Origin: Candidatus Poribacteria bacterium
Lineage (GTDB): Bacteria > Poribacteria > WGA-4E > PCPOR2b
Reading direction: 5' to 3'
Assembly (NCBI GenBank): GCA_028819845.1
Contig: JAPPKS010000006.1
Coordinates: 1 to 64,000 of the forward strand
DNA length: 64,000 bases
In this document: positions 1-64,000 of the stretch, piece by piece
Numbering within the stretch: position 1 is the stretch's first letter
Layout: each line of letters begins with the position of its first letter
Made by a program: the position numbers and the translations under genes
The notes under the pieces: model-generated
What the model was told of the DNA's origin: nothing
Seen by the model: the letters and a program-made list of their open reading frames with translations, nothing else
Databases searched by the model: none

Positions 1-32
1 TCGGGTGTAAATTGACGTCTTGTCTTCGACAT
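1..32 (-). CDS. IS3-family transposase OrfA, N-terminal start only
   Basis: The ten visible residues (MSKTRRQFTP) match the typical beginning of IS3-family OrfA, the helix-turn-helix subunit that pairs with the DDE subunit OrfB to move the element. The start follows AAAGGGGC by a normal spacing. The rest lies outside the window, so intactness cannot be judged. Confidence 0.6.
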   Translation of the reverse strand, partial: MSKTRRQFTP

Positions 33-108
33 GATAGCCCCTTTCTGGACGGTTAGTCATCATAAAATCCTTCTTAGTTCACTGTCCAGTTTTTTGGGGG
101 CATTCCAA
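1..108 (-). mobile_element. IS3-family insertion sequence, end running off the window
   Basis: Read on the minus strand, the segment starts near 108 with a terminal-repeat-like sequence (CCCCCAAAAAACTGGACAG, about 83-101), followed by a short leader, a ribosome-binding site (AAAGGGGC) and the start of an OrfA-type transposase at 32. The CCCCCAAAA-CTGGACAG end is typical of IS3-family elements. Only the element's left part is inside the window. A related end fragment lies at 40713-40738. Confidence 0.7.
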
Positions 109-244
109 TTGGCGAAATACAACGCTTTTGCAACAACGGGGAGGCAAAAAAATGGTGCGTTACGTACTGCGTATTTATCGGGTTTTAGTTGTGAAACAAG
201 CGGGGCGTCATCAATGTTAATCTGTGGCATATTTTGTGCTTTTT

Positions 245-607
245 TTATTGCCTATAACCGTTTTTATCCCAAGTGGACAATGCTCCGTTACCGTATTCGT
301 TAATGCTCATGACCGCTGCGCCCTCGCCTTTGCCGGATATTTGGACACGCCCGCCGTGTTCACTAATACTGAGCGTCGCCGATTTGCCGTCCTTGCCATT
401 GACCTTGACATACCCGTCGGAGTCAATGATACCGATAGCCACTCGAATTTTTCCTGTGGCATCAACGACCGTCAACCTGGTGCACTCAATATCGCCAAAT
501 TTATCACGCTGTGCCGTGACCGGAGAAAGTGACATCCCGATGATGGTGAATACGCTACCCAACGCAATTAAACCGAGTGCTCGCTTCCAATTCTGAATCC
601 TAAACAT
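245..607 (-). CDS. Membrane-anchored EHGG-repeat protein, short form
   Basis: A 120-residue protein. The start at 607 is chosen because GGGGGA precedes it by 8 bases and an N-terminal hydrophobic anchor (ALGLIALGSVFTIIGM) follows directly. After the anchor come the family markers: the sequence TAQRDKFGDIEC, a short strand region with LTVVD, then copies of a roughly 24-residue unit (GKDGKSATLSISEHGG and a degenerate next copy). It ends with the shared C-terminus SINEYGNGALSTWDKNGYRQ. Homologues in this window are at 3740-4198, 53737-53957, 53980-55134 and 55151-55707. The regular strand-turn repeats suggest a beta-solenoid outside the inner membrane. Function is unknown. The hydrophobic segment could instead be a cleaved signal ending at TAQ. 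Confidence 0.8.
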   Translation of the reverse strand: MFRIQNWKRALGLIALGSVFTIIGMSLSPVTAQRDKFGDIECTRLTVVDATGKIRVAIGIIDSDGYVKVNGKDGKSATLSISEHGGRVQISGKGEGAAVMSINEYGNGALSTWDKNGYRQ

Positions 608-945
608 GTCAAATCCCCCAATCGAAAAAGTGGTTAGTGGAGGGCAAAGATTTTTAACCGTCCAATGAATGCTATACTCATCTTTACTTAATATAATACA
701 AGAATATTCGACGTGTGTCAATACAAAATGTGATACTTGCTGAAGTAAGGGTGTGTGCGCGGTCCGAGAAGAACATGGTTTTTGCGCTACAAGAGGGTTA
801 TGTTGCGCCAACACTGCAGGGTCCAACCTAGAGGAACTATCGCGCTCTCTATTCGGTCGGTTGATCCTACAAGAACTGGCGTGACATTGGAGGTAAGCCG
901 TAACCACATTCATTGTAAATATGTCAAACATCCGTAGATTGGCCC
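608..945. other. Intergenic, no gene seen
   Basis: 338 bases between two minus-strand genes. There is no open frame with a plausible ribosome-binding site on either strand. A fragment of the dispersed motif CTCTATTCGGTCGGTTGATC lies near 846-865; relatives occur near 26430, 31005 and 41770. Confidence 0.5.
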
Positions 946-1611
946 CTATTTGCGCCTACGTACCGCTTCAATCCTTCGTGCGATGCGGGTGCGAAAATCA
1001 CTTTTAAGAGCGTATTCAATGCGGTTTCCTTTAAATCCGCGCGGGGTATTCATGATGCGTTCATAGTAGATGTCGAAGTTGTCAGAGGTAATGACGCCCG
1101 AATCCCAATGGCGGCGGAACGATGCTTCTTCCTCGGCAGTCAAATGGTTTGGCATCGTCTGTTTATCTTTAAAGGCACTCAGAGTAGTTTCATTGATATC
1201 GGAAACCAGTGATTTAACTGTTGCCTCTAATGTTGATTCAGTTGCTGTTTCTACGAGAATATCTTCGAGTCGCCCTGCTGATTGAAGAATCGACTCCCGC
1301 ATAAACTTAGGCAATTCCGGATTGACATCGCGTTCAGACAATGGTGACATGACAGTAATAGCCAACTGGTGCAATTTCTCGTCGCGCTTTACATGTACGA
1401 CATGGATGGTAAAGTTAGGGACTTTTTGAACTACCTCCACATCGGCTAATTCACGAAACGCTCGATTGAAATGGCCTTCTATCACCGGCGTTAATGACGG
1501 CGCATTAGACAAAATAGAAACATCGATTTTAATTTTGGATGCCGGTGCATTATTGGCACATACAAAAAGCACAATAAGGCAAATTATGCTTGACAATGTT
1601 TTGAATTTCAT
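946..1611 (-). CDS. Secreted hypothetical protein
   Basis: A 221-residue protein with a clear N-terminal signal (LSSIICLIVLFVCANNAPAS, cleavage likely after APA) and a hydrophilic, mixed alpha/beta mature part rich in charged residues. The start follows AAGGAGACTCTTCC with good spacing. No domain was recognised. It lies in a run of minus-strand genes encoding exported small proteins, 53 bases from the lipoprotein at 1665-1994, so the two may share a transcript. The basic C-terminal tail (RRIEAVRRRK) is unusual for a periplasmic protein. Function is not assignable. Confidence 0.75.
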   Translation of the reverse strand: MKFKTLSSIICLIVLFVCANNAPASKIKIDVSILSNAPSLTPVIEGHFNRAFRELADVEVVQKVPNFTIHVVHVKRDEKLHQLAITVMSPLSERDVNPELPKFMRESILQSAGRLEDILVETATESTLEATVKSLVSDINETTLSAFKDKQTMPNHLTAEEEASFRRHWDSGVITSDNFDIYYERIMNTPRGFKGNRIEYALKSDFRTRIARRIEAVRRRK

Positions 1612-1664
1612 GGAAGAGTCTCCTTTTGAAGAATAGTTAGGCTAACGGTTACACACCGTTCCGT

Positions 1665-1994
1665 TTATTTACTCAGATGTTGAGATTTGATATATTCCTC
1701 AATAATTTGTTCGAATTCTATCAGTCCTTCCTCGAATCCGGCAAGGCAACTTAATCGACTGAAGTCTCTGTAGAATGTTGGATGATTCCTGAGTGCTTGG
1801 TCGTCTGCTATTCTCAGGGCTTGCAAATAACCAGTCTTATACGATAGAGATGTTTTGTTGATAAGCGCCGCCCTGAGTTCCGGCGGCGCTGTCGCTTCGA
1901 TAGACGGCGTCCTGACTTCCCGCGGAGGGTGAGGTTCAATTTCCGATTGCGGTGCACATGAAACTAACGCTTGATACATTAGAATCAATATCAC
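1665..1994 (-). CDS. Putative small lipoprotein
   Basis: A 109-residue protein starting at GTG 1994. The N-terminus is hydrophobic and ends in ALVSC, a good lipobox, so the mature protein should begin at Cys13. The signal is short for a lipoprotein. Reading further upstream in frame gives IERLLCSKFLV before the GTG, which would be a textbook signal if the ATA codon at that point were once ATG, so the true start may be damaged. The mature part is proline-rich at first (PHPPREV), then helical. No family was recognised. No strong ribosome-binding site precedes either start. Confidence 0.6.
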   Translation of the reverse strand: MILILMYQALVSCAPQSEIEPHPPREVRTPSIEATAPPELRAALINKTSLSYKTGYLQALRIADDQALRNHPTFYRDFSRLSCLAGFEEGLIEFEQIIEEYIKSQHLSK

Positions 1995-2030
1995 AAGAAA
2001 TTTAGAACAGAGGAGCCGTTCTATATATAT

Positions 2031-2205
2031 AACTTACCCCCATCCTTTAGACAGAAAATAAGGGGATTTAAGTAATAAAGTCCGACTAATTCTGGTCAAT
2101 TTTCAACGCCTGAAGTTAGTGAAAATACACCTCGTAAGGTGTACGGTATTCGAGCGATTGATGTGACCGCTCTCGCTTGTAAAAATTGAAATAATCTCTC
2201 AACCG
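2031..2205 (-). mobile_element. IS3-family element, 3-prime fragment
   Basis: On the minus strand the last 29 codons of an OrfB-type transposase are followed, after about 60 bases, by an IS end (CTGTCTAAAGGATGGGGG, about 2038-2056). Everything upstream of 2205 is missing, where the fragment abuts the small gene at 2199-2255. The same end is found on the two 660-bp repeats at 12583 and 38356. Confidence 0.75.
2116..2205 (-). pseudogene. IS3-family transposase OrfB, C-terminal remnant
   Basis: The frame reads RLRDYFNFYKRERSHQSLEY followed by RTPYEVYFH and a stop. The pattern Y-N-x-x-R-x-H-x-S-L-x-x-x-T-P is the conserved C-terminus of DDE integrases of the IS3 family. Only about 29 residues remain, without the catalytic D-D-E residues, so it is not functional. 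Confidence 0.8.
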
Positions 2206-2255
2206 GCGCCAAAGATGAGTCCGACAATTGCTATAAGAATCAGCCAACCTAACAT
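2199..2255 (-). CDS. Tiny membrane peptide, probably truncated
   Basis: Eighteen residues (MLGWLILIAIVGLIFGAG), nearly all hydrophobic, behind an excellent ribosome-binding site (AAGGAGA, 6 bases from ATG). The N-terminus resembles small one- or two-helix membrane proteins of the DUF1328 type, which are longer. Its stop codon is supplied at the junction with the IS3 fragment, so an originally longer gene was probably cut by that element. It may also be a genuine one-helix peptide like those at 31085, 31198 and 36770. Confidence 0.45.
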   Translation of the reverse strand: MLGWLILIAIVGLIFGAG

Positions 2256-2316
2256 CGTGATTCTCCTTATGTAAGGATTATGGGGGAGGGGGTAGCCGCC
2301 CCCTGTGGAGAAGAAG

Positions 2317-2628
2317 CTAAAGCCTAGGGCTAGCGACAAACATGGGAAATACATGTTCATTCCCTTCCCAGTCGGAAATAGTAATCTCTCCTCTCGAATA
2401 ATCACTATCATCATCATGCTCGATGACAGTAACACAGACTTTTGCGTCACTATTGCGGTCCCGCACAACAATCCTTGGCAATCCTTGATCATCCATGGTC
2501 AAGTCAAGGATACCTATGATTGAAATTGTGTTGTTCTTAATCCAAATAGTGGGATTACCCTCGTCGTCTACGATTGTAATACTTTTGCAAGTTACAGATT
2601 CATAGGTTGGATTAGTTATATCAGACAT
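2317..2628 (-). CDS. Hypothetical protein related to the EHGG family head
   Basis: A 103-residue soluble protein. The start at 2628 follows AGAGGAGATTTACG. Its N-terminal half (VTCKSITIVDDEGNPTIWI) matches the block that follows the membrane anchor in the EHGG-repeat proteins (IEC-x-L-TVVD-x-x-G), but no anchor and no true EHGG unit are present; the later IEHDDDSDYSRGE may be a degenerate copy. It is probably a cytoplasmic or separately delivered relative. Function is unknown. Confidence 0.65.
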   Translation of the reverse strand: MSDITNPTYESVTCKSITIVDDEGNPTIWIKNNTISIIGILDLTMDDQGLPRIVVRDRNSDAKVCVTVIEHDDDSDYSRGEITISDWEGNEHVFPMFVASPRL

Positions 2629-2712
2629 CGTAAATCTCCTCTTTGTAAGGGTTGTGGGGGAGGCGTAACCCTCCCTCTTTTTTCGGCAATACATACAAGT
2701 TGGTTAATTTTC

Positions 2713-2997
2713 CTAACTCATGTCGTCAGCATCTTCCGTCATGGACTCGTCGTCCACCATGGGCTCATCTTCTGTGGGTTCAGGATCGGGTTTCCTATCA
2801 GTATCTCGGTCAATGTCTCGGTCACTTTCCCGATCAACTTCCCGGTCAATGTTAATATCTCTATCGACATCGCGCTGGAAGATGTCTAGGATACGGGTAG
2901 CTTGGTCACAACCAGTTAGCGAAACCATCATTAGCGCCAACAATACGAAAACCACAGTAAACACTGTTCCAACAGCAATGGGAGTTGTTAATTTCAT
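2713..2997 (-). CDS. Lipoprotein with Asp-Arg repeat tail
   Basis: A 94-residue protein with a strong lipoprotein signal (lipobox LTGC, Cys at about residue 30) and a start behind AAGAAGGAGATATTTC. The mature part contains a low-complexity run of D-R dipeptides (DRDINIDREVDRESDRDIDR), then an acidic tail rich in D, E and P. Such a charged zwitterionic run is probably extended and may bind metal or counter-ions, but no function is known. Its leader contains a TTATGRCGGG-type inverted repeat (3024-3106). Confidence 0.7.
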   Translation of the reverse strand: MKLTTPIAVGTVFTVVFVLLALMMVSLTGCDQATRILDIFQRDVDRDINIDREVDRESDRDIDRDTDRKPDPEPTEDEPMVDDESMTEDADDMS

Positions 2998-3023
2998 GAA
3001 ATATCTCCTTCTTGGTTTAGAAA

Positions 3024-3106
3024 GGGGCGGCGCGGAACAGGGAATACAGGAGCGTGAAACCCATGGATAGGTTTCCACTTTTTTCTACCCTATTCCGCGC
3101 CATAGG
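3024..3106 (-). repeat. Spacer inverted repeat (TTATGRCGGG family), copy 1
   Basis: On the minus strand it opens with CTATGGCGCGGAATAGGG and closes with CCCTGTTCCGCGCCGCCCC, giving a long imperfect hairpin with outer stem GGCGCGGAA/TTCCGCGCC. It overlaps the last codons of the gene at 3090-3596, supplying its stop, and ends about 25 bases before the start at 2997. It is one of about 15 members in this window. Confidence 0.65.
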
Positions 3107-3596
3107 TTGCTTTCCAATAAAATTCAAATGTGCGAACGCGGCGTTTGCAGTGCTTACACCGCGCAGCCCGTTTTATAATTTGTTTTCCGTCGGGAGCGCG
3201 CATGTTCTGGGGATTAGGTTTAATGATGCGCTTCTTGCAGTGTTTGCATTTCACAGTCAATTTTCCGAGTTCAGCCCGGATACGTTTAAAATTCTCGCTT
3301 TCCCGCATTGTAATCATGGACTGAGAACGTCTGAATATCAGCTCGTTCTTGTTTTCTTGAATTAACCTCATTTTGCTGTGTCGCCTTGCTGAATATGGGA
3401 TCTCATCTTCAGTAGGCGAAAGTGACGGTTCACCTGGGGTAAATGTTATTGAAGGCGGGCCGTCGACGTGAAAGGTAACCAGAAATGCGGCAATGGGGCC
3501 GCCGTGACCAATTATCATGGATGTCTCTTCTTCGTGCTTCACAGCGATATTACATTTATCGACGCGGTTATTAACTTCCAGCGTAAATTCATTCAT
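3090..3596 (-). CDS. Putative zinc-ribbon protein
   Basis: A 168-residue protein, start behind GAGAGGAAAC. The first 90 residues contain a beta-rich segment (TSMIIGHGGPIAAFLVTFHV). The C-terminal third carries two CKHC knuckles about 32 residues apart, both followed by basic residues (CKHCKKR, CKHCKRR), as in a four-cysteine zinc ribbon. It may bind nucleic acid or act as a structural zinc module. The last codons (ATYGAE) are encoded by the spacer repeat at 3024-3106. No closer family was recognised. Confidence 0.65.
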   Translation of the reverse strand: MNEFTLEVNNRVDKCNIAVKHEEETSMIIGHGGPIAAFLVTFHVDGPPSITFTPGEPSLSPTEDEIPYSARRHSKMRLIQENKNELIFRRSQSMITMRESENFKRIRAELGKLTVKCKHCKKRIIKPNPQNMRAPDGKQIIKRAARCKHCKRRVRTFEFYWKATYGAE

Positions 3597-3739
3597 GTTT
3601 CCTCTCCGTTAGAACCTGATGGAAAGTATGTTGCAGAGCCATTGTTTGAATATTTGAGGGTCAAAATCATCGGATTTTCAAGGCATGTACCCCAAAATTG
3701 CCTCCCCCGAGGACGGACCTGGTCCATTGAAAAGGGCTC

Positions 3740-4198
3740 TTAATGTTGATGTGATTCACCCGTGCGGATTTTGTCTTTATTCCAAGTATTGACAACACCG
3801 TTACCATGTTCATTTATGCCCATGGAAGCAATGGCTTTCGTTTTACCACTAGCAATTACATACCCGCCATGTTCATCATGACCAATGTCCACGTTCACTT
3901 TAGCGTTAGCGTCCCTTACAGTGATAGCAGGGACAATTCCCGGGTGGGTGATATACGTGGTACCGTAACGAGTACCGCCATAAAGCAGCATGCCAGTATC
4001 CAAGAGGTGTACGACACCACGATGATAAGTGTATCCATTGACCTGCAAATCCTCGTTGACCGTCAAACGCCCACACTCAATCTCTCCGAATTTTTCCTTT
4101 TGTGCGGATATGGGCGACAGCAGCATGCCGATAATGGTGAAAATACTGCCTAACGCCATTAGACCTAGCTTGTGCTTCCAATTAATCAGGGGTTTCAT
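3740..4198 (-). CDS. Membrane-anchored EHGG-repeat protein with insert
   Basis: A 152-residue member of the EHGG family: anchor KLGLMALGSIFTIIGMLL, then SAQKEKFGEIECGRLTV, an inserted segment around residues 45-90 (GYTYHRGVVHLLDTGMLLYG) absent from the other copies, one clear unit (VNVDIGHDEHGGYVIASGK), and a variant C-terminus (INEHGNGVVNTWNKDKI). The start overlaps the stop of the upstream gene (ATGA at 4195-4198), so translation is probably coupled. An AAGGAGACACCAA ribosome-binding site lies in the upstream gene's last codons. Function is unknown. Confidence 0.8.
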   Translation of the reverse strand: MKPLINWKHKLGLMALGSIFTIIGMLLSPISAQKEKFGEIECGRLTVNEDLQVNGYTYHRGVVHLLDTGMLLYGGTRYGTTYITHPGIVPAITVRDANAKVNVDIGHDEHGGYVIASGKTKAIASMGINEHGNGVVNTWNKDKIRTGESHQH

Positions 4199-4635
4199 TT
4201 GGTGTCTCCTTGTTGTTTCGGAACGGTGTCAATCGTCATTTTCAATTTAAGCTTTTCTTTAATACGCTCTAAATAATCAGCCATCTGATAAACACCATGA
4301 TACCGCCTCACATACCAGCCGCCTATTTCTACATCACTACGGCGTTTCCGAGGACGAAACACTACTTTAGGTAGAATAGGCGGAATCCTTGCAATGCCCA
4401 CTAAGGCGAGCACCTCATGAAATGTCTTATACTCTGTGTTATTTTCAACTATAGTGCCGTCTGCCATTGTGACAACCAAATGGCGGTTAGGTTCATCAGA
4501 CTTTTTGGGGATAGATGATAACCCATTTACAAACTGCATAATGACCTTACCGGTTGGACGCTGCTTCCCATACCTCTCTACGGCTTCAGAAATAGTGTCG
4601 ATCAATTGCTTCCGTTTATTATCAGAGATTGGCAT
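4195..4635 (-). CDS. Hypothetical protein, possible small-domain regulator
   Basis: A 146-residue soluble protein, start behind AAGGAAGGATTT. The first 40 residues (LIDTISEAVERYGKQRPTG...) resemble the N-terminal helices of the gene at 33020-33220 (LLDTIADAAKRLCGRRPTH), and both precede an exported protein with a 4-base ATGA overlap. The central part is strand-rich (HLVVTMADGTIVEN); the C-terminus is basic and helical (YLERIKEKLKLKM). It is coupled to the EHGG protein at 3740-4198. Function is unknown; a DNA-binding or assembly role is only a guess. Confidence 0.7.
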   Translation of the reverse strand: MPISDNKRKQLIDTISEAVERYGKQRPTGKVIMQFVNGLSSIPKKSDEPNRHLVVTMADGTIVENNTEYKTFHEVLALVGIARIPPILPKVVFRPRKRRSDVEIGGWYVRRYHGVYQMADYLERIKEKLKLKMTIDTVPKQQGDTK

Positions 4636-4659
4636 AAATCCTTCCTTTTTTGTGGAATT

Positions 4660-4710
4660 GTCCAATAAGAACCATTAGCGGACATCCCCCGCTCCCCGCC
4701 AAAAGTCTTA
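4660..4710 (-). repeat. Spacer inverted repeat, half copy
   Basis: The minus strand contains TTTTGGCGGGGAGCGGGGG, matching the opening arm of the TTATGRCGGG family. The closing arm is not evident. It lies just upstream of the gene starting at 4635, the usual location for this family. Confidence 0.4.
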
Positions 4711-4767
4711 ATTCGCGTTCTTTCATGACTGCCGTATATAGAACTGTTATGTAGGCAGCCAGATACT

Positions 4768-4971
4768 TCAGTCATTCGACTGCTTCTTCTTGTTTGTGCT
4801 ATGCGTTAACCGACGAAGGTATTCGATGTTCATGTCGATACACTTGCGGATAAGCGAGCCAAAGGAAACCCCGGTCGCATACTTTGCTTGTTTTAAGATA
4901 GTATCTTGCCGTTCCGTAAGTTGTATCATCACTGTGGACCGTGCGGCATCCTTTTCTCCGTTCATGGACAC
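4768..4971 (-). CDS. Ribbon-helix-helix (Arc/MetJ-type) protein
   Basis: A 67-residue protein. GTG at 4971 is preferred because AAGGAGG lies 9 bases upstream; the ATG six bases later would be 15 bases away. The core TVMIQLTERQDTILKQAKY, then TGVSFGSLIRKCIDMNIEYL, has the strand-helix-helix pattern of Arc-like DNA-binding proteins such as CopG-type antitoxins and autorepressors. A close paralogue at 33379-33570 keeps the same GTG-TCC-ATG start and spacing. No toxin gene is adjacent. It probably binds operator DNA as a dimer. The targets are not visible. Confidence 0.75.
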   Translation of the reverse strand: MSMNGEKDAARSTVMIQLTERQDTILKQAKYATGVSFGSLIRKCIDMNIEYLRRLTHSTNKKKQSND

Positions 4972-4999
4972 TTTTTCTTTCCTCCTTAAATTTGGCAAA

Positions 5000-5165
5000 G
5001 GGTGACGGGGAACGGTCTCCACTGGAGTGTTGTGTCAATGGGAATAATCTACCCGCGCCCCGCCTTATTAAATTTTGGCGGCGGCAAACAGAACCAAGGA
5101 GACGGAATTGCTCAGCGAATCGTACGAACTGTGAGCAACCCAAGAGCTGGTTGTCACCGTACTAG
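5000..5165 (-). repeat. Spacer repeat plus shared 80-bp upstream block
   Basis: Positions 5000-5072 form a TTATGRCGGG-family inverted repeat (AAGGCGGGGCGCGGG ... CCCCGTCACCC). The preceding block 5073-5165 (minus strand: TTGGGTTGCTCACAG, CTCCTTGGTTCTGTTTGCCG, CCGCCAAAATTTAATAAGGC) is repeated almost base for base at 35037-35132. Both copies sit between a secreted-protein gene and a smaller gene. The conservation of a 160-bp composite argues for a unit that moves or duplicates as a whole. Confidence 0.65.
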
Positions 5166-5183
5166 AGATTTTTTGTTTCTGGT

Positions 5184-7937
5184 TTACTTCACTATTGCCA
5201 TGCGACGTAGTGATTGATAATCGCCCGATCGCAATTGGTAGAAATACACGCCGCTTGGCACAGTTTCACCGGACTGGTTTCTGCCGTCCCAATGCGCGGC
5301 TTGTGTCTGATTGGCGTAGAAGCCCGCGTCCCGATGCCCCAAATCGAGTTGCCGCACTAGATTGCCCTGGACGTCATAAATCGTCAGCGTTACTTTGCCC
5401 GCGCGGGAGAGGTGGTACGGAATCCAGGTCTCCGGATTGAACGGGTTGGGGTAGTTTGGCAAGAGCGCGGTCTCTTTCGGCGTCAAGGCTGCGAGGAGGT
5501 GTTTCAGCGTGAGAACGCCGCGCTGGTATTGCGCTGTGTTTTTGCCCGTCAGCTTGGCTTCGGTTAGCCAGTGTTCGACCATCACCGGGGACAGGTCTGT
5601 AGGCAACTGGACGCGGGCTGCCGGTGCAGCCGGTACGCTGTCTACCGCAGCGGCGACGGCGATAACGTCGTCGATGTCGACAACCCCATCCCCGTTGACG
5701 TCCGCCGATTCTTTGCCTGTCCGCCCGTAGTGCACTGCGACGTAAACAATGTCTAGACGATCCACGCTTCCGTCGCCGTTGGCGTCCGCGATAATGGGTG
5801 GAGGCTGAGTTTCGGCAACGGCGTGAAAGGTGATTTTCTCCAACAATCCAACGGCGGATGCCTCGACAGAGTTTTTTCCCGGATTTTGCCCCAACGTCAG
5901 GGTAGTCTCCGCTTGCCCGCCGCTATCGGTCATTGCGCTTGTTGCACTGAGCTTGCCGCCGCCCACAGTGACTGTGAAAACAATTGGAACCCCTTCAATC
6001 GGGACGTGTTTCTCGTCCAGCACTGCCACGACGAACGGGTTTTCAAGCGCTTCGCCGGCGTACGCCCGTTGATCGCTCCCCGATTGGATGCGAATCCGCG
6101 GCGGTGGTCGGCTGTCAAAACCTACCTCAACTCTTCTTTCCTGTAAGGCAGGGATGTGTAGGTAAATTGAGGCGTAACTCAAGGGGTTTCCCTGCAGATG
6201 AACCTCGTCCCCATTACCCAATCCCGTATTGGCTACCAGCGGTGAAATGTCCGAGATGTTGTTGCGCGAAAGGTCCAGGATTGTAAGGTCGGTCAACCAC
6301 GATATTGCCTTGATGTCCGAGATGTTGTTTTCCCAAAGATTCAACCGTCTCAGGTTGGTTGCCGCTTCGAGCCCAGTTAAATTGCTGATGTTTGCGTTAG
6401 CGGCGTCAAGCATATCATCAAGCGCCGCCATTTCCGCCGGGGCAATGGGTTCACCGGCTGTTTTGTTGAGGGCATTCTCAACCGCGGCACGGAGGTTCGG
6501 GTCGGGTATATGGATCGGAAGCCCCGCCATGGCGTTGAATGTGACCGTCTGCCCAATTCCAGCGGCGGACACCTCTACCGTGTTTTGTCCGATATTCGCG
6601 CCCAGTGTCAACACGCTCGCTGCACGGCCGCCCCGATCTGCGTGGGCGGACTCCACACTGAGCCTGCCGCCGCCGACGGCGACAGAGAATCTAACGGCAA
6701 CCCCCTCAATCGGATTGCCGTTGTGCACATCTCGGACTTCAACGACAAACGGGACGAGTAACGGTGTATCCGGCAAGCCGTGTTGGTTGTCTCCTGAGAC
6801 TTTCGTTAACGGCTCTAATTTTTCCGAAAACAACGTAAAGTCTCTCCACGACACATTGCCATCCGTATCAATGGCTTCAATGGTAATCGGATGGGTAGTC
6901 GGATTAAAAAGGTTCGTGTTTCTGCTGTAAGGTAGGGAATGTGCATGGGGAATAACGCCGTCGTAATCAAAGGCAGCAGTTTCCTCTTGGTTTCCCCCCA
7001 ACCCAAAACACGCCTTGACCGAACTGCCGTTGGGACTATCGGGTTGATTAACGTGTAAGATTACCTGGTGAAGTCCGTCAAAATCATGGAGGCGGGGACT
7101 GACAATGATATTACTTGCGAATGCTGAATATGAACGGGGCGAAATGAGTTCTATGGTGGGCGGCTCCCCCGCTTCAATTGGGGTGCTCTGATTGAAGTAG
7201 GTATGAACCGACAAATACACCGCATGGCATTGAGATAACCGCTTCTCATCCCGGGAACTAGGGCCATACGACATTACGTAGGCACCATCTCGGAAATCGT
7301 GGTAAAGTCCAAAGGCGTGTCCCAATTCGTGTGCGATTAGCCACCAATCAAATGCACGCAAGCAAAACGCGAATCCGCCGCGTTTTGAATATGCGCGGCC
7401 TTGACCGCCATCAATATACGCCGTCTCAAGTGTGCCCGGTCGGTCGATGAAAACGAGATAAACGTTCTCATAAAGATTGAACGCTTCTTCAATCTCGCCA
7501 ATTACAACAGGCGTACTGCCAAAGCCTTGTGGATAATGGCTGTCCGGGTATCTCCCGCCGACCTGATTCACTATCGGTTCACCGTAAGCGTCCGTTTCAA
7601 CCCGGAAGGTTTGCCGTCCGTAGCCGTGCGCTTGCATCTGATCGGCAAAAAAGCTTTGTGCGATGCTAAGCTGTTCCTTAATTCGTTTCACCACTTGTTC
7701 CCGATACGGGCGGTCATTGGGTAAAAAGTAAATTATGCGCACGGTGCGTGTTGTTCCGACATTCAGAGCAAGGGTTTTGGAGCGGGCATCTGGGTGCGTG
7801 CCGCGCTTATGGTACTGATGTCCGGTAAACCCGCAGTAATGCGCTGCCGATTTAGGCGGGGCGGCAAGCGCGGCGGTTAGGTTAACAAGGCACAAAAGCA
7901 CCGTGCAAAGCGATAACCGAAAAAATCGGATTTTCAC
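5184..7937 (-). CDS. Secreted multidomain metalloprotease with sorting tail
   Basis: A 917-residue exported protein (signal 1-26, GTG start behind AGGAG). Residues about 30-260 form a metzincin-like peptidase: H203-E-L-G-H-A-F-G-L-Y-H213 is the extended HExxHxxGxxH zinc site, with a Met-turn (VMSYG) soon after. Then come an Ig-like group 1 (Big_1) module at about 372-468, leucine-rich repeats at about 470-605, a second Big_1 module at about 613-705, and two dockerin-like calcium loops (DANGDGSVDRLD and DVNGDGVVDIDD). The FlgD-like tail holds YPNPFNPETWIPY and ASGVYFYQL. It is probably exported through a type IX-like route and displayed on the cell surface, degrading extracellular protein. Confidence 0.85.
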   Translation of the reverse strand: MKIRFFRLSLCTVLLCLVNLTAALAAPPKSAAHYCGFTGHQYHKRGTHPDARSKTLALNVGTTRTVRIIYFLPNDRPYREQVVKRIKEQLSIAQSFFADQMQAHGYGRQTFRVETDAYGEPIVNQVGGRYPDSHYPQGFGSTPVVIGEIEEAFNLYENVYLVFIDRPGTLETAYIDGGQGRAYSKRGGFAFCLRAFDWWLIAHELGHAFGLYHDFRDGAYVMSYGPSSRDEKRLSQCHAVYLSVHTYFNQSTPIEAGEPPTIELISPRSYSAFASNIIVSPRLHDFDGLHQVILHVNQPDSPNGSSVKACFGLGGNQEETAAFDYDGVIPHAHSLPYSRNTNLFNPTTHPITIEAIDTDGNVSWRDFTLFSEKLEPLTKVSGDNQHGLPDTPLLVPFVVEVRDVHNGNPIEGVAVRFSVAVGGGRLSVESAHADRGGRAASVLTLGANIGQNTVEVSAAGIGQTVTFNAMAGLPIHIPDPNLRAAVENALNKTAGEPIAPAEMAALDDMLDAANANISNLTGLEAATNLRRLNLWENNISDIKAISWLTDLTILDLSRNNISDISPLVANTGLGNGDEVHLQGNPLSYASIYLHIPALQERRVEVGFDSRPPPRIRIQSGSDQRAYAGEALENPFVVAVLDEKHVPIEGVPIVFTVTVGGGKLSATSAMTDSGGQAETTLTLGQNPGKNSVEASAVGLLEKITFHAVAETQPPPIIADANGDGSVDRLDIVYVAVHYGRTGKESADVNGDGVVDIDDVIAVAAAVDSVPAAPAARVQLPTDLSPVMVEHWLTEAKLTGKNTAQYQRGVLTLKHLLAALTPKETALLPNYPNPFNPETWIPYHLSRAGKVTLTIYDVQGNLVRQLDLGHRDAGFYANQTQAAHWDGRNQSGETVPSGVYFYQLRSGDYQSLRRMAIVK

Positions 7938-8071
7938 CCCTTAGACTCCTGTTTTTGTATGGATTTTGATGGCTATAATAAAACCTATAATCATTTATAC
8001 ACTGCGGTAGGTGCGGTTAGGAAACCGTAGTGAAAGCGGGGCAAGATGCCCCGCCTACGGGTGTGCTGGCG

Positions 8072-10996
8072 TTATTTCACGATTACCATCCGCCGGAGCG
8101 CGTTATAATCGTCCGTTCGGAGTTGATAGAAATAGGCGCCGCTAGCGACGGCTTCGCCGTTTTCGTTCCTGCCGTCCCAATAGGCAGCGCGGGTTTTCTC
8201 GATATACACGCCCGCCCGTTGATGACCTAAATCCAACTGTCGAATTAGGGCGCCGTTTAAGTCGTAAATCGAGATTTGGACGTCCGAACCCGTCGCTAAC
8301 CGGTAAGGTATCCAGGTCTCCGGATTAAACGGATTTGGATAGTTTGGCAGAAGTGCGGTCTCTTTCGGCGCCAAGACTGCGAGGAGTTGCTCCAACGTGA
8401 GAATGCCGCGCTGGTATTGCGGCGTGTTTTTGCCGGCCAGCTTGGCTTCGGTTAACCAGTTTTCGACCATTTCCGCGGTCAGGTCTCTAGGCATCGCCGC
8501 ACGGGCTGCCGGCGCAGCGGCTACGCTGTCTACCGCGGCGGCGACCGCGATAATGTCGTCGATGTTCACAACGCCGTCGCCGTTGATGTCCGCTGCACCT
8601 TGGCTTGTCTGTCCGTAGTGCAATGCGACATAGACAATGTCTTGGACATCTACGCTGCCGTCACCGTTGGCGTCGGCGTCTTTGGCTTCGACGGTCTCAT
8701 CTTCGGTTTCGTCATCCGGGTCTTTCGATTCGATCGGTTGCGGAGAGGCGTTAATGGCAATGGAGGACGGGCGATCCATGCCGCTTGCGATAACATCTTC
8801 AACGTTGGATGCGTCCAAATTGGCACGCCGGACTGTTTCATCACGCCAATCTGTCCAATATATTTTTCGATTGTCGATATCTAAGTCTAAGCTGTGCACC
8901 CCCGCTAATTCTGTAACGACGTCTTCGACATTTGAACCATCCAAGTCGGCACGCTGGATTTTTCTCGCGGCAGCATCTGTCCAGTACATTTTCCCGTCTG
9001 CAACATCTAGGGCAATGCTGGTTGGCGCCTGCAATCCTGTGACGAGGTCTTCGACATTTGTGCCATCCAAGTCGGCGCGCTGGATTTTATTCGTGCCGTC
9101 ATCTGTCCAGTACATCTGACCGCCATCAACATCTAACGCCAAACCGCTTGGAATGCGCAAACCGCGTGTCAGGAGGTCTTCAACGTTTGAACCGTCTAAG
9201 TCGGCACGTTGGATTTTATCGGTGCCGTTATCTGTCCAATACATCTTACCGGCCGCAACATCTAGGGCAATGTCTTTCGTCCCTTTCAATCCTTGTGTCA
9301 CAAGGTCTTGGACGTTTGCGCCGTTCAAGTCGGCGCGTTGAATTTTATCCGTGCCGGAATCTGTCCAGTACATGTGTCCGCCGGTAACATCTAGGGTTAA
9401 ACCGCTTGGTTGTTGCAGACCGCGCTGAACTAGGGTTTCGATGCGTGAAGCGTCGGAGCTGGCTGCGCGGATGCTCATTGTGCCGCGGTCGATCCAGTAA
9501 ATGGCAAGCGGCTTCTGTTCACGGACGGCGGCGACGGGAACGTTTGCGGTGAGCGAACTGCCGCTGTAGCTTGCGATGCCGCCGGCGCGCACACTGAACG
9601 ACAACGTCGCATTTGTGTCAAAGTCGGTGCCGTCAAAAGCGAGTACAATCGTAATCTGCGTGTCACTTTCGCGCCGAACCCTATTAACAGTAACACCTGC
9701 AATCCCGGAAACCATCACGGCGTTACTGATGCGGGACAAAGACTGTTCCCATGCACCGTTCCTCAATGTGAGCGCCACATCGCTTCCGTCTAACACCGTC
9801 TCTGTTAAGGGCGCCGAAGTTGAGGCGTGTAGCGTCGGTTCCTTTTTCGCCTCCACTGTAATACGCACGCTCGCAGAACAGTTGTTAGTTTTGTCACTCT
9901 CGTTTGCAACACTATCGACGCATGCGCCGAAATAGTAGGTTCCGGCAGATGTTGGGGCCGTAAGACTGATGCTCTCGGCACTCCTCCCATTAGCATTAAG
10001 CGCGCTAACACTGGCCGTGCCGACCGCTGTATCGCTAGTCGAAATCGTGGAATCGGCCGAGCGGTAGTAGCGCAGCGTGGTCGCGGCCGCACTGCTTGTG
10101 CCGCTATTTCTGACGACCGTAGACAGCGTAAAACTTTCGCCGGCGGTTAAGGTGCTTTTACTGACTGTCGGACGGTCAACGATTAAGTCCGATAAGTCCG
10201 ATTGAACCTCCACCGTGATACGCACGCCGGCGGAGCAGTTGTTGTCAGAATTGCTCTCGTCCGCAACTGCGTCAACACAAGCGCCGTAGTAGTAGGTGCC
10301 GGCAGATGCAGGGGCGGTGAGACTGATACTCTCGGCACTCGTCCCATTTGCATTCAGCGCGTTAACGCTGTCCGTGCCGACTGCTGTATCGCTGGACGAA
10401 ATCGTGGCATCGGTCGAGCGATAGTAGCGCAGCGTGGTGGCAGCGGCACTGCCAGTGCCGCTATTTCTGACGACCGTAGACAGCGTGAAACTTTCGCCTG
10501 GCTTTAAGGTGTTTTTACTCACCGTTGGATGATCAACGGCTAAGTCCGATTGTTCAGACTCGGAACAGTTAGATGCTCCCGTAAAACGTGTCACAACCCA
10601 AACTTCACCACTCTTTACAAAGCGGAACCAATTGAAATCAACTTCTGTAGGTTCTGAAATAAGAACATTTGTTGCACCTGCGAGTTGTACAACACCGTAT
10701 CCGTCACTTCTATGAGCAACCAAAAGTAGACTCTCGGCACCGCTGCTGTTCACAACAAGGTCTGCTGCAAAGGTGTCTCTCGGAAATTGAAGACCGACAC
10801 AGATTTCCGGTGCACGGTCTATTAAGTCTCCTGCTAAAGCCGTGTCTCCGGCCTTAATTGCCGCTTGCAAATCGCTGTATTTTGAGCTTACAGGAACTTG
10901 ACTCTGGCTGAAACCAACATCTGGCAACCCACACACCAACACTATTACGATGAGAATTGACAAGGTAATTTTTCGACTTATGATAAACATGGCCAT
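8072..10996 (-). CDS. Secreted CARDB/YWTD-propeller protein with sorting tail
   Basis: A 974-residue exported protein, start behind GGAGTGTCGA. After the signal and an unassigned N-terminal region, two CARDB-type adhesive modules occupy about 151-262 and 268-380 (both with SFTLSTVVRNSGT and AGTYYxGACVD). A strand-rich domain spans about 390-495. Five or six YWTD repeats (MYWTDSGTDKIQRADLNGAN and variants) at about 500-760 form a beta-propeller like that of LDL receptors. Dockerin-like loops (DANGDGSVDVQD, DINGDGVVNIDD) and the FlgD-like tail follow. It is probably a surface or secreted binding protein. The dockerin and tail are nearly identical in layout to the neighbour at 5184-7937, suggesting module exchange. 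Confidence 0.85.
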   Translation of the reverse strand: MAMFIISRKITLSILIVIVLVCGLPDVGFSQSQVPVSSKYSDLQAAIKAGDTALAGDLIDRAPEICVGLQFPRDTFAADLVVNSSGAESLLLVAHRSDGYGVVQLAGATNVLISEPTEVDFNWFRFVKSGEVWVVTRFTGASNCSESEQSDLAVDHPTVSKNTLKPGESFTLSTVVRNSGTGSAAATTLRYYRSTDATISSSDTAVGTDSVNALNANGTSAESISLTAPASAGTYYYGACVDAVADESNSDNNCSAGVRITVEVQSDLSDLIVDRPTVSKSTLTAGESFTLSTVVRNSGTSSAAATTLRYYRSADSTISTSDTAVGTASVSALNANGRSAESISLTAPTSAGTYYFGACVDSVANESDKTNNCSASVRITVEAKKEPTLHASTSAPLTETVLDGSDVALTLRNGAWEQSLSRISNAVMVSGIAGVTVNRVRRESDTQITIVLAFDGTDFDTNATLSFSVRAGGIASYSGSSLTANVPVAAVREQKPLAIYWIDRGTMSIRAASSDASRIETLVQRGLQQPSGLTLDVTGGHMYWTDSGTDKIQRADLNGANVQDLVTQGLKGTKDIALDVAAGKMYWTDNGTDKIQRADLDGSNVEDLLTRGLRIPSGLALDVDGGQMYWTDDGTNKIQRADLDGTNVEDLVTGLQAPTSIALDVADGKMYWTDAAARKIQRADLDGSNVEDVVTELAGVHSLDLDIDNRKIYWTDWRDETVRRANLDASNVEDVIASGMDRPSSIAINASPQPIESKDPDDETEDETVEAKDADANGDGSVDVQDIVYVALHYGQTSQGAADINGDGVVNIDDIIAVAAAVDSVAAAPAARAAMPRDLTAEMVENWLTEAKLAGKNTPQYQRGILTLEQLLAVLAPKETALLPNYPNPFNPETWIPYRLATGSDVQISIYDLNGALIRQLDLGHQRAGVYIEKTRAAYWDGRNENGEAVASGAYFYQLRTDDYNALRRMVIVK

Positions 10997-11123
10997 TCGA
11001 CACTCCTTATGTTTGGCTTACGATTTAGTTGAAATGAAGACAGCGGGGGCTGCTTGAAATTACCCCCACAAACTAGGCATTGACTTAAACATGCTGAAAA
11101 CTCTTTCGACGAATCCCGCGTGT

Positions 11124-11290
11124 TTATTCGACAATCGGCGGATAAACCACCGCACCCGAACCAGAAGGACCCGGCGCGCTGGACATACCACCAAGACCTC
11201 GCTTACCCGAATAGGCGTCCTATTTGACCATTCGGGTATCCGGCGGCAATCTGCGTTAGCCCGGTTGCCGCCATACAGACAATGTTGTAT
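11124..11290 (-). repeat. Decayed hairpin/peptide repeat
   Basis: The minus strand carries a hairpin (ACCCGAATGGTC ... GCCTATTCGGGT) and then a short frame ending LGGMSSAPGPSGSGAVVYPP before a stop at 11124. A homologous segment at 33690-33750 ends LGGMSIKPGQRGPGAVFLPT, and a DNA-level relative with the same AGGACGCCTATT hairpin precedes sodC at 35740-35880. These look like fragments of one dispersed element or of a lost small-protein family. Confidence 0.45.
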
Positions 11291-11386
11291 GCCAGCAATG
11301 TGAACGCAATAATTTCCACTGTTGAAGCAAACGTGGGGTTTTCATTGATTTCTTAATGCCTCAAGTTTAGCCTTGTTATTGCACAT

Positions 11387-11573
11387 CTAATCTTTCGGCG
11401 CAGTCGCCTCGCGGAATTGCGCCCCGTTTACATTTGCGGCGGTATCGGGGACAAGCGGTTCATCGTCTTCTTGGGTTAGTATTTCGCGTGCAATGTCACA
11501 ACCCGAAAAAAACACAGGGTAACAACACAAAACTGAGTTCTTCGGTAAATTTTTTTTGGTTCCTATGAGTCAC
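11387..11573 (-). pseudogene. Frameshifted small lipoprotein
   Basis: A GTG start at 11573 behind AAAAAAGGAGAACATCA reads THRNQKKFTEELSFVLLPCV and would stop soon after. Dropping one T from the T7 tract (A7 at 11506-11512 on the plus strand) shifts into a frame giving SGC, a lipobox, then DIAREILTQEDDEPLVPDTA and a stop at 11387. The two halves together make a normal lipoprotein of about 60 residues, so this is one gene with a single-base frameshift in a homopolymer. It may be a pseudogene, a phase-variable gene or a sequencing error. Confidence 0.55.
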
Positions 11574-11924
11574 TGATGTTCTCCTTTTTTGGGATTAGCC
11601 TTAGCCGTTTGAATTCTCTTTGTGAGCTTTTTTCAAGATAAAGTCAATTGCTATCAAAGGCACACAATCAAAGCGAGTAATGCGATTGCTGGAGGACTTA
11701 TCTTGATTCCTAACCATATAGAGTTAAATAAGCAATCGCATTTTGATGGATATACCTTGGGCACACGCAATAATTCCAACTAACTGGCGCCGCGAAGACA
11801 TGGCACAAGACTGCCAAAGCGGCGGCTATTTTGCATTTCGAGCGAAACACGAACGATAAACGAACAAGCAGCGGCCTCCTCTCGTCGGCGCGAACAGAAC
11901 CAACTGCCATAAAGTCTATTGATA

Positions 11925-12583
11925 TAAATACAGGGAAATTCTCTCCCTCCTTCCATTCCCCGGCGAAGGGGAGCGGCAGGCATCACGGAGCCGTAATGTC
12001 GCCTCCTGCCGCGGGAAGGGAAATTGGACGCGTCAATCTCTAGAGCCGGACGGATCAGAAAAAGACGATCTGCCTCCCCTTTAATAGAACAAAAACCGTG
12101 CCAATGGTCGGTTTAAGGAGGAGTTCAACTCTGTAGAGACGGATAAATCCAGTGGTAGTCTAGCTTCGATGCGTATGGGAAGGAGCAAGGCGCGAAGTTA
12201 GCGTGACAGGGTGCAGGTTGAAAAAGTATCAAAATGAGACTGGCAAGGTGTGCAGAAATAGAGGAAATCGGCGGGGAATCCTGTAATGACGCGGGATGCG
12301 GACGTTTATCTCAAAATAGGACTGAGTCTCATTTTGGGACAAATGAAAGAGGGTTTAAGGACGGATTAGTTCATTCAAAAAAAAAATTTTAGCACAACTG
12401 TTTCAAGTTTTATTTATTTTTCGGTAATTTCTGAGTGATATGCGGTGCGGTTAGGAATCAGAACCTACCGGAATGGGCCGCGCAGTTTATACAACTTCAA
12501 TTTCCGATAAAGTGTTGATTGACCAATCTTCAACGCTTACACCTTAATGGGCAAGTATGACTGTCTAAACATTGGGGGTAAGT
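11925..12583 (+). repeat. 660-bp non-coding repeat with an IS3-type end, copy 1
   Basis: It matches 37703-38356: the last 390 bases differ at only about ten positions, and the first 270 are more divergent. The left part is highly foldable (CCTTCC ... GGAAGG enclosing CCCC-GGCGAA-GGGG and GCGGCAGG ... CCTGCCGC arms). A pair AAAATGAGACT/AGTCTCATTTT lies about 90 bases apart, followed by an A-run. The right end reads CTGTCTAAACATTGGGGG, the same IS end as at 2038-2056. No open frame is present and no left terminal repeat was found. It may be a non-autonomous element moved by an IS3-type transposase. Confidence 0.7.
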
Positions 12584-12697
12584 AAATCCCATTTCACGCA
12601 GCCGCACCGCGATGTGCTTGGACAGGTCTTCCGGCGGCAACTGTGCCAGTTGGGTCTCCGAGATGCCAAAGAGTTGGTAATAGGCGCGGTTGGCGTG
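12584..12697 (-). pseudogene. PAS-domain remnant in frame after the kinase stop
   Basis: Directly after the TAA of the kinase (12698-12700) the same frame continues as HANRAYYQLFGISETQLAQL, then PPEDLSKHIAVRLREMG, until the IS-type end of the 660-bp repeat. A-N-R-A-Y-x-x-L-F-G-I-S is typical of a PAS core. It looks like a piece of another PAS protein joined to the kinase end by rearrangement and cut by the repeat. It has no start codon of its own. Confidence 0.5.
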
Positions 12698-14824
12698 TTA
12701 ATCGGGCAGAATCCTGGAGCAGGGCAGCTGGATGTGGATTGTCATCCCTTTTCCATGTCCGCCGCTTGATGCGCTAATCTTGCCTCCGATTGCAATCACG
12801 AAATTAGCGCTCGAATGCAGCCCCAGTCCCGTGCCCTTCTGTTTGGTGGTATAACCTGGCGTAAAGATTGTCCTGGATTGGTCGGGGTCTATCCCTATCC
12901 CGTTGTCGGTAAAATCGATGCGCAAGGAATCCGCATCACTGTGCGCTCGAATTCGGATAAAGGGCATCTCGTTCAATTCCCCCAATTTCGCGAGCTCATC
13001 GATGGCTTCAATCGAGTTCTTGACCATATTGACTATCATCTGATGAAACTGGCTCTCCTGTATCCGAATCTCATCGATCGCTCCTTCACAGTCTATCTCA
13101 ATCTCTATGCCGCGCTTTTCGATAGAGTGCTGCAATACATTGATAGCCGATGAAAGTGCTTCGGCAAGATGGATATCTTTGCGGTTATCGCGGGCGTCGC
13201 CATGCGACTTCTGCGTCCGGATGATGTCCACGATATGATTGGTACGGTTCCGAATACGCTCGACCCTCCGCTTCAAGTCGGCGTCAACCTCGTGCAAGTC
13301 GGTTGCCAACCCCTTAATGAAGGGTAAAACTTTTAGGCCTTGCGGGTGATTGGTGACATACTCACCCAAATCTTCTCGATGCGCTTCGAGTGCGTTGGCG
13401 AGGGCAGTGAGCCGGGTTGAAAGTTTGTCGCTGGCAAGCATTTCGTAGACGGTATCAGTGCCGACTGCGACACTGTTGATGGCATTGCCGATATTGTGCA
13501 AGATGGTATCGACGACCTCCAACCGCCCCTGTGCGAACGCTTGATTCAAATGTTCGGCGGCACGCACTTTATCCGTTACGTCGTGGAAAACAACGACTCC
13601 TCCTTGTTGTTCACCGCTGTCGTCCCGCAGCGGTCTTCCGCTGACGTTGAGATATGCGCCCTCAGGTATAGAGGGATTTTGCACAAATATTTCGACGTTA
13701 TTTGTTGATTCACCGCGGATGGCGCGGGTCAGCGGAAGCTCATCGGTCGGGAACGGCGTTTCCTTGTCCATATAATACATCCCGTATTTTTGCGTCCAGT
13801 CGTTGATGGGGACTTCAAGCTGCGGTCCGCCAGCTATCTGTTCGGCCCGCGGATTGAACATGGTCAAATTGCCGTTTTTATCGGCAACGACTATGCCGTC
13901 ACTGATGTTGTTAAAGACCGATTCCAGGAGTTGAGTTTGGCGTTCAAGTTCAGCGATCGAGTTTTTCAGCCGTTCCTCGGTCTGCTTGAGTTGCGTGATG
14001 TCGCGTATTACGGCAACTGCGCTTACCACATGTCCCTTCTTGTTCAATATGGGGCGTGCGCTGATACTCACGTGGATGCCTTCCGGCTGTGTCTCATTCC
14101 GCAACAACATCTCAATGTTATCGGTGTTTTCCCCCAGTAACGCCAACGCAAGCGGAAGTTTGTTTACGGGGAACTCCGACTCCCCGTCCGGTTGAAACAG
14201 ACCAATCTGCCGAGGCGCATCCTTGGTATGTTTGCCGCGCAGTTTCTTTGCCCCCATCTCGTCAGCTCGTTTGTTGAAGAACACATATTTTCCGTAATCG
14301 TCTGCGACAATCACGCCGTCGCTGATGCTGTTGAAAACGGTATCTAACAACCTTGACTGCCTTTGCTGGTTAGCCCTCGATTCATCGAGTTGGGCTTGTA
14401 TGGTTTTCAACTCGGTGATGTCGCGCAACACAATCACTCCTCCAATCAGTTCACCCGAAGAATCGTGCAACGGCCGCCCACTCACGTTGATAAAAACGCC
14501 GTCAGGTCTCTGCTCATTGCGAATGAACAGTTCGATGTTGTTTGTAACCTCGCCGTGCATGGCTCGCATCAATGGAAGATTCTCGTTGGGAACGGGTGTC
14601 ATCTTATCGGGATAGAATGTGCCGTAAATTTCACTCCATTCGTGTGGAGAATCTTCGGTCGGCCCCATGCCGACAATGCCGACCGCGGTCGGATTGGCAA
14701 GCCAAAATTCACCCGCCGTGCTGGTCGCGACAACTCCCTCACTGAGGCTATCGAAAATGGTTTGCATCTGTTCTAGCTGCTCTCGCAGTTGCTTGTTTTC
14801 AGCTTCTAATTCCGTGATAGTCAT
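12698..14824 (-). CDS. PAS-domain sensor histidine kinase
   Basis: A 708-residue protein without membrane segments, so probably a cytoplasmic sensor. A short coiled coil (about 3-22) leads into three PAS domains at about 20-140, 155-280 and 290-420, each ending in the PAC-like I-x-x-x-R-x-I-T or F-H-D-V-T strand. The dimerisation part holds the phospho-acceptor box VVDTILHNIGNAINS (His in LHNIGN). The ATPase domain has an N box (NMVKNSIEAID), G1 (DNGIGID) and G2 (GTGLGLHSS). No receiver domain or response regulator is adjacent. The three PAS units are similar to each other, pointing to internal duplication. The gene starts 9 bases after the 14834-15235 gene and is probably co-transcribed with it. 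The C-terminus ends shortly after the ATPase domain, next to the 12584-12697 PAS remnant. Confidence 0.85.
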   Translation of the reverse strand: MTITELEAENKQLREQLEQMQTIFDSLSEGVVATSTAGEFWLANPTAVGIVGMGPTEDSPHEWSEIYGTFYPDKMTPVPNENLPLMRAMHGEVTNNIELFIRNEQRPDGVFINVSGRPLHDSSGELIGGVIVLRDITELKTIQAQLDESRANQQRQSRLLDTVFNSISDGVIVADDYGKYVFFNKRADEMGAKKLRGKHTKDAPRQIGLFQPDGESEFPVNKLPLALALLGENTDNIEMLLRNETQPEGIHVSISARPILNKKGHVVSAVAVIRDITQLKQTEERLKNSIAELERQTQLLESVFNNISDGIVVADKNGNLTMFNPRAEQIAGGPQLEVPINDWTQKYGMYYMDKETPFPTDELPLTRAIRGESTNNVEIFVQNPSIPEGAYLNVSGRPLRDDSGEQQGGVVVFHDVTDKVRAAEHLNQAFAQGRLEVVDTILHNIGNAINSVAVGTDTVYEMLASDKLSTRLTALANALEAHREDLGEYVTNHPQGLKVLPFIKGLATDLHEVDADLKRRVERIRNRTNHIVDIIRTQKSHGDARDNRKDIHLAEALSSAINVLQHSIEKRGIEIEIDCEGAIDEIRIQESQFHQMIVNMVKNSIEAIDELAKLGELNEMPFIRIRAHSDADSLRIDFTDNGIGIDPDQSRTIFTPGYTTKQKGTGLGLHSSANFVIAIGGKISASSGGHGKGMTIHIQLPCSRILPD

Positions 14825-14833
14825 TTTAGCGCG

Positions 14834-15235
14834 TTAGCTCCTCCCAATCAGGTTGAAATCATACACCTGTTGAACCAGCCCTAAAACATAGTCGAGGTTC
14901 TCGACCGACTTCAATTTTACAACGGTCCAACCGAAATCCTTTTTCTCGTATATTTCATGGGGATCCGTGATGTTGTCGAAAGGCATTTTTAAGTAAAAGG
15001 TCACGTGTTTCAGGTGTTGGTAGACTGATAAAAACTGTGTTCTCATCAACTTCGGAGCTTTGAAACCGACACTACCATCCGATTTTCGGTTAAACGCCTC
15101 AACCCCATCCAAGTCCAAAACACGCTGCATTAGCCGTTGGAAAAGAGCGTCCATGTCTGTTGGGGTCGGCGGCGTGTGCTCCTTGAGCCGTAACTGCTCC
15201 AGTTCGGTTCGCATCTCTTGGAGACCGCTTAACAC
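14834..15235 (-). CDS. Hypothetical protein upstream of the kinase
   Basis: A 133-residue soluble protein. The GTG at 15235 is preferred, with AAAGGAGG 9 bases upstream. Residues about 30-125 resemble small alpha/beta domains that bind hydrophobic or crystallin-like ligands: QFLSVYQHLKHVTFYLKMPF and YEKKDFGWTVVKLKSVENLD are its best features, and the spacing of hydrophobic strands recalls DUF5655-type domains. It lies 9 bases ahead of the histidine kinase and may provide or sense its input. The family assignment is tentative. Confidence 0.65.
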   Translation of the reverse strand: MLSGLQEMRTELEQLRLKEHTPPTPTDMDALFQRLMQRVLDLDGVEAFNRKSDGSVGFKAPKLMRTQFLSVYQHLKHVTFYLKMPFDNITDPHEIYEKKDFGWTVVKLKSVENLDYVLGLVQQVYDFNLIGRS

Positions 15236-15650
15236 TGAGTATTTCCTCCTTTGGCACGACAGACATTTCAACATCGGTGATAGCGCCTAGTGCGTCCGTC
15301 TTGGGAATAATTTGCTAGGGTCGCATATCCAATACTGCCGAAAAGCAACGTGTCTGCTCATTATCCAATTTGTTGTAGTCATTTCGGTTCATATTTACAC
15401 AGAGAGGAAACGACTGATTGATAATCGAGGTTAGGAATCCTCTCCCACAAACCAATAATAAAAGCATAATTTTTAGTCGTAATGACTGTAAATTCAAAGT
15501 GAGCAATGCGTAAAATCTAATGCGTAATGCGTAATGAGTAATGCGTAATGCGTAATGAGTAATGAGTAATGCGTAAAATGTAATACGTAAAATGTAATGC
15601 ATAGAGGGTAATGCGGTAAGCGGCTCGATTGCGTTAGAAAATGAATTTAG
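15236..15650. other. Repeat-rich intergenic region with a TAATGMG minisatellite
   Basis: Positions about 15505-15612 consist of some 13 degenerate copies of a 7-10 base unit (GTAATGCG, GTAATGAG, GTAAAATG). Similar runs occur at 23050-23105, 25000-25020, 25885-25935, 28980-29012 and 30660-30700. The nearby block CGACTGATTGATAATCGAGG recurs near 25175, 25790 and 30860. No gene was seen. Confidence 0.6.
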
Positions 15651-15651
15651 A

Positions 15652-15688
15652 AAGAAACCGTGTTTTGAAGAAAAAACTCGGTTTCTCT
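15652..15688 (-). terminator. Rho-independent terminator after the HAF protein gene
   Basis: The arms GAAACCGAGTTTT and AAAACACGGTTTC enclose a TTC loop, with a T-rich stretch following on the minus strand, directly after the stop at 15691. Near-identical hairpins follow the secreted-protein genes ending at 20377 and 26601. Confidence 0.7.
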
Positions 15689-15690
15689 TG

Positions 15691-18396
15691 CTACTTCATA
15701 ATCAGCATCTTCCGGCTGGCTGAAAAGTCCGGGGTATGCAATTTGTAGAAGTAAACACCAGAAGCAACCCGCTCACCCATGTTGTTACGCCCGTCCCAAT
15801 ACGCGGCGCGCGCCCGGCTATTATAAAATCCCGCTGATTGAAAACCGATCGACAGCGTGCGAACCAAATTACCCGTTGTATCGTATATGGATATGGATAC
15901 AGGACTGTCTTCCGTGAGTTGATATGGAATCCACGTCTCCGGGTTGAACGGATTCGGGTAGTTCTGCAACAACTGAGTCTGCTTCGGTTGACCGATGGTA
16001 TCCAGCCTGACAGACAATACTGCGTTTTCCAAGTGTTCAGGGGCCACTTTGAATCTCAGGGTTGGCGATTCAATATTTCCATCCAGACCAATGACGCGCA
16101 CTTCAATCACGTCTCCGGCTTCGACAACGCTCCGCCGCAACAAGTCTGCGGTCGCAGCGGCAAAGTAATCACCTTGCACCGGCGCGGTTATGATCTTGTT
16201 TGTTCTCAGGTTGAGGACGACAACTTGATAGCCGTCAAATGACTGTACACCTTCCAAATGCCCACTCACAACGAACGCCCACGCGTTTTGAGCAACCCCC
16301 CTGTCCCCCCTTATCAAGGGGGTAATGGTGGGTGCCGCCGCGGCAGGCTCTGTTTGGCTAGTCCACGGCGCTCCGACGAAGGCGAAATTGCGGGTTTCCG
16401 GGACATTGACGATATAACCGCCGCCGCCTTCGATTGGAAAACCGTCGTTCGGCGCGCCCGGCGTCCACGCCACGAAACGCTGGTTCGGCGCATCGATCGT
16501 GATGACGGTTGTCGCTCCTGTCAGCCCGGCAAGCGACTTGGCGCTCATCGGGGTTGACGGCGCCAACGGCACGGAAATCATGTTCAATCCTTTCGGCAGC
16601 GTGACGTTGTAGGCGTTACTGAAATACTCACTCACTTCTTCGGCAACCGGTCTGGCGATAAACCCGTGTCGGCGTCCATCCGCCGAGTCATAGTGGCCGA
16701 CGACAGAGCCGTCTTGATTGATATTCCAACCCTCCGTGCCAACACTGCCGGGAACCTGCAATTCGTGCGGCTCCCCGAATCTGCCGACGTATGTGCGCGG
16801 GACATCACCCACTTGTTTGGCTCGACCAACGATAATCCCTACATCGTTGATACCGTGCATAAAAATGTACTCGAAATCCGCGGCTGCTAAGATGTCGGCA
16901 AAACCAAATCTGCCATCCGGAGCACGCGCGTATGCCTGATATGTGCCGTCACTGTCCACATAGCTGCCCACAACGGCACCTGACGCACTCACAAAGTCGG
17001 CATAAGTTTCCACTGCTCCGGGGACTTCAACGATGGTTTCCCCGGAAAAGCCTCGCCGCACGCCGGCAGCGTCGATAAAATTGCCCGTCAGTGCCCCGGT
17101 CGCATCGGAAATACCGTATATCTCCGTTTGGACCGCATCCGGAAAATCATATTGCCGCAGTTTGCCATTTTTCAAGACGACACCGTGGTAAAGCCCCTGG
17201 TTGTCCTCGTAATGTCCGGCGGCAGTCCCATCGTTACCGAGCGCATAGAAATAAGTGTTCTTGGAATCAGGAAAATCATGCCTCGTAAAAACGCCATCAA
17301 TCAGCGTAAAGGCGACTATTTTTTCACCATCGGCAGACCGCGTGTAGCCGGCGTAATCCTCAAAATCGCTGCTCGCCGTCAACGCTAAAAATTCAACACC
17401 GGGAACATCAATACTCTCAAAAGTATAAGTGTAGTTGAGGATGTCAGGCGGTACAACGGGCCGATCGCCGCCCGTTGCAGCAGTCCTAGCGATAAACCCG
17501 TGTCTGCGCCCATCCGCCGAGTCATAGTATCCGACGACAGAACCATCCTGATTGATATTCCAGCCGTCTGTGATAACACTGTCCGGTACCCGCAATTCAT
17601 GCAGCCCGCCGAATCTGCCGACGTATGTGCGCGGGATGTCACCCACCTGTTTGGCGCGAACCACTGCAACGCCTAAATCGTTGACGCCGTATGGATACAG
17701 ATACTCCAAATTCGATACGTCGAGAGCGTCGGCAAATATAAACCTGCCATCAGGGGCACGCACGTATGCCTGATATACACCGTCACTGTCTACGTAACTG
17801 CCTACCACGGCGCCCGATGCGGTCGAAAAAAAGGCATGAGTTTCCGCTGCTCCGGGGACTTCAACGACGGTATCCCCGGAGAAACCGCGGCGAACACCGG
17901 CATCGTCGATAAAATTGCCGGTCAGCACCCCGGTCGCGTCAGAAATACCGTATATCTCCGTTTGGACGGCATCCGAAAAATCGTATCGCCGAAGCTCGCC
18001 ATTTTCCAAGACGACACCGTGATACAGACCATCGCTATCTTGGTAGTGTCCCGCGGCTGTCCCGTCATTACCCAACGCATAGAAGTGAGTTTTCTGCGAG
18101 CCGGGGAAATCATGGCGCATAAAAACATCGTCAATGAGCGTAAAGCCGACCTCTCTTTCGCCATCGTCACTTTTCGTATATCCGGCGTAATCCTCAAAGT
18201 CGCTGCTCGCTGTCAGCGCCAAAAAGCCCACACCCGGAACATCAATAGTTTCAAAAGTATAGTTGGCGCCGGCGGATGCGCCTCCGGATTCATTGTTCGT
18301 TTGTGCGGCGGAATCCCATGGGAAAAAGGATTTGAGGCACATATACAACGTAAATATGTAAAACAAAAAATTCGGTTTTGTCTGAGTAATCGACAT
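15691..18396 (-). CDS. Secreted HAF-type repeat protein with sorting tail, copy A
   Basis: A 901-residue exported protein; the start at 18396 follows AAAGGAGTTTTTA. After the signal, two tandem halves of about 290 residues each begin with YTFETIDVPGV and contain short repeats (FYALGNDGTAAGHYQDSDGL, EIYGISDATGVLTGNFID, WNINQDGSVVGYYDSADGRR) of the type called HAF repeats in extracellular proteins. A linker domain (VTLPKGLNMISVPLAP ...) leads to the FlgD-like tail (YPNPFNPETWIPYQL, ASGVYFYKL). It is a close paralogue of 20377-23040. A G/C-run palindrome is embedded in frame at 16294-16331. It is probably surface-displayed; the ligand is unknown. Confidence 0.8.
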   Translation of the reverse strand: MSITQTKPNFLFYIFTLYMCLKSFFPWDSAAQTNNESGGASAGANYTFETIDVPGVGFLALTASSDFEDYAGYTKSDDGEREVGFTLIDDVFMRHDFPGSQKTHFYALGNDGTAAGHYQDSDGLYHGVVLENGELRRYDFSDAVQTEIYGISDATGVLTGNFIDDAGVRRGFSGDTVVEVPGAAETHAFFSTASGAVVGSYVDSDGVYQAYVRAPDGRFIFADALDVSNLEYLYPYGVNDLGVAVVRAKQVGDIPRTYVGRFGGLHELRVPDSVITDGWNINQDGSVVGYYDSADGRRHGFIARTAATGGDRPVVPPDILNYTYTFESIDVPGVEFLALTASSDFEDYAGYTRSADGEKIVAFTLIDGVFTRHDFPDSKNTYFYALGNDGTAAGHYEDNQGLYHGVVLKNGKLRQYDFPDAVQTEIYGISDATGALTGNFIDAAGVRRGFSGETIVEVPGAVETYADFVSASGAVVGSYVDSDGTYQAYARAPDGRFGFADILAAADFEYIFMHGINDVGIIVGRAKQVGDVPRTYVGRFGEPHELQVPGSVGTEGWNINQDGSVVGHYDSADGRRHGFIARPVAEEVSEYFSNAYNVTLPKGLNMISVPLAPSTPMSAKSLAGLTGATTVITIDAPNQRFVAWTPGAPNDGFPIEGGGGYIVNVPETRNFAFVGAPWTSQTEPAAAAPTITPLIRGDRGVAQNAWAFVVSGHLEGVQSFDGYQVVVLNLRTNKIITAPVQGDYFAAATADLLRRSVVEAGDVIEVRVIGLDGNIESPTLRFKVAPEHLENAVLSVRLDTIGQPKQTQLLQNYPNPFNPETWIPYQLTEDSPVSISIYDTTGNLVRTLSIGFQSAGFYNSRARAAYWDGRNNMGERVASGVYFYKLHTPDFSASRKMLIMK

Positions 18397-18657
18397 TAAA
18401 AACTCCTTTGTTGTATTGACTAAAGACGGCGGTTGGGTGTTCATGTAAATTGTCTGAATCAGGATTTACAGGATTTAAGTTTATGTGGGTTGGGTTATGC
18501 GGTTTAGACAACGCTTTGAGCGACGCCGCTATTCGACGAGGTTGAGTTGATTTGATGCGTTAGCCTTTATTATCAGAAAGGCGGTGCCTTATATCTGGCT
18601 CAAAGCCAATGCAATTACACTGCATTACCCCCAACCTAATTGTAAAGATATCTAATA

Positions 18658-19431
18658 TTAGATTTTTGATCGGTTATCATTTATGGGTTTCCATGTAAGT
18701 GAAACGGTGACGGTCAACCGGGTTACGTCGTCAAACTGCATGGCTTTTGTCCCGGCAATGTCTTGACCCCGAAAGGTTTCGGTCTTGCCGACAAAGTCGT
18801 CCGAAAAAGGAAATCCAACTCCGCCCGGTTCCGGGCAAGGCAATGAATCATCCTCAATAACGACAAGATATATCACCTTATCCTGCAGATCGTCGTATGT
18901 TAAATAACCGCCGTCGGACTTATTGAAAAAGGCGCCCACGGAGTAGAGCCTGTCCGACCCGTCTACATGTTCTAATCCGTTAATTTGACCGGAGCACGCA
19001 ATAAAGTTATCTGCGCGGTCATAAATGTGAACCTCAATTTCAAGCCGACCGAATTCATACTCGTTCGTAACCGCAATTTCCGTGATGGTGACACGATCGG
19101 GCACACGTGAAACGAAAGGCCCGCCGGAACCTAACGATTCTTCTAAGGGCGTAAACCTATTGTCAACGTCATCTCTGAACGTAAAAATCTGATCTTCAAT
19201 CGCCATACGCGATTTGAAAATAGCGCCTTCAACGTCTCTCCGCAGGTCGGACTGTTCGCCACGCAACGTGGAAATTTCGTCTGCAAGATTGGGCCGCTCG
19301 TCTCTTAAAGAGTTTATTTCGGATTGGAAATCTTCGCGCAAAATATCAAGATCTTCTCGATCAACTTCAGCGCATCCAATCACAAGAAGAACTAAAATCA
19401 TCACAATCGAATGCGTGTAACTTAGCTTCAT
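18658..19431 (-). CDS. Coiled-coil lipoprotein
   Basis: A 257-residue protein, start behind GGAGGGTTCTAT, with signal and lipobox LVIGC at about residue 20. Residues about 25-95 are heptad-like and charged (DLDILREDFQSEINSLRDER), predicting a coiled coil. The C-terminal 150 residues are strand-rich (ITEIAVTNEYEFGRLEIEVH) and likely form a single beta domain. It lies between the two HAF paralogues, together with the lipoprotein at 19634-20140. No family was recognised. A role at the outer or inner membrane surface as a spacer or scaffold is inferred. Confidence 0.75.
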   Translation of the reverse strand: MKLSYTHSIVMILVLLVIGCAEVDREDLDILREDFQSEINSLRDERPNLADEISTLRGEQSDLRRDVEGAIFKSRMAIEDQIFTFRDDVDNRFTPLEESLGSGGPFVSRVPDRVTITEIAVTNEYEFGRLEIEVHIYDRADNFIACSGQINGLEHVDGSDRLYSVGAFFNKSDGGYLTYDDLQDKVIYLVVIEDDSLPCPEPGGVGFPFSDDFVGKTETFRGQDIAGTKAMQFDDVTRLTVTVSLTWKPINDNRSKI

Positions 19432-19633
19432 ATAGAACCCTCCATAGTTAGGACATGTTGGCATTTGAGTGAAAGGCTGATTTAATGCACCGACCGCTTC
19501 ACAAACGCCAAGCATCCCCATCGTTCCTCCCATCCCCGACATTCTTCCTCAATTGGTTCCCTCATTACAAATTTGAAAGAGTCGGTAAATCCTTCAATTC
19601 CAATCGTTCAATGGCTTCAAGCCGGGTTGGGTT

Positions 19634-20140
19634 TTATTTCTTTTTGAAGACTATGGTACTACCATCATCGCTGTTCAGTGTGAGCGTATTCCCTTTTCTC
19701 GTCCAGGTGCCGGTGTCTTCGTCCGTAGGACCGACTGGTTCTACTTCTTCTTTAAATATACCGGTGCCTTCTACTGCTATAGGTGTAAGTGTATAATTGG
19801 AGTCAGATAGGGAGTAAGTGCCTGTCATTTTCATTGAACCTTGCCATGAAAGTTCCAAGCCTTCCTCTTCCACTTCAAACTTCACAGCGATTTCCGCTTC
19901 CACCGTTCCATTCTTATCAAACATCCAGTTATTGGCGACAATGGAAACATTTCCTCCTTCTTCGCCAAATTCTTCCACGAACAACCGGTCAAAACTCTGA
20001 CCATCAATTGTTTCCCATGCCCAAGTTCCGACCCATTCATTATCATCCTCATCACTACCACAGCCGATGGATACAATAATCAGAACTACGTAAAGGCTAA
20101 CTAACCACAAATACCAGCGGGGTATTACGTGTTGAAACAT
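19634..20140 (-). CDS. Lipocalin-like lipoprotein
   Basis: A 168-residue protein with a long signal and lipobox VSIGC, start behind AAAAGGGAGATTCAAAGG. The mature part begins with a G-T-W-x-W motif (EWVGTWAWETIDGQSFD) and continues as alternating strands (TLTPIAVEGTG, NTLTLNSDDGSTIVF), typical of small lipocalin or META-like barrels that report on or bind hydrophobic ligands. A shorter, broken relative may lie at 56007-56391, which also begins with GTWHF. Function is unknown. Confidence 0.7.
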   Translation of the reverse strand: MFQHVIPRWYLWLVSLYVVLIIVSIGCGSDEDDNEWVGTWAWETIDGQSFDRLFVEEFGEEGGNVSIVANNWMFDKNGTVEAEIAVKFEVEEEGLELSWQGSMKMTGTYSLSDSNYTLTPIAVEGTGIFKEEVEPVGPTDEDTGTWTRKGNTLTLNSDDGSTIVFKKK

Positions 20141-20337
20141 CCTTTGAATCTCCCTTTTAGATTAAATGTTAGATTTTTGAACAAGTTTCGTAGGTTGGGC
20201 GTAGCGGTGTTGACGATAAACACTTCAATGCGCCGCGTGCTTTACCTGGTTTGATTGCGTTAGAAAATGTGATTGATGGAGCGTAAACCAACCGACAAAA
20301 ATCGAAGTTGAATCGGGAGGGGCTTCCGAAATTCAGA

Positions 20338-20374
20338 AAGAAACCGAGTTTTGAAGAAAAAACTCGGTTTCTCT
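20338..20374 (-). terminator. Rho-independent terminator
   Basis: The hairpin AGAAACCGAGTTTT/AAAACTCGGTTTCTT lies directly after the stop at 20377 and is nearly identical to those at 15652 and 26549. Confidence 0.7.
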
Positions 20375-20376
20375 TG

Positions 20377-23040
20377 CTACTTCATAATCAGCATCTTCCG
20401 GCTAGCTGAAGAGATCGGGGTATGCAATTTGTAAAAGTAAACACCAGAAGCAACCTGCTCACCCATGTTGTTACGGCCGTCCCAATACGCGGCACGCGCC
20501 CGGCTATTATAAAATCCCGCTGATTGAAAACCGATCGACAGCGCGCGAACCAAATTACCCGTTGTATCGTATATGGATATGGATACAGGACTGTCATCCG
20601 AGAGCTGATACGGAATCCACGTTTCCGGGTTAAACGGATTCGGGTAGTTCTGCAACAACTGCGTCAGCTTCGGTTGACCGATACCGTCAAGCCTGACGGA
20701 CATTACGGCGTCTGCCAGGTGTTCAGTGGTCACTTTGTAACTTACGGTTTGAGATTCAACAACCCCGCCCGGTCCGACGACCTGCAACTCAACCACGTCT
20801 CCGGCTTCGACAACGCTCCGCCGCGACAGGTCCGCGGTTGCAGCGGCGAAGTAATCGCCTTGCACCGGCGCAGCAATGGTGCTGTTTGTTCGCAAGTTAC
20901 GGACGACAACGTGATAGCCGTCAAGCGACGGAACCCCTTCCAAACGCCCACTGACAACGAACGCCCACGCTTCTTGAGCAACCCCCCTGTCCCCCCTTAT
21001 CAAGGGGGTAATGGTGGGTGCTGCCGTGGCAGCCTCTGTTTGATTTGTCCACGGCGCACCGACGAAGGCGAAATTGCGCGTTTCCGGGACATTGACGATG
21101 TATCCGCCTCCGCCTTCGATTGAGAAGCCGTCGTTCGGCGCGCTTGGTGTCCAGGCGATGAAACGCTGGTTTGCCGCATCGATCGTAATAACGGTTGTCG
21201 CTCCTGTCAGCGCTGCGAGCGACTTGGCGCTCATGGTAGTTGGCGGCGCCAACGGCACGGAAATCATGTTCAATCCTTTCGCCAGCGTGACGCGGTAAGT
21301 GTTGCCGAAATAATCACTCACGTCCTCGGCAACCGGTCTGGCGATAAACCCGTGCCTGCGTCCATCTACCGAGACGTAGTTTCCGACGACAGAGCCGTCC
21401 TGATTGATATTCCACCCCTCCGTGCTGACGCTGCCCGGCACCTGTAATTCGGAGCGTCCACGCGCCGATCCGATATAGGTGCGCGGGACATCACCAATCT
21501 GTTTGGAGCGGGCAACGAAAATTCCTGCAGTGTTGATTGCATGGAAAAAATAGTATTCGAGGTTTTCGGCATTTTCTAAGTCGATAGATGTAAATTGGCC
21601 GTGCGCATGTATATATCCGTGATAAAGCCCCTCAGCATCAACGTAACTCCCTACGAGCCGCCCGGCAGCCACAAAGTCCGCAAAAGTCTCCGAGGCACCG
21701 GGGGCTTCAATGACGGTATCACCGGTGAACCCACGACGCACCCCCTGAGCGTCCGTGAAATTTCCTGTCAGCACGCCTGTTTCATCAGAAATCCCATATA
21801 TCTCCGTTTCAACAGCACCGGGGAAATCGTATTGCGTAAGCACACCCTTTTCCAAGATAACACCGTGATATGCCCCCTCGCTGTCTTGGTAATGTCCGGC
21901 AGCGCGACCATCATTACCGAGCGCGTAGAAATAGGTGTTTTCTGCGTTCGGGAAATCGTACCTGGCAAAAACGCCGTCAATCAGCGTAAATGCGACCATC
22001 TTTTGACCGTCAGCACTTCTCGTGTAGCCGGCGTAATCCTCGAAGTCGCTGCTCGCAGTCAAGTGTAGGAATTCTACGCCCGGCACATCAATACTCTCAA
22101 ACGTGTAGTCGGAGAAGGTCGGTTGCAGCGCAGGCGCCCCGGCGGGTCGGGCGATGAATCCGTATCTGCGTCCATCGGGGAGATTGTAGTATCCGACGAC
22201 AGAGCCGTCCTGATTGATATTCCAACCTTCCGTGCTCACGCTCTCCGGGAATTGTAATTCCACTCGCCCGCGGAATGTACTGACATGGGTGCGCGTGACA
22301 TCACCGACAAATTTGGAGCGGGTAACGTAAACGCCCGCCTTGTTGATGCCGTGCACAAGAACGAATTCGATGTGTGCGGCGTTTGGGATGTCAACAGTGC
22401 GATACTCGCCATCCGGGGTAAGCACGTAAGTGTGATAGAGACCGTCCATATCAATGTAACTGCCGACGAGCCGTCCTTCAGCCACAAAGTCGGCGAAGGT
22501 CTCCGAGGCACCGGGCACCTCAATGATGGAGTCCCCTGTGAACCCGCGCCGAATCCCATCAGCGGCGATAAAATTACCCGTCAGCGCACCTGTTTCATCA
22601 GAAATCCCGTATATTTCCGTTTCAACGGAGCCGGGGAAATCGTATTGCCGGAGTTCGCCATTTTCTAAGACCACACCGTGATATAGACCATCGCTATCTT
22701 CGTAGTGTCCCGCGGCTGTCCCGTCATTACCCAACGCATAGAAGTAGGTGTTCATTGAATCCGGGAAATCATGGCGCGTAAAAACGCCGTCAATGAGCGT
22801 GAAGGCGACCATTTTGCCGCCGTCCGTACTTTTCGTGTAGCCGGCATAGTCCTCGAATTCGCTGCTGGCGGTCAATGCTAAAAAGTCTACATCCGGAACT
22901 TCAATACTCTCGAAGGTATAGTCGGCAGCGGTTTCAGTGTTGTCTTGCGCAGCCGTGTCTATTAGGAACAAGGAATTGAGGCAAAAAAACAACGTAAACG
23001 CATTAAACAAAAAACTTTTTTTAATCTGAGTGGTTATCAT
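20377..23040 (-). CDS. Secreted HAF-type repeat protein with sorting tail, copy B
   Basis: An 887-residue paralogue of 15691-18396 with the same architecture: signal, two tandem HAF-repeat halves (each with DFEDYAGYT, FYALGNDG, WNINQDGSVVG), the GLNMISVPLAP linker domain and the FlgD-like tail (YPNPFNPETWIPY). The start at 23040 follows AAAAGGAGTTTTTC. The C-terminal 350 residues are much more alike between the copies than the repeat halves, consistent with gene conversion or a recent tail swap. It carries the same in-frame G/C palindrome (20977-21014). A terminator follows. Both genes are probably exported by the type IX-like route. Confidence 0.8.
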   Translation of the reverse strand: MITTQIKKSFLFNAFTLFFCLNSLFLIDTAAQDNTETAADYTFESIEVPDVDFLALTASSEFEDYAGYTKSTDGGKMVAFTLIDGVFTRHDFPDSMNTYFYALGNDGTAAGHYEDSDGLYHGVVLENGELRQYDFPGSVETEIYGISDETGALTGNFIAADGIRRGFTGDSIIEVPGASETFADFVAEGRLVGSYIDMDGLYHTYVLTPDGEYRTVDIPNAAHIEFVLVHGINKAGVYVTRSKFVGDVTRTHVSTFRGRVELQFPESVSTEGWNINQDGSVVGYYNLPDGRRYGFIARPAGAPALQPTFSDYTFESIDVPGVEFLHLTASSDFEDYAGYTRSADGQKMVAFTLIDGVFARYDFPNAENTYFYALGNDGRAAGHYQDSEGAYHGVILEKGVLTQYDFPGAVETEIYGISDETGVLTGNFTDAQGVRRGFTGDTVIEAPGASETFADFVAAGRLVGSYVDAEGLYHGYIHAHGQFTSIDLENAENLEYYFFHAINTAGIFVARSKQIGDVPRTYIGSARGRSELQVPGSVSTEGWNINQDGSVVGNYVSVDGRRHGFIARPVAEDVSDYFGNTYRVTLAKGLNMISVPLAPPTTMSAKSLAALTGATTVITIDAANQRFIAWTPSAPNDGFSIEGGGGYIVNVPETRNFAFVGAPWTNQTEAATAAPTITPLIRGDRGVAQEAWAFVVSGRLEGVPSLDGYHVVVRNLRTNSTIAAPVQGDYFAAATADLSRRSVVEAGDVVELQVVGPGGVVESQTVSYKVTTEHLADAVMSVRLDGIGQPKLTQLLQNYPNPFNPETWIPYQLSDDSPVSISIYDTTGNLVRALSIGFQSAGFYNSRARAAYWDGRNNMGEQVASGVYFYKLHTPISSASRKMLIMK

Positions 23041-23148
23041 GAAAAACTCCTTTTGCGTAAAACGTAATGGGTAATTCGTAATGAGTAAACGTAATGCGTA
23101 ATGAGAAAAAGCAGATGCTGCCAATTAGTGCTTTCATTTGATGCCTCC

Positions 23149-23523
23149 CTACTTCTGCGGTCTTTTACCGCGCCATTTAGGAATATTCGGGATGCTGGAC
23201 GGATCCACATAGGGGGCGGGACCTGAGAACAGGCGTCCGGGAACAGCGGGCGGTGCGCCGCCGTCAATGGAGCTGAGTCCCACGGGTAGCTTGGCAGTGT
23301 GCAGCGGGCGACGGGGTGGGGTTCTGAAAATAAAGTCGCCTTTTTCCTGCTGCGGTTTTTCCGGCTCTAATGGATGGCTGCGGATATGTGCTTCCATGAA
23401 AATCACGCTAATACCGCTCTTTTCGTTTAACGGGCCTTCTTTATCGTAGGCGGCGGCGAATATTACCCACAAGACGGTTGCGACGAACACAACCGCGATT
23501 AGGGCGCTAATCAACACTTTCAT
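23149..23523 (-). CDS. Small exported proline-rich protein
   Basis: A 124-residue protein with one N-terminal hydrophobic segment (LISALIAVVFVATVLWVIFA) and a proline-rich, unstructured C-terminal part (PGRLFSGPAPYVDPSSIPNI). The start follows AGGAAGCGAACA. The segment may be an uncleaved anchor, leaving the tail outside the inner membrane. It lies 25 bases after the gene at 23549-23770. No family was recognised. Confidence 0.6.
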   Translation of the reverse strand: MKVLISALIAVVFVATVLWVIFAAAYDKEGPLNEKSGISVIFMEAHIRSHPLEPEKPQQEKGDFIFRTPPRRPLHTAKLPVGLSSIDGGAPPAVPGRLFSGPAPYVDPSSIPNIPKWRGKRPQK

Positions 23524-23548
23524 TGTTCGCTTCCTACTCAGAGAATAC

Positions 23549-23770
23549 CTAGGACTTATTTGGGGCGTCGTTGGTATCACTATATGCAATCGTAATTTCA
23601 CCGCCAGGGAGTGGGATTACGACATTTACACATCGCGGATTCCCGACCGATCTTTCAACAACCCTGCAAATGTCGACGATCAATTCATTTCCACTTAGGC
23701 GGGGACGGATTTCTATAAAATCGTCACCATTTCCGTACATCGATGGGTTTAAGTAGTTCATATCTGGCAT
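23549..23770 (-). CDS. Small hypothetical protein
   Basis: A 73-residue soluble protein with an excellent ribosome-binding site (AGAGGAGG, 5 bases from ATG). The sequence is strand-rich (FIEIRPRLSGNELIVDICRV, NVVIPLPGGEITIAY) and ends in a short polar tail. It lies just after a spacer inverted repeat (23838-23906). No family was recognised. Confidence 0.65.
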   Translation of the reverse strand: MPDMNYLNPSMYGNGDDFIEIRPRLSGNELIVDICRVVERSVGNPRCVNVVIPLPGGEITIAYSDTNDAPNKS

Positions 23771-23837
23771 AAAAACCTCCTCTTTTTGTGAAACGTCCGA
23801 TAAGAGACATATCGGACATTTTTTTCAGCGGAAAAAT

Positions 23838-23906
23838 GGTGAGGGGGCGAGCCCTTTTTGGGCGAAAAAGGCTTGGTTAATGCTTTGCCCGCACCCCGCC
23901 ATATAG
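23838..23906 (-). repeat. Spacer inverted repeat (TTATGRCGGG family)
   Basis: The minus strand opens with TATATGGCGGGGTGCGGGC and closes with CTCGCCCCCTCACC; an inner GCCTTTTTCGCCCAAAAAGG hairpin lies between. It sits 67 bases ahead of the 23770 start. A second hairpin, GTCCGATATG/TATCGGAC, follows at about 23795-23820. Confidence 0.6.
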
Positions 23907-23930
23907 AAGCGCGAATCTATTGACGAGAAT

Positions 23931-24836
23931 TTAATCCTCGATTTTGAACCGATACGGAATAATAATACGAATTGCGACCGGTTTTCCGTCTTTTTGCGCC
24001 GGACTAAACCGTGACCGTTTCAGCGCTTCGATTCCTTCTTCATCGCAACCATAGCCTAAAGGTTCGAGAACCTCAATATCGCTTGCTTTGCCGTCAATTC
24101 CAATCGTGGCTTTTAACTTCACTACGCCTTCTTTTCCGGCATTCCGGGCACGTTCCGGGTACTTCGGCTTCGGTTTATGGAGGGCTTTAGGGGGTATGGT
24201 GTTTTCCGTTATGTCCACGACGGGTACGTTGACAGTGTCGTCTAGCCCAATATCTGCGTCCGGGATGTCTGTCTCCATCTCGTTAAAAATTGATGGTCTG
24301 CCAGGTTTGGTGGGGGCAATCTTCGGCAATTCAGGTTCAATGCTTGGGCGTTCCCCTTCGGCGATTGGCGGCCTTTCAATCCTCGGTATCTCCGGCGGTG
24401 CATCAGGTGAGTCAATATCGAGATTATCTGAAGGGATAGTGATTTCGCCTGGGCCGGATGGGATGTCCACGGGTTTTACTGGCTGACTGGGTTGGATCGT
24501 CTCAGTTTGCCGTATTTCGGGTTTAATTGTCTTGGCTTCACGCTCAGGCAGACGACGTATTGGTTTAATCTTCTCCGCCTGAAACATTTCAGTTACCACA
24601 GCATCATCATCGTGAATGGCTACATTTTTGGCAATGTGAAATGCGACAAACAGCATTATGAGCAAATGAAAAGCAAGAGATACCATCCACCCAAGAGATT
24701 TAGACACGCGATTCCCCATTCTCTGCCGCCGTTCTGAAATCGGCTGAACCGCAGGAATTGTGCGTTTACGTTCATGAGTTAGCGAATTCGACTTCGATTG
24801 AAATTCCTTGGTGTTTTCAACATTATGGTTGGACAT
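23931..24836 (-). CDS. TonB-family energy-transducing protein
   Basis: A 301-residue protein, start behind AAAGGAGATTTTCGAACC. It has a cytoplasmic N-terminus, one membrane helix at about 47-68 (GWMVSLAFHLLIMLFVAFHI), a long proline-rich spacer (70-210) and a C-terminal TonB domain (KPKYPERARNAGKEGVVKLK, then DGKASDIEVLEPLGYGCDEE, FSPAQKDGKPVAIRIIIPYR). TonB proteins couple the proton-motive force, with ExbB/ExbD, to outer-membrane receptors. No exbBD or receptor gene is adjacent, so the partner is unknown. The helix lacks the usual SxxxH motif in its first half but has a histidine in FHLL. Confidence 0.85.
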   Translation of the reverse strand: MSNHNVENTKEFQSKSNSLTHERKRTIPAVQPISERRQRMGNRVSKSLGWMVSLAFHLLIMLFVAFHIAKNVAIHDDDAVVTEMFQAEKIKPIRRLPEREAKTIKPEIRQTETIQPSQPVKPVDIPSGPGEITIPSDNLDIDSPDAPPEIPRIERPPIAEGERPSIEPELPKIAPTKPGRPSIFNEMETDIPDADIGLDDTVNVPVVDITENTIPPKALHKPKPKYPERARNAGKEGVVKLKATIGIDGKASDIEVLEPLGYGCDEEGIEALKRSRFSPAQKDGKPVAIRIIIPYRFKIED

Positions 24837-25340
24837 GGTTCGAAAATCTCCTTTCTTCTATGAGCGCATTAAGTTATTGACGGCGCTAGATTGCAATTCT
24901 ACTTGACTTTAAATTACCTGAAACCGAATGTCTTCTCCCTATGTGTCAATACTCGATCGAGGGTAACGAGTGCATCAGTCCTAACCGGTGCGGCGTAATG
25001 AGTAATGCGTATTGCGTAATGAGTCTTTGTAGGTTGGGTTGAGCGGTGTAGACAACAAGGATTTCAATTCGCCGCGTGCGTTACGCGGTTTGATTTCGTT
25101 CGAATACATAATTGACCGAGCGTAACGTAACGCTTTTTGTATAGTCATATCGGTTCATATTTACGCGAGGAGGAATCGACTGATTAATTATCGAGGCTAG
25201 GAAGCCTATCCCACAAACCAATAGTAAAAGGATATTTTTAGATATAAAGACTATCGCCTTCGCTATTCGCTCAATTGGTCGCTCAACCCAACCTACAATT
25301 GCTGTTCGCCAGCAGGAGTTAGTCGAAATAGTCGAAATCG
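24837..25340. other. Repeat-rich intergenic region
   Basis: It contains a short TAATGCG run (25000-25020) and a dispersed repeat beginning TGTAGGTTGGGTTGAGCGGT (25026) and ending near ACCCAACCTACAA (25285-25300). Relatives are at 20188, 25640, 25937, 29020, 30705, 31325, 39985, 40820 and 53390. No gene was seen. Confidence 0.55.
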
Positions 25341-25604
25341 CTAGGTCGAACTCCCGAAGCTAACCAATACAAAGACAAGAAAAACTCCGACGATGAATCC
25401 GAATTCGTACCACCGCCCGTTATTGTTTACTTCGTAGATGCCCACGTCTGTGAAGATGCTGGCGATTAAGGTGAAGACGCAAATCAAGCCGTGCCAAACT
25501 CCGCTGAAAAAGCCGGCGCGTTCGTAAGGAGTAGCGTCGCCGGGGAAACAGCCTGAGAATACAAACACAGCGAGAAGTAGGGTTACCAATCTTAGGTATT
25601 TCAT
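25341..25604 (-). CDS. Small membrane lipoprotein of a widespread family
   Basis: An 87-residue protein with signal and lipobox FSGC, start behind AAGGCGG. The mature part holds two hydrophobic helices separated by GIYEVNNNGRWYEFGF. The pattern G-x-W-H-G-L-I-C-V-F-T-x-I-x-S-I-F, then IYEVxNNGxWYxFGFxxG, is that of small membrane proteins found in several environmental phyla, whose role is unknown. It is flanked by repeats and probably transcribed alone. Confidence 0.75.
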   Translation of the reverse strand: MKYLRLVTLLLAVFVFSGCFPGDATPYERAGFFSGVWHGLICVFTLIASIFTDVGIYEVNNNGRWYEFGFIVGVFLVFVLVSFGSST

Positions 25605-26121
25605 GATTCCGCCTTTTATTTCTTCGCGTAAGGTTATCAGCTTTTGTAGGTTGGGGTAAGCGGTGTAGACAACAAAACATCGTAATGCCGCGTGGGTTAC
25701 ATGGTTTGATTGCGTTAAAAATTTGATTGACGGAGCGTAACCCTACGGTTCTTGTAATAGCTATGTCGGTTGATATTTACACATTGAGGAAGCGATTGAT
25801 TGATAATCGAGGCTAGGAAGCCTGTCCCACAAACCAATAGGCATCTGTAATGTTTTTTATCGCAATGACCGTAAATTCAAAGTGAGTAATGAGTAAACGT
25901 AATGAGTAATGCGTAATGAGTAATGCGTAATGAGCTTCTGCAGGTTGGGTTGAGTGGTGTAAACTACAAAAATCTCATAGTACCCGGTTTATTCGGTGTT
26001 ATCCGCTTAACCCAACCTACAAAAACTGATTCTCTGAAGAAATAGCCCGCATTTCCGTGTCAATTTTCCAGCTGGATTTTCGCGGGTGTTTTTTTGCCCC
26101 CTCTAGCTCCCCCTTGTAAAG
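25605..26121. other. Repeat-rich intergenic region, part 1
   Basis: It holds two copies of the TGTAGGTTGGGT repeat (25640-25735, 25937-26030), a TAATGMG run (25888-25935), the CGAGGCTAGGAAGCCTGTCC block (25808) and the left half of a CTAGCTCCCCCTTGTAAAG palindrome (26096-26121) that is interrupted by the MITE. No gene was seen. Confidence 0.55.
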
Positions 26122-26344
26122 CTTACTATTACCCACATCTTAATGGAGGGTGCTAGAATCTGCGCACAACCCAACCTATAACCTCCCCTAACCCCTCCTT
26201 AGTAAGGAGGGGAATGATTATTGTAATGAGTCGACAAGTCGTTCTTACTGTAGGAGAGGCAGCCCTGCCTCGACAATCGGCAGAAGGATTTCCCGCCCAC
26301 AGCGTGGCTCCGTGCGAATTTCTGGACTTGTGGGTAATAGTAAG
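26122..26344. mobile_element. 223-bp MITE with 16-bp inverted ends and a 9-bp target duplication
   Basis: The ends are CTTACTATTACCCACA and its exact reverse complement TGTGGGTAATAGTAAG. They are flanked by the direct repeat CTTGTAAAG (26113-26121 and 26345-26353). Removing the element and one duplicate restores the palindrome CTCCCCCTTGTAAAGGGGGA, which is intact at about 30905. This is direct evidence of a transposition event. No open frame is present, so it depends on a transposase encoded elsewhere. Confidence 0.85.
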
Positions 26345-26548
26345 CTTGTAAAGGGGGAGAATTTTTTGCCTCTTGTCGGTGCAGCGGTTCTGGAGGTGAA
26401 GACTCGAAGACTTGAAGACTATCGCCCTCCCTATTCGGTCGGTTGATCCTTCGCTATCCGCTCAGTCGATCCCTCGTAATTCACTAGGTTGATCTCAACC
26501 TAAAGAAATTCCAAGTTGAGTCGGGAGGAACCCCTCCCGAACTTCGGA
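26345..26548. other. Repeat-rich intergenic region, part 2
   Basis: It contains the right half of the interrupted palindrome, then the motif CTATCGCCCTCCCTATTCGG and two variants of TTCGCTATCCGCTCAGTCGA, a dispersed sequence also found near 850, 25255, 31005, 31440 and 41770. No gene was seen. Confidence 0.5.
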
Positions 26549-26586
26549 AAGAGACCGAGTTTTGCAGAAAAAACTCGGTTTCTCTT
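26549..26586 (-). terminator. Rho-independent terminator
   Basis: The hairpin AGAAACCGAGTTTTTTCTGC with AAAACTCGGTCTC lies after the stop of the WD40 secreted protein (26601). It is the same type as those at 15652 and 20338. Confidence 0.65.
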
Positions 26587-26600
26587 GCCAATCTTGCAGT

Positions 26601-28889
26601 TTACTTGACGATTACCATCCGCCGTAATGCGGTATACTCCCCCGCACGGAGTTGATAAAAATACAGACCACTCGCTACGTGCTCACCGAATTCGTTTGTA
26701 CCATCCCAATACGCGGCTTTCGTCCTATCCGTATAATTGCCCGCTGCTTGATGCCCTAAATCCAACCAGCGCACCAGCTCACCCTTGGAATCGTATATCG
26801 AAATTTGCACATCGGCGTGGTTCGACAGATGGTACGGTATCCACGTCTCAGGATTAAACGGATTCGGGAAATTCGGCAGCAGTTCAGCCGACTGCTGCGG
26901 CGCCGTGTCTCCACGTTCGATGACTTCGTCCGTGTCTTCCATATCCTCTAAATCGTCCAATGCCACACCCAAATCCCACAGGTGAATCACATTGTCGTAA
27001 CCGCCGCTTGCAAGTATCCCGCCCCGGCTGACAGCTATACTCCGACCCCACTCGGTATGGCGTTCTAGCACGTGGAGCGGCGTGCCCGCTGCCGAGTCCC
27101 AAAGCCTGACGCTATTATCCTTACCCGTACTGGCAAGTATTTCACCATTCGGGTGGAATGCCGCGCCGAATACCCAGCCGGTATGCCCGGCAAGAACGCG
27201 GCTTGATTCTGTCTCGAGATTCCACAACCGGACGCTGCCATCCGCGCCGGCACTGGCAAGCGTGTTGCCATCATCGAACGCGACGCTCAATACCTGTTCC
27301 TCATGTCCGGAGAATTCCTTTGTGATTTCACCGGTTTCAGGATTCCACAGCCGGACAATCGCATCGCCGCCGCTGCTGGCGAGCATGTCCCCGCTCGGAT
27401 GGAAGGCGACGCTCCAGGCGCGAACCGAGTGCGCACGTATGCGATGCTTGCGCTCAACTCTACTCAAGTTGGAAATGTCCCAAATGGAAATATGCCCATA
27501 CTCTGTCCCAGTTGCCAGGGTGTTCCCGTCCGGACTGAAGTCTATGCCCCAAACTGTACCGCCCGGTCTGATAATTCGTTTGATTCGCCCCGTATCAAGG
27601 TCCCACAACAACACTCTGGCATCCATGCCGCCGCTCGCCAATGTGTTGCCGTCCGGACTGAATGCAACCGAGCGCACCGAAAACCGATGACCTTCAAGCG
27701 TCCGTATGAGTTCCCGTGTTTCAACCTCCCACAACCGGACGGTTTTATCTTTGTGCGCACTGGCAAGGATTTCCCCGCTCGGACTGAAAGCGACGCCGTA
27801 TACCCGCTGCGTCCCGGTATCGCCCGGATTCGATGTAGCTTCAATTGTGTCAATGTATGTGGGTTCGGGAAATAACGGCGTTGCTGTAGCAGTAAACACA
27901 ACCGTCTCATCTACTCCGGCGGCTGACGCTTCCACGGCAAACTCGCCCGGACTATCACCAAGCGTGAGCCTGGCAGAGGCTTGCCCAGCGGCGTCTGTGG
28001 TGGACGTTGGATGGTTCAATGCGCCAACCCCGGTGAGGACGGTAAAGGTGACGGTCGTGCCCGCTAGCGGGGCGTCGTACTGGTCGCTAACCTTTACGAC
28101 AAACGGGTCTGCCAACACGCTGCCGATGAGTCCCGTCTGGTTATCTCCGGAGATTTTCTCCAATCGCACCGCCTTCGGGCGTGAGGGGTCAACGGTTACG
28201 GTAAATTCTGTATAGATGTCGGGTGTATCGCTTGGATAGGCTTTGACGATGTATTGTCCCGCTGCATCGGTGCCGAGGGTGAGCGTCGTCGTGGCGCGTC
28301 CATTTGCATCTGTCGTTGCCGTCACAGGATTCAACGATGCGCTGGATTCGTCTCCGGAGTCAATAGAAAAAGTCAAATCTACGTCCGGCATGGGGTTTCC
28401 GTCCGCATCCCGCAATTCGACAGTAAGTCTCTGGCTTTCCCCGGGGCTAGTGACATGATTGTCGTCCGAGACATTTACCAGTTTCGGCGATGGCGGAGTT
28501 GGACACGATGGCTTACCAGTTATTATAAAGTTAATATTAGAGGTGGGGCGGGGATCTCTAGTGAGCCGCACTGTGACTGTATATGTGCCGCAGGCATTCG
28601 CATTAAAGTGCAATTCAAACCATGCACGGCCATCGTCATCAGTTGCGGATGGGGCAGACAGCGTCGCAGTCCCGTTGTTTGGACTGAGGCCCCACGTCAA
28701 GGCCCCTCCTATAGGGTTGCATGTGGGCGCGCAAAGCACCAGCCCGAATTCGTAGCGAACGCCCGGCCATCCGGGCTCAACTTGCAGGGTATGACTCTCA
28801 CTGGCAACCGCACCTAACGGTACTGAGAGACAGATAAACAGTAGATAGATGAGACCAATTGTTTGCTTTTCGATAGGGGCGCTTGACAC
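26601..28889 (-). CDS. Secreted Ig/WD40-propeller protein with sorting tail
   Basis: A 762-residue exported protein; GTG start behind GGAGACTCTCAA. After the signal, three Ig-like (Big_1-type) modules span about 30-135, 140-235 and 245-340 (RATTTLTLGTDAAGQYIV, GQASARLTLGDSPGEFAVEA). About seven WD40 repeats follow at 360-650 (GEILASAHKDKTVRLWEVET, GNTLASGGMDARVLLWDLDT and others), forming a beta-propeller. The FlgD-like tail closes it (NFPNPFNPETWIPY, ASGLYFYQL). It has no dockerin. WD40 domains are unusual in exported bacterial proteins; here they probably act as a binding platform at the cell surface. Confidence 0.85.
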   Translation of the reverse strand: MSSAPIEKQTIGLIYLLFICLSVPLGAVASESHTLQVEPGWPGVRYEFGLVLCAPTCNPIGGALTWGLSPNNGTATLSAPSATDDDGRAWFELHFNANACGTYTVTVRLTRDPRPTSNINFIITGKPSCPTPPSPKLVNVSDDNHVTSPGESQRLTVELRDADGNPMPDVDLTFSIDSGDESSASLNPVTATTDANGRATTTLTLGTDAAGQYIVKAYPSDTPDIYTEFTVTVDPSRPKAVRLEKISGDNQTGLIGSVLADPFVVKVSDQYDAPLAGTTVTFTVLTGVGALNHPTSTTDAAGQASARLTLGDSPGEFAVEASAAGVDETVVFTATATPLFPEPTYIDTIEATSNPGDTGTQRVYGVAFSPSGEILASAHKDKTVRLWEVETRELIRTLEGHRFSVRSVAFSPDGNTLASGGMDARVLLWDLDTGRIKRIIRPGGTVWGIDFSPDGNTLATGTEYGHISIWDISNLSRVERKHRIRAHSVRAWSVAFHPSGDMLASSGGDAIVRLWNPETGEITKEFSGHEEQVLSVAFDDGNTLASAGADGSVRLWNLETESSRVLAGHTGWVFGAAFHPNGEILASTGKDNSVRLWDSAAGTPLHVLERHTEWGRSIAVSRGGILASGGYDNVIHLWDLGVALDDLEDMEDTDEVIERGDTAPQQSAELLPNFPNPFNPETWIPYHLSNHADVQISIYDSKGELVRWLDLGHQAAGNYTDRTKAAYWDGTNEFGEHVASGLYFYQLRAGEYTALRRMVIVK

Positions 28890-29246
28890 TTGAGAGTCTC
28901 CGATTCAACACGATCCAATAACTACTGGCAGTGGATTGACAAACTGCATTGCCTTAGATTGGATATCTATAGTCATTTGTGAGTAATGCGTAAAACGTAA
29001 AGCGTAATGAGAAAAAGCGTTGGGTTAGGCTTTGCGATTCTTGCCAAGAGCGGCGTCATATTTTAGGAATGGTAGACTATGCTTTGTGCGCATTCGGCAT
29101 TTTCCGCTTTACCCAACCTACAAAATCTCGTCATCAAAAATTCCTCCTTTCTTTATTCTAGCAGTCCGTTCTTGATTGCATCAGGAAGTGCAATTTAATC
29201 AATCTGAGCCGCCTTTTTAATATACGACCAGGCTGATTTACTGATT
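28890..29246. other. Intergenic with repeat blocks
   Basis: It contains a TAATGMG run (28980-29012) and one copy of the GTTGGGTT ... ACCCAACCTACAAAATC repeat (29018-29130). No gene was seen. Confidence 0.5.
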
Positions 29247-29322
29247 TAGGCGACGGGCTTTTGCTGGCGGAAAGGAAAGGGTTGCTGTATACCCCAAAAA
29301 GCGCCAGCCACCCGTCATTTAG
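29247..29322 (-). repeat. Spacer inverted repeat (TTATGRCGGG family)
   Basis: The minus strand opens with AAATGACGGGTGGCTGGCG and closes with CGCCAGCAAAAGCCCGTCGC. The outer stem GACGGG/CCCGTC and the inner stem GCTGGCG/CGCCAGC are perfect. It lies 120 bases after the small gene at 29443-29595. Confidence 0.65.
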
Positions 29323-29442
29323 ACCTTAGGATAGTTTTTTAATCGCGCCGGGGAGTGCAACAGTCGCATTGTGGATGAATTGTGGATAACTTTGCACGCT
29401 CTCGGTTATTTCACGTGTTCACTTTTTGACCTCCTGACACGC

Positions 29443-29595
29443 CTATTGAACGCCGAACGGCATGCCTTGATTCCAATTGCAACACCAGCACATCAAACGG
29501 CCGAACAGTTCCTCGTTCTCTAATATTTCGCCGGATTCGATTGCGCGAACAACTTCCTGCGCTTGACCCATTGGAACGCTATCAGAATTCGACAT
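29443..29595 (-). CDS. Small hypothetical protein with CWCC motif
   Basis: A 50-residue protein with a good ribosome-binding site (GGAGTGAGTA before ATG). The N-terminal half is acidic and helical (QAQEVVRAIESGEILENEEL); the C-terminal half holds CWCCNWN. Three cysteines within four residues could bind metal, but a fourth ligand is not obvious. It sits between the DnaJ-TPR gene and a spacer repeat, like other small genes here. No family was recognised. Confidence 0.55.
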   Translation of the reverse strand: MSNSDSVPMGQAQEVVRAIESGEILENEELFGRLMCWCCNWNQGMPFGVQ

Positions 29596-29693
29596 TACTC
29601 ACTCCGTGTGTTCTTGGTTAGCCTATGTAATTTCAAAGAGTTCTACAGGCGCAACGCGGACGGCGGCGGCAAGTTGGCGCCTGCGCGGTGATG

Positions 29694-30665
29694 CTACCAT
29701 TCAACCGGTTCCGTGAGGGAAGCGTTCCCATTTTTTAACTCATTCCTGGCTCTAAACCGCCCGTATCTAGCGTACTTAAAACCCGGTCTCAGACGTATTG
29801 CCTCATCAAAGTCTTGAATCGCGGCGGCGTATTGTTCCAGTTCATATTTCGCCCTACCCCGATAACAATACGCGTCGGCATAATCCGGTGTCGTGCGTAT
29901 CGCCTCGGTGTAGTCGTGAACGCTAGCCGCATAATGTCCTATCTCATACTTCGCCCTACCACGCCAGTAGTAGGCGTCAACATAATCCCGTTCCAAGCGT
30001 ATCACTTCGTCGTAGTCGTGAACACAAGCAGCATATTGTCCTAACTTAAACTTTGCCGTACCTCGCCAGTAATAATAAGCAGCAACATTATCTTCATGCC
30101 TAATCGCAGCGTCGAAGTCCGCCAGCGATGCGGAATATTGTCTTAGCTTATACTTTGCCCTGCCGCGCCAATAATGGCAGTCATCTAAATGACTAAGACT
30201 GAGTCGTATAGCGGCGTCAAAGTCTGGAATTGATGCGGCGTATTGTCTAAAGGCGTATTTCGCTACGCCGCAGGCGTAGTAAGCGTCCGCAAATTTTGGA
30301 TTAAATAGAATCGCAGCATCGAATTCCGCAATCGCATCAGCGTATTGCTCGAGTTCATACATTTGCGCACCATGCTCAAAATAACGAATGGCATGGGATT
30401 CTCTATCCAGTTGGTGCGTCCGAGTTCTTGACGGACGGTCTCTTTCCGGTCGCGGACTTTCCTCCTTTGCGGGTTTGCCTTTCACAAGTTGATTGGTAAT
30501 TACTTCGTATGCGTTTTGGACAAGTATAAAGCGAAGTTTTGCACCGGAGGACGGATCCTTGTCCGGGTGCATGACTTTCACGCGGTCACGATAGGCTTTC
30601 TTGGCATCGTCTAGTGTCGCATTGGATACCAGCCCCAAAACGCGAAATGCTTCCTTTCGTGTCAT
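29694..30665 (-). CDS. DnaJ-domain/TPR co-chaperone-like protein
   Basis: A 323-residue protein. Residues 1-65 are a J domain with the HPD motif at 33-35, needed to stimulate Hsp70 ATPase. A basic linker (about 70-95) leads to about six tetratricopeptide repeats at 98-305 (for example YADAIAEFDAAILFNPKFAD, AYYWRGRAKYEIGHYAASVH), which bind protein partners. There is no glycine-rich or zinc-finger part, so it is a type III J protein that probably directs DnaK to a TPR-bound client. No dnaK lies nearby. The start has no clear ribosome-binding site because a TAATGAG repeat run lies just upstream. Confidence 0.85.
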   Translation of the reverse strand: MTRKEAFRVLGLVSNATLDDAKKAYRDRVKVMHPDKDPSSGAKLRFILVQNAYEVITNQLVKGKPAKEESPRPERDRPSRTRTHQLDRESHAIRYFEHGAQMYELEQYADAIAEFDAAILFNPKFADAYYACGVAKYAFRQYAASIPDFDAAIRLSLSHLDDCHYWRGRAKYKLRQYSASLADFDAAIRHEDNVAAYYYWRGTAKFKLGQYAACVHDYDEVIRLERDYVDAYYWRGRAKYEIGHYAASVHDYTEAIRTTPDYADAYCYRGRAKYELEQYAAAIQDFDEAIRLRPGFKYARYGRFRARNELKNGNASLTEPVEW

Positions 30666-31084
30666 AGTGAGTAATGAGTAAAACGTAATGCTTAATGAGT
30701 TTTTGTAGGTTGGTTTGAACGGAGTAGACTATAAGAATATAAATGCGTCGCGTGTTTTATGCGGTTCGATTGCGTTAGAAAATTTGAATAATGGAGCGTG
30801 ACTCAAAGCATTTAGTTATGGTCATTTCGGCTCATACTTGAATACGGAGGAATTGACTAATTTATAATCGAGGCTAGGAAGCCTCTCCCACTGTAATTAC
30901 CCCCTCTAGCTCCCCCTTGTAAAGGGGGAGAATTTTTTTGTCTCTTTTTGATACAGCGGTTCTTGAGGGGAAGGTTCGAAGACTCGAAGGCTTAGGGACT
31001 ATCGTCTTCGCTGTCCGCTCAGTTGATGCCAACCTACAAAAACGGTTAACCCTCCGAGTCCATAGCCTGATTGCATTGATAAGC
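30666..31084. other. Repeat-rich intergenic region
   Basis: It holds a TAATGMG run (30665-30700), a TGTAGGTTGG repeat (30705-30800), the CGAGGCTAGGAAGCCTCTCC block (30868), an intact CTAGCTCCCCCTTGTAAAGG palindrome (30904-30935) and the motif CTATCGTCTTCGCTGTCCGC (31003). No gene was seen. Confidence 0.5.
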
Positions 31085-31153
31085 CTACGCGGCTAGTACC
31101 GCGAAAACCAAAAACGAGTAAGCAACTAATACAACACAGCATAGTAACTTCAT
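31085..31153 (-). CDS. 22-residue membrane peptide
   Basis: The start is behind AAGGAAATCACCA. The sequence is MKLLCC followed by a fully hydrophobic stretch (VVLVAYSFLVFAVLAA). It could be a one-helix membrane peptide, a lipoprotein-like signal with nothing attached, or the remnant of an exported gene. It is one of several tiny membrane peptides in the cassette-like region (31198, 36770, 2199). Confidence 0.4.
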   Translation of the reverse strand: MKLLCCVVLVAYSFLVFAVLAA

Positions 31154-31197
31154 TGGTGATTTCCTTATCTCTTGTTTAACTCGTGAATTCGGACGAA

Positions 31198-31287
31198 TCA
31201 GTGCAGTCGGCGAATTATGAACAGGAATAGGTAAATTCCACCGAATGCGGTGGCTAATATGAGTGCGAGATATATCCATTCAAGCAT
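31198..31287 (-). CDS. 29-residue membrane peptide
   Basis: The frame from ATG 31287 reads MLEWIYLALILATAFGGIYL then FLFIIRRLH. One long helix is followed by a basic end, so the positive-inside rule places the C-terminus in the cytoplasm. The ribosome-binding site is weak (GGATTGAAAA). It sits 44 bases upstream of the next tiny membrane peptide. Function is unknown. Confidence 0.4.
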   Translation of the reverse strand: MLEWIYLALILATAFGGIYLFLFIIRRLH

Positions 31288-31522
31288 TTTTCAATCCGAT
31301 CTGAGTAGCGACAGCGAGTGCAGTTTTTGTAGGTTTAGATCAGCGGTGTAGACAATGCGTCGCGTGTGGTATATACTTTGACTGCGTTAGGAAATAAGAT
31401 TAATGGAGTGTAACCAACCTACAAAATTTGAAAAAGACTAACGCTAATCGCTCAGTTGATCCTAACCTACAACGGCGTACCTACCTTTCAGTTGGCGTTT
31501 CATCGCAAAATAGGCCGTTACC

Positions 31523-31622
31523 CCTAAGTGTCAAGCGGGAGGCAGACACGCACTTACTGGAGGAAAGGCTTGGGATTCCAAAAGACCCCAGCCTATTCTT
31601 TTTAACGTGTCTGCCATAAGGT
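31523..31622 (-). repeat. Spacer inverted repeat, long-armed variant
   Basis: The minus strand opens with CTTATGGCAGACACGTTAAA and closes with GTGCGTGTCTGCCTCCCGC. The stem GGCAGACACG/CGTGTCTGCC is 10 bp perfect. An inner AGGCTGGGGTCTTTTGG/CCCAAGCCT arm lies between. It keeps the family's TTATGGC opening but with a different stem sequence, as expected if structure is what is conserved. Confidence 0.55.
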
Positions 31623-31654
31623 TAATTTCTATTTTGGATTTTGTAGGTATATCA

Positions 31655-31728
31655 AGGGTGACGGGGCGGGAGATGCGCTAACACGCAGAATTTCGTCAAC
31701 ACTGGCGCCCCCGCTTCCCGTCATAAGA
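31655..31728 (-). repeat. Spacer inverted repeat (TTATGRCGGG family)
   Basis: The minus strand opens with CTTATGACGGGAAGCGGGGG and closes with TCTCCCGCCCCGTCACCC. It lies 80 bases after the stop of the substrate-binding lipoprotein gene (31809). Confidence 0.65.
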
Positions 31729-31808
31729 TGAATCATTCAGCGCCGCTGATTACTATTCACATCGGAGTATTCACCCTAACGCACTAATCGCTGGCGGCAA
31801 AAGCCGTT

Positions 31809-33023
31809 TTACGGCGACACCGCTTCGTTTGCGGCGAAAGGCACTAGGTTGCCGTCCTTGATAATCAGCACAACCGGTTCGTAAAGCGCCTCGCCCTCGG
31901 CGTCAAATGAGAAGAGCCCGAGGTTGGTGCCAAAATCTTGCACCGCAGCCAAAGCATCGCGAATGGACATTGAATCCGGAATCGTAATTGACGCAGAATC
32001 CTCTGAAAATGTCGCCTCTAAAATCGCGTGGTAAAGGATGTAAAGCGCCGCGTATGACTGAGCTGCCCACGGGTCGGGCGCGATGCCGTATGCCGCTTGG
32101 TAGCCGGCAACAAACGACTGATTCATCGGATTGTCCACTGTGCTATCCCAACCGGTGAAAGTGATAACGCCGTCCGCCGCGGCGCCCGCTTGTTGAATAT
32201 CGTTGATACCTAATTCCGGAACGATATAATCCGCCTCAATGCCAATCTCCCGTGCTTGTACCACCACGCTCACGATTTCGGGAGCCAGACCTGAAACAAA
32301 GAGCGCGTCCGGGTTAACTTCCATTATCGCGGTCAATTGCGCTGTGAAGTCGGTGTCGCCGGATTGGTACGTCTCGGTCAACAACACTTCCACGCCGCGG
32401 TTCAAAAGCGCCGCCGCCAAGTGTTCGTAGCTGCTCGTGGAGTAGAGATCGGCGTCGTCATATATCATAGCCGCGCTTTCATAACCGATCGCCTCATGCG
32501 TAATGTAGACACCCGCCGGATTCATCTTATCTACGGCTAGGGCGGCGCGAAAAATGTAATCCCCTATGCTGCTCAGACCGGCGGCGGCTGACACGGAACT
32601 TAAAACCACTACCTGATTCTCTTGCGCTATCGGGAAAGCGTGCTGGGCTTGATTCGATATGGCAACCCCCACAATAGCGGGAACGCCCGCCTGAATCAGC
32701 CGTTCAAACGCGGATACCATGCCGTCTCGGGTGCTCATGTCATCCTCAACAAGGAAATTAATCGTAAGCAGGTTGTTCGGCAGCCCGTTGATTTCGTCGC
32801 GTGCAAGATTAAAACCGCGCTCCATCGATAGACCATACGGCGCGGCGTACTCGCCCGTGAGCGGCGCAACCAAGCCGATGTCAATCGAAGCAGGGGCTTC
32901 AATATCAGAACCGTCGTCCGTTTGGGTCAATAGTTCAGCTACTATATCGCAACCGCAAAGCCCGGCAACGAGACCGATAACCGCAGTTGCGAAAACGAAT
33001 TGGGAGATGCCTGTTCTAATCAT
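31809..33023 (-). CDS. ABC transporter substrate-binding lipoprotein (Leu/Ile/Val type), copy A
   Basis: A 404-residue lipoprotein (lipobox LCGC, Cys at about residue 25). The mature part matches the periplasmic-binding family of LivK and AmiC: IDIGLVAPLTGEYAAPYGLS, FNLARDEINGLPNN, VPAIVGVAISNQAQHAFPIA, AAMIYDDADLYSTSSYEHLA, YQSGDTDFTAQLTAI. Such proteins bind branched-chain amino acids, amides or other small ligands. No permease or ATPase gene is nearby, so it is an orphan receptor. Its start overlaps the stop of 33020-33220 (ATGA). It is a paralogue of 33759-34931. Confidence 0.85.
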   Translation of the reverse strand: MIRTGISQFVFATAVIGLVAGLCGCDIVAELLTQTDDGSDIEAPASIDIGLVAPLTGEYAAPYGLSMERGFNLARDEINGLPNNLLTINFLVEDDMSTRDGMVSAFERLIQAGVPAIVGVAISNQAQHAFPIAQENQVVVLSSVSAAAGLSSIGDYIFRAALAVDKMNPAGVYITHEAIGYESAAMIYDDADLYSTSSYEHLAAALLNRGVEVLLTETYQSGDTDFTAQLTAIMEVNPDALFVSGLAPEIVSVVVQAREIGIEADYIVPELGINDIQQAGAAADGVITFTGWDSTVDNPMNQSFVAGYQAAYGIAPDPWAAQSYAALYILYHAILEATFSEDSASITIPDSMSIRDALAAVQDFGTNLGLFSFDAEGEALYEPVVLIIKDGNLVPFAANEAVSP

Positions 33024-33220
33024 TGGGTGACTTTCCTTTGTTTGGATTTTTGGGTTATAGGTTTTACGCCTTCAATACGTTTTAGGAAGTCCTCAACCTC
33101 ATGGTGGGTTGGACGGCGTCCGCAGAGACGTTTGGCTGCGTCCGCGATGGTATCTAACAACTCATCCTCTTCGATTAGTTTTTGCGTTTCGCCGCGGAAA
33201 TCTTCAGGAGAATCGCGCAT
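33020..33220 (-). CDS. Small hypothetical protein coupled to the binding protein
   Basis: A 66-residue charged helical protein, start at 33220 behind AAAGGAAGAACA. The segment LLDTIADAAKRLCGRRPTHH resembles the N-terminus of the gene at 4195-4635, which also overlaps a downstream exported-protein gene by ATGA. A helix-turn-helix-like or assembly role is possible but not shown. Its leader contains a spacer repeat. Confidence 0.6.
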   Translation of the reverse strand: MRDSPEDFRGETQKLIEEDELLDTIADAAKRLCGRRPTHHEVEDFLKRIEGVKPITQKSKQRKVTQ

Positions 33221-33280
33221 TGTTCTTCCTTTCACCACGCATATAACGCCGTCAGTCGGCGTAATTGAATTTTGCAATAA

Positions 33281-33358
33281 AGGCGACGGGGGCAGGAATA
33301 CTCTGATACAGAGTAAGTCCGCAGGATTGGATCTTTTTTCCCGCGCCCCGTCATAAGA
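33281..33358 (-). repeat. Spacer inverted repeat (TTATGRCGGG family)
   Basis: The minus strand opens with CTTATGACGGGGCGCGGG and closes with TCCTGCCCCCGTCGCC. An inner TTACTCTGTATCAGAGTA hairpin is perfect. It lies between the ribbon-helix-helix gene (33379-33570) and the gene starting at 33220. Confidence 0.7.
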
Positions 33359-33378
33359 CAACCAAATATGTGCAAGGC

Positions 33379-33570
33379 CTAATCCTTCTCCTTCGCGTTA
33401 ATAGTCAACCGGCGAAGGTACTCAACATTCATGTCGATACACTTCCGAATAAGCGAGCCAAACGAAACTCCGGTCGCGTTCTTGGCTTCTTTCAAGATAA
33501 TTTCCTGCCGTTCCGTAAGGCGAATCATCACGTGGGATTGGGCGTCCTCTTTGTCGTTGTTCATGGACAC
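33379..33570 (-). CDS. Ribbon-helix-helix (Arc/MetJ-type) protein, paralogue
   Basis: A 63-residue protein closely related to 4768-4971. GTG at 33570 is preferred (GGGGG 9 bases upstream, the same spacing as the paralogue). The core is HVMIRLTERQEIILKEAKNA then TGVSFGSLIRKCIDMNVEYL, a strand followed by two helices, as in Arc-type repressors. No toxin is adjacent. A spacer repeat lies both upstream (33598-33668) and downstream (33281-33358), as for its paralogue, so the gene and its spacers may have been duplicated together. Confidence 0.75.
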   Translation of the reverse strand: MSMNNDKEDAQSHVMIRLTERQEIILKEAKNATGVSFGSLIRKCIDMNVEYLRRLTINAKEKD

Positions 33571-33597
33571 GTTATAGTACCCCCTTTCTTTTAACCA

Positions 33598-33750
33598 TGA
33601 GCGACAGGGAACGGATTGACACAAGAGAGTTGGGGCAATGAAAAGTGCTTTACCCGCGCCCCGTCATGCGTTGTTCGTCGGTAGAAAAACCGCACCCGGA
33701 CCACGCTGACCGGGTTTGATAGACATACCACCTAAATTGCCGTGCTGCTA
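33598..33750 (-). repeat. Spacer inverted repeat plus decayed peptide block
   Basis: Positions 33598-33668 (minus: GCATGACGGGGCGCGGG ... TTCCCTGTCGCTC) are a spacer repeat. Positions 33665-33750 contain the frame LGGMSIKPGQRGPGAVFLPT ending in a stop, homologous to 11124-11190. Confidence 0.5.
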
Positions 33751-33758
33751 TTAGTAGG

Positions 33759-34931
33759 TTATTCAAAGAATTCCAATTGACCATCGGCGACAATCAATAT
33801 TTTCGGCTCGTAAACCGCATCCCCGACGGCGTCAAAAGAGAACTTACCGAAGACAGTGTCGAAATCCGCGATATTTGCCAATGCGTCTCGAATCGCGTTT
33901 GCGTCAGTGGATTCGGCGTTGGCAATGGCTTCCGCCAGTACATGGAGCGTGGTGTAAGACCGCGCCGCGGAATTACTCGGCTCCACCCCGTATTTGGCGC
34001 GATAGGTCTGGACGAAAGCGCGGTTACCCGGTGTGTCGGCTGTACTTACCCACCCGACGAAAGTAATTGCCCCCTCGGCAGCCGCACCCGCTGCTCGTAC
34101 GTCAGCTATGGTCAAGGTTCGCATAACAAACGGCACCGAGTCGGGTATACCGAGTTGGCGCCCTTGGGTCAGAATTCCCGGTTTTTCCGGCGATAAAGAG
34201 GAGACAAAGATAATATCGGGATTTGCGTCCCTTATCCGAGATAATTGTTCGCTAAAGTCGGTGTCGCCGCCTTGAAACGCTTCTGTAACCAATACCTCAA
34301 CGCCCTTCGCGGCAAGCGATTCCCTCACCGCCGCATCGCTATCCGTAGAGAAGACATCGCTTTCATCGTACATCGTAGCGGCTTTTTGATAGCCGAGTTT
34401 TGCGTAAGTCGCCTCAATACCGCTTGGAATCAGCACGTCTGTGGTGAGAGAGACACGAAATGCATAATCGCCAATCGCGCTGAGACCGCGTCCGGCGGAT
34501 GTTGGGCTAAACGCCACGACCTGATTCTCTTGCGCAATCGGGAACACGACTTCTGCCTGACTTGAGGTAGCGGGGCCGAGGATAACGGTGACGCCAACCT
34601 GCGCAATCAGTTTATTGAATGCTTCAACCGCACCTTCAATGGTGCTTCGATCATCCTCTACGATAAACTTGACGCTTCTCTCTCCGAGTTTTGAGTTGTT
34701 AATCTCTTCGAGAGCGAGTTCATAGCCGTTGACCGTGGGTTCCCCAAATGTAGAGGTAAGCCGTCCCGTAATGGGTAGCACAACACCGATGGGAATCTCT
34801 ACACTCACATCTTCCATATCAGGCGGCGCGGGGAGGAGTAGTTGCCCAATCTGGTCACAAGCGGAAAGCCCAATTATGAAGAGGACAATCGCCGGTACAA
34901 ACGAAAATGGTGTAATTCTTCCGATATACAT
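33759..34931 (-). CDS. ABC transporter substrate-binding lipoprotein (Leu/Ile/Val type), copy B
   Basis: A 390-residue lipoprotein; the start at 34931 is chosen for the signal that follows it (lipobox LSAC), although the ribosome-binding site is weak. The mature part follows the LivK/AmiC fold: IPIGVVLPITGRLTSTFGEP, VNGYELALEEINNS, VTVILGPATSSQAEVVFPIA, AATMYDESDVFSTDSDAAVR, FQGGDTDFSEQLSRI. It is clearly a paralogue of 31809-33023, with different ligand-lining segments, so the two probably bind different small molecules. No permease or ATPase gene is adjacent. A composite spacer repeat lies upstream. Confidence 0.85.
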   Translation of the reverse strand: MYIGRITPFSFVPAIVLFIIGLSACDQIGQLLLPAPPDMEDVSVEIPIGVVLPITGRLTSTFGEPTVNGYELALEEINNSKLGERSVKFIVEDDRSTIEGAVEAFNKLIAQVGVTVILGPATSSQAEVVFPIAQENQVVAFSPTSAGRGLSAIGDYAFRVSLTTDVLIPSGIEATYAKLGYQKAATMYDESDVFSTDSDAAVRESLAAKGVEVLVTEAFQGGDTDFSEQLSRIRDANPDIIFVSSLSPEKPGILTQGRQLGIPDSVPFVMRTLTIADVRAAGAAAEGAITFVGWVSTADTPGNRAFVQTYRAKYGVEPSNSAARSYTTLHVLAEAIANAESTDANAIRDALANIADFDTVFGKFSFDAVGDAVYEPKILIVADGQLEFFE

Positions 34932-34962
34932 TTTGACATCCGTTGTTTTGAAATGAAAAATT

Positions 34963-35132
34963 TGGGCAGACGGGACACGAATTGACATAGGAGTTTCGTT
35001 TCCATGGGACAATTTATCCGCACCCCGCCATATTAAGTTTTGGCGGTGACAAACAGAACCAAGGAGATTGTATTATCCACAGCACTTACAAACTATGAGC
35101 AACACAAAAACTGTTTGCCACCATACGAGAGA
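34963..35132 (-). repeat. Composite spacer repeat, second copy
   Basis: Positions 34963-35037 are a spacer repeat (TATGGCGGGGTGCGG ... GTCCCGTCTGCCC). Positions 35037-35132 repeat 5073-5165 (TGTGTTGCTCATAG, CTCCTTGGTTCTGTTTGTC, CCGCCAAAACTTAATATGGC). Confidence 0.65.
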
Positions 35133-35714
35133 TTACTGCGATTCTGCCAACGCAATCACACCGCAGCCGATTCGCGCGCCGGCAGCCCCTGAGGGCTGGG
35201 ACGTAAAGTCGTCGGCGCCGGCATGGACGATTATGCCTTTTCCGACAACGTCGCGGATGGAACCGGTACCGATTTCCCAAAGGTCTGTCGCCAATTCGAT
35301 TTTGCCGGTGCCGTCCTCGCCAACCATTATATTGCCAATGTCTCCGAGATGAAATTCGCCCTCACCCCATTTGCCGTGGGCGGTGTTCGTCGGATTCCAG
35401 TGCCCGCCTGCCGATGTCCCGTCCGGTGCGCTGCAATCACCGTATTCGTGGATATGAACTGCGCGGAGCCCTGGTTCCGCGTTCTGAATTTCAATGGTTA
35501 GCGCGATTGTGTCTCCAATCTGTTCGAAAACCGCCGTACCGGTTACATTGCTCCCGCTTGTCGAACCTATCGATGCGTGCGCCTGTTCTGACGGCGGCGG
35601 CAACAGGTCAGCCAAATCCTGTACCGCATCACAACTCAGAAAAGCAATCGAAACGGCAATCACCAGTGACAGCATTAAGGCTTGTCTTCCAAACACGTTA
35701 ACCCCTTTTTTCAT
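35133..35714 (-). CDS. sodC: Cu/Zn superoxide dismutase, lipoprotein form
   Basis: A 193-residue lipoprotein (signal, lipobox FLSC; start behind AAAGGAGTTAACG). It converts superoxide to hydrogen peroxide and oxygen in the periplasm. The metal ligands are visible: the HIHEYGDC pair, the bridging region GGHWNP and HGKWGEGEFHLGDIGN, then IVHAGADD. The cysteines of GDC and IGCG can form the structural disulfide. The electrostatic-loop Arg of eukaryotic forms is replaced, as often in bacteria (GARIGCGV). Being anchored in the membrane suggests defence against external superoxide, for example from a host. It lies alone between two spacer repeats. Confidence 0.9.
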   Translation of the reverse strand: MKKGVNVFGRQALMLSLVIAVSIAFLSCDAVQDLADLLPPPSEQAHASIGSTSGSNVTGTAVFEQIGDTIALTIEIQNAEPGLRAVHIHEYGDCSAPDGTSAGGHWNPTNTAHGKWGEGEFHLGDIGNIMVGEDGTGKIELATDLWEIGTGSIRDVVGKGIIVHAGADDFTSQPSGAAGARIGCGVIALAESQ

Positions 35715-35739
35715 CGTTAACTCCTTTCGCTTTACTCCA

Positions 35740-35880
35740 TCAAATGGTAGAAAACGTACCCGAGCTACGCCGCCCGGCTGCGCTCGATCTAACACCAAAC
35801 TCGGGACTATTCTTGCCCAAATAGGCGTCCTGTACGCCTATTCGGTTACTCGACGACTACCGGGGTTAACCCGGCTCTCG
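35740..35880 (-). repeat. Hairpin-containing leader of sodC
   Basis: The minus strand has CCGGGTTAACCCCGG and a second hairpin (CGAATAGGCG ... CGCCTATTTGG), then a block resembling 11124-11190 and 33690-33750 at the DNA level. It may be a decayed repeat or a structured leader. Confidence 0.45.
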
Positions 35881-35884
35881 CCAT

Positions 35885-35966
35885 AAGGTGGCGGGGAATT
35901 ACTGCGATGGGAAAGGAAGGGTATTTCAGCCCCAATTAAAACCATCGCAGCCGCCCGTCATAAAGG
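35885..35966 (-). repeat. Spacer inverted repeat (TTATGRCGGG family)
   Basis: The minus strand opens with TTTATGACGGGCGGCTGCGA and closes with TCGCAGTAATTCCCCGCCAC. The inner CTGCGATGG/CCATCGCAG stem is 9 bp perfect. It lies between the gene at 36019-36306 and sodC. Confidence 0.7.
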
Positions 35967-36018
35967 GTTACCTGTTTACTTTGCCATTCACGATTTTCAC
36001 AATCGCCTAAGCACCGCA

Positions 36019-36306
36019 TCAAGCTTTACCGCTGGAATTTGCTCTGTCCACTCGTTCAAATTCGCAACTAAGGCTATCCATAACAAGCGTAAGTACATGT
36101 CCGTCCTGCCAATGCGATAAGCAATTGACGAGCGTGTATAAAAAGTGTCTGGCATCTTCGGGTTTCGTTCCGAGAGGCAATCGTATTTGACTAGTTCCAA
36201 GGTATAAATCTAATTTAATTAACCGAATCGACTTGATATTGTCCGCATTGATAAACCATATTTTGTCATCGTTGGCATTACAAGGGACAATGTAAATCCA
36301 TCTCAT
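36019..36306 (-). CDS. Small hypothetical protein
   Basis: A 95-residue soluble protein, start preceded by GAAGGTAATAGCCC. It is strand-rich at first (MRWIYIVPCNANDDKIWFIN), then has a DLYLGTSQIRLPLGTKPEDA segment and a helical end. A spacer repeat precedes it (36330-36400) and another follows (35885-35966), so it looks like one cassette of the series. No family was recognised. Confidence 0.6.
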   Translation of the reverse strand: MRWIYIVPCNANDDKIWFINADNIKSIRLIKLDLYLGTSQIRLPLGTKPEDARHFLYTLVNCLSHWQDGHVLTLVMDSLSCEFERVDRANSSGKA

Positions 36307-36329
36307 GGGCTATTACCTTCGTTCGTAAT

Positions 36330-36400
36330 AAGGCGGCGGGGACAGGAGCAGTGTTAGTTGTTCTGTCAATTGGCTAGATTCCCCCACTCCCGTCATAAGC
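36330..36400 (-). repeat. Spacer inverted repeat (TTATGRCGGG family)
   Basis: The minus strand opens with CTTATGACGGGAGTGGGGG and closes with CTCCTGTCCCCGCCGCCTTA. It lies 24 bases upstream of the 36306 start and is directly adjacent to another copy at 36417-36506. Confidence 0.7.
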
Positions 36401-36416
36401 AAAACAGTTACGTTAA

Positions 36417-36506
36417 AAGGCGGCAGGCAACAGGGATAAGGAAGAATACGTTAAGCGATCGCACATAACGCCTAATCATCAAAAAACCCTGCCGCCCGCC
36501 ATAAGA
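36417..36506 (-). repeat. Spacer inverted repeat (TTATGRCGGG family)
   Basis: The minus strand opens with CTTATGGCGGGCGGCAGGG and closes with CCCTGTTGCCTGCCGCC. The stem GGCGGCAGG/CCTGCCGCC is 9 bp perfect. Together with 36330-36400 it forms a tandem pair, as if a gene between two spacers was lost. Confidence 0.7.
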
Positions 36507-36531
36507 ACTTGACTTGCTTTCATTTTGCGTT

Positions 36532-36633
36532 TCACCGTCCGCGGCACAACCGGCGGTTGCGTCCGTATCCGCAAAATGTGCAAAGTCCCTTTCGCCCGCT
36601 GTGCGCGCCACTGAATAATTCAAGTGTATCCAT
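36532..36633 (-). CDS. Possible 33-residue cysteine peptide
   Basis: The frame from ATG 36633 encodes 33 residues with GLCTFCGYGRNRRLCRGR at the end: three cysteines, two in C-x-x-C. No ribosome-binding site is present. It lies between spacer repeats, where small genes are expected. It could equally be a gene remnant in another frame. Confidence 0.2.
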   Translation of the reverse strand: MDTLELFSGAHSGRKGLCTFCGYGRNRRLCRGR

Positions 36634-36769
36634 GCCGAACTGCGGACAATATGTTGGGACTTTTTTCAGACTGGGTATTTTTTAGTTTTTTTTGTGTCTA
36701 TATTCGTAACAAAACGCCTTTCGCGCCAGACATAAGAGCGTATTGGTTTAAATGTTCGTTAAAATCAAT

Positions 36770-36859
36770 CTAGAGGAGATGCTCTAGCATGAAAGTAACA
36801 ACGCCAGCAAGTAATCCAATAATGAAAAAATAAAGGAGTAGAAAACCAAAATTGAACAT
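36770..36859 (-). CDS. 29-residue membrane peptide
   Basis: The start follows TGGAGGTGAAACA, a very good ribosome-binding site. The sequence is one hydrophobic helix (FGFLLLYFFIIGLLAGVVTF) and an end with MLEHLL. It is a probable single-pass membrane peptide. It lies directly behind a spacer repeat, as do the other small genes here. Function is unknown. Confidence 0.5.
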   Translation of the reverse strand: MFNFGFLLLYFFIIGLLAGVVTFMLEHLL

Positions 36860-36885
36860 TGTTTCACCTCCATTTGCCGAAATAA

Positions 36886-36954
36886 GTGAGGGGGCAAGTG
36901 CGGGGGTGGTCGGTGTCCCGTTGATAAACATAGGAGCGCGCTTCACGTCATGAG
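36886..36954 (-). repeat. Spacer inverted repeat, degenerate
   Basis: The minus strand opens with CTCATGACGTGAAGCGCGC and closes with CACTTGCCCCCTCACTTA. The stems are weaker than in the other copies. It is 25 bases upstream of the 36859 gene. Confidence 0.45.
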
Positions 36955-37050
36955 TTGATACATAGCGTCTAAGCATCGCAATCAGTGCCGCCCGCCAAAC
37001 AACCGTGCCATGCAATCAGTATGTGTTTCACCTAAGGCGGATTGATTGAA

Positions 37051-37123
37051 AGGGTGACGAGGGCGCGCGTTTGCGTTACAATCTGAAATCCATCGACAAA
37101 TGAGTCCCCCGCCCAGTCTTAAG
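37051..37123 (-). repeat. Spacer inverted repeat, degenerate
   Basis: The minus strand opens with CTTAAGACTGGGCGGGGG and closes with GCGCGCCCTCGTCACCC. It lies 90 bases after the lipoprotein gene at 37214-37573. No gene with a good start lies between it and 36954. Confidence 0.5.
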
Positions 37124-37213
37124 ACCTCTGTCAGTATTGTTAATCCGACCGGTCTTGACGATCTCAGCGATACTTTTTTCTCCGATTGAAGACAATGGTC
37201 TCTATCAGGAAAT

Positions 37214-37573
37214 CTATCCAACTTCTGCGTGGGCAGACCAGGTGCTAAATGATTCTCCTGATGCATCAAGCTTGATGTTCATCTTTTCACCCGGCGGCAA
37301 GGGCAAGTAGCTTGGCATAGTTGGACCTAGTTCTGTGCCATTTGACAGATGGACTTCAACTCTAACGCGTTGCAGTGTACTGCTGGTGGTATTTTCTACC
37401 GTACCAACAAACGCCCTTGTTGCGGCATCGTAGTTGAGTATTAACCTTGCACCGCTTCGTACATCATCATAAGTGTCGCCTTTGGCAAGCATTTGTAACG
37501 ATTCTTCGTCCTCTACCGTGCCGCAAGCGAGGATAGCGATCAGCACCGTGAGTAAAACAATGTTGAATTTCAT
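37214..37573 (-). CDS. Small lipoprotein with a single beta domain
   Basis: A 119-residue lipoprotein (lipobox ILAC, Cys at about 17), start behind AAAAAAGGACTATCAA. The mature region has Ig-like alternating strands: ATRAFVGTVENTTSSTLQRV, RVEVHLSNGTELGPT, then LPPGEKMNIKLDASGESF and STWSAHAEVG at the end. The N-T-T-S-S-T-L-x-x-V-R-V-E-V-H-L pattern is that of FxLYD-like or cohesin-like small exported domains. Function is unknown; an envelope role is inferred. Spacer repeats flank it on both sides. Confidence 0.75.
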   Translation of the reverse strand: MKFNIVLLTVLIAILACGTVEDEESLQMLAKGDTYDDVRSGARLILNYDAATRAFVGTVENTTSSTLQRVRVEVHLSNGTELGPTMPSYLPLPPGEKMNIKLDASGESFSTWSAHAEVG

Positions 37574-37594
37574 TTGATAGTCCTTTTTTGTAAT

Positions 37595-37692
37595 TTAAGC
37601 ATACAAATTCAACTGGGGCGGAAATATATTATGTAGCCTTCCATTTAGCTATTGCATCATGCCCTAAAACAGAAGCAACCGCCATAAGGTCA
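37595..37692 (-). repeat. Spacer inverted repeat, degenerate
   Basis: The minus strand opens with CTTATGGCGGTTGCTTCTG and has TTTCCGCCCCAGTTG at the other side. It sits just before the gene starting at 37573 and directly after the left end of the 660-bp repeat. Confidence 0.4.
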
Positions 37693-37702
37693 ATTTAAAT
37701 AA

Positions 37703-38356
37703 AATATAGGGAATTCCCTTCCCTCCTTCCATTCCCCGGCGAAGGGGAGCGGCAGGCATCACGGAGCCGTGATGTCGCCTCCTGCCGCGGGAAGGAAAAT
37801 TGGATGCGTCAATCTCTTGGACCGGCCGGATCAGAGAAAGACGAATTGGCTCTCATAGTATGGCACAAACCGTGCCAACGGTCAGACCAAGGAAAGGTTC
37901 AACTCTGTAGAGACGGATAAATCCAGTGGTAGTCTAGGTTCGATGGATTTGCGAAGCAGCCGGGCAGGCAGTTAGCGTGACAGGGTGCAGGTTGAAAAAG
38001 TATCAAAATGAGACTGGAAAGGCGTGCAAAAATAGAGGAAATCGGCGGGGAATCCTGTAATGACGCGGGATGCGGGCGTTTATCTCAAAATAGGACTGAG
38101 TCTCATTTTGGGACAAATGAAAGAGGGTTTAAGGACGGATTAGTTCATTCAAAAAAAAAATTTTAGCACAACTGTTTCAAGTTTTATTTATTTTTCGGTA
38201 ATTTCTGAGTGATATGCGGTGCGGTTAGGAATCAGAACCTACCGGAATGGGCCGCGCAGTTTATACAACTTCAATTTCCGATAAAGTGTTGATTGACCAA
38301 TCTTCAATGCTTACACCGTAATGGACTAGTATGACTGTCTAACATTGGGGGTAAGT
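37703..38356 (+). repeat. 660-bp non-coding repeat with an IS3-type end, copy 2
   Basis: The second copy of 11925-12583. The foldable left part has the perfect arm CATCACGGAGCCGTGATG (the other copy has one mismatch in it), then the GCGGCAGG/CCTGCCGC arm. The right end reads CTGTCTAACATTGGGGG, with one A fewer than copy 1. It ends inside a type ISP restriction-modification gene (38357-38491). No open frame and no left terminal repeat were found. Confidence 0.7.
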
Positions 38357-38491
38357 TCAGTGCTGAAGCAGGGATTGAAACGCCGAACGGACAGCAGTCT
38401 CGCGTGTGGCACCGAGCCGATTGAACTGATTGAGCGCGGCGTAGTAATCCCTGATGGGTTTGTGGGCTGGTTTAAGATTAAGGTTTTCCAT
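38357..38491 (-). pseudogene. Type ISP restriction-modification enzyme, N-terminal fragment
   Basis: ATG 38491 starts a frame of 44 residues beginning MENLNLKPAHKPIRDYYAAL and including RETAVRSAFQSLLQH. This is recognisable as the extreme N-terminus of long single-chain restriction-methylation enzymes (type ISP/N6 DNA methylase-helicases), which are usually well over 1000 residues. The frame is ended by the first bases of the 660-bp repeat (TGAACTTACCCCC), so the insertion truncated the gene. The rest is absent from the window. It is non-functional. Confidence 0.65.
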
Positions 38492-38589
38492 ACGAGACAT
38501 CGTCGAGATTTGAACCTTTATCTACAGCAGTTGAAAACGCACTGAATCGGATTCTTTAACTAGAGACAGCGGTTGAGACCGATTACAGA

Positions 38590-39369
38590 TTACCTGCGAT
38601 AACTACTTAATCCCTTCAGAGCATTCGTGTGCTCCGATTCTGATTTTCGGCGTTCTTCTCTCAGCGCCGGCGCAGATTTGAGGAGCAGACTCGCGGCTTG
38701 CAAGCGAATTTTTTCGTCGTCGCTGTCGAGCAGCTTGTCCAATACAGAGATTGCTTTTTGTGCGCGGGCAGAGACGGCTGCGATTTGCGCTTCGAGATAG
38801 GAGTTGCGTGCGGCTTCCAGTTCGCGCTTAAAATCCGGGTCGTGATTTCGCCACCGGTTGACTGTCTCTCGTGTTTTACCGATTGCTTCGCCGACTTCGG
38901 CATCGGGTTTGCCTTCAATAATGAGCGGTATCGCTTGTATCTGCTCCTCAGTCAAACCGTAGGGAGTTGCGCCGCTTTTCAGCTTGGTTGCGACCAAAAC
39001 TTTCATCTCATCCAGCAACTCATTGAACTCGCTATCTTCTTCTTGCGCCCACTCTAAGATTGTGCCTTTTTTCAATCTAGTCGCGATTTCAGCATCGGCA
39101 TAGGAGACGTTGCTGAAAACGAGCGCGGCGGCGTGTTTTTCTTTGGTTTCATACCCTCCGCCTAACACGCTCTGGGCAATCTCGGCGATGAACAGCGGCT
39201 GTGCTTCCCACTCGCGAATGACGGCGGGGGACACGCCGACAGCGGCAGCAAGCTCTTGTGTGTCTCTTGTATCCCAGAGCGTCGCCGCCCAAGCCTGTTC
39301 TTTGCTGAGTTTCATCATCGGTTTCACCGTTGGTGCGGCGGCAGGTTTTGATTTTTTATTGACGTTCAT
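38590..39369 (-). CDS. Helix-turn-helix protein, terminase-small-subunit-like
   Basis: A 259-residue soluble protein with three helix-turn-helix-like units: about 24-60 (DTRDTQELAAAVGVSPAVIR), 80-115 (YADAEIATRLKKGTILEWAQ) and 148-180 (KPDAEVGEAIGKTRETVNRW). A helical C-terminal part (LEAARNSYLEAQIAAVSARA) follows. The third unit with R-x-x-x-x-x-W-R-x-x-D-P-x-F is that of phage terminase small subunits and related HTH proteins (phBC6A51 type). No large subunit or other phage gene is present, so it may be a domesticated DNA-binding regulator. The upstream region (39370-39860) has repeats and an attenuator-like leader. Confidence 0.75.
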   Translation of the reverse strand: MNVNKKSKPAAAPTVKPMMKLSKEQAWAATLWDTRDTQELAAAVGVSPAVIREWEAQPLFIAEIAQSVLGGGYETKEKHAAALVFSNVSYADAEIATRLKKGTILEWAQEEDSEFNELLDEMKVLVATKLKSGATPYGLTEEQIQAIPLIIEGKPDAEVGEAIGKTRETVNRWRNHDPDFKRELEAARNSYLEAQIAAVSARAQKAISVLDKLLDSDDEKIRLQAASLLLKSAPALREERRKSESEHTNALKGLSSYRR

Positions 39370-39440
39370 TTATATCGCTCCTTATTCGGAATGTTGTAAA
39401 ATAATTCGTTTAGTTTACGGGTTGTCCAACCCGTAACGGG

Positions 39441-39738
39441 ATATCACAAACCCTCACACCATGTCACATATTGTGAGGTAACATGTGACATTTCGGCTTT
39501 CGGCTGCAATACCTTCAGAAATCCGCTTTACATGCGGGTTCCAAAGGTTTTTTGAATGCTCCGCATTCTCCGTTCTATGTCACAAAATATCACATATTGT
39601 GAGGTATCTGTGATGTGGGAAATGGCTCGCGTAAGATTGGCTGAAAACCGCTTGACGTAAGGATTCAACGCATATTTTATTTCCTTGAGCCACCACTGTA
39701 TGTCACAAAACCTCACAAAATATCATACATATGGCACA
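39441..39738. repeat. Three TGTCACA/TGTGAGG palindrome clusters
   Basis: Clusters at 39441-39490, 39577-39615 and 39700-39738 each hold two to four copies of TCACA or its complement TGTGA in palindromic arrangement (TGTCACATATTGTGAGG, TGTCACAAAATATCACA). They are spaced by about 120-135 bases, and the intervening DNA is itself weakly repeated. They lie between the promoter at 39849 and the HTH gene. They could be operators for that protein, or iteron-like sites. Confidence 0.6.
39528..39716 (-). CDS. 62-residue hypothetical protein in the repeat array
   Basis: GTG 39716 overlaps the stop of the leader peptide by four bases (GTGA), which suggests translational coupling. The protein contains two related segments (RFCDIQWWLKEIKYALNPYV and SQYVIFCDIERRMRSIQKTF), each encoded over a TGTGACA cluster. 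Because coding and palindromes coincide, the peptide may be a by-product of the repeats. It ends 158 bases upstream of the HTH gene. Confidence 0.35.
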   Translation of the reverse strand: MRFCDIQWWLKEIKYALNPYVKRFSANLTRAISHITDTSQYVIFCDIERRMRSIQKTFGTRM

Positions 39739-39787
39739 TTGGCGATTTTTTGCCAAAAAAAAGGCGCACCATCTCCTTTGAAGGCAT
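39713..39787 (-). CDS. 24-residue leader peptide
   Basis: ATG 39787 lies 6 bases after GGAGGG, an excellent ribosome-binding site. The peptide (MPSKEMVRLFFGKKSPMCHM ...) is encoded across the right arm of a stem followed by T8 (39755-39762 on the plus strand). Translating it would disrupt that hairpin, the arrangement expected of an attenuator. It is too short for homology. Confidence 0.45.
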   Translation of the reverse strand: MPSKEMVRLFFGKKSPMCHMYDIL

Positions 39788-39854
39788 AGGTCTCCCTCCA
39801 CTAGAAAATGGTACGCCGTGATTATATTATATCAACACTAATTGATGTTGTCAA
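39755..39854 (-). promoter_or_regulatory. Consensus promoter with attenuator-like hairpin
   Basis: A perfect sigma70 promoter: TTGACA at 39849-39854 and TATAAT at 39826-39831, 17 bases apart. Transcription should begin near 39819. The transcript folds with CGGCGTACCAT (39808-39818) against ATGGTGCGCC (39763-39772), followed by eight U (39755-39762), so about 65 nt of RNA would be released if the hairpin terminates. The loop contains the ribosome-binding site and start of a leader peptide. It may be a small RNA gene or a leader that controls the HTH gene at 38590-39369. Confidence 0.6.
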
Positions 39855-39964
39855 GTTTTTTTCGAAATTTATTACGTCGCGTCCGCCGGAATCGTTGCAG
39901 AATACTGTCTGAATCAGGATTTGCAGGATGCATTTCATCCACTCCCAATTGTTATCGTTATTCT

Positions 39965-40363
39965 TTCAATTAGCCGGGCAGTTTCAGTAGGTTGGGTAGA
40001 GCGGATGATTCCAAAACGGTTCACGTAGTAATTAACCGTTGCAAATTCTAATGATGCTGTTGTCTATACCCGCAGAGCGAAACCCAACGATCAACTGAGC
40101 GAATAGCGAAGGCGATAGTCTTCAGTATTAAAAACCTCCGGCAACCCGGGCAACTTCCGATTAAAATACACCGCTCCGAATTCTGAATACTCTCACTGTT
40201 TTTTCTTGTTCCAATCGTTCTGGTGTTGGCGTATGCCGGATGGCTATTCGAACGTTTCAAAAACGTTGGGTTTCACTACGGGCAAGTTACTAAAAACGTC
40301 GTTCGGTGTTTCGAACGGAATTTCTCCATAGGAATGTATTCGGTGTAACCCGCTCTACCCAAC
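39965..40363. repeat. TGTAGGTTGGGT dispersed repeats, nested
   Basis: The block begins AGTAGGTTGGGTAGAGCGGA (39988) and ends TACCCAACCTACAAG (40356-40370), the reverse complement of the start, with internal copies and CCTTCGCTATTCGCTCAGTT (40100). The right end interrupts the GIY-YIG gene remnant. No gene was seen. Confidence 0.5.
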
Positions 40364-40665
40364 CTACAAGAACTCAGCCATCGGGGAATCCGCCGGAATG
40401 TCTTCCGAAGTCGCTTCACGTTCTTCCAGGACACGGTAGACGCCGTGAAACTTTGCACGCGTACCTGCATCTCCAATCAACGCAACAATAAAGTCACAAT
40501 CTCGAAAAACATGGTTTTTTTGTTTTTAAGAGCTTGGTAGCGGTCAAACCAACCTTCGTTAATAAGCCTACCGTCATTATCTTGGTGACGAACCAGTTTG
40601 GATTTGCAATGGGCATCGAAACCACGAAGAGTCAAGAGGTCAAGAATGCCAAATTGGTTTTCCAT
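40364..40665 (-). pseudogene. GIY-YIG-type nuclease gene, frameshifted and truncated
   Basis: The frame from ATG 40665 encodes MENQFGILDLLTLRGFDAHC and VRHQDNDGRLINEGWFDRYQ, resembling the N-terminus of GIY-YIG family proteins. After an A7 tract (40509-40519) the homologous continuation is in another frame: VFRDCDFIVALIGDAGTRAK then FHGVYRVLEER, ending at 40366. A single-base frameshift therefore splits the gene, and the C-terminal catalytic part is replaced by the TGTAGGTTGGGT repeat. GIY-YIG nucleases cut DNA using conserved Gly-Ile-Tyr and Tyr-Ile-Gly strands; these are not visible here. Confidence 0.5.
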
Positions 40666-40712
40666 AGGTTTTACTCCATAATTTGATGTTAGACAAAAAA
40701 TCTTGCGTTGAA

Positions 40713-40738
40713 ATTACCCCAAAAACTGGACAGTCAAT
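40713..40738 (+). repeat. IS3-type terminal repeat remnant
   Basis: AATTACCCCAAAAACTGGAC followed by AG matches the CCCCCAAAAAACTGGACAG end at 83-101. No transposase is attached. It is an isolated IS scar. Confidence 0.45.
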
Positions 40739-40954
40739 TCAGGCGGATTTAGGGCGGGCAGAACGCTGTTTCACGAGTCGTTATGGCGTTTCTGTTGGCG
40801 TGACTTGCCGTGGGGTTTTGCGAAGATTTAAAAGCGTTGGGTTCGCTAAGCGCATGTTGTTATTGAACTTAATCGGTGATTCGAAGGTAAATTCTCAATT
40901 GAAATGTATTTGTGACATTCCGTTTAACCCAACCTACAAAAACATGGTCCGAAA

Positions 40955-41362
40955 TCATTTTTGCTTCGGGTCTGAATCTGAATTCACGGGAATCTTATTT
41001 TCGTTGAATACGCGCTTATATTCCAAACGGACCGCGCCGAAATTAATTAAAAGCCCGATCTCAAAATCGTAAGCTAACACGTAGTTTTTAGCGTGTGCAA
41101 CATGAACGTCCTCAAAGGCAGTCAAGGCTTTTAATTCAACGACGACACGATTGCCTACAATAAAATCGACTCTTCTGGTTCCTATTTCAACCCCCCGATA
41201 AAGGATCGGTTGCTCCACCTCTCGACTAAAACTGAGCCTAGCCCTGTCCAACTCAATAGCGAGGCACCGCTGATAAATTACTTCCTGAAAGCCGTTCCCA
41301 AGGGCTTTATGAACTTCCATAGCGCAACCGATGATTTTATATGTCAGTTTGTCCTCAATCAT
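40955..41362 (-). CDS. GxxExxY family protein
   Basis: A 135-residue soluble protein; start behind AAAGGATTTTCAGG. The signature is GFQEVIY (G-x-x-E-x-x-Y), preceded by an N-terminal helix (LTYKIIGCAMEVHKALGNGF) and followed by RRVDFIVGNRVVVELKALTA. D-F-I and E-L-K fit a PD-(D/E)xK nuclease core. These proteins are common in environmental bacteria and their role is unproven, probably in nucleic-acid processing. A partial second copy lies just upstream (41424-41523). Confidence 0.85.
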   Translation of the reverse strand: MIEDKLTYKIIGCAMEVHKALGNGFQEVIYQRCLAIELDRARLSFSREVEQPILYRGVEIGTRRVDFIVGNRVVVELKALTAFEDVHVAHAKNYVLAYDFEIGLLINFGAVRLEYKRVFNENKIPVNSDSDPKQK

Positions 41363-41423
41363 CCTGAAAATCCTTTAATCTTGAGTACCCTGATTCAGAC
41401 AATATACACGCCTTGGTCCAATT

Positions 41424-41523
41424 TCATGTCTGCTTCCGGTCTGAATCTGTATTCGCGGGAGTATTTTCGTAGTTGAAGATGCGCTTGTATTCCAAACGGA
41501 CCCCACCGAAATTAATCAGTTGC
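41424..41523 (-). pseudogene. GxxExxY family protein, C-terminal remnant
   Basis: The frame reads QLINFGGVRLEYKRIFNYEN then TPANTDSDRKQT before a stop. It matches the end of the intact copy (LINFGAVRLEYKRVFNENKI then PVNSDSDPKQK) at most positions. It is the remainder of a tandem duplicate that lost its N-terminal two-thirds. Confidence 0.7.
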
Positions 41524-41797
41524 TGTAGATTGGGTAGAGCGTTCAAGCGACCGAATAGGAAAGGCGATATTTTTAATCACAGCGAAAACTATCGGGATAA
41601 ATCCGAAAGCAGTCTGAAATTGAATATCTAGTAGGATTTACGCAGGTGCAGGATGAGGCGTTGTAATCTGACGATTCGTCACGAATGCGGGGCAAGATGC
41701 CCCGCCTACAATGGGGGTAGCGTCTGACTCCTCCTTGCCAAGGGGGAGGATTTTACTAGACAAGACTATCGTCCTCCCCGTTCAGTCGGTTGATTCG
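41524..41797. other. Intergenic with dispersed repeats
   Basis: It contains a TGTAGATTGGGTAGAGCG fragment (41524), CGAATGCGGGGCAAGATGCC (41684), an incomplete CTCCTTGCCAAGGGGGAGGA palindrome (41730) and the CTATCGTCCTCCCCGTTCAG motif (41768). No gene was seen. Confidence 0.4.
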
Positions 41798-42907
41798 TCA
41801 AAATTTCAACCCCAAACTAACGCGGTGGGCACGCTGCAGATGCCCAAAATCGGCAAACGCATAATCGAGGGAAAGCATCGTCCCCGCAAAATCCATATGC
41901 ATACCTAAGCCGAGCGTAAGCCCCTCTTCATCATCACCCCGGTCAGCGCCCAACCGGAATTTATAACCGCCGCGGAGCGCAACCACCTTTTTGTACCAAT
42001 ACTCCAAACCGAAATTTACCCGTTCGCTATTGTCGTTCGGATGGTTGCCGTCGAGTGCGACCGTGAGCAGGTTTTCGTTAGAATCAATCAAATCGTAGGC
42101 GATGCCGAGGCGGAAATTGGAAGGCAACGGAAATTCCACGGTTTCTAATTCAGCCGTTCGCGTCGGATTCGTCGTGTCCGGATACGGGCGGTAGTCCGCG
42201 TTTCTGGGATCGCCCGCCGCTTCGGCGCCGGTCTCAAGGTCGGGACCGCTGAAGCGCATTTCAGGCCCAAAATTCGAGAATGACATTCCAATGCGCAAAC
42301 TTCTCCAGCCGGTGTGGTACAAGGTGCCGACATCCACGGCAACCCCTCTGGCGCTCTCGCGGTGAATCTGTTGATGGATGTATTTGGCATTGACACCGAA
42401 GGAGAGGCTGACCCCGGATTCTTTTTCGTAAAGTTGCCTGGAATACGCCGCCGATACCGCCGCATCCCACGCCGAGAACCACAACCCCGTCCCATCCGGC
42501 TTTGAGAGCGTGGTAATTTCCATATCCGGGACGTTCAGAAATGTAACGCTTGCGCCCAAGGTGCCCACCTTGTCAATCGGCGTGGCGAACGCAAGATAGT
42601 TGTACCGCACATCCGCCAACCATATTGTGTGCGTGTCTGAAAAGCTGGTGTGTTCGAGTTGGCTTAACCCGGCAGGATTCCAGTAAATGCTTGTGACATC
42701 GTTCGCAAGCCCGCCAAACGCGCCGCCCAAACTATCCACCCGTGCGCCGGGTCCAATTTTCAGGAACTGTGCGCCCGCAGTACCGACATTTGTGGTCGCG
42801 TTACTCGGAGCCGCCTTTAAAAACACGGCGGCAACTATAAGCATAGAAATTATCGGGGTGAATCGCCGCTTGTCCATCGCTTTATTCATAAAAATAGTTT
42901 TGTGCAT
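41798..42907 (-). CDS. PorV/PorQ-family outer-membrane beta-barrel protein
   Basis: A 369-residue protein; ATG 42907 is chosen (AGGAGA, 5 bases upstream) over an earlier in-frame start. After the signal it begins TNVGTAGAQFLKIGPGARVD, the classic PorV N-terminus, with DVTSIYWNPAGLSQLEHTSF and the barrel strands that follow (WLADVRYNYLAFATPIDKVG, SLSFGVNAKYIHQQIHRESA). It ends in F, as outer-membrane barrels do. In type IX secretion PorV shuttles substrates to the cell-surface attachment machinery. It lies 44 bases after a large secreted protein with a matching tail, so the two are probably one operon. Confidence 0.85.
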   Translation of the reverse strand: MHKTIFMNKAMDKRRFTPIISMLIVAAVFLKAAPSNATTNVGTAGAQFLKIGPGARVDSLGGAFGGLANDVTSIYWNPAGLSQLEHTSFSDTHTIWLADVRYNYLAFATPIDKVGTLGASVTFLNVPDMEITTLSKPDGTGLWFSAWDAAVSAAYSRQLYEKESGVSLSFGVNAKYIHQQIHRESARGVAVDVGTLYHTGWRSLRIGMSFSNFGPEMRFSGPDLETGAEAAGDPRNADYRPYPDTTNPTRTAELETVEFPLPSNFRLGIAYDLIDSNENLLTVALDGNHPNDNSERVNFGLEYWYKKVVALRGGYKFRLGADRGDDEEGLTLGLGMHMDFAGTMLSLDYAFADFGHLQRAHRVSLGLKF

Positions 42908-42951
42908 GGTCTTCTCCTGCTGAAGAACGCGCCTCAAAGGCGCATCCCCAT

Positions 42952-45900
42952 TTATCGAATAATCGCAAACCGGCTAATTCTATTACCGACGACAGCGTCG
43001 CTCTCATCGCGCGCTTCAACATGATAGATGTAGACACCGCTGGCAAGGGCTTGATTGTACAGGTTTAGCAGCTCAAACGTCTCCGTGCCGCCCTTATCCC
43101 CCTGCGCCAACCGATCATCCGGACTGAAGGCTGCGGTATGTTCGTGTTCAATCTCTCGCACTAACTCGCCCGCCATCGTATAAATTCGTATCGTACATCG
43201 CGGCGGGAGATGCGTGAAGAAGATTTTATCCGTCCCTTCGGCAGTCACCGCCCGGTTGGTGACGAAATAGGGGTTCGGCACAACGCGAATACGTCCTAGA
43301 TCCGCTTCAATGTTTTCCGCGGTAAGCGTCTCTTCGCCCGTCTTCAGAAGCACTACGTCACCGTCCTGCGGGGCGCTGACGCCGCCCATCTCAACCATAA
43401 ACACATCGCCTGCGGAGATTTCACCGTTGGGATCTTTGATGTACACGTAACCGCCCCGAATGTAAATTCGAAAATGATCTGGTGTAGCTTCCCGACTATA
43501 GGTATCGACCCAAATGGGACCTGCTTGAATTGCATACCCATCGGCGCGCTCCGCGTTGAAAGCAATCTCTTCGCCCGTATTCTCATCCATCACTTCGACG
43601 TGTGTATCGTCGACAAACCTAATCGAGTACGTATGCGGGCGGTAATATGTCGACCACCAGACGTTGGGCCACGTGTTCTCTCCGACGCCGGGCGACTGAA
43701 TGTCCACCGTCCAGCCCGAAACAGAGCCTTCGCTCAGCTCAACGTTGATAATCGGGTTTTCGGTCGGACTCCCGTACGTTACATCGACGCCCTTTATTTT
43801 TAGGATAACGCCGTCAAACATCGGGGAGAGCACCTCCACAGCCTCGCCGTGAGGAGGGTCATACCACGCAAACGATTGCCGTTCCACCACCGTCTGATTT
43901 GTCGCCGTGTCAATAATCTCATAACTGGGCGGCTGGTACCCGGGACCTGTGATATACGCACCGGCATCAGTCTGTTTCGCGCCCTGCCAGACGATTCTAT
44001 ATTCATGTCCCGTCACCCTGTTCGGCGCAAGTACCATCGGTTCTACCGTCACCGTCCCTGTGATGCCCGATGGCGTATCCACAACATCGGCGGTGGCGCC
44101 TCGATACCCCGCCGGTTGCGCACGCGGAACTACATGAACCATCGTCTCAATCTGGCTGCTTTCCATCGCAATAAGCCCGGTTTTCGGATTGCCCGTATCA
44201 TAAGAGGTAACCGCATAGGTGTACTCAAGGCCGTTGGTCAACCCTTCGTCGGTGTAGAAATTCTTGATGCCCGCATCCTCGCCGAGCGCTATTGAAGGCG
44301 TAGAAACAACCCGGAAGATATCGCCCGCCACTGGAGGGCCTGAAGGTCCATCCGAAATTGATACATACAAACCGCCAAAGTAGATTTGCGCACCGGAACG
44401 GTAGGTTCCATCAGGATACGGTTCACCCGTAGCCGAGTCTTTCACCACAACATACCCCTCACCGTTCGCGGGAAATTCCGGATTATGCGCCATTACCTCC
44501 CAGAGCGTCGTATTAATTACCTCAAAGGACGTGCTAGAGTTAAATTTGATTGCGTAAACCGCACTTTTGAAAAAGTCGGAAAAAAACGGCTCATCGCCCT
44601 CGCTTGTAATCGTAGCGTCCGACTGCTTGCCGACATGCGCCACTGTGAAGAAGTTGCCGGTTGCGCTCGGTTTATCAAATTCCATTAACATCGTCCAATC
44701 TTCCACAGGGTTGCCGGACGATGAATCGTAGGACGTATCTCTCCGGTACACGCGATAACCTTCAAATATCTTCTCCGAATCGGTCACATCAACATACTCT
44801 TCGATACTCTTATTCACACCTTGGTCCACCCAGCGTCCATCGCTTTCCCAAATGAGTGTCACCTGTCCGTCAGCAGGGAGTGCAGTGACCAGCGGGGATG
44901 GCGGCGGCGCCGGTGCAACATACGCATCATCGTACAACTTCTGCGCCCAATCCGAAGATGCCTGCAGCCCTTCAAGCCCCTCGCCGATCGCCACTGCCGC
45001 GATGACCGTGAATTCCTGACCGGGAGCGAACGCTGCGATGGGGCCGTACGACTGGATAAAGCGCTGGTCGTCGTAATTCGCGGGAAGCGGTTCAACGCCG
45101 GGGATGCTGATTAAAGCGTACTTTTCCGCGTCAGTTGTTGGATCGGTGGATATCGTAATCCGTTTGTGCGCCGTAAAAGGAATCTTCGCCCCGGAATCCT
45201 GCGCGTTGTCCCCAACATACGCATCTAATACCCGCAAACCGATGTACCCGACCGCAGACGCATTGGAGAAGCCGTAAGAGAGAAAACGGTTCGGATGGGC
45301 TTCAGGGTTGAGCGCATCCGGCGTCTCATCTAGCGCAACAAAGTCGTCAGCCGAGTAGCTCGCCGTGCCCGTTTCGTTGCTAGAGATATCAACGTCGTAC
45401 CGGAACGCCATGAATAGGTCTTCAAGCGTCTCGTTCCCAACATTTTTGACGTTATATTCCAGAATAAAAAAGTCGTAAAGCGGCGCATAACTCCACTGAA
45501 AACCGTTGACGTCAAGCTCCAACCCGAGAATTAATCCTTTATTCGCCTCAGCGTTCATGTCCGTGCATCTGAACCGAATCGCTTGGCTCGTCGGCGTCCC
45601 TTGCGTTGTTACACCGGGCTTATCCGAAATCACCTCGGGTACATCATCAGTCGGCCAAATTTCACTCTGCCTGCCATCCGATTCAGAAACCCCAACTTCG
45701 CCGCCAATCTTGGCGCCGATCCAGATATTGCCCTCATAAAGGTAAGAATCGTTCGTTCCCGCGGGCCACCAACCTGACGGGTTAGCGGTCGGGTTGCTGG
45801 GGTATCCGACGACTGCGGTGTTGTAAACAGCAGACGATAGATTGCCTACGTCAAGCGCTTTCCAATCCACACCAGCCTTCACCGGTAGAATTGCTATGGC

Positions 45901-45969
45901 GAATAGCGCGGATGCCAGTAATGCAGTAGGCATAAATCCACGTGTCTGCCCTGTTCCGTGGGTTTTCAT
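42952..45969 (-). CDS. Large secreted protein with type IX-like C-terminal domain
   Basis: A 1005-residue exported protein; start behind AGGAGGGAAAA. The signal ends around residue 32. The N-terminal 330 residues hold WKALDVGNLSSAVYNTAVVG and FQWSYAPLYDFFILEYNVKN, a pattern typical of large Bacteroidota/FCB surface proteins encoded next to PorV homologues. Fibronectin-like segments follow (LVTALPADGQVTLIWESDGR). The C-terminus (VTAEGTDKIFFTHLPPRCTI, MAGELVREIEHEH, LASGVYIYHVEARDES) is a FlgD/type IX sorting-type domain without the YPNPFNPET core of the other five. Probably the principal substrate or partner of the PorV-like protein; ligand unknown. Confidence 0.8.
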   Translation of the reverse strand: MKTHGTGQTRGFMPTALLASALFAIAILPVKAGVDWKALDVGNLSSAVYNTAVVGYPSNPTANPSGWWPAGTNDSYLYEGNIWIGAKIGGEVGVSESDGRQSEIWPTDDVPEVISDKPGVTTQGTPTSQAIRFRCTDMNAEANKGLILGLELDVNGFQWSYAPLYDFFILEYNVKNVGNETLEDLFMAFRYDVDISSNETGTASYSADDFVALDETPDALNPEAHPNRFLSYGFSNASAVGYIGLRVLDAYVGDNAQDSGAKIPFTAHKRITISTDPTTDAEKYALISIPGVEPLPANYDDQRFIQSYGPIAAFAPGQEFTVIAAVAIGEGLEGLQASSDWAQKLYDDAYVAPAPPPSPLVTALPADGQVTLIWESDGRWVDQGVNKSIEEYVDVTDSEKIFEGYRVYRRDTSYDSSSGNPVEDWTMLMEFDKPSATGNFFTVAHVGKQSDATITSEGDEPFFSDFFKSAVYAIKFNSSTSFEVINTTLWEVMAHNPEFPANGEGYVVVKDSATGEPYPDGTYRSGAQIYFGGLYVSISDGPSGPPVAGDIFRVVSTPSIALGEDAGIKNFYTDEGLTNGLEYTYAVTSYDTGNPKTGLIAMESSQIETMVHVVPRAQPAGYRGATADVVDTPSGITGTVTVEPMVLAPNRVTGHEYRIVWQGAKQTDAGAYITGPGYQPPSYEIIDTATNQTVVERQSFAWYDPPHGEAVEVLSPMFDGVILKIKGVDVTYGSPTENPIINVELSEGSVSGWTVDIQSPGVGENTWPNVWWSTYYRPHTYSIRFVDDTHVEVMDENTGEEIAFNAERADGYAIQAGPIWVDTYSREATPDHFRIYIRGGYVYIKDPNGEISAGDVFMVEMGGVSAPQDGDVVLLKTGEETLTAENIEADLGRIRVVPNPYFVTNRAVTAEGTDKIFFTHLPPRCTIRIYTMAGELVREIEHEHTAAFSPDDRLAQGDKGGTETFELLNLYNQALASGVYIYHVEARDESDAVVGNRISRFAIIR

Positions 45970-46228
45970 TTTTCCCTCCTGAAAACGAGGTTAAATACAC
46001 TCAAAATCTCTTACTCATATAGCCGAATCAAACAATTCGCCGAAAATTCAAGGCTCTAATACAACTCATGGATCTTTTTCAGTGACGGTAATTGTTTTCA
46101 ACTCAATATTGCTAACACGAAAGTGCGGGAACTCATGATGAACTCAATCTGTTGGCGTCCCTGAAAGCCTCTGTCCTTGCACGACTAAAATCGGCGCCTG
46201 ATTTCCTTATCACTCTATGTCATGGCTA
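45970..46228. other. Intergenic, no gene seen
   Basis: 259 bases between two minus-strand genes. No open frame with a ribosome-binding site and no hairpin or known repeat were seen. A promoter for the 1005-residue protein gene should be here, but no clear -35/-10 pair was found. Confidence 0.4.
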
Positions 46229-47269
46229 TCAATTATTCCACATCTCCGCGCGCCGCATGAATATCAGGGGATCTGCCACCCATTCGGCATAGCCGATATT
46301 CCGGTCATCTGTCAAATAGTTGAGTTTCTCGTCAATGCAACTAGCTAGCGCCGCATCTTCCACCGCCAGCGTAAATCCGCCGAGTTCTACTTCCTCGTCA
46401 AGGACGCTGACAGTGAATGTATTATTGTAGGCTTTCACAGCATCACGGTTTCCAATCTCACCCCTGGCTATTGCATCAATTGTACCCGCCGCCAAGGCAT
46501 CAAGGAGTTCCGATTCACCACCCTCATCTCCAAAATAAATGACTTGCGGCATATTTTCCAAGGGCGGATAGAGATGGCTGCGTCCAGCCAAATTCGGCGT
46601 GGCGTTGGCGGCGGTAATCATGTACATCACGGTGCCATCCGCAACGACAGTGCCTTGCGGTGTCGTAACTCGCGTACCCTCGGCGAGAACACCGTTGGCA
46701 TCAACAAGTCCCGTCAGTTCCAGCAAACGTGCTTCTCCAGTGGTTGCGTAAAGCACGCCAACGCGCACATCGCTGGTCAAATCGGCATAGTCGGCCAGGC
46801 GTTCTGCATCTTCGGTGCGCACCAAAAGCGACTGGCGAAACTTGATATGCCCTGACGTAAAATTAACGGCTTTGTCGCCGTTCTCATCTCGGGTGCGGGA
46901 GTCGAGAATCGTGATACCGCCGCCGACAATATCGTATTCTGGATAAGCGGACTTCAGCCAGATGTCCGGCCAAACCGCAATTGGGTGGCGGGCAAACGAC
47001 AAGCCCGCCCCTTCCATAGTTTCAAGTGCCGTCAACAGGTCTGCCTCATAGCCAAGATGTGTACTAAAGCCCTCGGCAGTAGGTTCTTCGTCGGCACTGT
47101 AACTCACAGGTGAAAAACAGGCGTAGAATCCAACATTGAGGACTTGACCGCCATCTGTGCAGGCTTGCGATGGCGAAGTGGGATGGAGAATTGGCTGAAG
47201 TTGATCGCAGGCGGCAAGCCCCGCAATCGCAAACACGCAGGTGAGTATGATGATTTTCTTGGTGTTCAT
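46229..47269 (-). CDS. Family 3 extracellular solute-binding lipoprotein
   Basis: A 346-residue lipoprotein; ATG 47269 is chosen because the signal (IIILTCVFAIAGLAAC, lipobox LAAC) follows at once. The domain has the amino-acid-binding layout: LNVGFYACFSPVSYSADEEP, FSTHLGYEADLLTALETMEG, YDIVGGGITILDSRTRDENG, VRVGVLYATTGEARLLELTG, then LLDALAAGTIDAIARGEIGN. It would capture polar amino acids or similar ligands for an ABC transporter. No permease or ATPase gene is adjacent. It is separate in family from the two LivK-type proteins at 31809 and 33759. Confidence 0.85.
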   Translation of the reverse strand: MNTKKIIILTCVFAIAGLAACDQLQPILHPTSPSQACTDGGQVLNVGFYACFSPVSYSADEEPTAEGFSTHLGYEADLLTALETMEGAGLSFARHPIAVWPDIWLKSAYPEYDIVGGGITILDSRTRDENGDKAVNFTSGHIKFRQSLLVRTEDAERLADYADLTSDVRVGVLYATTGEARLLELTGLVDANGVLAEGTRVTTPQGTVVADGTVMYMITAANATPNLAGRSHLYPPLENMPQVIYFGDEGGESELLDALAAGTIDAIARGEIGNRDAVKAYNNTFTVSVLDEEVELGGFTLAVEDAALASCIDEKLNYLTDDRNIGYAEWVADPLIFMRRAEMWNN

Positions 47270-47500
47270 CTCGGCAACACCCTTACCGATAAAATGTTCG
47301 TTTTCCACCGCCCATGCAATAATCCTTACGAGGTGGTTCGCCCTTCGGGTCGCTTTGGAGATTCCCCACCTGTTCTTTATGACTTCCTTATTTTCGGCAA
47401 TAGCGGTAACGGTATAATCGATATTCGGAATAAAATACCGGCACGATTATAGCACAGGTTCCGAATTTCGTTCAAACAAATAAAACCCGCTCTTTTTTAC
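47270..47500. other. Intergenic, no gene seen
   Basis: 231 bases holding the leader of the 46229-47269 gene and the space after the membrane protein gene. No repeat was seen. A GC-poor stretch near 47455-47490 lacks a clear hairpin. Confidence 0.3.
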
Positions 47501-49426
47501 TCATGGATAGAGGCTATAAACCTTTATACCGAGTGCGACGCCGATGAGGCTCCAAAGCCCCCAAGCGAGGAATTGCCCCAGAATGAAGCCCAGAAACAAC
47601 GGCAACGCACGGCGATAGGCGCCAATCCCGCCGCCCTTGAAGACAAGCCGCTTGAGCAGCCATCCCCAGAAGATAGAGAACCACATGCCGCTAATGCACC
47701 ATCCGTACGAAACAGCGAACCCCACAGGGTAAAACGACCACCAGAGAAACCGGCGCTTTAAGTACGCAAGCAAGACCGTAAAGGCGAATCCAAACCCAAA
47801 TCCGCGAATCTGCCGCGTGCTCGGGTCGCGGGGATTGGTAATCCAACTCGAAAGGAATTGGAACGGCGCGACGGCATCCCATCCCTGCCTGTAGTGATGC
47901 TGATAGTAAAGCACGATATGCGCGCCAATGGCAATCAACGACCCGACAATGCCGGCAAAAATCATCGCCGCCACAAGCCGATTGTCCCGTATCCGCAGCG
48001 CTGAACCAATCTTGAACCCTTCGAGTTGGTGGGGCATCGGGTGAGAACGGTAACCGTAGGAGAGCCATTGAAGCAGTGTCGTCAGCGAAAGATTTTTTGC
48101 ACCGACAACACGCGTCCCCGTAAACATGATGATAAGCCGGTCCGGCAGCGCGTCATGAAGTTCATGCGTGGGCGGCCCCAACTCTGCACGCATACGCGCC
48201 ATAGCAATACACATGAGAAAGTGAATGATAAAGTAGAGCGCCGCCACCCAGTACGGCAGGCCCGCAGCGTGCCAAAACGCAAGCATGAGAAGAAACCCGC
48301 CAATCCCCCCGTAGATTGCGAAACGGTACAACGGCTCCTGCTTTGACGCCTCCCCGCTTCTGCTGAATAGCCCGATAACCATCAACCAAATATGCCGCCG
48401 AGCCGTCCAGAGTGCAATAAACCCAATGGCAAGCCATGCGCCGGCGCGCTGTTCGCCATGCCAACGGTCCAGAGGGCGCCAGCCCATCGCAGAAAATACG
48501 ACATGCTCCGCTTTCCAGAACAAAAAGAAAAACCAAAGCGAGAAGGACAGCCCAAGCGGCATCAAGTAACCCACCCCCACCGCGAATAGGTAAATCTTCA
48601 TCGGGAACCATGAGATAGCGCTCCACGGTTTCTCGGTCATAAACTGCGCAATTTCAATGTCCTTCAGCGGGAGCGCGGGAATCCATGGATAGAGATAGTT
48701 CAACCCGGCAAACACCTCTATTGCCAGCGCAACGGCAAAACCTATCCAAGTCAGCCTGCTTGAGAAAACGCCCGCCGTGTTGCCAATTATCTCGATGGGA
48801 AGTTGCGCAATCGGGTAGTTCAGCCGCTCATGCTCTATCCACTGTCTCCGGAGAACGATGTTGATACACAGCGTGACAAACAGGAAAATAGCCGTGAATA
48901 CCGACCACGCAACGAATGGTTTAAGCCACGACAGCACAATGAAACGTTGCCAAAAAGGCTCCGTGCCGGGTTCATAATACCCCTGCAGCACGGTGAGGTC
49001 AGAGATAGTAAGCCAGTTCGGAAGGTAGGTGTGGAAAAGATTCGCCCAGTCGTTCTCGGGGGTCGCAAGCCAAAAACCGTTGATGGTCGTCGGCACAAGT
49101 TGGCGGGCAATGTCACGTCCCGAAAGCGCGGTGGCAATCGAAATCATGACGTAGAGCGTGGCAAGTTCGGATGCGGTCAGTGCGAAACGCGGGGCAAAGC
49201 GCTTTATGCCGTGATTGATCATCGCCAGCATAAACACGGTAAATAGCACAGTTGGAAAGAATGAGAAGACCGTGACTTCCCCAACAGCACGGTGCTCTGC
49301 CGCGACAATCCAGAAAACATTAAAAAAAATCAGAGGAGCCCCAAATCCGAGCACCCTGACAATAAAACGGATTGTGCTAGTGGTGTCCGCGGCACCCGGG
49401 CTCTTCGCTTGAGACGCTGAATACAT
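47501..49426 (-). CDS. Large polytopic membrane protein (DUF6785-like)
   Basis: A 641-residue protein with about 12-14 hydrophobic helices, such as VLGFGAPLIFFNVFWIVAAE, FSFFPTVLFTVFMLAMINHG and VAWSVFTAIFLFVTLCINIV. Conserved-looking loops are MISIATALSGRDIARQLVPT and ERLNYPIAQLPIEIIG. The length, helix pattern and TATLYVMISIATxLSG-like segment resemble a family of uncharacterised membrane proteins common in Planctomycetes and Poribacteria. It could be a transporter. It lies 76 bases after thiS and might be co-transcribed with the thiamine operon, but no sequence link to thiamine transport was seen. The start codon choice is uncertain. Confidence 0.7.
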   Translation of the reverse strand: MYSASQAKSPGAADTTSTIRFIVRVLGFGAPLIFFNVFWIVAAEHRAVGEVTVFSFFPTVLFTVFMLAMINHGIKRFAPRFALTASELATLYVMISIATALSGRDIARQLVPTTINGFWLATPENDWANLFHTYLPNWLTISDLTVLQGYYEPGTEPFWQRFIVLSWLKPFVAWSVFTAIFLFVTLCINIVLRRQWIEHERLNYPIAQLPIEIIGNTAGVFSSRLTWIGFAVALAIEVFAGLNYLYPWIPALPLKDIEIAQFMTEKPWSAISWFPMKIYLFAVGVGYLMPLGLSFSLWFFFLFWKAEHVVFSAMGWRPLDRWHGEQRAGAWLAIGFIALWTARRHIWLMVIGLFSRSGEASKQEPLYRFAIYGGIGGFLLMLAFWHAAGLPYWVAALYFIIHFLMCIAMARMRAELGPPTHELHDALPDRLIIMFTGTRVVGAKNLSLTTLLQWLSYGYRSHPMPHQLEGFKIGSALRIRDNRLVAAMIFAGIVGSLIAIGAHIVLYYQHHYRQGWDAVAPFQFLSSWITNPRDPSTRQIRGFGFGFAFTVLLAYLKRRFLWWSFYPVGFAVSYGWCISGMWFSIFWGWLLKRLVFKGGGIGAYRRALPLFLGFILGQFLAWGLWSLIGVALGIKVYSLYP

Positions 49427-49502
49427 CCTAAACCATTTCGTCAGGTGATTAAATCGTTAGATTCGGGGGCATGAAATTCGTTCATACAAAGTCTGCGTCA
49501 CC

Positions 49503-49709
49503 CTAACCGCCTTGCACTGCATGCACAATCTCAACCTCGCTGCCCGCACGGACTACCGTCTCCTGCCACTGTTTTTTGGAAATTAACTCCTGATTCATGG
49601 CAACGGCAATCCCGGGTTGAACCGGATCAATTTGCAGGTCTAAAAGGAGTTGATAAAGCGATAACCCTTGCTCAACCGTCTTAAATTCGCCGTTCACACG
49701 TATATCCAT
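49503..49709 (-). CDS. thiS: Sulfur carrier protein ThiS
   Basis: A 68-residue ubiquitin-fold protein; start behind GGGAAGAGCCG. It carries the thiocarboxylate sulfur for the thiazole ring of thiamine. The C-terminus is VEIVHAVQGG, the di-glycine that is adenylated and thiolated; VNGEFKTVEQGLSLYQLL and GIAVAMNQELISKKQWQETV are the usual ThiS strands. It is the last thiamine gene in the thiC-thiO-thiS group. thiG, thiF and thiE are not in the window, so the thiazole synthase partner must be encoded elsewhere. Confidence 0.9.
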   Translation of the reverse strand: MDIRVNGEFKTVEQGLSLYQLLLDLQIDPVQPGIAVAMNQELISKKQWQETVVRAGSEVEIVHAVQGG

Positions 49710-49757
49710 CGGCTCTTCCCATCGGACATAATAATCGCCAGCGCAAAAATCACCGCG

Positions 49758-50912
49758 CTAATGCGCAAACCGTGACAACTGAAACGGTGAGATGATTTCC
49801 GAGGTTTTGCCCGTCAAAACGAGCGATGCAATCTCGCGGGCGGTCACCGGCGCTAGAAGGATACCGTGACGATAGTGTCCAGTTGCCATGACCAGATTCT
49901 CAATAGCCGTGGCGCCAAGGATGGGGGCGTTGTCACGGCTTCCCGGACGCAGTCCGGTCCAAGTTTCTACAATCGGGAGGTCGTAAACGCCGGGAACAGC
50001 TTCCCATGCACCCCGAAGCAGCTCGAATATACCGCCGGCGGTCAATCGGGTATCGAAACCCATCTCTTCGCTCGTCGCTCCGACGACCAGACGCCCATCA
50101 TGCTTGGGTACGAGATAGACATCTGCCGGATGCGTCGCGCGGGTTGTGCGAAGCACCTTTTGAAGATTTAACCCCGACTTCATCTGCAGCGACAAAATTT
50201 GACCCTTGACCGGGCGCAACGGAGGTTTCGCATTTCGCGGCAACCCTTCAATCTCGCTAGACCAGCATCCGGCGGCAAGTACAATGACATCACAATCTTC
50301 CAGAACCCCATCGACCCACACCCCGTACGCCTTTTCACCTCGAATTTCAATTTTCTCGACGGGCGCGATTTCGTGCAGGTCTCCCCCGGCGTTCCGATAT
50401 GCTGCAATCAGGGCGTGGACCATCAAACGGTTATCAACCTGATGGTCGTTTGGGCTGGATATGGCCGCCGTGATTTTCGGGGAAAGCAACGGTTCTATTT
50501 CTCTCGCCTCGGCGCCGGTGAGCCAGTCGCACGGTAGGTTCAAGAATTGTTGCGATTCGTACAGATGTTCCAGTTCACGGGCATCATCCGGGTCTACGCC
50601 GACAATTAACGTCCCCTCCGTCCGGTAGCCGATGGACATCCCGCTGTCCGCCTCCAGTGCCGCCGTCCACTCCGGATACATCTCAAGGCTGAGACTGCCC
50701 AATCGTAAGAGCGCCTTCTCCTCAAGGTGAACTTCGGCGAGCGGCGCCAACATCCCCGCAGCCGCCCACGATGCCGAACGTCCCGCGCAGTCCCGCTCAT
50801 AAATGGATACAGCGCAGCCCGCTTTTGCTAGCCGCCAGCCGATGCTCAACCCAATCACCCCGCCGCCGATGACAATCACTCGCCGATTTGGATGTGGGTT
50901 GTGGCTACCCAT
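49758..50912 (-). CDS. thiO: Glycine oxidase ThiO
   Basis: A 384-residue FAD-dependent oxidase that makes iminoglycine from glycine for the thiazole ring. The Rossmann motif RVIVIGGGVIGLSIGWRLAK is at the N-terminus; YERDCAGRSASWAAAGMLAP and RTEGTLIVGVDPDDARELEH follow, and VMATGHYRHGILLAPVTARE near the end is typical of D-amino-acid/glycine oxidases. ATG 50912 is preferred, with AGGAG 4 bases upstream; the upstream in-frame ATG 50936 has no ribosome-binding site. It lies between thiC and thiS. Confidence 0.85.
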   Translation of the reverse strand: MGSHNPHPNRRVIVIGGGVIGLSIGWRLAKAGCAVSIYERDCAGRSASWAAAGMLAPLAEVHLEEKALLRLGSLSLEMYPEWTAALEADSGMSIGYRTEGTLIVGVDPDDARELEHLYESQQFLNLPCDWLTGAEAREIEPLLSPKITAAISSPNDHQVDNRLMVHALIAAYRNAGGDLHEIAPVEKIEIRGEKAYGVWVDGVLEDCDVIVLAAGCWSSEIEGLPRNAKPPLRPVKGQILSLQMKSGLNLQKVLRTTRATHPADVYLVPKHDGRLVVGATSEEMGFDTRLTAGGIFELLRGAWEAVPGVYDLPIVETWTGLRPGSRDNAPILGATAIENLVMATGHYRHGILLAPVTAREIASLVLTGKTSEIISPFQLSRFAH

Positions 50913-51068
50913 CATTCTCCTCTGCAAACGAAACATGCATTAATATGCGCAAAACTAACTCCTAAGACGGAATCTTCAATCTTCAAATCGAAGATGGGGT
51001 TTATCCTGGTTCATAGAAACGCCAATCGCGCCCATTGGCGTTGCACGCATTCCACTCGGTTCGAAAAA

Positions 51069-52997
<1,929 letters not shown>

Positions 52998-53029
52998 CTA
53001 ATCCTCCTGATAGATTTTACTTCTGGCTA

Positions 53030-53075
53030 TAGTAGCAGGCATACTCCGTATGCCGTAACCCTCGTCTAGACGCCG
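53030..53075 (+). repeat. Short dispersed repeat
   Basis: GTAGCAGGCATACTCCGTAT followed by GCCGTAACCCTCG recurs at 56985-57016 (GTAGTAGGCGTACTCCGTAT, GCCGCAACCCTCG). Both copies flank the plus-strand accessory block at 53.1-57.0 kb. Confidence 0.5.
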
Positions 53076-53122
53076 TCATCACCATTCAATGCAATATGTG
53101 CAAGTTACACGGTACAGCAAGC

Positions 53123-53157
53123 AAAAAAAAACCGCTTTCCAGCATAAGGAAAACGGT
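53123..53157 (-). terminator. thiC: Intrinsic terminator in the thiC leader
   Basis: On the minus strand ACCGTTTTCC, loop TTATGCT, then GGAAAGCGGT is followed by nine T. It lies between the TPP riboswitch and thiC, so it is likely the expression platform. A second hairpin, GCCGCTGTTATGCGGC (53177-53196), lies between and may be an anti-terminator. Confidence 0.7.
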
Positions 53158-53235
53158 GTCCTAATCGAAAATGCCGCCGCCGCATAACAGCGGCGATTTT
53201 CCGACCTGAATCGATAATTGTGGGTTAACTCGTGT

Positions 53236-53322
53236 TTTCCTACGCTGGGATTACCCAGGTCAGGTTCAAAGGGTTTGTTCTCAGCCCTCGCCGACCCTTT
53301 ATAATAGAGAGAGCACCCCTAA
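53236..53322 (-). promoter_or_regulatory. TPP riboswitch (THI element) of thiC
   Basis: The minus strand has the THI-box signatures in order: AGGGGTGCTCTC at the 5-prime end, GGCGAGGGCTGAGAACAAAC, then CCTTTGAACCTGACCTGGGT and AATCCCAGCGTAGG. These are the conserved thiamine-pyrophosphate-binding parts (CTGAGA and ACCTGA-x-CTGG-x-TAAT). Ligand binding would stop expression of thiC-thiO-thiS. Confidence 0.92.
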
Positions 53323-53379
53323 CAACCTATACTGCGAGCTATATTACATCATTTAAACAAAAAAGTCAAGAAAAAGATA

Positions 53380-53570
53380 GTTCCCGTAGGTTGGGTAGAG
53401 CGGATTACTCCGAAAACGTCCCTTCACCCATTAACCATTCCAAATCTGGCATGAAGCCTGGCGGAAAAATGCGCACAGCGAAACCCAACTCTTTTGAAAC
53501 CTCCCGACATCAGAAAGGCGCTCGGTGTCGCTATGTTTTCCCCAACTGACAAACGCTCTTTTTTCCTTTT
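53380..53570 (+). repeat. Dispersed repeat block
   Basis: GTAGGTTGGGTAGAGCGGAT (53388) begins a copy of the TGTAGGTTGGGT family. The block TGGCGGAAAAATGCGCACAG then CGAAACCCAACTC (53459) recurs at 56695-56730. It lies at the left edge of the plus-strand EHGG cluster. Confidence 0.5.
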
Positions 53571-53736
53571 GCTACATGTAGCCCACAAGCCGTTGTCCGT
53601 AACTTAAACGATTGACAGATGGCAATTCTCGTGCTATACCAATGTTAAGCATTGATGTGCAAACTATTACGATGCTAGATTAAAACCTTTGCCCGCCACG
53701 TTCAACCAACCTTTTACCACGCAAGGAGAAGGCACA

Positions 53737-53957
53737 TTGTTACAACTTCAGAATTGGAAAATAAAATTGGTCTATATCGGATTCGGTAGTTTCTTCGGTT
53801 GTCTTTGCGCGATAATCGGGATGTTAGCGTCACCGGTCACGGCGCAAAGAGATAAGTTCGGGGATACGGCAAATCGGGCGCGGCACTCGGAGTAGGGGAA
53901 AACGGCGGGATTGTCGGCACTAATGATAAATTCGGGAATACAAACGTCCTAGACTAG
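53737..53957 (+). pseudogene. EHGG-repeat protein, deleted and frameshifted
   Basis: TTG 53737 lies behind AAGGAGAAGGCACA. It reads the family anchor (LVYIGFGSFFGCLCAIIGML) and VTAQRDKFGD, then the frame breaks. The family sequence resumes in another frame as YGKSGAALGVGENGGIVGTN, ending at 53957. The IEC-x-L-TVVD block and most repeats are missing. An internal deletion and a frameshift have therefore inactivated this copy. Confidence 0.6.
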
Positions 53958-53979
53958 AAAAGCACAGGAGGGCAACACA

Positions 53980-55134
53980 ATGTTTAGCAGCAAAGATTTG
54001 AAGGTTAAGTTGGTCTATATGGGTTTTGGCGGAATGATTGCTATCATCGGGATGTTGATTGGAATTGGGATGCTGTCTTCGGTCATAGCGAAAAATGATA
54101 AGTTCGGCGATATTGAGTGTTCAAGTTTGAGGGTCGTTGATGAAGACGGCATAACAAGGATAATCCTCAGCACTGACGATCTCGCAGGTTATGATGACGA
54201 AAACATAAGGGTGCGTATTACGGGGGACGCTTCCGATGGCGATGTCTATGTCCATGGCAAGGGCGGTTCCAAGTACGGCAGTGCGAGTGCGACGCTTGGA
54301 ATCGGCAAAAATCGTATCGAACACACTGACCCATTAAAAATAGAATGGAGACAACACGGTTATGTCGGTGCCTATGGGGGTAATCCAGAAGTGGGATCGG
54401 TCGAGTTGAGTATCAATGAACATGGTGGGATGGTCGATGTTCGTGGAAAGGATCCTATAACGAGGGGGGTGTTTATCGGTATCAATCAAAATGAAAACGG
54501 CGGAGTTGTGAGTGTTTATGGCATGGGCGACAGCAAATCGGAGGCGAGGCTTGGTATCAGTGAAAACGGTGGCGGAGTTGATGTCTTTGGCAAAGATGGA
54601 GAATTGTACGTGGGGCTCAGCACCGATGAACGCGGGGGGCATGTTAATGCCTACGGCAAGGATGGCTTGGGTGTGGCGCTTGATATTGATGAATACGGTG
54701 GGAGTGTTACCGCCTATGGCAAGGATGGTAATCTGAATGCGTCGGGGATCGGCATTGATGAACACGGAGGGGTTGCCTATATCTTTGGCAAGCACGGCAA
54801 ATCGGGTGTGAGGCTCAGTAGCGATGAACACGGCGGGGAAGTCAATATCGTGGGCAAGGACGGCGGATCGGGGGTGTTGCTCAGTGCCAGTGAACACGGC
54901 GGGGATGTTCTTCTCAGTAGCATTGACAGCGTGAGGGTGTCGCTCGGTATCAGTGAACACGGGGGGCATGTCATCGCCTATGGCGAAGGCAAATCGGCTG
55001 CGTCGCTCCGTGTTGACGAAGAAGGCGGGGATGTCAGAGTTTTCGGCAGAGGTAAAGGCGAGGCTACCTTGAGCATCAACGAATATGGCAACGGTGGCGT
55101 CTCCACTTGGGACAAAAACGGCTATCGGCAATAA
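53980..55134 (+). CDS. Membrane-anchored EHGG-repeat protein, long form
   Basis: A 384-residue protein; start behind GGAGGGCAACACA. The anchor is at about 9-35 (VYMGFGGMIAIIGMLIGIGM). Residues 42-80 contain NDKFGDIECSSLRVVDEDGI. Then about ten units of roughly 24 residues follow, each with E-(H/N/Y/R)-G-G between two short strands (LSTDERGGHVNAYGKDGLGV, LSSDEHGGEVNIVGKDGGSG), and the C-terminus ends SINEYGNGGVSTWDKNGYRQ. It predicts a long beta-solenoid on the outer face of the inner membrane or beyond. The DNA coding for repeats is itself internally similar, so length change by recombination is likely. Function is unknown. Confidence 0.8.
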   Translation: MFSSKDLKVKLVYMGFGGMIAIIGMLIGIGMLSSVIAKNDKFGDIECSSLRVVDEDGITRIILSTDDLAGYDDENIRVRITGDASDGDVYVHGKGGSKYGSASATLGIGKNRIEHTDPLKIEWRQHGYVGAYGGNPEVGSVELSINEHGGMVDVRGKDPITRGVFIGINQNENGGVVSVYGMGDSKSEARLGISENGGGVDVFGKDGELYVGLSTDERGGHVNAYGKDGLGVALDIDEYGGSVTAYGKDGNLNASGIGIDEHGGVAYIFGKHGKSGVRLSSDEHGGEVNIVGKDGGSGVLLSASEHGGDVLLSSIDSVRVSLGISEHGGHVIAYGEGKSAASLRVDEEGGDVRVFGRGKGEATLSINEYGNGGVSTWDKNGYRQ

Positions 55135-55150
55135 CAAAGGGGGATTCAAG

Positions 55151-55273
55151 ATGAATGAGATAAACACGGCACATCTGGTTATCATGGTTATCAGTGGTAT
55201 TGCTGGCGGAATCATCTGGAATGTTTTGACAGCTCTGTTGAATGGTTACTTCAGAGAAAAATGGGGGGGGTGA
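55151..55273 (+). CDS. Membrane anchor piece of a split EHGG protein
   Basis: A 40-residue protein; start behind AAAGGGGGATTCAAG. One membrane helix (AHLVIMVISGIAGGIIWNVL) is followed by a basic end FREKW and a G8 tract at 55263-55270 containing its stop. It overlaps the frame at 55261-55707 by 13 bases. With one more G (G9) the two frames become one protein with anchor and IEC-x-L-TVID head, as in the family. It is therefore probably the first part of a single gene with a contingency tract. Confidence 0.6.
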   Translation: MNEINTAHLVIMVISGIAGGIIWNVLTALLNGYFREKWGG

Positions 55274-55707
55274 ATTTTAATTCAAAACTCACTTCCCCGG
55301 AGATTGAGTGTAAGAGATTGACGGTCATTGATCGTAATGGCAAACCGAGAGTGATTCTCGCCAGCGATTATCCATTCATTAGCGATATTCCTCGATCCAT
55401 GCCCCCGTCCAAGTGGGACGGGTTTGAGGGCGTTCTTATCTATAGTGATGAAAACTCCGGGAGGGTCACGATCAATGGCAATAGCAAAAGCGAAACCAAG
55501 CGCAACACAGTATCACTCTTTGCCAGCGAACACGGCGGTAGTATTGGGGTCTATGACGAAAGCGAAGGTAATGTAGAGATAATTATCGACAAACACGGGG
55601 GATATGTTGAAGCATCCTCTGGCAAAGGCGGGCGGTGTGCCATGTGTATTAACGAATACGGCAACGGGGCTGTCTCCACATGGGACAAAAACGGTTATAA
55701 GCAATAG
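55261..55707 (+). CDS. EHGG-repeat protein body, no anchor in this frame
   Basis: A 148-residue frame beginning with the ATG that starts the G8 tract. It carries SPEIECKRLTVIDRNGKPRV, an insert (YPFISDIPRSMPPSKWDGFE), units FASEHGGSIGVYDESEGNVE and IIDKHGGYVEASSGKGG, and the C-terminus CINEYGNGAVSTWDKNGYKQ. It has no signal or anchor of its own; the ATG has no proper ribosome-binding site. It is most likely expressed by frameshift from 55151 or after a change in G-tract length. Confidence 0.6.
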   Translation: MGGVNFNSKLTSPEIECKRLTVIDRNGKPRVILASDYPFISDIPRSMPPSKWDGFEGVLIYSDENSGRVTINGNSKSETKRNTVSLFASEHGGSIGVYDESEGNVEIIIDKHGGYVEASSGKGGRCAMCINEYGNGAVSTWDKNGYKQ

Positions 55708-55720
55708 CAAAGGGAGGGCA

Positions 55721-55963
55721 ATGAGCTACAAAGATCAGAGACGCTCTAAAAGCGGTTTGATTCACTACTGGGGCTAATGCAAGGACTGCGACATGACCTT
55801 TGGCACCCGCAATGCTGTGGGCTTGGCTGCCCAGCATACTGACCGCACGGGACACACAACAACTGTGGAAACCGGACACTACTACACATTCTTTCTCGAT
55901 GGGAACGAAGAAGGTGTCTTGGGGGACAGGGAGGTGCAAAAGGATGCGAAACCGTCCACCTGA
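55721..55963 (+). pseudogene. Small zinc-finger-like protein with an in-frame stop
   Basis: ATG 55721 lies behind AGGGAGGGCA. The frame runs 18 codons (MSYKDQRRSKSGLIHYWG), hits TAA at 55775-55777, and continues in the same frame CKDCDMTFGTRNAVGLAAQH then TDRTGHTTTVETGHYYTF to a stop at 55961. The C-x-x-C with H-x(4-5)-H and A-V-G-L-A-A-Q-H-x-x-x-T-G-H pattern is that of small zinc-finger-like proteins. The stop falls where a Lys or Gln would be expected before CKDC. It is a nonsense mutation unless recoded. Confidence 0.6.
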
Positions 55964-56006
55964 TATACGGATTGAATCGAACCCAACCCAAAAGGAGAAA
56001 TTTCTA

Positions 56007-56391
56007 ATGAATGCGAGACAACGGGTAATCAGCGTCTTGGCGATGCTTTTTTTGGCGTGCGGCAACCGCGACACAGCCACGCCCCGGACGGAAGATCCAA
56101 TCTCCCAGTGGCTAGGCACTTGGCATTTTATGGAATACAACGAACACGGCAAACTGGTTCATGAACGTGATGCTTATCACGATGATTATTATGAACCGCA
56201 CTTTGAACACAATATAAAATTCAAAAGCGATGAAACATGGCTCATTACGTGGGAGTATACATGGAAGGACACTGGAGGGGAAGAACATCGGGAAGGTAAT
56301 CGGAATATATAGGGTCTTGGAAAATCGATTTTTCTTGGAAATGACTTTCGACAGCGAAGGCGGCTCTTTATGGAAGGTGGAGGGGGCATAG
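56007..56391 (+). pseudogene. Lipocalin-like lipoprotein, frameshifted
   Basis: ATG 56007 follows AAAAGGAGAAATTTCTA. A signal with lipobox LFLAC leads to ISQWLGTWHFMEYNEHGKLV and strands such as NIKFKSDETWLITWEYTW. The frame stops at 56312, but family-like sequence continues in another frame from about 56298: GIYRVLENRFFLEMTFDSEG then GSLWKVEGA, stopping at 56391. One frameshift near 56298 splits the gene. It is a relative of lipocalin-like lipoproteins such as 19634-20140. Confidence 0.5.
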
Positions 56392-57059
56392 GACAGACGG
56401 GACGACCTGTTAAGGCTTTTTTGGGATTATGATCGCACTTGGATACTCCGCAAATTGTGAGGTTACAAAGAGGAATGAGTTAGTGCGGTCGGAACAAAAG
56501 CCCGTCGCGGTCAGCGATTCTACAAAGTCATTGATACGGTCGGGCGTTGGCAAATCTCAGTGATTGGCTCGACAGTTTTCGCGATTGCTCCGACCGTATC
56601 AGTCCCCACCGCTGTAGTTGCCCACGAATCCGCGTCATCACCGGCGCAGGCGCAGGGAGTTCCAACTGTTGCCCCAATTCCCTGTTGTGCTGCCTGGCGG
56701 AAAAATGCGCGCAGCGAAACCCAACTCATTTGAAACCTCCCGCACTCCAACTGATTACCTGCCCCCCAATCATAGCCCATCATTTTATCACACGAACCAC
56801 AGTTCAGACAAAAACTGTAAAGTTTCACAGTAACGCTATCCAAGGCTGTCCGGTTATTGGAAACAATTCGGACTGAAATCCAGTCCCTGACTACATTTCA
56901 CGCTTCCAAAATCTCGTTCTCATCTCCGGTTCAGTTTCAATTTACTGTGAAAACTGTGAAATTTACATTTGCTTCCCTTGAAGTAGTAGGCGTACTCCGT
57001 ATGCCGCAACCCTCGCCCCAATACCGCCATCCGCCTTTAAAGCAATAGGCAGAAAATCA
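56392..57059. other. Intergenic with repeats
   Basis: It contains the TGGCGGAAAAATGCGCGCAG repeat (56695), inverted blocks AAACTGTAAAGTTTCACAGT (56812) and TTTACTGTGAAAACTGTGAA (56940), and the CTCCGTATGCCGCAACCCTC repeat (56995). No gene was seen. The segment marks the switch from the accessory cluster to the housekeeping block. Confidence 0.45.
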
Positions 57060-57088
57060 TTGACAATCGCGTCCACGCTAGATAAAGT
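57060..57088 (+). promoter_or_regulatory. Possible guaA promoter
   Basis: TTGACA at 57060-57065 is followed, 17 bases later, by TAAAGT at 57083-57088. The -35 is perfect but the -10 is weak. It lies 47 bases before the guaA start. Confidence 0.35.
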
Positions 57089-57134
57089 ATATCTGATATT
57101 GTTCCCATAATCTCCACCCCTAAGGATGAGGACA

Positions 57135-58673
57135 ATGAACCGTGACACCATTGTCGTTTTAGATTTTGGATCGCAGTATACGCAGTTGATTGCCAGGCGC
57201 ATTCGTGAACAAGAGGTGTACTGTGAAATTCATCCATACTATACCCACGCCGATCAGTTAGCCTCAATGCAGCCTAAGGGAATAGTCTTATCCGGCGGCC
57301 CCTCGAGCGTTTACGCGCCAGATGCGCCCCTTCCCGATACCGGGATTTTTGCGCTTGGTGTTCCCATTCTAGGTATATGTTACGGCATGCAGCTCGTCGC
57401 ACATCTGTCAAACGGCGGTGTGGTACACCCGGCCGATGAACGTGAATACGGTTCGGCGGAACTGGTCGTTGATTTGCCGATTCCGCTGTTCGCAAATCTG
57501 CGGGGCGAGGTGAACGTGTGGATGAGTCACGGCGATCGAATCGAGGTGCTGCCGCAAGGATTCCTCCAGATCGCCCACACGCGCAACTCGCCAATCGCGG
57601 CGATGGGCGATATAGACCGGGATATCTACGGGTTGCAGTTCCATCCCGAGGTTGTTCACACAAAGGACGATAACCAAATCCTCTCGAACTTTGTCTTTGA
57701 AATTTGTGAATGCAGTAAAGGATGGACCATGAAATCCTTTGTCGCCGAGGCAACGGAGAACCTCCAAAAGCAGATTCAAGGACATCGCGTCTTATGCGCC
57801 GTGAGCGGCGGTGTTGATTCAACTGTCCTTGCAGTTTTGCTCCGGCGCGCTATCGGCGAAGCGCTTGCTTGCGTGTTTGTTAACAACGGCTTGTTGCGGA
57901 AAAATGAAGCGGAATGCGTGATTGAAGATTTTCGGCAGCTTGGAATCGAAGTGCACTGCATCGACGCTACAGATCGATTCCTGAATTGCCTAGCCAACGT
58001 TGACAGTCCAGAGGAAAAACGCAAGCGAATCGGGAACCAGTTTATCGAAGTTTTTCGAGACGAGTTGGGGACGTTAGGGGCGATTGACCACCTTGCGCAG
58101 GGCACCCTCTACCCCGATGTAATCGAAAGTGTGTCCGTCAAAGGGCCGTCTGCAACCATAAAGACGCACCATAACGTTGGCGGATTGCCCAAAGATTTAC
58201 CCTTCAAACTCGTCGAACCGTTCCGAGATTTGTTCAAAGACGAAGTCCGCGCAGTAGGCATCGAGTTAGGCATCCCGAAACCGATTCTTGGGCGGCATCC
58301 TTTTCCAGGTCCCGGTTTAGCTGTCCGGGTTATCGGCGCTGTTACCCAAGAGCGGCTAGATATTCTCCGTGAAGCGGACGAAATCTTCATCGCAGAAATT
58401 AAGAAAGCTGGGTTGTATAATGAGATTTGGCAAGCGCTGGCGGTGCTGCTGCCAGTTAAGAGTGTCGGAGTGATGGGAGATGAGCGAACCTACGAAAACG
58501 TGGTCGCGCTCCGCGCTGTCACCAGCACCGATGCCATGACCGCGGATTGGGCGCGCATTCCTGACGGCGTACTAGCGGTAATCTCCAATCGTATCATCAA
58601 CGAGGTGCAAGGTATCAACCGCGTCGTTTACGATATTAGCTCAAAACCGCCTAGCACCATTGAATGGGAGTAA
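57135..58673 (+). CDS. guaA: GMP synthase, glutamine-hydrolysing
   Basis: A 512-residue enzyme that aminates XMP to GMP using glutamine and ATP. The N-terminal class I amidotransferase domain has the nucleophile in GICYGMQLV and the histidine in [10 protein letters not shown]. The ATP-pyrophosphatase P-loop is [14 protein letters not shown]. The C-terminus is KPPSTIEWE, the usual GuaA ending. ATG 57135 is preferred over 57126 because GAGG precedes it at 4 bases. It opens the plus-strand housekeeping block. Confidence 0.95.
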
Positions 58674-58782
58674 GCTCTAGCCCAAGCGATTCTGTTGCTT
58701 CTCGACATGGACACATCTTGGGTATATTCACGTCGATCCGGCAAGGTGGGAATAGTAGATTCATCTTGAAATAACCACATTT

Positions 58783-58812
58783 TTAACCCCCTAAATCCCC
58801 CTTTTCAGGGGG
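58783..58812. repeat. G/C-run palindrome before pcrA
   Basis: TAACCCCCTAAATCCCCCTT then TTCAGGGGGA lies directly before the helicase start and may supply its ribosome-binding site (GGGGG). It is one of the family of palindromes also found at 16294, 20977, 26096, 30904 and 41730. Confidence 0.5.
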
Positions 58813-58824
58813 ACTGTTGAACTT

Positions 58825-60990
58825 ATGATGACCGATCTCCTCGAATCCCTGAATTCAGTTCAACGCAAAGCAGTCCAACATACCGAAGGTCCTCTGCTGC
58901 TTTTGTCAGGGGCAGGCAGCGGCAAAACCCGAGTGATTACCCACCGAATTGCCTATCTCATCCGCCAACGCAAAATTTCACCGTTTAATATTCTTGCCGT
59001 AACCTTCACCAATAAAGCTGCCGCAGAGATGAAAGCGCGTCTTGAGAATCTAATTGGCCCCGACAGTCAATCCGTGTGGGCAGCGACCTTCCATTCAACC
59101 TGTGCACGGATTCTCCGCAAGGACATTGAACGGCTCGGCTATTCCCGCTACTTCACGATTTACGATACCGTCGATCAGCTTACGCTGGTTAAAGATATAC
59201 TCAAGCAACTCCAACTCCGTGAGAGCGATGTTCATCCAAGGGCTGCCCTCAGCACCATAAGCAATGCCAAGAACGAACTCACTACCCCTGAAATGTACGC
59301 AAAGACAGCCAGCGATTACATTGAGGAGCGCATCGCCCAGATTTACCGGATGTACCAAGACCGGCTTCGAGAAAACAACGCCCTCGATTTTGACGACCTT
59401 ATCATGCTAACCGTCGTGCTGTTTGAATCGCACTCGGACGTCCTAGAGTACTATCAGAGCAAATTTCGATATATCCTCATTGATGAGTATCAGGACACAA
59501 ACCACAGCCAGTATCGACTGATGCATGCGTTGGCGAAAAAGCATCACAACATCTGCGCCGTAGGCGACGACGATCAGTCGATATACTCGTGGAGAGGCGC
59601 TGACATCAACAACATCCTCGACTTCGAGCGGGACTATCCGAATGCCGCCGTTCTCCGCTTAGAGCAAAACTACCGTTCCACACAAAATATTCTCGAAGCC
59701 GCCTATGAAGTTGTCCGGAACAATCAGATGCGAACCGAGAAAAAACTCTGGACGCAGAATAAAATGGGAGAGTGCATCCGCTGCTTTCAGGCACAAGACG
59801 AGAACGAGGAGGCGGACGTAGTTTTGCGGGAGATTGAGCGCTGGCGGGAAAAGGACGTGAAATACGGAGAATGTGTAATCTTCTATCGAATCAACGCACA
59901 GTCCCGATCCTTTGAGGATGTTCTCAGAAAAGCCAATATCCCGTATCAGATTGTGGGTAGCGTCCGATTCTATGAGCGGATGGAAATTAAAGACATAATG
60001 GCGTATCTGCGCGTAATTGTCAACCCGGCGGACGCAATCAGTCTCAGGCGTATCATCAATGTCCCGCGTCGAGGAATCGGCGACACGACGCTGCAGCGAC
60101 TAGAGATTTTCGCTAGCGAGGCAAACATTTCCCTGTTCGAGGCTATCAAACGAGTCGGAGAGGTTGACAGGCTTCGTCATGCGGAACGGGACAGAGTCCG
60201 AAAATTCGCTAAACTCATCGACTCCTTTGATGCAGACGATGCACCGGCAAACACAATAGAGCAACTACTCGAACGCTCCGGTTACCTTAAATCTCTGACG
60301 CAAGAAGGCACTATTGAAGCGCAAGGCCGCGTCGAGAATGTCCATGAGTTTATCACTGCCGCTATTGAATATGAGACGCGTGACGCCGAACCGTCGTTAG
60401 CCGGATTTTTGGAGATGATTACGCTAGTCGCTGACATCGACACGATGGATGACAAAAGTGACGTGGTCACGCTCATGACGCTGCATAGCGCAAAAGGGTT
60501 GGAATTTCCGATTGTGTTCATGGCTGGGATGGAAGAAGGATTATTGCCGCATCAGCGTTCATTCTCCAGCGAAGCCGAACTTGAGGAGGAACGGCGGCTC
60601 TGTTACGTCGGCATCACACGCGCAAAAGAGCAGGTCTACATGATTCATGCCCGCGAGCGGCGGCAATACGGCTACACCGACTACCGGATGCCCTCGCGTT
60701 TCATTGAAGAAATCCCCCATGAATTGCTGGATCGCGAAGATGTCTTTCAACCGCCGCACCGTCCGGTCGTTTCATCCTACGACCCCGATACGCCGGACGC
60801 TGATGATGGCTTCTCATTCGATTACGACGTTGGAGAGGTTGTCTACCACACAAAATTCGGAAAAGGTAAAATCACCGCCATGAGCGGTTATGGACCCGAT
60901 ATGCGCCTTACTATACGGTTCACGCGTGGCATCGAGAAAACACTTATGGCAGGTTACGCAAAGCTGCAAAGAGCACAGAGTGATTATTGA
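58825..60990 (+). CDS. pcrA: ATP-dependent DNA helicase PcrA/UvrD
   Basis: A 721-residue SF1 helicase acting in repair and replication restart. The motifs are in order: Q motif NSVQRKAVQHTEGPLLLLSG, Walker A GAGSGKT, Ia TFTNKAA, II DEYQDTN, III GDDDQSIYSWRGA, IV QNYRST, V TLHSAKGLEFP, VI VGITRAKE. The C-terminal tail (VGEVVYHTKFGKGKITAMSG) is the PcrA-type extension that binds RNA polymerase and partners. Membership in UvrD or PcrA cannot be decided by eye. It is followed by a terminator (61007-61040). Confidence 0.93.
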   Translation: MMTDLLESLNSVQRKAVQHTEGPLLLLSGAGSGKTRVITHRIAYLIRQRKISPFNILAVTFTNKAAAEMKARLENLIGPDSQSVWAATFHSTCARILRKDIERLGYSRYFTIYDTVDQLTLVKDILKQLQLRESDVHPRAALSTISNAKNELTTPEMYAKTASDYIEERIAQIYRMYQDRLRENNALDFDDLIMLTVVLFESHSDVLEYYQSKFRYILIDEYQDTNHSQYRLMHALAKKHHNICAVGDDDQSIYSWRGADINNILDFERDYPNAAVLRLEQNYRSTQNILEAAYEVVRNNQMRTEKKLWTQNKMGECIRCFQAQDENEEADVVLREIERWREKDVKYGECVIFYRINAQSRSFEDVLRKANIPYQIVGSVRFYERMEIKDIMAYLRVIVNPADAISLRRIINVPRRGIGDTTLQRLEIFASEANISLFEAIKRVGEVDRLRHAERDRVRKFAKLIDSFDADDAPANTIEQLLERSGYLKSLTQEGTIEAQGRVENVHEFITAAIEYETRDAEPSLAGFLEMITLVADIDTMDDKSDVVTLMTLHSAKGLEFPIVFMAGMEEGLLPHQRSFSSEAELEEERRLCYVGITRAKEQVYMIHARERRQYGYTDYRMPSRFIEEIPHELLDREDVFQPPHRPVVSSYDPDTPDADDGFSFDYDVGEVVYHTKFGKGKITAMSGYGPDMRLTIRFTRGIEKTLMAGYAKLQRAQSDY

Positions 60991-61006
60991 AACCGAGTTT
61001 CTTCCT

Positions 61007-61040
61007 GAACCCGAGTTTTTTCTTCAAAACTCGGGTTCTT
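61007..61040 (+). terminator. Rho-independent terminator after the helicase
   Basis: GAACCCGAGTTTT and AAAACTCGGGTTC are perfect arms with loop TTCTTC. The stem type (AACCCGAG) is related to those at 15652, 20338 and 26549. Confidence 0.7.
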
Positions 61041-61104
61041 CAACCATTTACAAAAGTTGAAAATTTATCGTAACGTAGAAACGCGAAAGGTTAGGAATAC
61101 CCAA

Positions 61105-61395
61105 ATGGCAACCATCACAACTGAAGAAGTGAAACACGTTGCGGCCCTTGCACGGCTTGAATTCAACGAAGAAGATATTCAGCAGTTCGCCCATCAACTC
61201 GCCCGCATTATAGACTATATTGGAAAGTTGAACGAATTGGATACGGCCGACGTACCGCCGACTTCACATGTCCTTCCTATCCGCAATATCGTCAAAGCGG
61301 ATGCCGCGAAGCCAACCAATCGTCGAGACGATTTTTTGGAAGGCGCCCCAAGCGCCCAGGAAGGATATTTTGAGGTGCCGAAAGTCATTGAGTAA
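61105..61395 (+). CDS. gatC: Aspartyl/glutamyl-tRNA amidotransferase subunit C
   Basis: A 96-residue subunit that stabilises GatA in the transamidosome converting Glu-tRNA(Gln) or Asp-tRNA(Asn) to the amide form. The typical GatC pattern is visible: EEVKHVAALARLEFNEEDIQ, NELDTADVPPTSHVLPIRNI and the tail FEVPKVIE. The start follows AGGAATACCCAA. gatA lies downstream at 61949, separated by two small genes; gatB is not in the window. Confidence 0.92.
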   Translation: MATITTEEVKHVAALARLEFNEEDIQQFAHQLARIIDYIGKLNELDTADVPPTSHVLPIRNIVKADAAKPTNRRDDFLEGAPSAQEGYFEVPKVIE

Positions 61396-61406
61396 ACAGC
61401 GAGGGA

Positions 61407-61640
61407 TTGGAGATTTTACGTAAACGAAGAAAACGCAAAGGAATCGAAACTCTGAAACAGCGGGTACGCGAACATCAAAAGAAAATCGCCGATGAAAAAG
61501 AGAAACCGATTCCTAACAATAACCGAATTAAACATTGGGAAAAAGAATTGCGTGCATTTGAGAATGGTATACTCAAACGAGAACAACAACTGAAGCGCAG
61601 GAGGGGACTATACTATGGCTTCAATAAAATTAACGGCTGA
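61407..61640 (+). CDS. Small basic coiled-coil protein
   Basis: A 77-residue highly basic protein (RKRRKRKGIETLKQRVREHQ, ELRAFENGILKREQQLKRRR). TTG is taken as the start because GAGGGA lies directly upstream, but the assignment is uncertain. It overlaps the next gene by 26 bases. It is between gatC and gatA and is probably co-transcribed with them. No family was recognised. Confidence 0.45.
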   Translation: MEILRKRRKRKGIETLKQRVREHQKKIADEKEKPIPNNNRIKHWEKELRAFENGILKREQQLKRRRGLYYGFNKING

Positions 61641-61923
61641 CATTCCTTTAGACGAGATTGACCGCTTGGATATTCTTCTAAAAAAATACCTTCCGACGCT
61701 TAAAGCGAAGAAACGCGCGATGATTGTCCTTCACTTGATCGACATTGCCGGAGAAATACCAAATTTTGAAAAGTGTTATACCGCACTTGTGCAAAGCGAA
61801 GAAATCTCTGAGGATAATCTCGCTGACTGTATGGAGGAGATGGAAATTTCAATTATCCACATGCTTAATCACATGAAAGACCTGAAGCCGCTGCTCAAGC
61901 AAGCCGTCGATGCGTTGCCATGA
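61615..61923 (+). CDS. Small helical hypothetical protein
   Basis: A 102-residue mostly helical protein; start behind AGGAGGGGACTATACT. The sequence ends [18 protein letters not shown]. The regular charged-hydrophobic pattern ([20 protein letters not shown]) suggests a helical bundle or a protein-interaction module. It lies between the coiled-coil gene and gatA in the same operon. Function is unknown. Confidence 0.6.
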
Positions 61924-61948
61924 TTATCCACAAAGGAGTACACGTTTC

Positions 61949-63409
61949 ATGCCGTTACACGAACTGGCAGCCCACGAACTTCACGAAAAATTGAAAGCGC
62001 GCGAAATCACTTCGGTTGAACTCACGCAATCCGTTTACGACCGGATCAGCGCCGTCGAACGACGGGTACAAGGGTACATCACATTAACGAAGGACATCGC
62101 TTTCGAGCAAGCCGAAGTTGCGGACGCGGGTTTCGAACGCGGGGATGAAATGCAGCCCCTCGCAGGAATTCCAATCGCAGTCAAGGACGTAATCTGTACC
62201 AAAGACGTGTTGACAACCTGCGGCTCCAAGATTCTGCACAACTTCATTTCGCCTTACGACGCCACCGTTATGACTAAAATTCGCCATCAAGGATTTGTAA
62301 TGATCGGCAAGACAAACATGGACGAATTTGCGATGGGGTCATCAACAGAAAATTCAGCGTTTAAAATTACTCGCAATCCCTGGAATCTGGATACCATCCC
62401 CGGTGGTTCAAGCGGCGGATCCGCAGCCGTGGTCGCCGCAGACGCTGCAATCTGCGCCCTCGGATCGGACACTGGCGGTTCAATTCGACAACCCGCCGCG
62501 CTGTGCGGTGTCGTTGGAATGAAGCCGACTTACGGGCGTGTGTCACGGTATGGGCTAGTGGCGTTTGCGTCGTCTTTAGATCAGATTGGCCCCTTCTCTA
62601 AAGATGTGACCGATTGCGCATTGATGCTCAACGCCATCTGTGGGCACGACCCCATGGATTCTACCTCTGTGAATCGTCCCGACACAGACTTCACCCAAAA
62701 CCTAGTCAACGGCATCAGTGGAATCAAAATCGGCATCCCAAAGGAATATTTCATTGAAGGGTTAGATGCAGATGTGGAAGCCAGGGTTCGGGACGCAATT
62801 GAAGTGCTTCGCGGGTGCGGTGCAATCATCAAAGAGATTTCCTTACCCCACACCGAATATGCCATCGCAACATATTACATCATCGCTCCTGCCGAAGCCA
62901 GTGCCAACTTAGCGCGGTACGATGGCGTTCGATTCGGATTTCGTGCCAGTAACGCCGAAAACCTCATTGACATGTACAGAAAGACGCGGAGCCAAGGCTT
63001 CGGAGAAGAAGTTAAACGCCGAATCATGCTCGGTACTTACGCGCTCAGTTCGGGATACTATGATGCCTACTATCTAAAAGCACAAAAAGTACGGACACTG
63101 ATTAAATCCGATTTTGATAGTGCATTTGAAACAGTTGATGTCATCGCCGCACCGACTTCGCCAACACCGGCATTTAAGGTTGGTGAGCGGACAGACGATC
63201 CGTTACAGATGTACCTTTCGGACATTTTAACTACGCCGGCGAGTCTCGCGGGTATACCCGCAATCTCCATGCCGTGCGGTTTGACGCATAGCGGGTTGCC
63301 TGTTGGGTTGCAAATTATCGCCCCGGCGTTTGAGGAGAATAAAATTCTGCGAGTGGCGTACACTTATGAACAACACACCGGACGCCATCAAAAAAAGCCG
63401 AACTTGTGA
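61949..63409 (+). CDS. gatA: Aspartyl/glutamyl-tRNA amidotransferase subunit A
   Basis: A 486-residue amidase-signature enzyme that releases ammonia from glutamine for tRNA amidation. The catalytic lysine is in [12 protein letters not shown]; the [20 protein letters not shown] and [20 protein letters not shown] stretches hold the serine pair (Ser-cisSer-Lys triad). ATG 61949 is chosen with AAAGGAG 10 bases upstream. It works with GatC (61105) and GatB, which is not in the window. Confidence 0.94.
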
Positions 63410-63475
63410 GTCGCAGTGGATACTAAACGGTAGGTGCAATCTCCAAATCGCGAAATCTTTAATGATAGGAGCAAT

Positions 63476-63985
63476 ATGAGCAATTCAAAACCGGCTAACC
63501 TTGTCTTTGTCCCGACAGGCGGACTAATCGGCGCCGTTGCCGGGGGAATGCTTTGGGCAAAGTATGTCCAATGGACAGGCTACACAGCAGGCTGGGTCGC
63601 ATTCGCCATCGGCGTCTTCACTGGACTCGGCGTACTGTTGACAGGCAGATCTCGGGCGGTAAGTGTCTGCTCAATCGCCTCGCTGTTTGCCGTCCTTGGC
63701 ATCATTTTCGGTAAATACCTTGATGTCCGTTGGAACGCTCTCGAACGGATTAAAACTCAACTCATGGACACGCAGGGAATCTCCGCTAATCAAGCTGAAC
63801 CCATAGCGCAGACCATTTTCGCGGGGCATTCTACGTGGGAACTCATGCGGGACCAGATGCAGTGGATAGATTTAATCTTTTACGCCATTGCTGCCTTCAT
63901 CGCGGTTTATGTCGTTCGCAGCCGAGTCCTCCACCGAATTGTCTTCAAATCTAAACAATCAAACATAATAAATCAAGACTCATAA
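63476..63985 (+). CDS. Membrane protein downstream of gatA
   Basis: A 169-residue protein with about four hydrophobic segments (TGGLIGAVAGGMLWAKYV, AGWVAFAIGVFTGLGVLLTG, VSVCSIASLFAVLGIIFGKY, IDLIFYAIAAFIAVYVV) and a soluble loop with TQGISANQAEPIAQTIF. Start behind TAGGAGCAAT. The layout is like uncharacterised small membrane proteins in several phyla. It ends the visible part of the operon. Function is unknown. Confidence 0.65.
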   Translation: MSNSKPANLVFVPTGGLIGAVAGGMLWAKYVQWTGYTAGWVAFAIGVFTGLGVLLTGRSRAVSVCSIASLFAVLGIIFGKYLDVRWNALERIKTQLMDTQGISANQAEPIAQTIFAGHSTWELMRDQMQWIDLIFYAIAAFIAVYVVRSRVLHRIVFKSKQSNIINQDS

Positions 63986-64000
63986 CTTGAAACAAACTAA

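Follow-up and report, generated by a model that had tools for sequence, protein, structure and literature searches.

The 64-kb window, by which we mean the whole stretch of DNA analysed here (64,000 nucleotides), carries some 15 related hairpin-forming sequences, all of them on the gene (minus) strand and in one stretch of the genome, where the sequence and its alignments place them between co-directional genes and mostly directly 5′ of genes that are unrelated to one another. We tentatively read them as locus-restricted, structured intercistronic hairpins that may act in the transcript, as 5′-leader or mRNA-end elements of the following gene. Strand and spacing evidence puts this reading first, ahead of a recombination site for gene cassettes, its main rival, and of a passive repeat, which ranks third.

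An earlier note had listed 16 copies of a minus-strand inverted repeat in this region, and 14 of these sites proved to be imperfect hairpins (Table 1), including one (36886) that belongs to the family by its edges although most of its pairing has been lost. The other two did not hold up: 4660 is a half-element rather than a full copy, and the sequence at 37595 pairs poorly, its CATAAGG edge belonging to a separate conserved region of ~490 bp. That region occurs at window positions 37667–38127 and 11782–12353, on contig C15 (L106 8317–8915) and at loci L109 and L110, and lies upstream of several gene arrays in the same genome and of genes in relatives. The common orientation and edges described for the repeat (opening CTTATGRCGGG, closing CCCCGYCRCC) were borne out. 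In gene orientation the main type reads CTTAT/GRCGGGG-n-GCGGG ... CCNGC-CCCCGYC/RCCYTT, with edges marked by slashes. Its outermost pairs lie 60–64 nt apart in 10 of 11 copies and 68 nt apart in the remaining copy, and its stem consists of 6–7 pairs, as a rule one additional base on the 5′ arm, and then a shorter inner part. Throughout the family the loops are ~35 nt long, the break between the stem parts is mostly 0–2 nt, and many copies have an unpaired base on the 5′ arm. Stems other than that of the main type, with similar edges, were found at 31523, at 29247 and 35885 (type II), at 36417, at 3024 and in the hairpin at 35045–35122; TAT/G ... /RCC edges or close variants are common to all types. 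The type II copies have a loop sequence in common, while their inner stems are different yet fully complementary. The claim that the stem sequence varies while pairing holds is thus correct between types; it fails within the main type, where covariation is at the level of shuffles (81.7% of cells paired vs 82.6%). The T hairpin directly follows the stop codon of sodC, of a 917-codon gene and of a small ORF on contig C6, and tandem hairpins without an intervening gene also occur in the array.

Table 1. Hairpin elements and selected genes of the array (window coordinates unless a contig is named; R1, covariance model described in the text)
Feature	Position	Strand	Site in earlier note	Detection and folding	Surroundings and remarks
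Hairpin, own stem (GGCGCGGAA/TTCCGCGCC)	3029–3101	−	3024	R1 match 3021, E 3.7e-4, outside training set; z −9.1	30 nt before gene with 121-aa frame
Half element, 5′ arm only	4685–4701	−	4660		before 156-aa gene
Main type	5004–5064	−	5000	R1 62 bits, in training set	38 nt before second RHH gene copy
T hairpin	5080–5158	−		78% identity with 34990–35134	after stop of 917-aa gene; adjoins element 5004–5064
Main type	23841–23900	−	23838	R1 48.8 bits, in training set	30 nt after TonB-domain gene
Type II (outer GACGGG/CCCGTC, inner GCTGGCG/CGCCAGC)	29252–29316	−	29247	hairpin scan; R1 match 29244, E only 0.8, outside training set; z −3.9	
Element, own 10-bp stem (GGCAGACACG/CGTGTCTGCC)	31541–31615	−	31523	hairpin scan 11.2; z −4.5	
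Main type	31660–31722	−	31655	R1 52.7 bits, in training set	86 nt after SBP1
SBP1, periplasmic binding protein (Peripla_BP_6)	31809–33023	−			
Main type	33285–33352	−	33281	R1 57.4 bits, in training set	26 nt after RHH; 64 nt before ORF66
RHH, small ribbon-helix-helix-like protein	33379–33564	−			NikA-like E 0.0086, below curated cut-off
Main type	33603–33665	−	33598	R1 55.2 bits, in training set	38 nt before RHH
SBP2, periplasmic binding protein	33759–34931	−			
Main type	34969–35029	−	34963		37 nt before SBP2; SBP2 homology to relatives stops at 34968
T hairpin	35045–35122	−		hairpin scan 10.7	10 nt after sodC stop
sodC, Cu/Zn superoxide dismutase	35133–35714	−			
Type II	35890–35959	−	35885	R1 match 35882, E 0.014, outside training set	59 nt after 95-aa gene
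95-aa protein, no family	36019–36306	−			
Main type	36335–36394	−	36330	R1 53.5 bits, in training set	28 nt before 95-aa gene
Element, 4-nt stem bulge	36422–36500	−	36417	R1 match 36414, E 2.3e-4, outside training set	tandem with 36335–36394
Decayed main type	36888–36949	−	36886	edges kept, most pairing lost; z +1.1	28 nt before 29-codon membrane peptide
Main type, weak pairing	37056–37118	−	37051	R1 53.7 bits, in training set; z −0.1	95 nt after 119-aa gene
Two further elements	C6:2734–2810 and C6:3008–3087			R1 matches	

A covariance model, R1, was built from 10 copies (eight from the window and two from contig C6) and scores these training copies at 48–62 bits by construction; it recovers three of the copies left out at E ≤ 0.014 and a fourth only at 0.8. 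In the 4.6-Mb genome its matches are confined to the first 37 kb of this contig and to one end of C6, apart from a weak match on C30 (E 0.13); with 150 of 700 candidates scored in the initial pass, weaker copies may be missed. No convincing site was found by R1 in 97 other genomes; three isolated weak matches (G022, G074 and G093) were scattered singles and were judged to be due to chance, as were seven scattered pattern matches in seven public genomes, and viral contigs gave no pattern matches. A scan blind to stem sequence (GGN/G..stem..C/ATA) found four matches on the gene strand and none on the other, against 0.1 expected from shuffles. The density of scan matches was 18 per 100 kb in window positions 1–38000; in a 400-kb sample of contig C35 from the same genome it was 1.25 per 100 kb. 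These figures speak to localisation and strand more than to existence, because the edge rule was drawn from these copies. Within the genome the type II loop is present just at its two sites and the T hairpin in three places, all in arrays. An unrelated repeat at 30816–30891 contrasts with the confined hairpins in being dispersed, in one search, on many contigs of the genome.

The copies are non-random with respect to strand and gene edges, which upholds the earlier view of a structured, same-strand, gene-edge element. That note had named random placement and a lack of covariation as results that would count against it; of these, the second is what was found for the main type. Compared with dinucleotide shuffles, folding is better on the gene-sense strand than on the complementary one (p 0.004, or 0.021 when the T copies are left out), and G-T mispairs outnumber A-C mispairs by 30 to 9 in a fit that scores both alike, although both tests treat related copies as independent and hence overstate significance. 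Coding-strand C-to-T mutation could also be the source of the G-T excess. Where a gene follows directly, 28–38 nt separate the end of the stem from the start codon in seven of nine cases (window: 28, 28, 30, 37, 38, 38 and 64 nt; C6: 36 nt; site 23838: 70 nt), and the distance from the previous stop codon to the element varies from overlap to >100 nt. It is this combination of gene-sense folding, excess of G-T over A-C and 28–38-nt spacing that favors a role at the RNA level. A transcript-strand-specific structure upstream of a gene is what characterizes a cis-regulatory RNA, and such a structure is predicted here; like the leaders of the Rfam cis-reg class the elements are structured, specific to the putative transcript strand and situated directly upstream of the ribosome-binding site. 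Unlike those leaders, they have no Rfam match inside the array, the main type is without covariation, the downstream genes are unrelated, and the family occupies one locus in one genome. Pairing of the elements with the ribosome-binding site of their own gene gave no specific signal (p 0.31). Among other structures in the window, two related intergenic sequences on the minus strand (35736–35892 and 11130–11282) are strongly structured (z −3.2 and −2.9) and constitute a candidate structured RNA with no Rfam match, and a TPP riboswitch lies outside the array at 53220–53330 on the minus strand, above the Rfam gathering score.

The genes of the array encode two periplasmic binding proteins, sodC, RHH-like, DnaJ-TPR, TonB-domain and secreted proteins, and small ORFs. 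At 29694–30665 a DnaJ domain is fused to TPR repeats with a period of 102 bp. Copies of SBP2, 76–80% identical, are found on contig C5 of the same genome and in relatives, where the gene and its 5′ leader are present and the element is absent, and DNA homology to the copy in relative G006 breaks off at 34968, a single base short of the stem. Homology of sodC to contig C19 runs from 35132 (the sodC stop codon) to 35696. The RHH gene is duplicated, together with its upstream element, at 4805–5062; the element of this second unit resembles that at 34963 and has a T hairpin on its other side. These homology ends, the second RHH unit and its likeness to 34963 indicate that the elements are mosaic and coincide with breakpoints, a pattern for which homologous recombination between copies accounts as well as site-specific recombination does. 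A C15 locus was considered as an ancestral, element-free state and rejected, because the binding-protein copy there is broken up into short frames and loss by deletion is equally likely. Tandem arrays of paralogous periplasmic binding proteins are present on C5 (L073) and in relatives G001, G004 and G006.

The array resembles integrons in several respects. As with attC sites and clusters of attC lacking an integrase (CALIN; PMC9024848), same-strand hairpins separate unrelated genes in a single array, and, as in attC, sequence-diverse stems have an outer and an inner part, with one 5′-arm base left unpaired in many copies, although an attC site also has an unpaired central spacer between its R and L stems and the break here is mostly 0–2 nt. 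The hairpins could therefore be viewed as folded recombination sites of an integron-like cassette array, attC analogues with GRC/GYC cores and CTTAT/RCCYTT edges that are acted upon by a tyrosine recombinase, with the platform gene lost, on a missing contig or among the recombinase genes of the genome. We regard this as possible though unlikely, and its more specific form, an integron-like gene-cassette system whose folded site differs from attC (core GRC...GYC, edges CTTAT/RCCYTT) and whose recombinase does not belong to the IntI family, as unlikelier still. Besides the single strand, single array and unrelated genes, the tandem hairpins with no gene between them, the differing stems with similar edges and the end of SBP2 homology one base before the stem all suit it, and the unpaired 5′-arm base recalls the extrahelical bases on the R''-L'' arm in the definition of attC (PMC2727003). 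The genome contains six Phage_integrase genes, none inside the array and none above the IntI cut-off, and at 96.6% completeness it leaves room for a missing contig. Nevertheless, the array is not a canonical integron, because the integron integrase model (integrase_gron, TIGR02249) gave no match above cut-off in its own genome (four partial matches, the best 41 bits vs a cut-off of 265) and no RYYYAAC/GTTRRRY core boxes occur in the 15 hairpins in either orientation. The earlier note had remarked on the absence of attC cores, correctly, and on a cassette-like layout, which in its standard form is not supported in view of these two results and of gene-sense folding. It had named RNA leaders as a further option and had favored a structured element that serves recombination or regulation; the structured gene-edge element is supported, the standard cassette is not. 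In predicted folding energy the top (gene-sense) strand is favored, whereas attC recombination uses the bottom strand (PMC2727003); this would count against attC sites, as would the near-constant spacing to the next start codon, and the element mosaics require homologous recombination only. IntI genes above cut-off are present in two relatives. Relative G003 has an IntI-like gene above cut-off and was tried as a true-integron comparison; scanning its contig for hairpins with core boxes revealed no attC-like array. Among the papers searched, none links integron, attC and Poribacteria. As separate observations, a tyrosine recombinase fragment is located on the window's own contig (G000:C11:85621–86085) and a fuller, related-looking tyrosine recombinase gene near the end of contig C23 (C23:20049–20555).

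It is improbable, in our estimation, that the family is a functionless local repeat, an inactive MITE- or REP-like palindrome multiplied regionally by duplication and gene conversion, although decayed and tandem copies, a main type without covariation and the three Y1 transposase genes of the genome would agree with this. Those Y1 genes lie on C9 and C26 and the R1 matches on C11 and C6, so that no R1 match is at a Y1 transposase gene, whereas REP palindromes with a RAYT transposase would flank one. Mobile palindromes are normally dispersed, and MITEs in both orientations, whereas all types found here occupy one array on one strand; this also makes the general seeding repeat suggested earlier unlikely. 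No signal of target-site duplication was obtained, since the flanks of each element match no better than swapped flanks (p 0.22–0.51), with 29247 alone having CTAAAT on both sides. REP and CGTC-tagged palindromes (PMC3733652, which also gives the REP types) are likewise short, intergenic and plausibly transcribed, and have CGTC at the stem end; those families are, however, repeated across genomes, and the CGTC stems of 8–9 bp enclose loops of 4–5 bases, whereas the present family has loops of ~35 nt, occurs in a single orientation and is not linked to a transposase. A passive repeat would not be expected to show strand-specific folding or a regular distance to the start codon.

The leader or mRNA-end reading thus remains the one that we prefer. 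In its favor we count the different but complementary inner stems of type II, the SBP2 copies that lack the element and the single locus; against it, the absence of main-type covariation, the relatedness of the copies and the negative results for Rfam and for pairing with the ribosome-binding site. Nor are tandem copies without a gene between them, decayed copies before genes (36886, 37051) or restriction to one array typical of a regulatory leader. We propose that transcription would form a hairpin immediately 5′ of the ribosome-binding site, which may set the translation or the stability of each cistron, and that the elements may have been copied from spacer to spacer via local duplication and homologous recombination. 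Such copying would explain the single locus, the single strand, the mosaic copies and the decayed ones.

It is unusual for a hairpin family to be restricted to one array and one strand and to lie beside genes that are unrelated; only half of this pattern is matched by dispersed palindromes, and only half by integron attC arrays. If the elements are leaders, they would illustrate the spread of a single structured RNA along an array of genes, and if they are recombination sites, they would represent a cassette system without IntI.

Follow-up and report, generated by a model that had tools for sequence, protein, structure and literature searches.

The closest described counterparts of the proteins considered here are hairpin-repeat and tandem-repeat proteins from other organisms. 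In Borrelia OspA and its engineered repeat mutants, hairpins are joined in one long flat sheet; OspA itself is a lipoprotein with globular end domains. Gram-positive tandem-repeat surface proteins are exported, and their unit number varies between relatives. The MORN repeat is a beta-hairpin of about 23 residues that forms an elongated antiparallel array, and it is defined by GxG and YEGEW motifs and by aromatic stacking (PMC7725318). Here we describe repeat proteins from a genome of the Poribacteria, which are dominant, uncultured sponge symbionts (PMC3909097). Their units carry an EHGG-type motif, and they were found in a 64,000-nucleotide stretch of DNA (the window) and elsewhere in the same genome. 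Taken together, our results describe a lineage-expanded, probably exported, hairpin-repeat family without a name in the libraries searched; it is well supported as a family, and its function can be suggested only tentatively.

Profile searches and open reading frames identified seven family ORFs in the window, which derive from six genes. An earlier note on this DNA had described a paralogous family clustered on the plus strand. The copies are indeed paralogues, but only three of the genes, arranged in tandem (53737-55707), are on the plus strand; the other three are on the minus strand (245-4198), about 50 kb away, and the family is therefore not one plus-strand cluster. The features are as follows.

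245-607, minus strand: 120-aa member with predicted signal peptide, first strand (head), three hairpins, and the end ALSTWDKNGYRQ (profile search, AlphaFold2)
2317-2694, minus strand: head-only relative (VTCKSITIVDDEGNP...), no signal peptide seen; weak profile match at 2530-2607 (E = 0.003)
3740-4198, minus strand: 152-aa member with atypical middle and end (NTWNKDKIRTGESHQH) (genome search, head profile)
53737-53957, plus strand: degraded first gene of the tandem, with TTG start, predicted signal peptide, KFGD, an out-of-frame join, and a last unit ending in NTNVLD
53980-55134, plus strand: 384-aa member with about 11 recognizable hairpin units
53980-54090, plus strand: predicted signal peptide of the 384-aa copy, residues 1-37, ending in SSVIA with putative cleavage before K (alignment A2)
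54400-55131, plus strand: regular hairpin units of the 384-aa copy, 21-25 residues each
55152-55273, plus strand: hydrophobic N-terminus of the third gene (ISGIAGGIIWNVLTALL, which corresponds to ISGIVGGVIGSLLTALL in other copies), with a TGA just past the G8 run
55263-55270, plus strand: G8 run between the signal segment and the head of the third gene
55261-55707, plus strand: head, units, and end of the third gene; one more G would join this frame to the N-terminal segment

The family was defined by a head profile (A2) built from 25 members. The KFG(D/E)IEC head that had been read in these paralogues is common to them, with head-profile E values in their own genome down to 5e-25, and the EHGG-type repeats were likewise confirmed. 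In the profile search, the window copies combined a hydrophobic N-terminus with a first strand of the form IxCxxLxVVDxxG. Family members also carry at least two units of about 22 residues, which the head-only copy at 2317 does not; this protein, previously listed as a relative, is related, but only weakly (profile E = 0.003). For the 120-aa copy, the start was taken as MFRIQNWK, inside the longer ORF 245-931. Short ORFs at 2096-2247 (minus), which we take by eye to be the end of an IS3-type transposase, adjoin the head-only copy and had no Pfam match. On the same strand, a long protein at 5184-7937 appears by eye to contain repeated immunoglobulin-like stretches and a FlgD/Por-like C-terminal domain; sorting domains of the FlgD/Por-like kind have been reported in Poribacteria (PMC3909097).

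The family extends well beyond the window. When the 384-aa protein was used as the query, it hit 24 places in its own genome (G000, in which the window is C11:1-64000), and its best match elsewhere in that genome (1e-21) was far beyond chance. The head profile recovered 18 loci in G000 at E up to 1e-3 and 20 at 0.01, and it found the head in 72 of the phylum's 85 genomes, from 16 of its 22 genera. G000 has the most copies (18; about 18-20), followed by G009 (12), G012 (11), and G066 (10). In a tree of 53 heads, which spans only 74 columns, the own-genome label required 4 changes compared with 13.3 for shuffled labels, suggesting that most G000 copies came from expansion within its lineage. The window copies matched nothing above cutoffs in Pfam, NCBIfam, or PHROGs, and a search of the PDB by sequence gave no credible match (the hits, at E 0.17 and 0.58, were to two flavin enzymes unrelated to the family). 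Similarly, tblastn with the 384-aa copy found no match in phage (50,697 records) or plasmid records, and no description of the EHGG family was found in the literature on Poribacteria. Gene neighborhoods differed from locus to locus and revealed no conserved partner gene; a suspected common neighbor (window 4195-4665 and L012:6800-7360) reached only E = 0.004 in a two-sequence comparison. At individual loci, a tyrosine-recombinase gene (PF00589; 3437-4548, minus) was observed between a family gene and a unit-bearing fragment (L015, G000:C11:82000-90000), and an integrase-core gene (PF00665; L009:4398-4880) and an IS1595 transposase gene (PF12762; L011:5513-6448) were observed close to family copies. 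This is a sizeable unannotated family, though its type of fold is known.

The N-termini are informative about where these proteins act. Most members have basic residues, a hydrophobic core, and an x-x-A-Q junction, and position A37 was kept in at least 90% of the 25 aligned heads. In a regular-expression parse of 49 members, in which Ala stands at minus one in 43 by construction and the head is misplaced in a few rows, Gln occupied plus one in 32 and minus three was mostly V, T, L, or I. One paralogue (C16:40400) has a lipobox (VLSGC, with LSGC as its core), which is absent from the window copies. Judged by its sequence, the N-terminus looks like a cleavable signal peptide of the signal peptidase I pattern, which points to family proteins acting outside the cytoplasm. 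The earlier note had called the proteins membrane-anchored; the shared hydrophobic stretch is there, but an anchor is not supported, as the stretch in most members ends in a small or aliphatic residue, any residue, and Ala, followed by Gln. An argument can be made that the signal remains uncleaved and tethers the sheet, as a periplasmic or surface domain, to the inner membrane. A helix over residues 4-31 in the 384-aa model is consistent with such an anchor, as are the hydrophobic segments lacking an Ala-Gln junction in the third tandem gene and in a Planctomycetota relative. Yet few N-terminal features are as well conserved as the Ala-Gln junction with its small or aliphatic residue at minus three. 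Such a junction would be expected of a signal peptidase I substrate but not of a plain anchor, which leaves the anchored form rather unlikely. Exactly one Cys is present in 37 of the 49 parsed mature chains, usually that of the first strand. Elsewhere in the genome, a periplasmic ligand-binding-like protein (L078, G000:C21:237562) has an N-terminus that resembles that of the family.

Structure prediction suggests how the mature chain is built. The 120-aa copy was modeled as a monomer with AlphaFold2 from an alignment of the window copies and two public relatives, and pLDDT was 81-95 over residues 41-120. The model has seven strands (44-48, 54-61, 64-70, 76-82, 85-91, 97-103, and 108-113), the first being the RLTVV of the head and the last two (AAVMSIN and GALSTW) the tail. 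Since the head forms strand 1 and the tail the final hairpin, both are end units of the array and belong to one sheet, contrary to the constant head and tail around the repeats that had been proposed. In the 384-aa model there are two strands per unit, with pLDDT of about 54-89 over residues 190-384, an overall value of 57, and a poor first half. In both models, short strands follow one another with tight turns between them. The turns have about two residues, the length that a hairpin requires between paired strands, and we read the models as an antiparallel beta-meander. The regular solenoid that had been expected was not recovered for either copy: the strands are hairpin-like and successive, no beta-helix was among the top PDB fold matches of the two models, and the top matches of both were OspA single-layer sheets, weak at E 0.003 and 0.17 with TM about 0.3. 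MORN-type viral proteins were also among the fold matches. That the mature chain would be one antiparallel beta-meander is fairly well supported by these predictions, with strand order deduced from the turn lengths and the weak OspA matches.

Single-chain prediction could, however, wrongly flatten a homotrimeric fiber of the phage tail fiber or spike type. Both models or one of them matched the predicted folds of viral proteins from tails, neck appendages, and baseplates (E = 2e-6 to 1e-3), which would be in line with a fiber, as would the alternating hydrophobic positions, which give one face that needs cover. Nevertheless, these viral matches had high rmsd and low TM, no sequence match was found in phages, plasmids, or PHROGs, and two-residue turns fit hairpins. 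We regard a fiber as improbable and continue with the meander.

Among 57 members with 213 units, the spacing between units had a mode of 22 residues and was mostly 21-23, which replaces the period of roughly 24 residues first suggested. Unit number does vary, as had been claimed, but the supposed maximum of about ten is exceeded by the 384-aa copy with its 11 or so recognizable units, of which the "tail" is the last. In the unit consensus, hydrophobic residues alternate on either side of the G-G turn, and position by position there is no conserved Trp or Tyr pair. The end INEYGNG-x-x-STWDKNGY(R/K)Q is common to three window copies (245-607 minus, 53980-55134 plus, and 55261-55707 plus). It is not the fixed C-terminus of the family: neither the 3740 copy nor the degraded one has it, and several other endings (...GSVP, ...ILD, and ...WEAP) occur in the family at large. 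As predicted here, EHGG units resemble MORN repeats (PF02493 and PF07661), which are hairpins of about 23 residues in an elongated antiparallel array, but they have neither the GxG and YEGEW motifs nor the aromatic stack. Membership in MORN was considered and rejected, as no real member had a Pfam MORN match; MORN_2 scored only with a hand-typed consensus, which is not a real protein. With OspA, the family would share hairpins in one long flat sheet, as the weak fold matches of both models suggest, but it has no sequence relation to OspA.

Our results also bear on how the arrays acquired their lengths. Relatives show in-frame duplication of units at the DNA level, with a 63-nt unit repeated at 95% identity in one locus (L023) and a 150-nt block of two units at 87% in another (L013). 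In the 384-aa window copy, units are about 60-76% identical at the DNA level, which indicates that its length is old. Furthermore, a subfamily in genus g8 comprises 15 distinct orthologues of 156-160 aa with a median dN/dS of 0.19; this value, along with the constant length, argues for a real protein under purifying selection with a fixed number of units. The suggestion that length varies by recombination is not borne out for the window copy, with its divergent units, and the g8 subfamily keeps its length. Gram-positive tandem-repeat surface proteins are similar in that unit number varies between relatives and that the proteins are exported, as the EHGG proteins appear to be; unlike theirs, EHGG units have diverged instead of staying near-identical, and the proteins lack a wall-sorting signal.

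The plus-strand tandem lies between genes that we take, from their translations, to be thiC (51069-52994, minus) and guaA (57126-58673, plus). Its intergenic gaps are 22 and 17 bases long and a purine-rich, ribosome-binding-like stretch precedes each start, so that the three genes look like one transcription unit. The first had been called degraded, and we agree: KFGD is followed, in another frame, by GKSGAALGVGENGGIVGTNDKFGNTNVLD, which looks like the product of an internal out-of-frame deletion. The reported split of the last gene was likewise found, with the break at the G8 run (55263-55270), and it may reflect slippage, a true frameshift, or an assembly error. Two further observations concern the 384-aa gene. 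A 293-aa open frame runs antisense to it (54334-55215, minus) and is most likely a shadow of its regular codons. In addition, GC skew reaches the window maximum of +0.25 at 54001-56000, matching the G-rich codons of the hairpin units.

A run of this kind within a repeat gene raises the prospect of length- and phase-variable surface proteins, whose unit number and slipping G run would switch and resize them and vary the cell surface. The in-frame duplications in relatives and the many paralogues of differing unit number speak for this, as does the position of the G8, precisely where signal segment and head adjoin in one copy. Such runs are rare: there are six of at least eight G or C in the 4.6-Mb genome, one of them this G8, compared with an expectation of 1.35 per 64 kb when the window is modeled as a first-order Markov chain, a figure that is too high for coding DNA. 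The remaining long runs are found inside an intact secA-like gene, close to other genes, or in intergenic DNA. With other G8 runs intact in secA or intergenic, the G8 is no sign of switching here, and as a general switch it was rejected as unsupported. Considering also the old, divergent units of the window copy and the fixed-length subfamily under purifying selection, we find variation of this sort doubtful.

Another interpretation is that these are decaying repeat genes without function, spread by mobile elements. The degraded and split copies in the window would be expected from decay, along with remnants elsewhere (e.g., 66 aa at C16:43941) and transposase or integrase genes near three other loci. 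Against this, the reading frame of most copies stays open for 130-400 codons and has a plausible ribosome-binding site, and dN/dS is about 0.19 in the core subfamily, making decay a highly improbable account of the family.

Relatives were detected in two other phyla, all of them hypothetical proteins: WDT82930.1 from a plasmid of Candidatus Manganitrophus (Nitrospirota) and the protein at WZP01262.1 from a plasmid of Isosphaeraceae bacterium EP7 (Planctomycetota). Poribacterial members of the type VVDENGKPRIVL (L026) led to the proteins on Manganitrophus plasmids, and a generic, hand-typed repeat consensus retrieved the same Manganitrophus records, with an identity of about 50%, as well as a single Planctomycetota plasmid (31%). 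In phmmer searches against the Poribacteria set, the best E values were 3.8e-10 (Manganitrophus) and 1e-7 (Isosphaeraceae), and 19 true members ranked before the first of 1140 shuffled decoys in each search. The EHGG-unit profile scored near noise against the Nitrospirota and Planctomycetota proteins, and the link runs only via intermediate DENGK-type members; the Manganitrophus protein had no match in G000, and the relatives had none in Pfam. Like the EHGG family, these relatives have a hydrophobic N-terminus (ending in SASAQ in Manganitrophus), a first strand of the type EIRLIDKDRKVRATL, and units of 22-23 residues with a D-G turn. They differ in having the turn DGSPGL where the EHGG family has EHGGxV, and in lacking the head Cys and STWDKNGYRQ. 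On Manganitrophus plasmid CP114558.1 (L082:1691-2351), the relative is split between signal segment and first strand, and the copy on CP114563.1 is intact.

We think it reasonably probable that the EHGG proteins are a lineage-expanded family of exported beta-meander proteins with a structural or binding role. A Sec-type signal peptide would be cut between Ala and Gln of (V/L/I/A/T)-x-A-Q, or processed at a lipobox in one paralogue, so that the mature chain would leave the cytoplasm and act either in the periplasm or on the cell surface. Each 22-residue unit of the mature chain would contribute two short beta strands, and the tight turns would be formed by G-G and D-G; this fold is predicted confidently for the short copy and in part for the long one. 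Units would be added in frame by duplication, as the DNA of relatives shows, yielding sheets of different length, while at least one orthologous subfamily keeps its length. More speculatively, because one face of the sheet is more hydrophobic, it would probably pair with another chain or partner, perhaps via the single first-strand Cys that most members keep, and might have a structural or binding role in the cell envelope. A bolder version seems quite unlikely, namely, a phylum-wide and previously undescribed modular exported class in which the whole mature chain is one extendable, Cys-paired sheet of lineage-tuned length that builds an envelope or attachment layer.

Our findings have implications for annotation and for the biology of the phylum. 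A family that is present in most genomes of the phylum, and that has no Pfam or NCBIfam name, represents an annotation gap, and its connection with repeat proteins in Nitrospirota and Planctomycetota points to a single broad family, likewise unnamed. Hairpin-only chains that differ stepwise in unit number would offer a naturally occurring parallel to the engineered OspA sheets. For Poribacteria themselves, the family is a natural candidate for envelope or host-contact functions.

Follow-up and report, generated by a model that had tools for sequence, protein, structure and literature searches.

In the genome of a sponge-symbiont bacterium, taken to be a poribacterium (4.61 Mb in 35 contigs), a short hydrophobic reading frame and a repeat-bearing frame meet at a run of eight G residues, and the question was whether this junction is a switch, a site of recoded or coupled translation, or the mark of a broken gene. 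The window, which is the whole stretch of DNA analysed, comprised 64,000 nucleotides (positions 1-64000 of contig C11). The anchor frame 55151-55273 (ORF1) had been described in the first-pass annotation as ending in eight G at 55263-55270, with the repeat-bearing frame (ORF2) starting at the ATG just 5' of them; both descriptions were confirmed from the sequence. The features of the locus and its related copies in the window were as follows.

55136-55143, + strand: Shine-Dalgarno of ORF1 (AAAGGGGG), 7 nt 5' of the ATG, read from the sequence
55151-55273, + strand: ORF1, a 40-residue hydrophobic membrane anchor, ATG at 55151 and TGA at 55271-55273, translated as MNEINTAHLVIMVISGIAGGIIWNVLTALLNGYFREKWGG and stop
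55263-55270, + strand: G8 tract, one of six in the genome, counted exactly from the sequence
55261-55707, + strand: ORF2, 148 residues, head and repeats with neither signal nor anchor, ATG at 55261 and TAG at 55705-55707
55264-55298, + strand: quasi-palindrome or hairpin, 15-bp stem (12 Watson-Crick and 2 G-U pairs) with a 5-nt loop
55300-55368, + strand: IEC-x-L-TVID head in ORF2, matching positions 35-57 of the 58-position family profile
55639-55704, + strand: conserved C-terminal cassette (INEYGNGAVSTWDKNGYKQ) in ORF2, from alignment A2
53980-55134, + strand: intact paralogue of 384 residues with anchor, head and repeats, directly upstream and ending 16 nt before the ORF1 ATG
53749-53865, + strand: remnant paralogue, anchor in frame to DKFG, head missing, repeats resuming in another frame
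2317-2628, - strand: free-standing head gene (MSDITNPTYESVTCKSITIVDDEG...) without anchor, preceded by its own Shine-Dalgarno-like AGAGGAG

ORF1 terminated in WGG followed by TGA, with the G8 tract at its 3' end. The reading frame of ORF2, which began with MGGVNFNSKLTSPEIECKRLTVID, carried the head SPEIECKRLTVID and ended in the cassette listed above, was -1 relative to that of ORF1. The Shine-Dalgarno of ORF1 was strong (duplex energy -10.7) and the ATG of ORF2 was without a good one (-2.9), both energies being based on a generic anti-Shine-Dalgarno sequence. Taken together, the evidence described below fitted a built-in on/off switch less well than an ordinary lone frameshift, either real or introduced in assembly, and the locus is probably a frameshifted paralogue without regulation.

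One former gene in two frames

The pair had the architecture of the EHGG family, namely an N-terminal anchor, an IEC-x-L-x-V(xD) head, beta-repeats of about 21-23 residues and an NEYGNG..TWDK end. A family profile of anchor plus head (A3, 58 positions) was searched in 84 genomes of the phylum, and 126 matches were found in 47 of them, with up to 17 per genome. Anchor and head stood in one open frame in 111 of the 126 matches, which confirmed the family order of anchor followed by IEC-x-L-TVID head that had been proposed on first reading; 4 matches were stop-flagged, 6 were head only (the target included) and 5 were anchor only or partial. In the target's own genome, 13 of the 17 matches at E <= 0.001 were full-length anchor plus head.

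ORF1 and the head of ORF2 were each aligned to 14 paralogues of the same genome with 300 shuffles per alignment. ORF1 matched four of them (C16:39565, C16:37685, C12:88208 and C11:86356) with z of 7.1-11.0 and 0 of 300 shuffles as good in each case, while none of the other 10 went beyond z 1.4, and all four of these anchor relatives were fused to heads. The head of ORF2 matched all 14 paralogues, for one of which 1 of 300 shuffles was equally good. The top raw score for both halves was given by C16:39565 (67 for ORF1, z 10.7; 104 for the head, z 16.1, the best head match; 0 of 300 shuffles for either), and BLASTP against it returned E values of 1e-6 for ORF1 and 1e-10 for ORF2. This paralogue is a single frame of 277 residues with both parts in the order seen in ORF1-ORF2, so that the two halves were colinear with an intact homologue. 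Codon usage pointed the same way, the ORF1 stretch scoring 0.112 in its own frame versus -0.115 in the frame of ORF2, and ORF2 itself scoring 0.089. The shared fused paralogue, the fused matches across the phylum and the codon usage together established that ORF1 and ORF2 derived from one gene, now in frames offset by -1. The suggestion that the two frames were halves of one anchor-plus-head gene was thereby upheld.

Homology in ORF1 ended at residue 30 (base 55240) and in ORF2 began at residue 14 (base 55300). The linkers in between (residues 31-40 of ORF1 and 1-13 of ORF2) had no counterpart in the aligned paralogues, and the frame change could therefore be placed only between about 55241 and 55273, 5' of the ORF1 stop. 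Within this interval the G8 tract is by far the likeliest site, which lends support to the original choice of break point. Since G8 is so rare in the genome (see below), one falling in a 30-base junction is unlikely to be a coincidence.

A lone and probably unregulated frameshift

According to the reading we favour, a former single EHGG gene with N-terminal anchor, IEC-x-L-x-VxD head and beta-repeats would have undergone a lone change of length, most likely in G8, which would have shifted its halves into different frames. Either a base is truly absent and the copy may be decaying like other members of the family, or the assembly miscounted one tract. The product expected from the locus as sequenced would be a 40-residue anchor stub from the good Shine-Dalgarno, with little or no head protein. 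That the frame change is unregulated is suggested by the isolation of the lesion, which was private to the target, and by the different ways in which other members were broken.

The tract itself was assessed in the genome context. Six G8 tracts were counted in the 4.61 Mb, three per strand, and there was no G9; runs longer than G8 would have appeared as overlapping matches, of the kind listed for A runs, which reach 12 in this genome, and no overlapping G8 matches were present. The single G8 of the window was unremarkable against the 1.39 expected from dinucleotide shuffling, and the six of the genome compared with about 100 if the window shuffle is scaled up, which indicated depletion of long G runs. 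G/C runs of lengths 5 to 8 fell smoothly in 464 kb (339, 44, 5 and 2). Besides the target, the six sites comprised one in frame in secA, one near the 3' end of a 359-codon permease-like frame and three in or near apparently non-coding DNA, secA and the permease being recognised by reading the sequence. Among the family loci scanned, 47 in-frame anchored heads were preceded, within 75 bases, by G/C runs whose maximum was 2 to 6, and none by a run of at least 7; the underlying scan gave 70 rows including chance ORFs, the count being restricted to the 47 in which a membrane-like stretch was in frame, and the scan missed the target itself owing to motif spacing. As far as seen, the tract was private to the target gene. 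Its rarity in the genome, and the lack of conservation of either tract or split in the family, were thus as clear from the comparisons as the one-gene origin.

Nine other loci with head-only or stop-flagged matches were inspected individually, and none had a G/C run of at least 6 or an A/T run of at least 7 at the break. In G004:C90 a TAA stood in the anchor-head linker where the orthologue of the same genus, G006:C25, has CAA (L143 850-1080 and L144 870-1100), and the frame of G006:C25 also terminated early. An anchor-like stretch and a head lay in different frames with other sequence in between in G012:C140; a stop was found inside the head in G012:C80 and shortly 3' of it in G047:C117; the frame changed inside the anchor in G007:C38; and G009:C29 was a head fragment. 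G079:C78 and G006:C25 were in frame with an anchor which the profile had overlooked, and the stop in G080:C3 was located 5' of the ATG. In the target's genome C16:43944 was anchor only, and the partial matches C12:122758 and G009:C4:4497 actually lay inside fused frames. The lesions among broken relatives thus included nonsense changes, deletions and insertions; breakage is fairly common and of many kinds in this birth-and-death family. A second copy of the target with another G count was sought, and none was found: GTDB contigs gave four relatives and no orthologue, viral contigs and phage records gave none, and no orthologue was recognised in the 84 phylum genomes, which represent one genome per species.

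Whether the assembly was at fault was evaluated in 464 kb, roughly 10% of the genome, made up of the window and 20 other stretches, with coding frames called by codon usage alone. There were 22 same-strand overlapping pairs of coding-like frames, of which only the target had a long tract at the junction, and 7 of 535 coding-like frames ended with a long tract in their last 40 bases. The G8 in secA (C8:118168) read correctly in frame. Because tract-linked breaks were not systematic (1 of 22 junctions) and the secA tract was correct, assembly error is disfavoured as the cause, although one miscounted base may still account for the split. ORF2 was open and coding-like for 146 codons, which means that the change was recent or that its product is still made.

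The locus resembled the singletons assigned to pseudogenes or errors by GeneTack, in a survey of 1106 genomes (PMC3711429), where singletons were mainly sequencing errors or recent indels and the programmed, phase-variable or coupled classes needed clusters of at least 5 genes. The target likewise stood alone, its halves were each backed by intact homologues, and its site was not conserved; it differed from those singletons in that its tract coincided with a rare hairpin. This coincidence speaks against plain decay, which does not predict a rare hairpin around stop and restart at the tract. An ordinary frameshift would make the locus a further broken member of a rapidly evolving family, and would warn against inferring a switch from a single short tract.

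Coupled restart, switching and recoding as less likely readings

In order of probability, the favoured unregulated frameshift was followed by translational coupling, phase variation and programmed frameshifting. The first of these alternatives starts from the hairpin at 55264-55298. It begins directly 3' of the ORF2 ATG, its left arm is the G tract, and the stop of ORF1 lies within it together with a GTG of ORF2. Folding of RNA 55260-55300 gave -17.7 kcal/mol (z -3.15, 0 of 200 shuffles), while the same hairpin in a context of 131 bases had a z of only -1.10; it had first appeared in one of five folds. Comparable stems in the 464 kb numbered four on the + strand, the target included, the other three being one repeated palindrome; the - strand had one unrelated stem and a further copy of that palindrome. 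The count used a criterion shaped on the target hairpin, and the rarity is thus overstated. Imperfect inverted repeats are described as hot spots of mutation (PMC7202029). A terminator on the - strand was considered for the same stem, which is trailed there by ATTTTTC, and was set aside as the scan did not list it. The repeated palindrome (AGAAACCGAGTTTTT ... AAAAACTCGGTTTCT) occurred at 15651-15688, 20337-20374 and 26548-26585 of the window and at 9834-9870 of stretch L156, that is at least 4 times in the 464 kb, in the manner of REP or a miniature mobile element.

If translation were coupled, ribosomes ending at TGA 55271-55273 would melt this hairpin and then reinitiate at ATG 55261 or GTG 55270, which would give a soluble head without an anchor. 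Both starts adjoin the ORF1 stop (ATG at -10, GTG at -1), the stem holding the stop and the GTG is well placed, and a good Shine-Dalgarno on ORF1 with none on ORF2 would suit such dependence. The layout is an ordinary one, as in 19 of the 22 same-strand overlapping pairs in the 464 kb the downstream frame had a start between -60 and +30 relative to the upstream stop. The gene at 2317-2628 on the - strand, which has a head without an anchor and its own Shine-Dalgarno, suggests a cytosolic form of the EHGG family and shows that a soluble head is possible. The stop/start overlap and the stem around stop and GTG are shared with translationally coupled pairs; the target differs from them in that it came from one fused gene and that no relative was seen with a matching split. 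A 40-residue anchor alone, moreover, has no evident job. Coupling is therefore an unlikely reading, although it stands first among the alternatives.

The first-pass annotation had proposed a contingency locus or a programmed frameshift, and neither proposal was supported. As a contingency locus, the gene would make either the joined product, anchored in the membrane, or a truncated product, depending on slipped-strand changes in the G tract. The tract does lie at the domain junction, in a frame-setting position inside the former gene, and the family is predicted from its N-termini to be exported or membrane-anchored. In Campylobacter jejuni, polyG loci include G8, and tracts of at least 7 are the main switch (PMC4965091). 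A G8 within a gene that sets the frame is common to those loci and the target. The same source gives 12-29 such tracts per genome in C. jejuni, with 29 loci in one strain, and eight is the bottom of the G8-G12 range analysed there. The present genome had no comparable set of tracts, only six G8 with none longer and one of them in secA; no relative had a tract at the junction (0 of 47 heads with a G/C run of at least 7), the lesions of relatives were unrelated, no variation in length was seen, no second copy having been found, and the locus was a singleton. Phase variation is accordingly improbable, a little below coupling. A demonstrated switch would make this a case of phase variation in Candidatus Poribacteria, a subject that none of the papers listed in a library search addressed by its title.

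The two ideas may also be combined, with the split allele giving a soluble head by coupled restart, and slippage or template switching in the G tract, which lies in a quasi-palindrome, occasionally producing a joined, membrane-anchored allele. We consider this a long shot; it would let a single gene of a sponge symbiont place its product alternately in the cytosol and in the membrane.

No change in the DNA would be needed if the joined protein arose by programmed -1 ribosomal frameshifting, or by slippage of transcription, on the G run. The codons of the zero frame are TGG GGG GGG TGA, in which G.GGG.GGG fits X.XXY.YYZ directly 5' of the stop, and low-level frameshifting on G runs has been described for herpesvirus thymidine kinase (PMC5009743). 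The target shares with that gene an indel in a G run and a possible low-level rescue, and differs in that no evidence of rescue was seen here. Downstream RNA segments of 70, 87 and 110 bases folded like their shuffles (z 0.13, 0.20 and -0.34), and no stimulatory structure was thus present; the hairpin is no stimulator either, since it contains the tract and would be melted with the ribosome there. The tract and the split were not conserved, with 111 of 126 matches in one frame and no other tract split seen, against the conserved site in a cluster of at least 5 genes that marks the programmed class in the survey (PMC3711429). This mechanism is very improbable. That the frames were never one gene, ORF1 being an unrelated small membrane ORF by chance 5' of a head gene, is scarcely credible, for although the break-flanking linkers (ORF1 31-40, ORF2 1-13) match nothing in the aligned paralogues, ORF1 matched four fused ones at z 7.1-11.0, the best head match included.

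The EHGG family

As a lead, the family is more useful than the split copy. It occurs in 47 of the 84 phylum genomes searched, and the scanned members have no Pfam or NCBIfam name, neither collection having given a significant match. The AlphaFold2 model of ORF2 was an all-beta repeat domain (mean pLDDT 75.9, pTM 0.65), and a fold search with it against the PDB and a viral library returned nothing at E <= 0.001; the best E in a PDB sequence search was only 0.035. The model of the 384-residue paralogue was poor (pLDDT 55.9). The anchor of ORF1 was acidic at its N-terminus and did not have the TAQ-like end seen in related anchors; export may therefore have been on the way to being lost even in the joined form.

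The gene at 53980-55134 of the window can serve as an example of the anchor-head-repeat family. Elsewhere on the same contig, at about 85,400-86,550 on the - strand (genome G000), an EHGG gene of 136 residues had a Phage_integrase frame (PF00589, E 9.8e-17) next on the same strand, and beyond it further EHGG-type repeats in a different frame; the arrangement looks like the insertion of an integrase gene into, or next to, an EHGG repeat gene.
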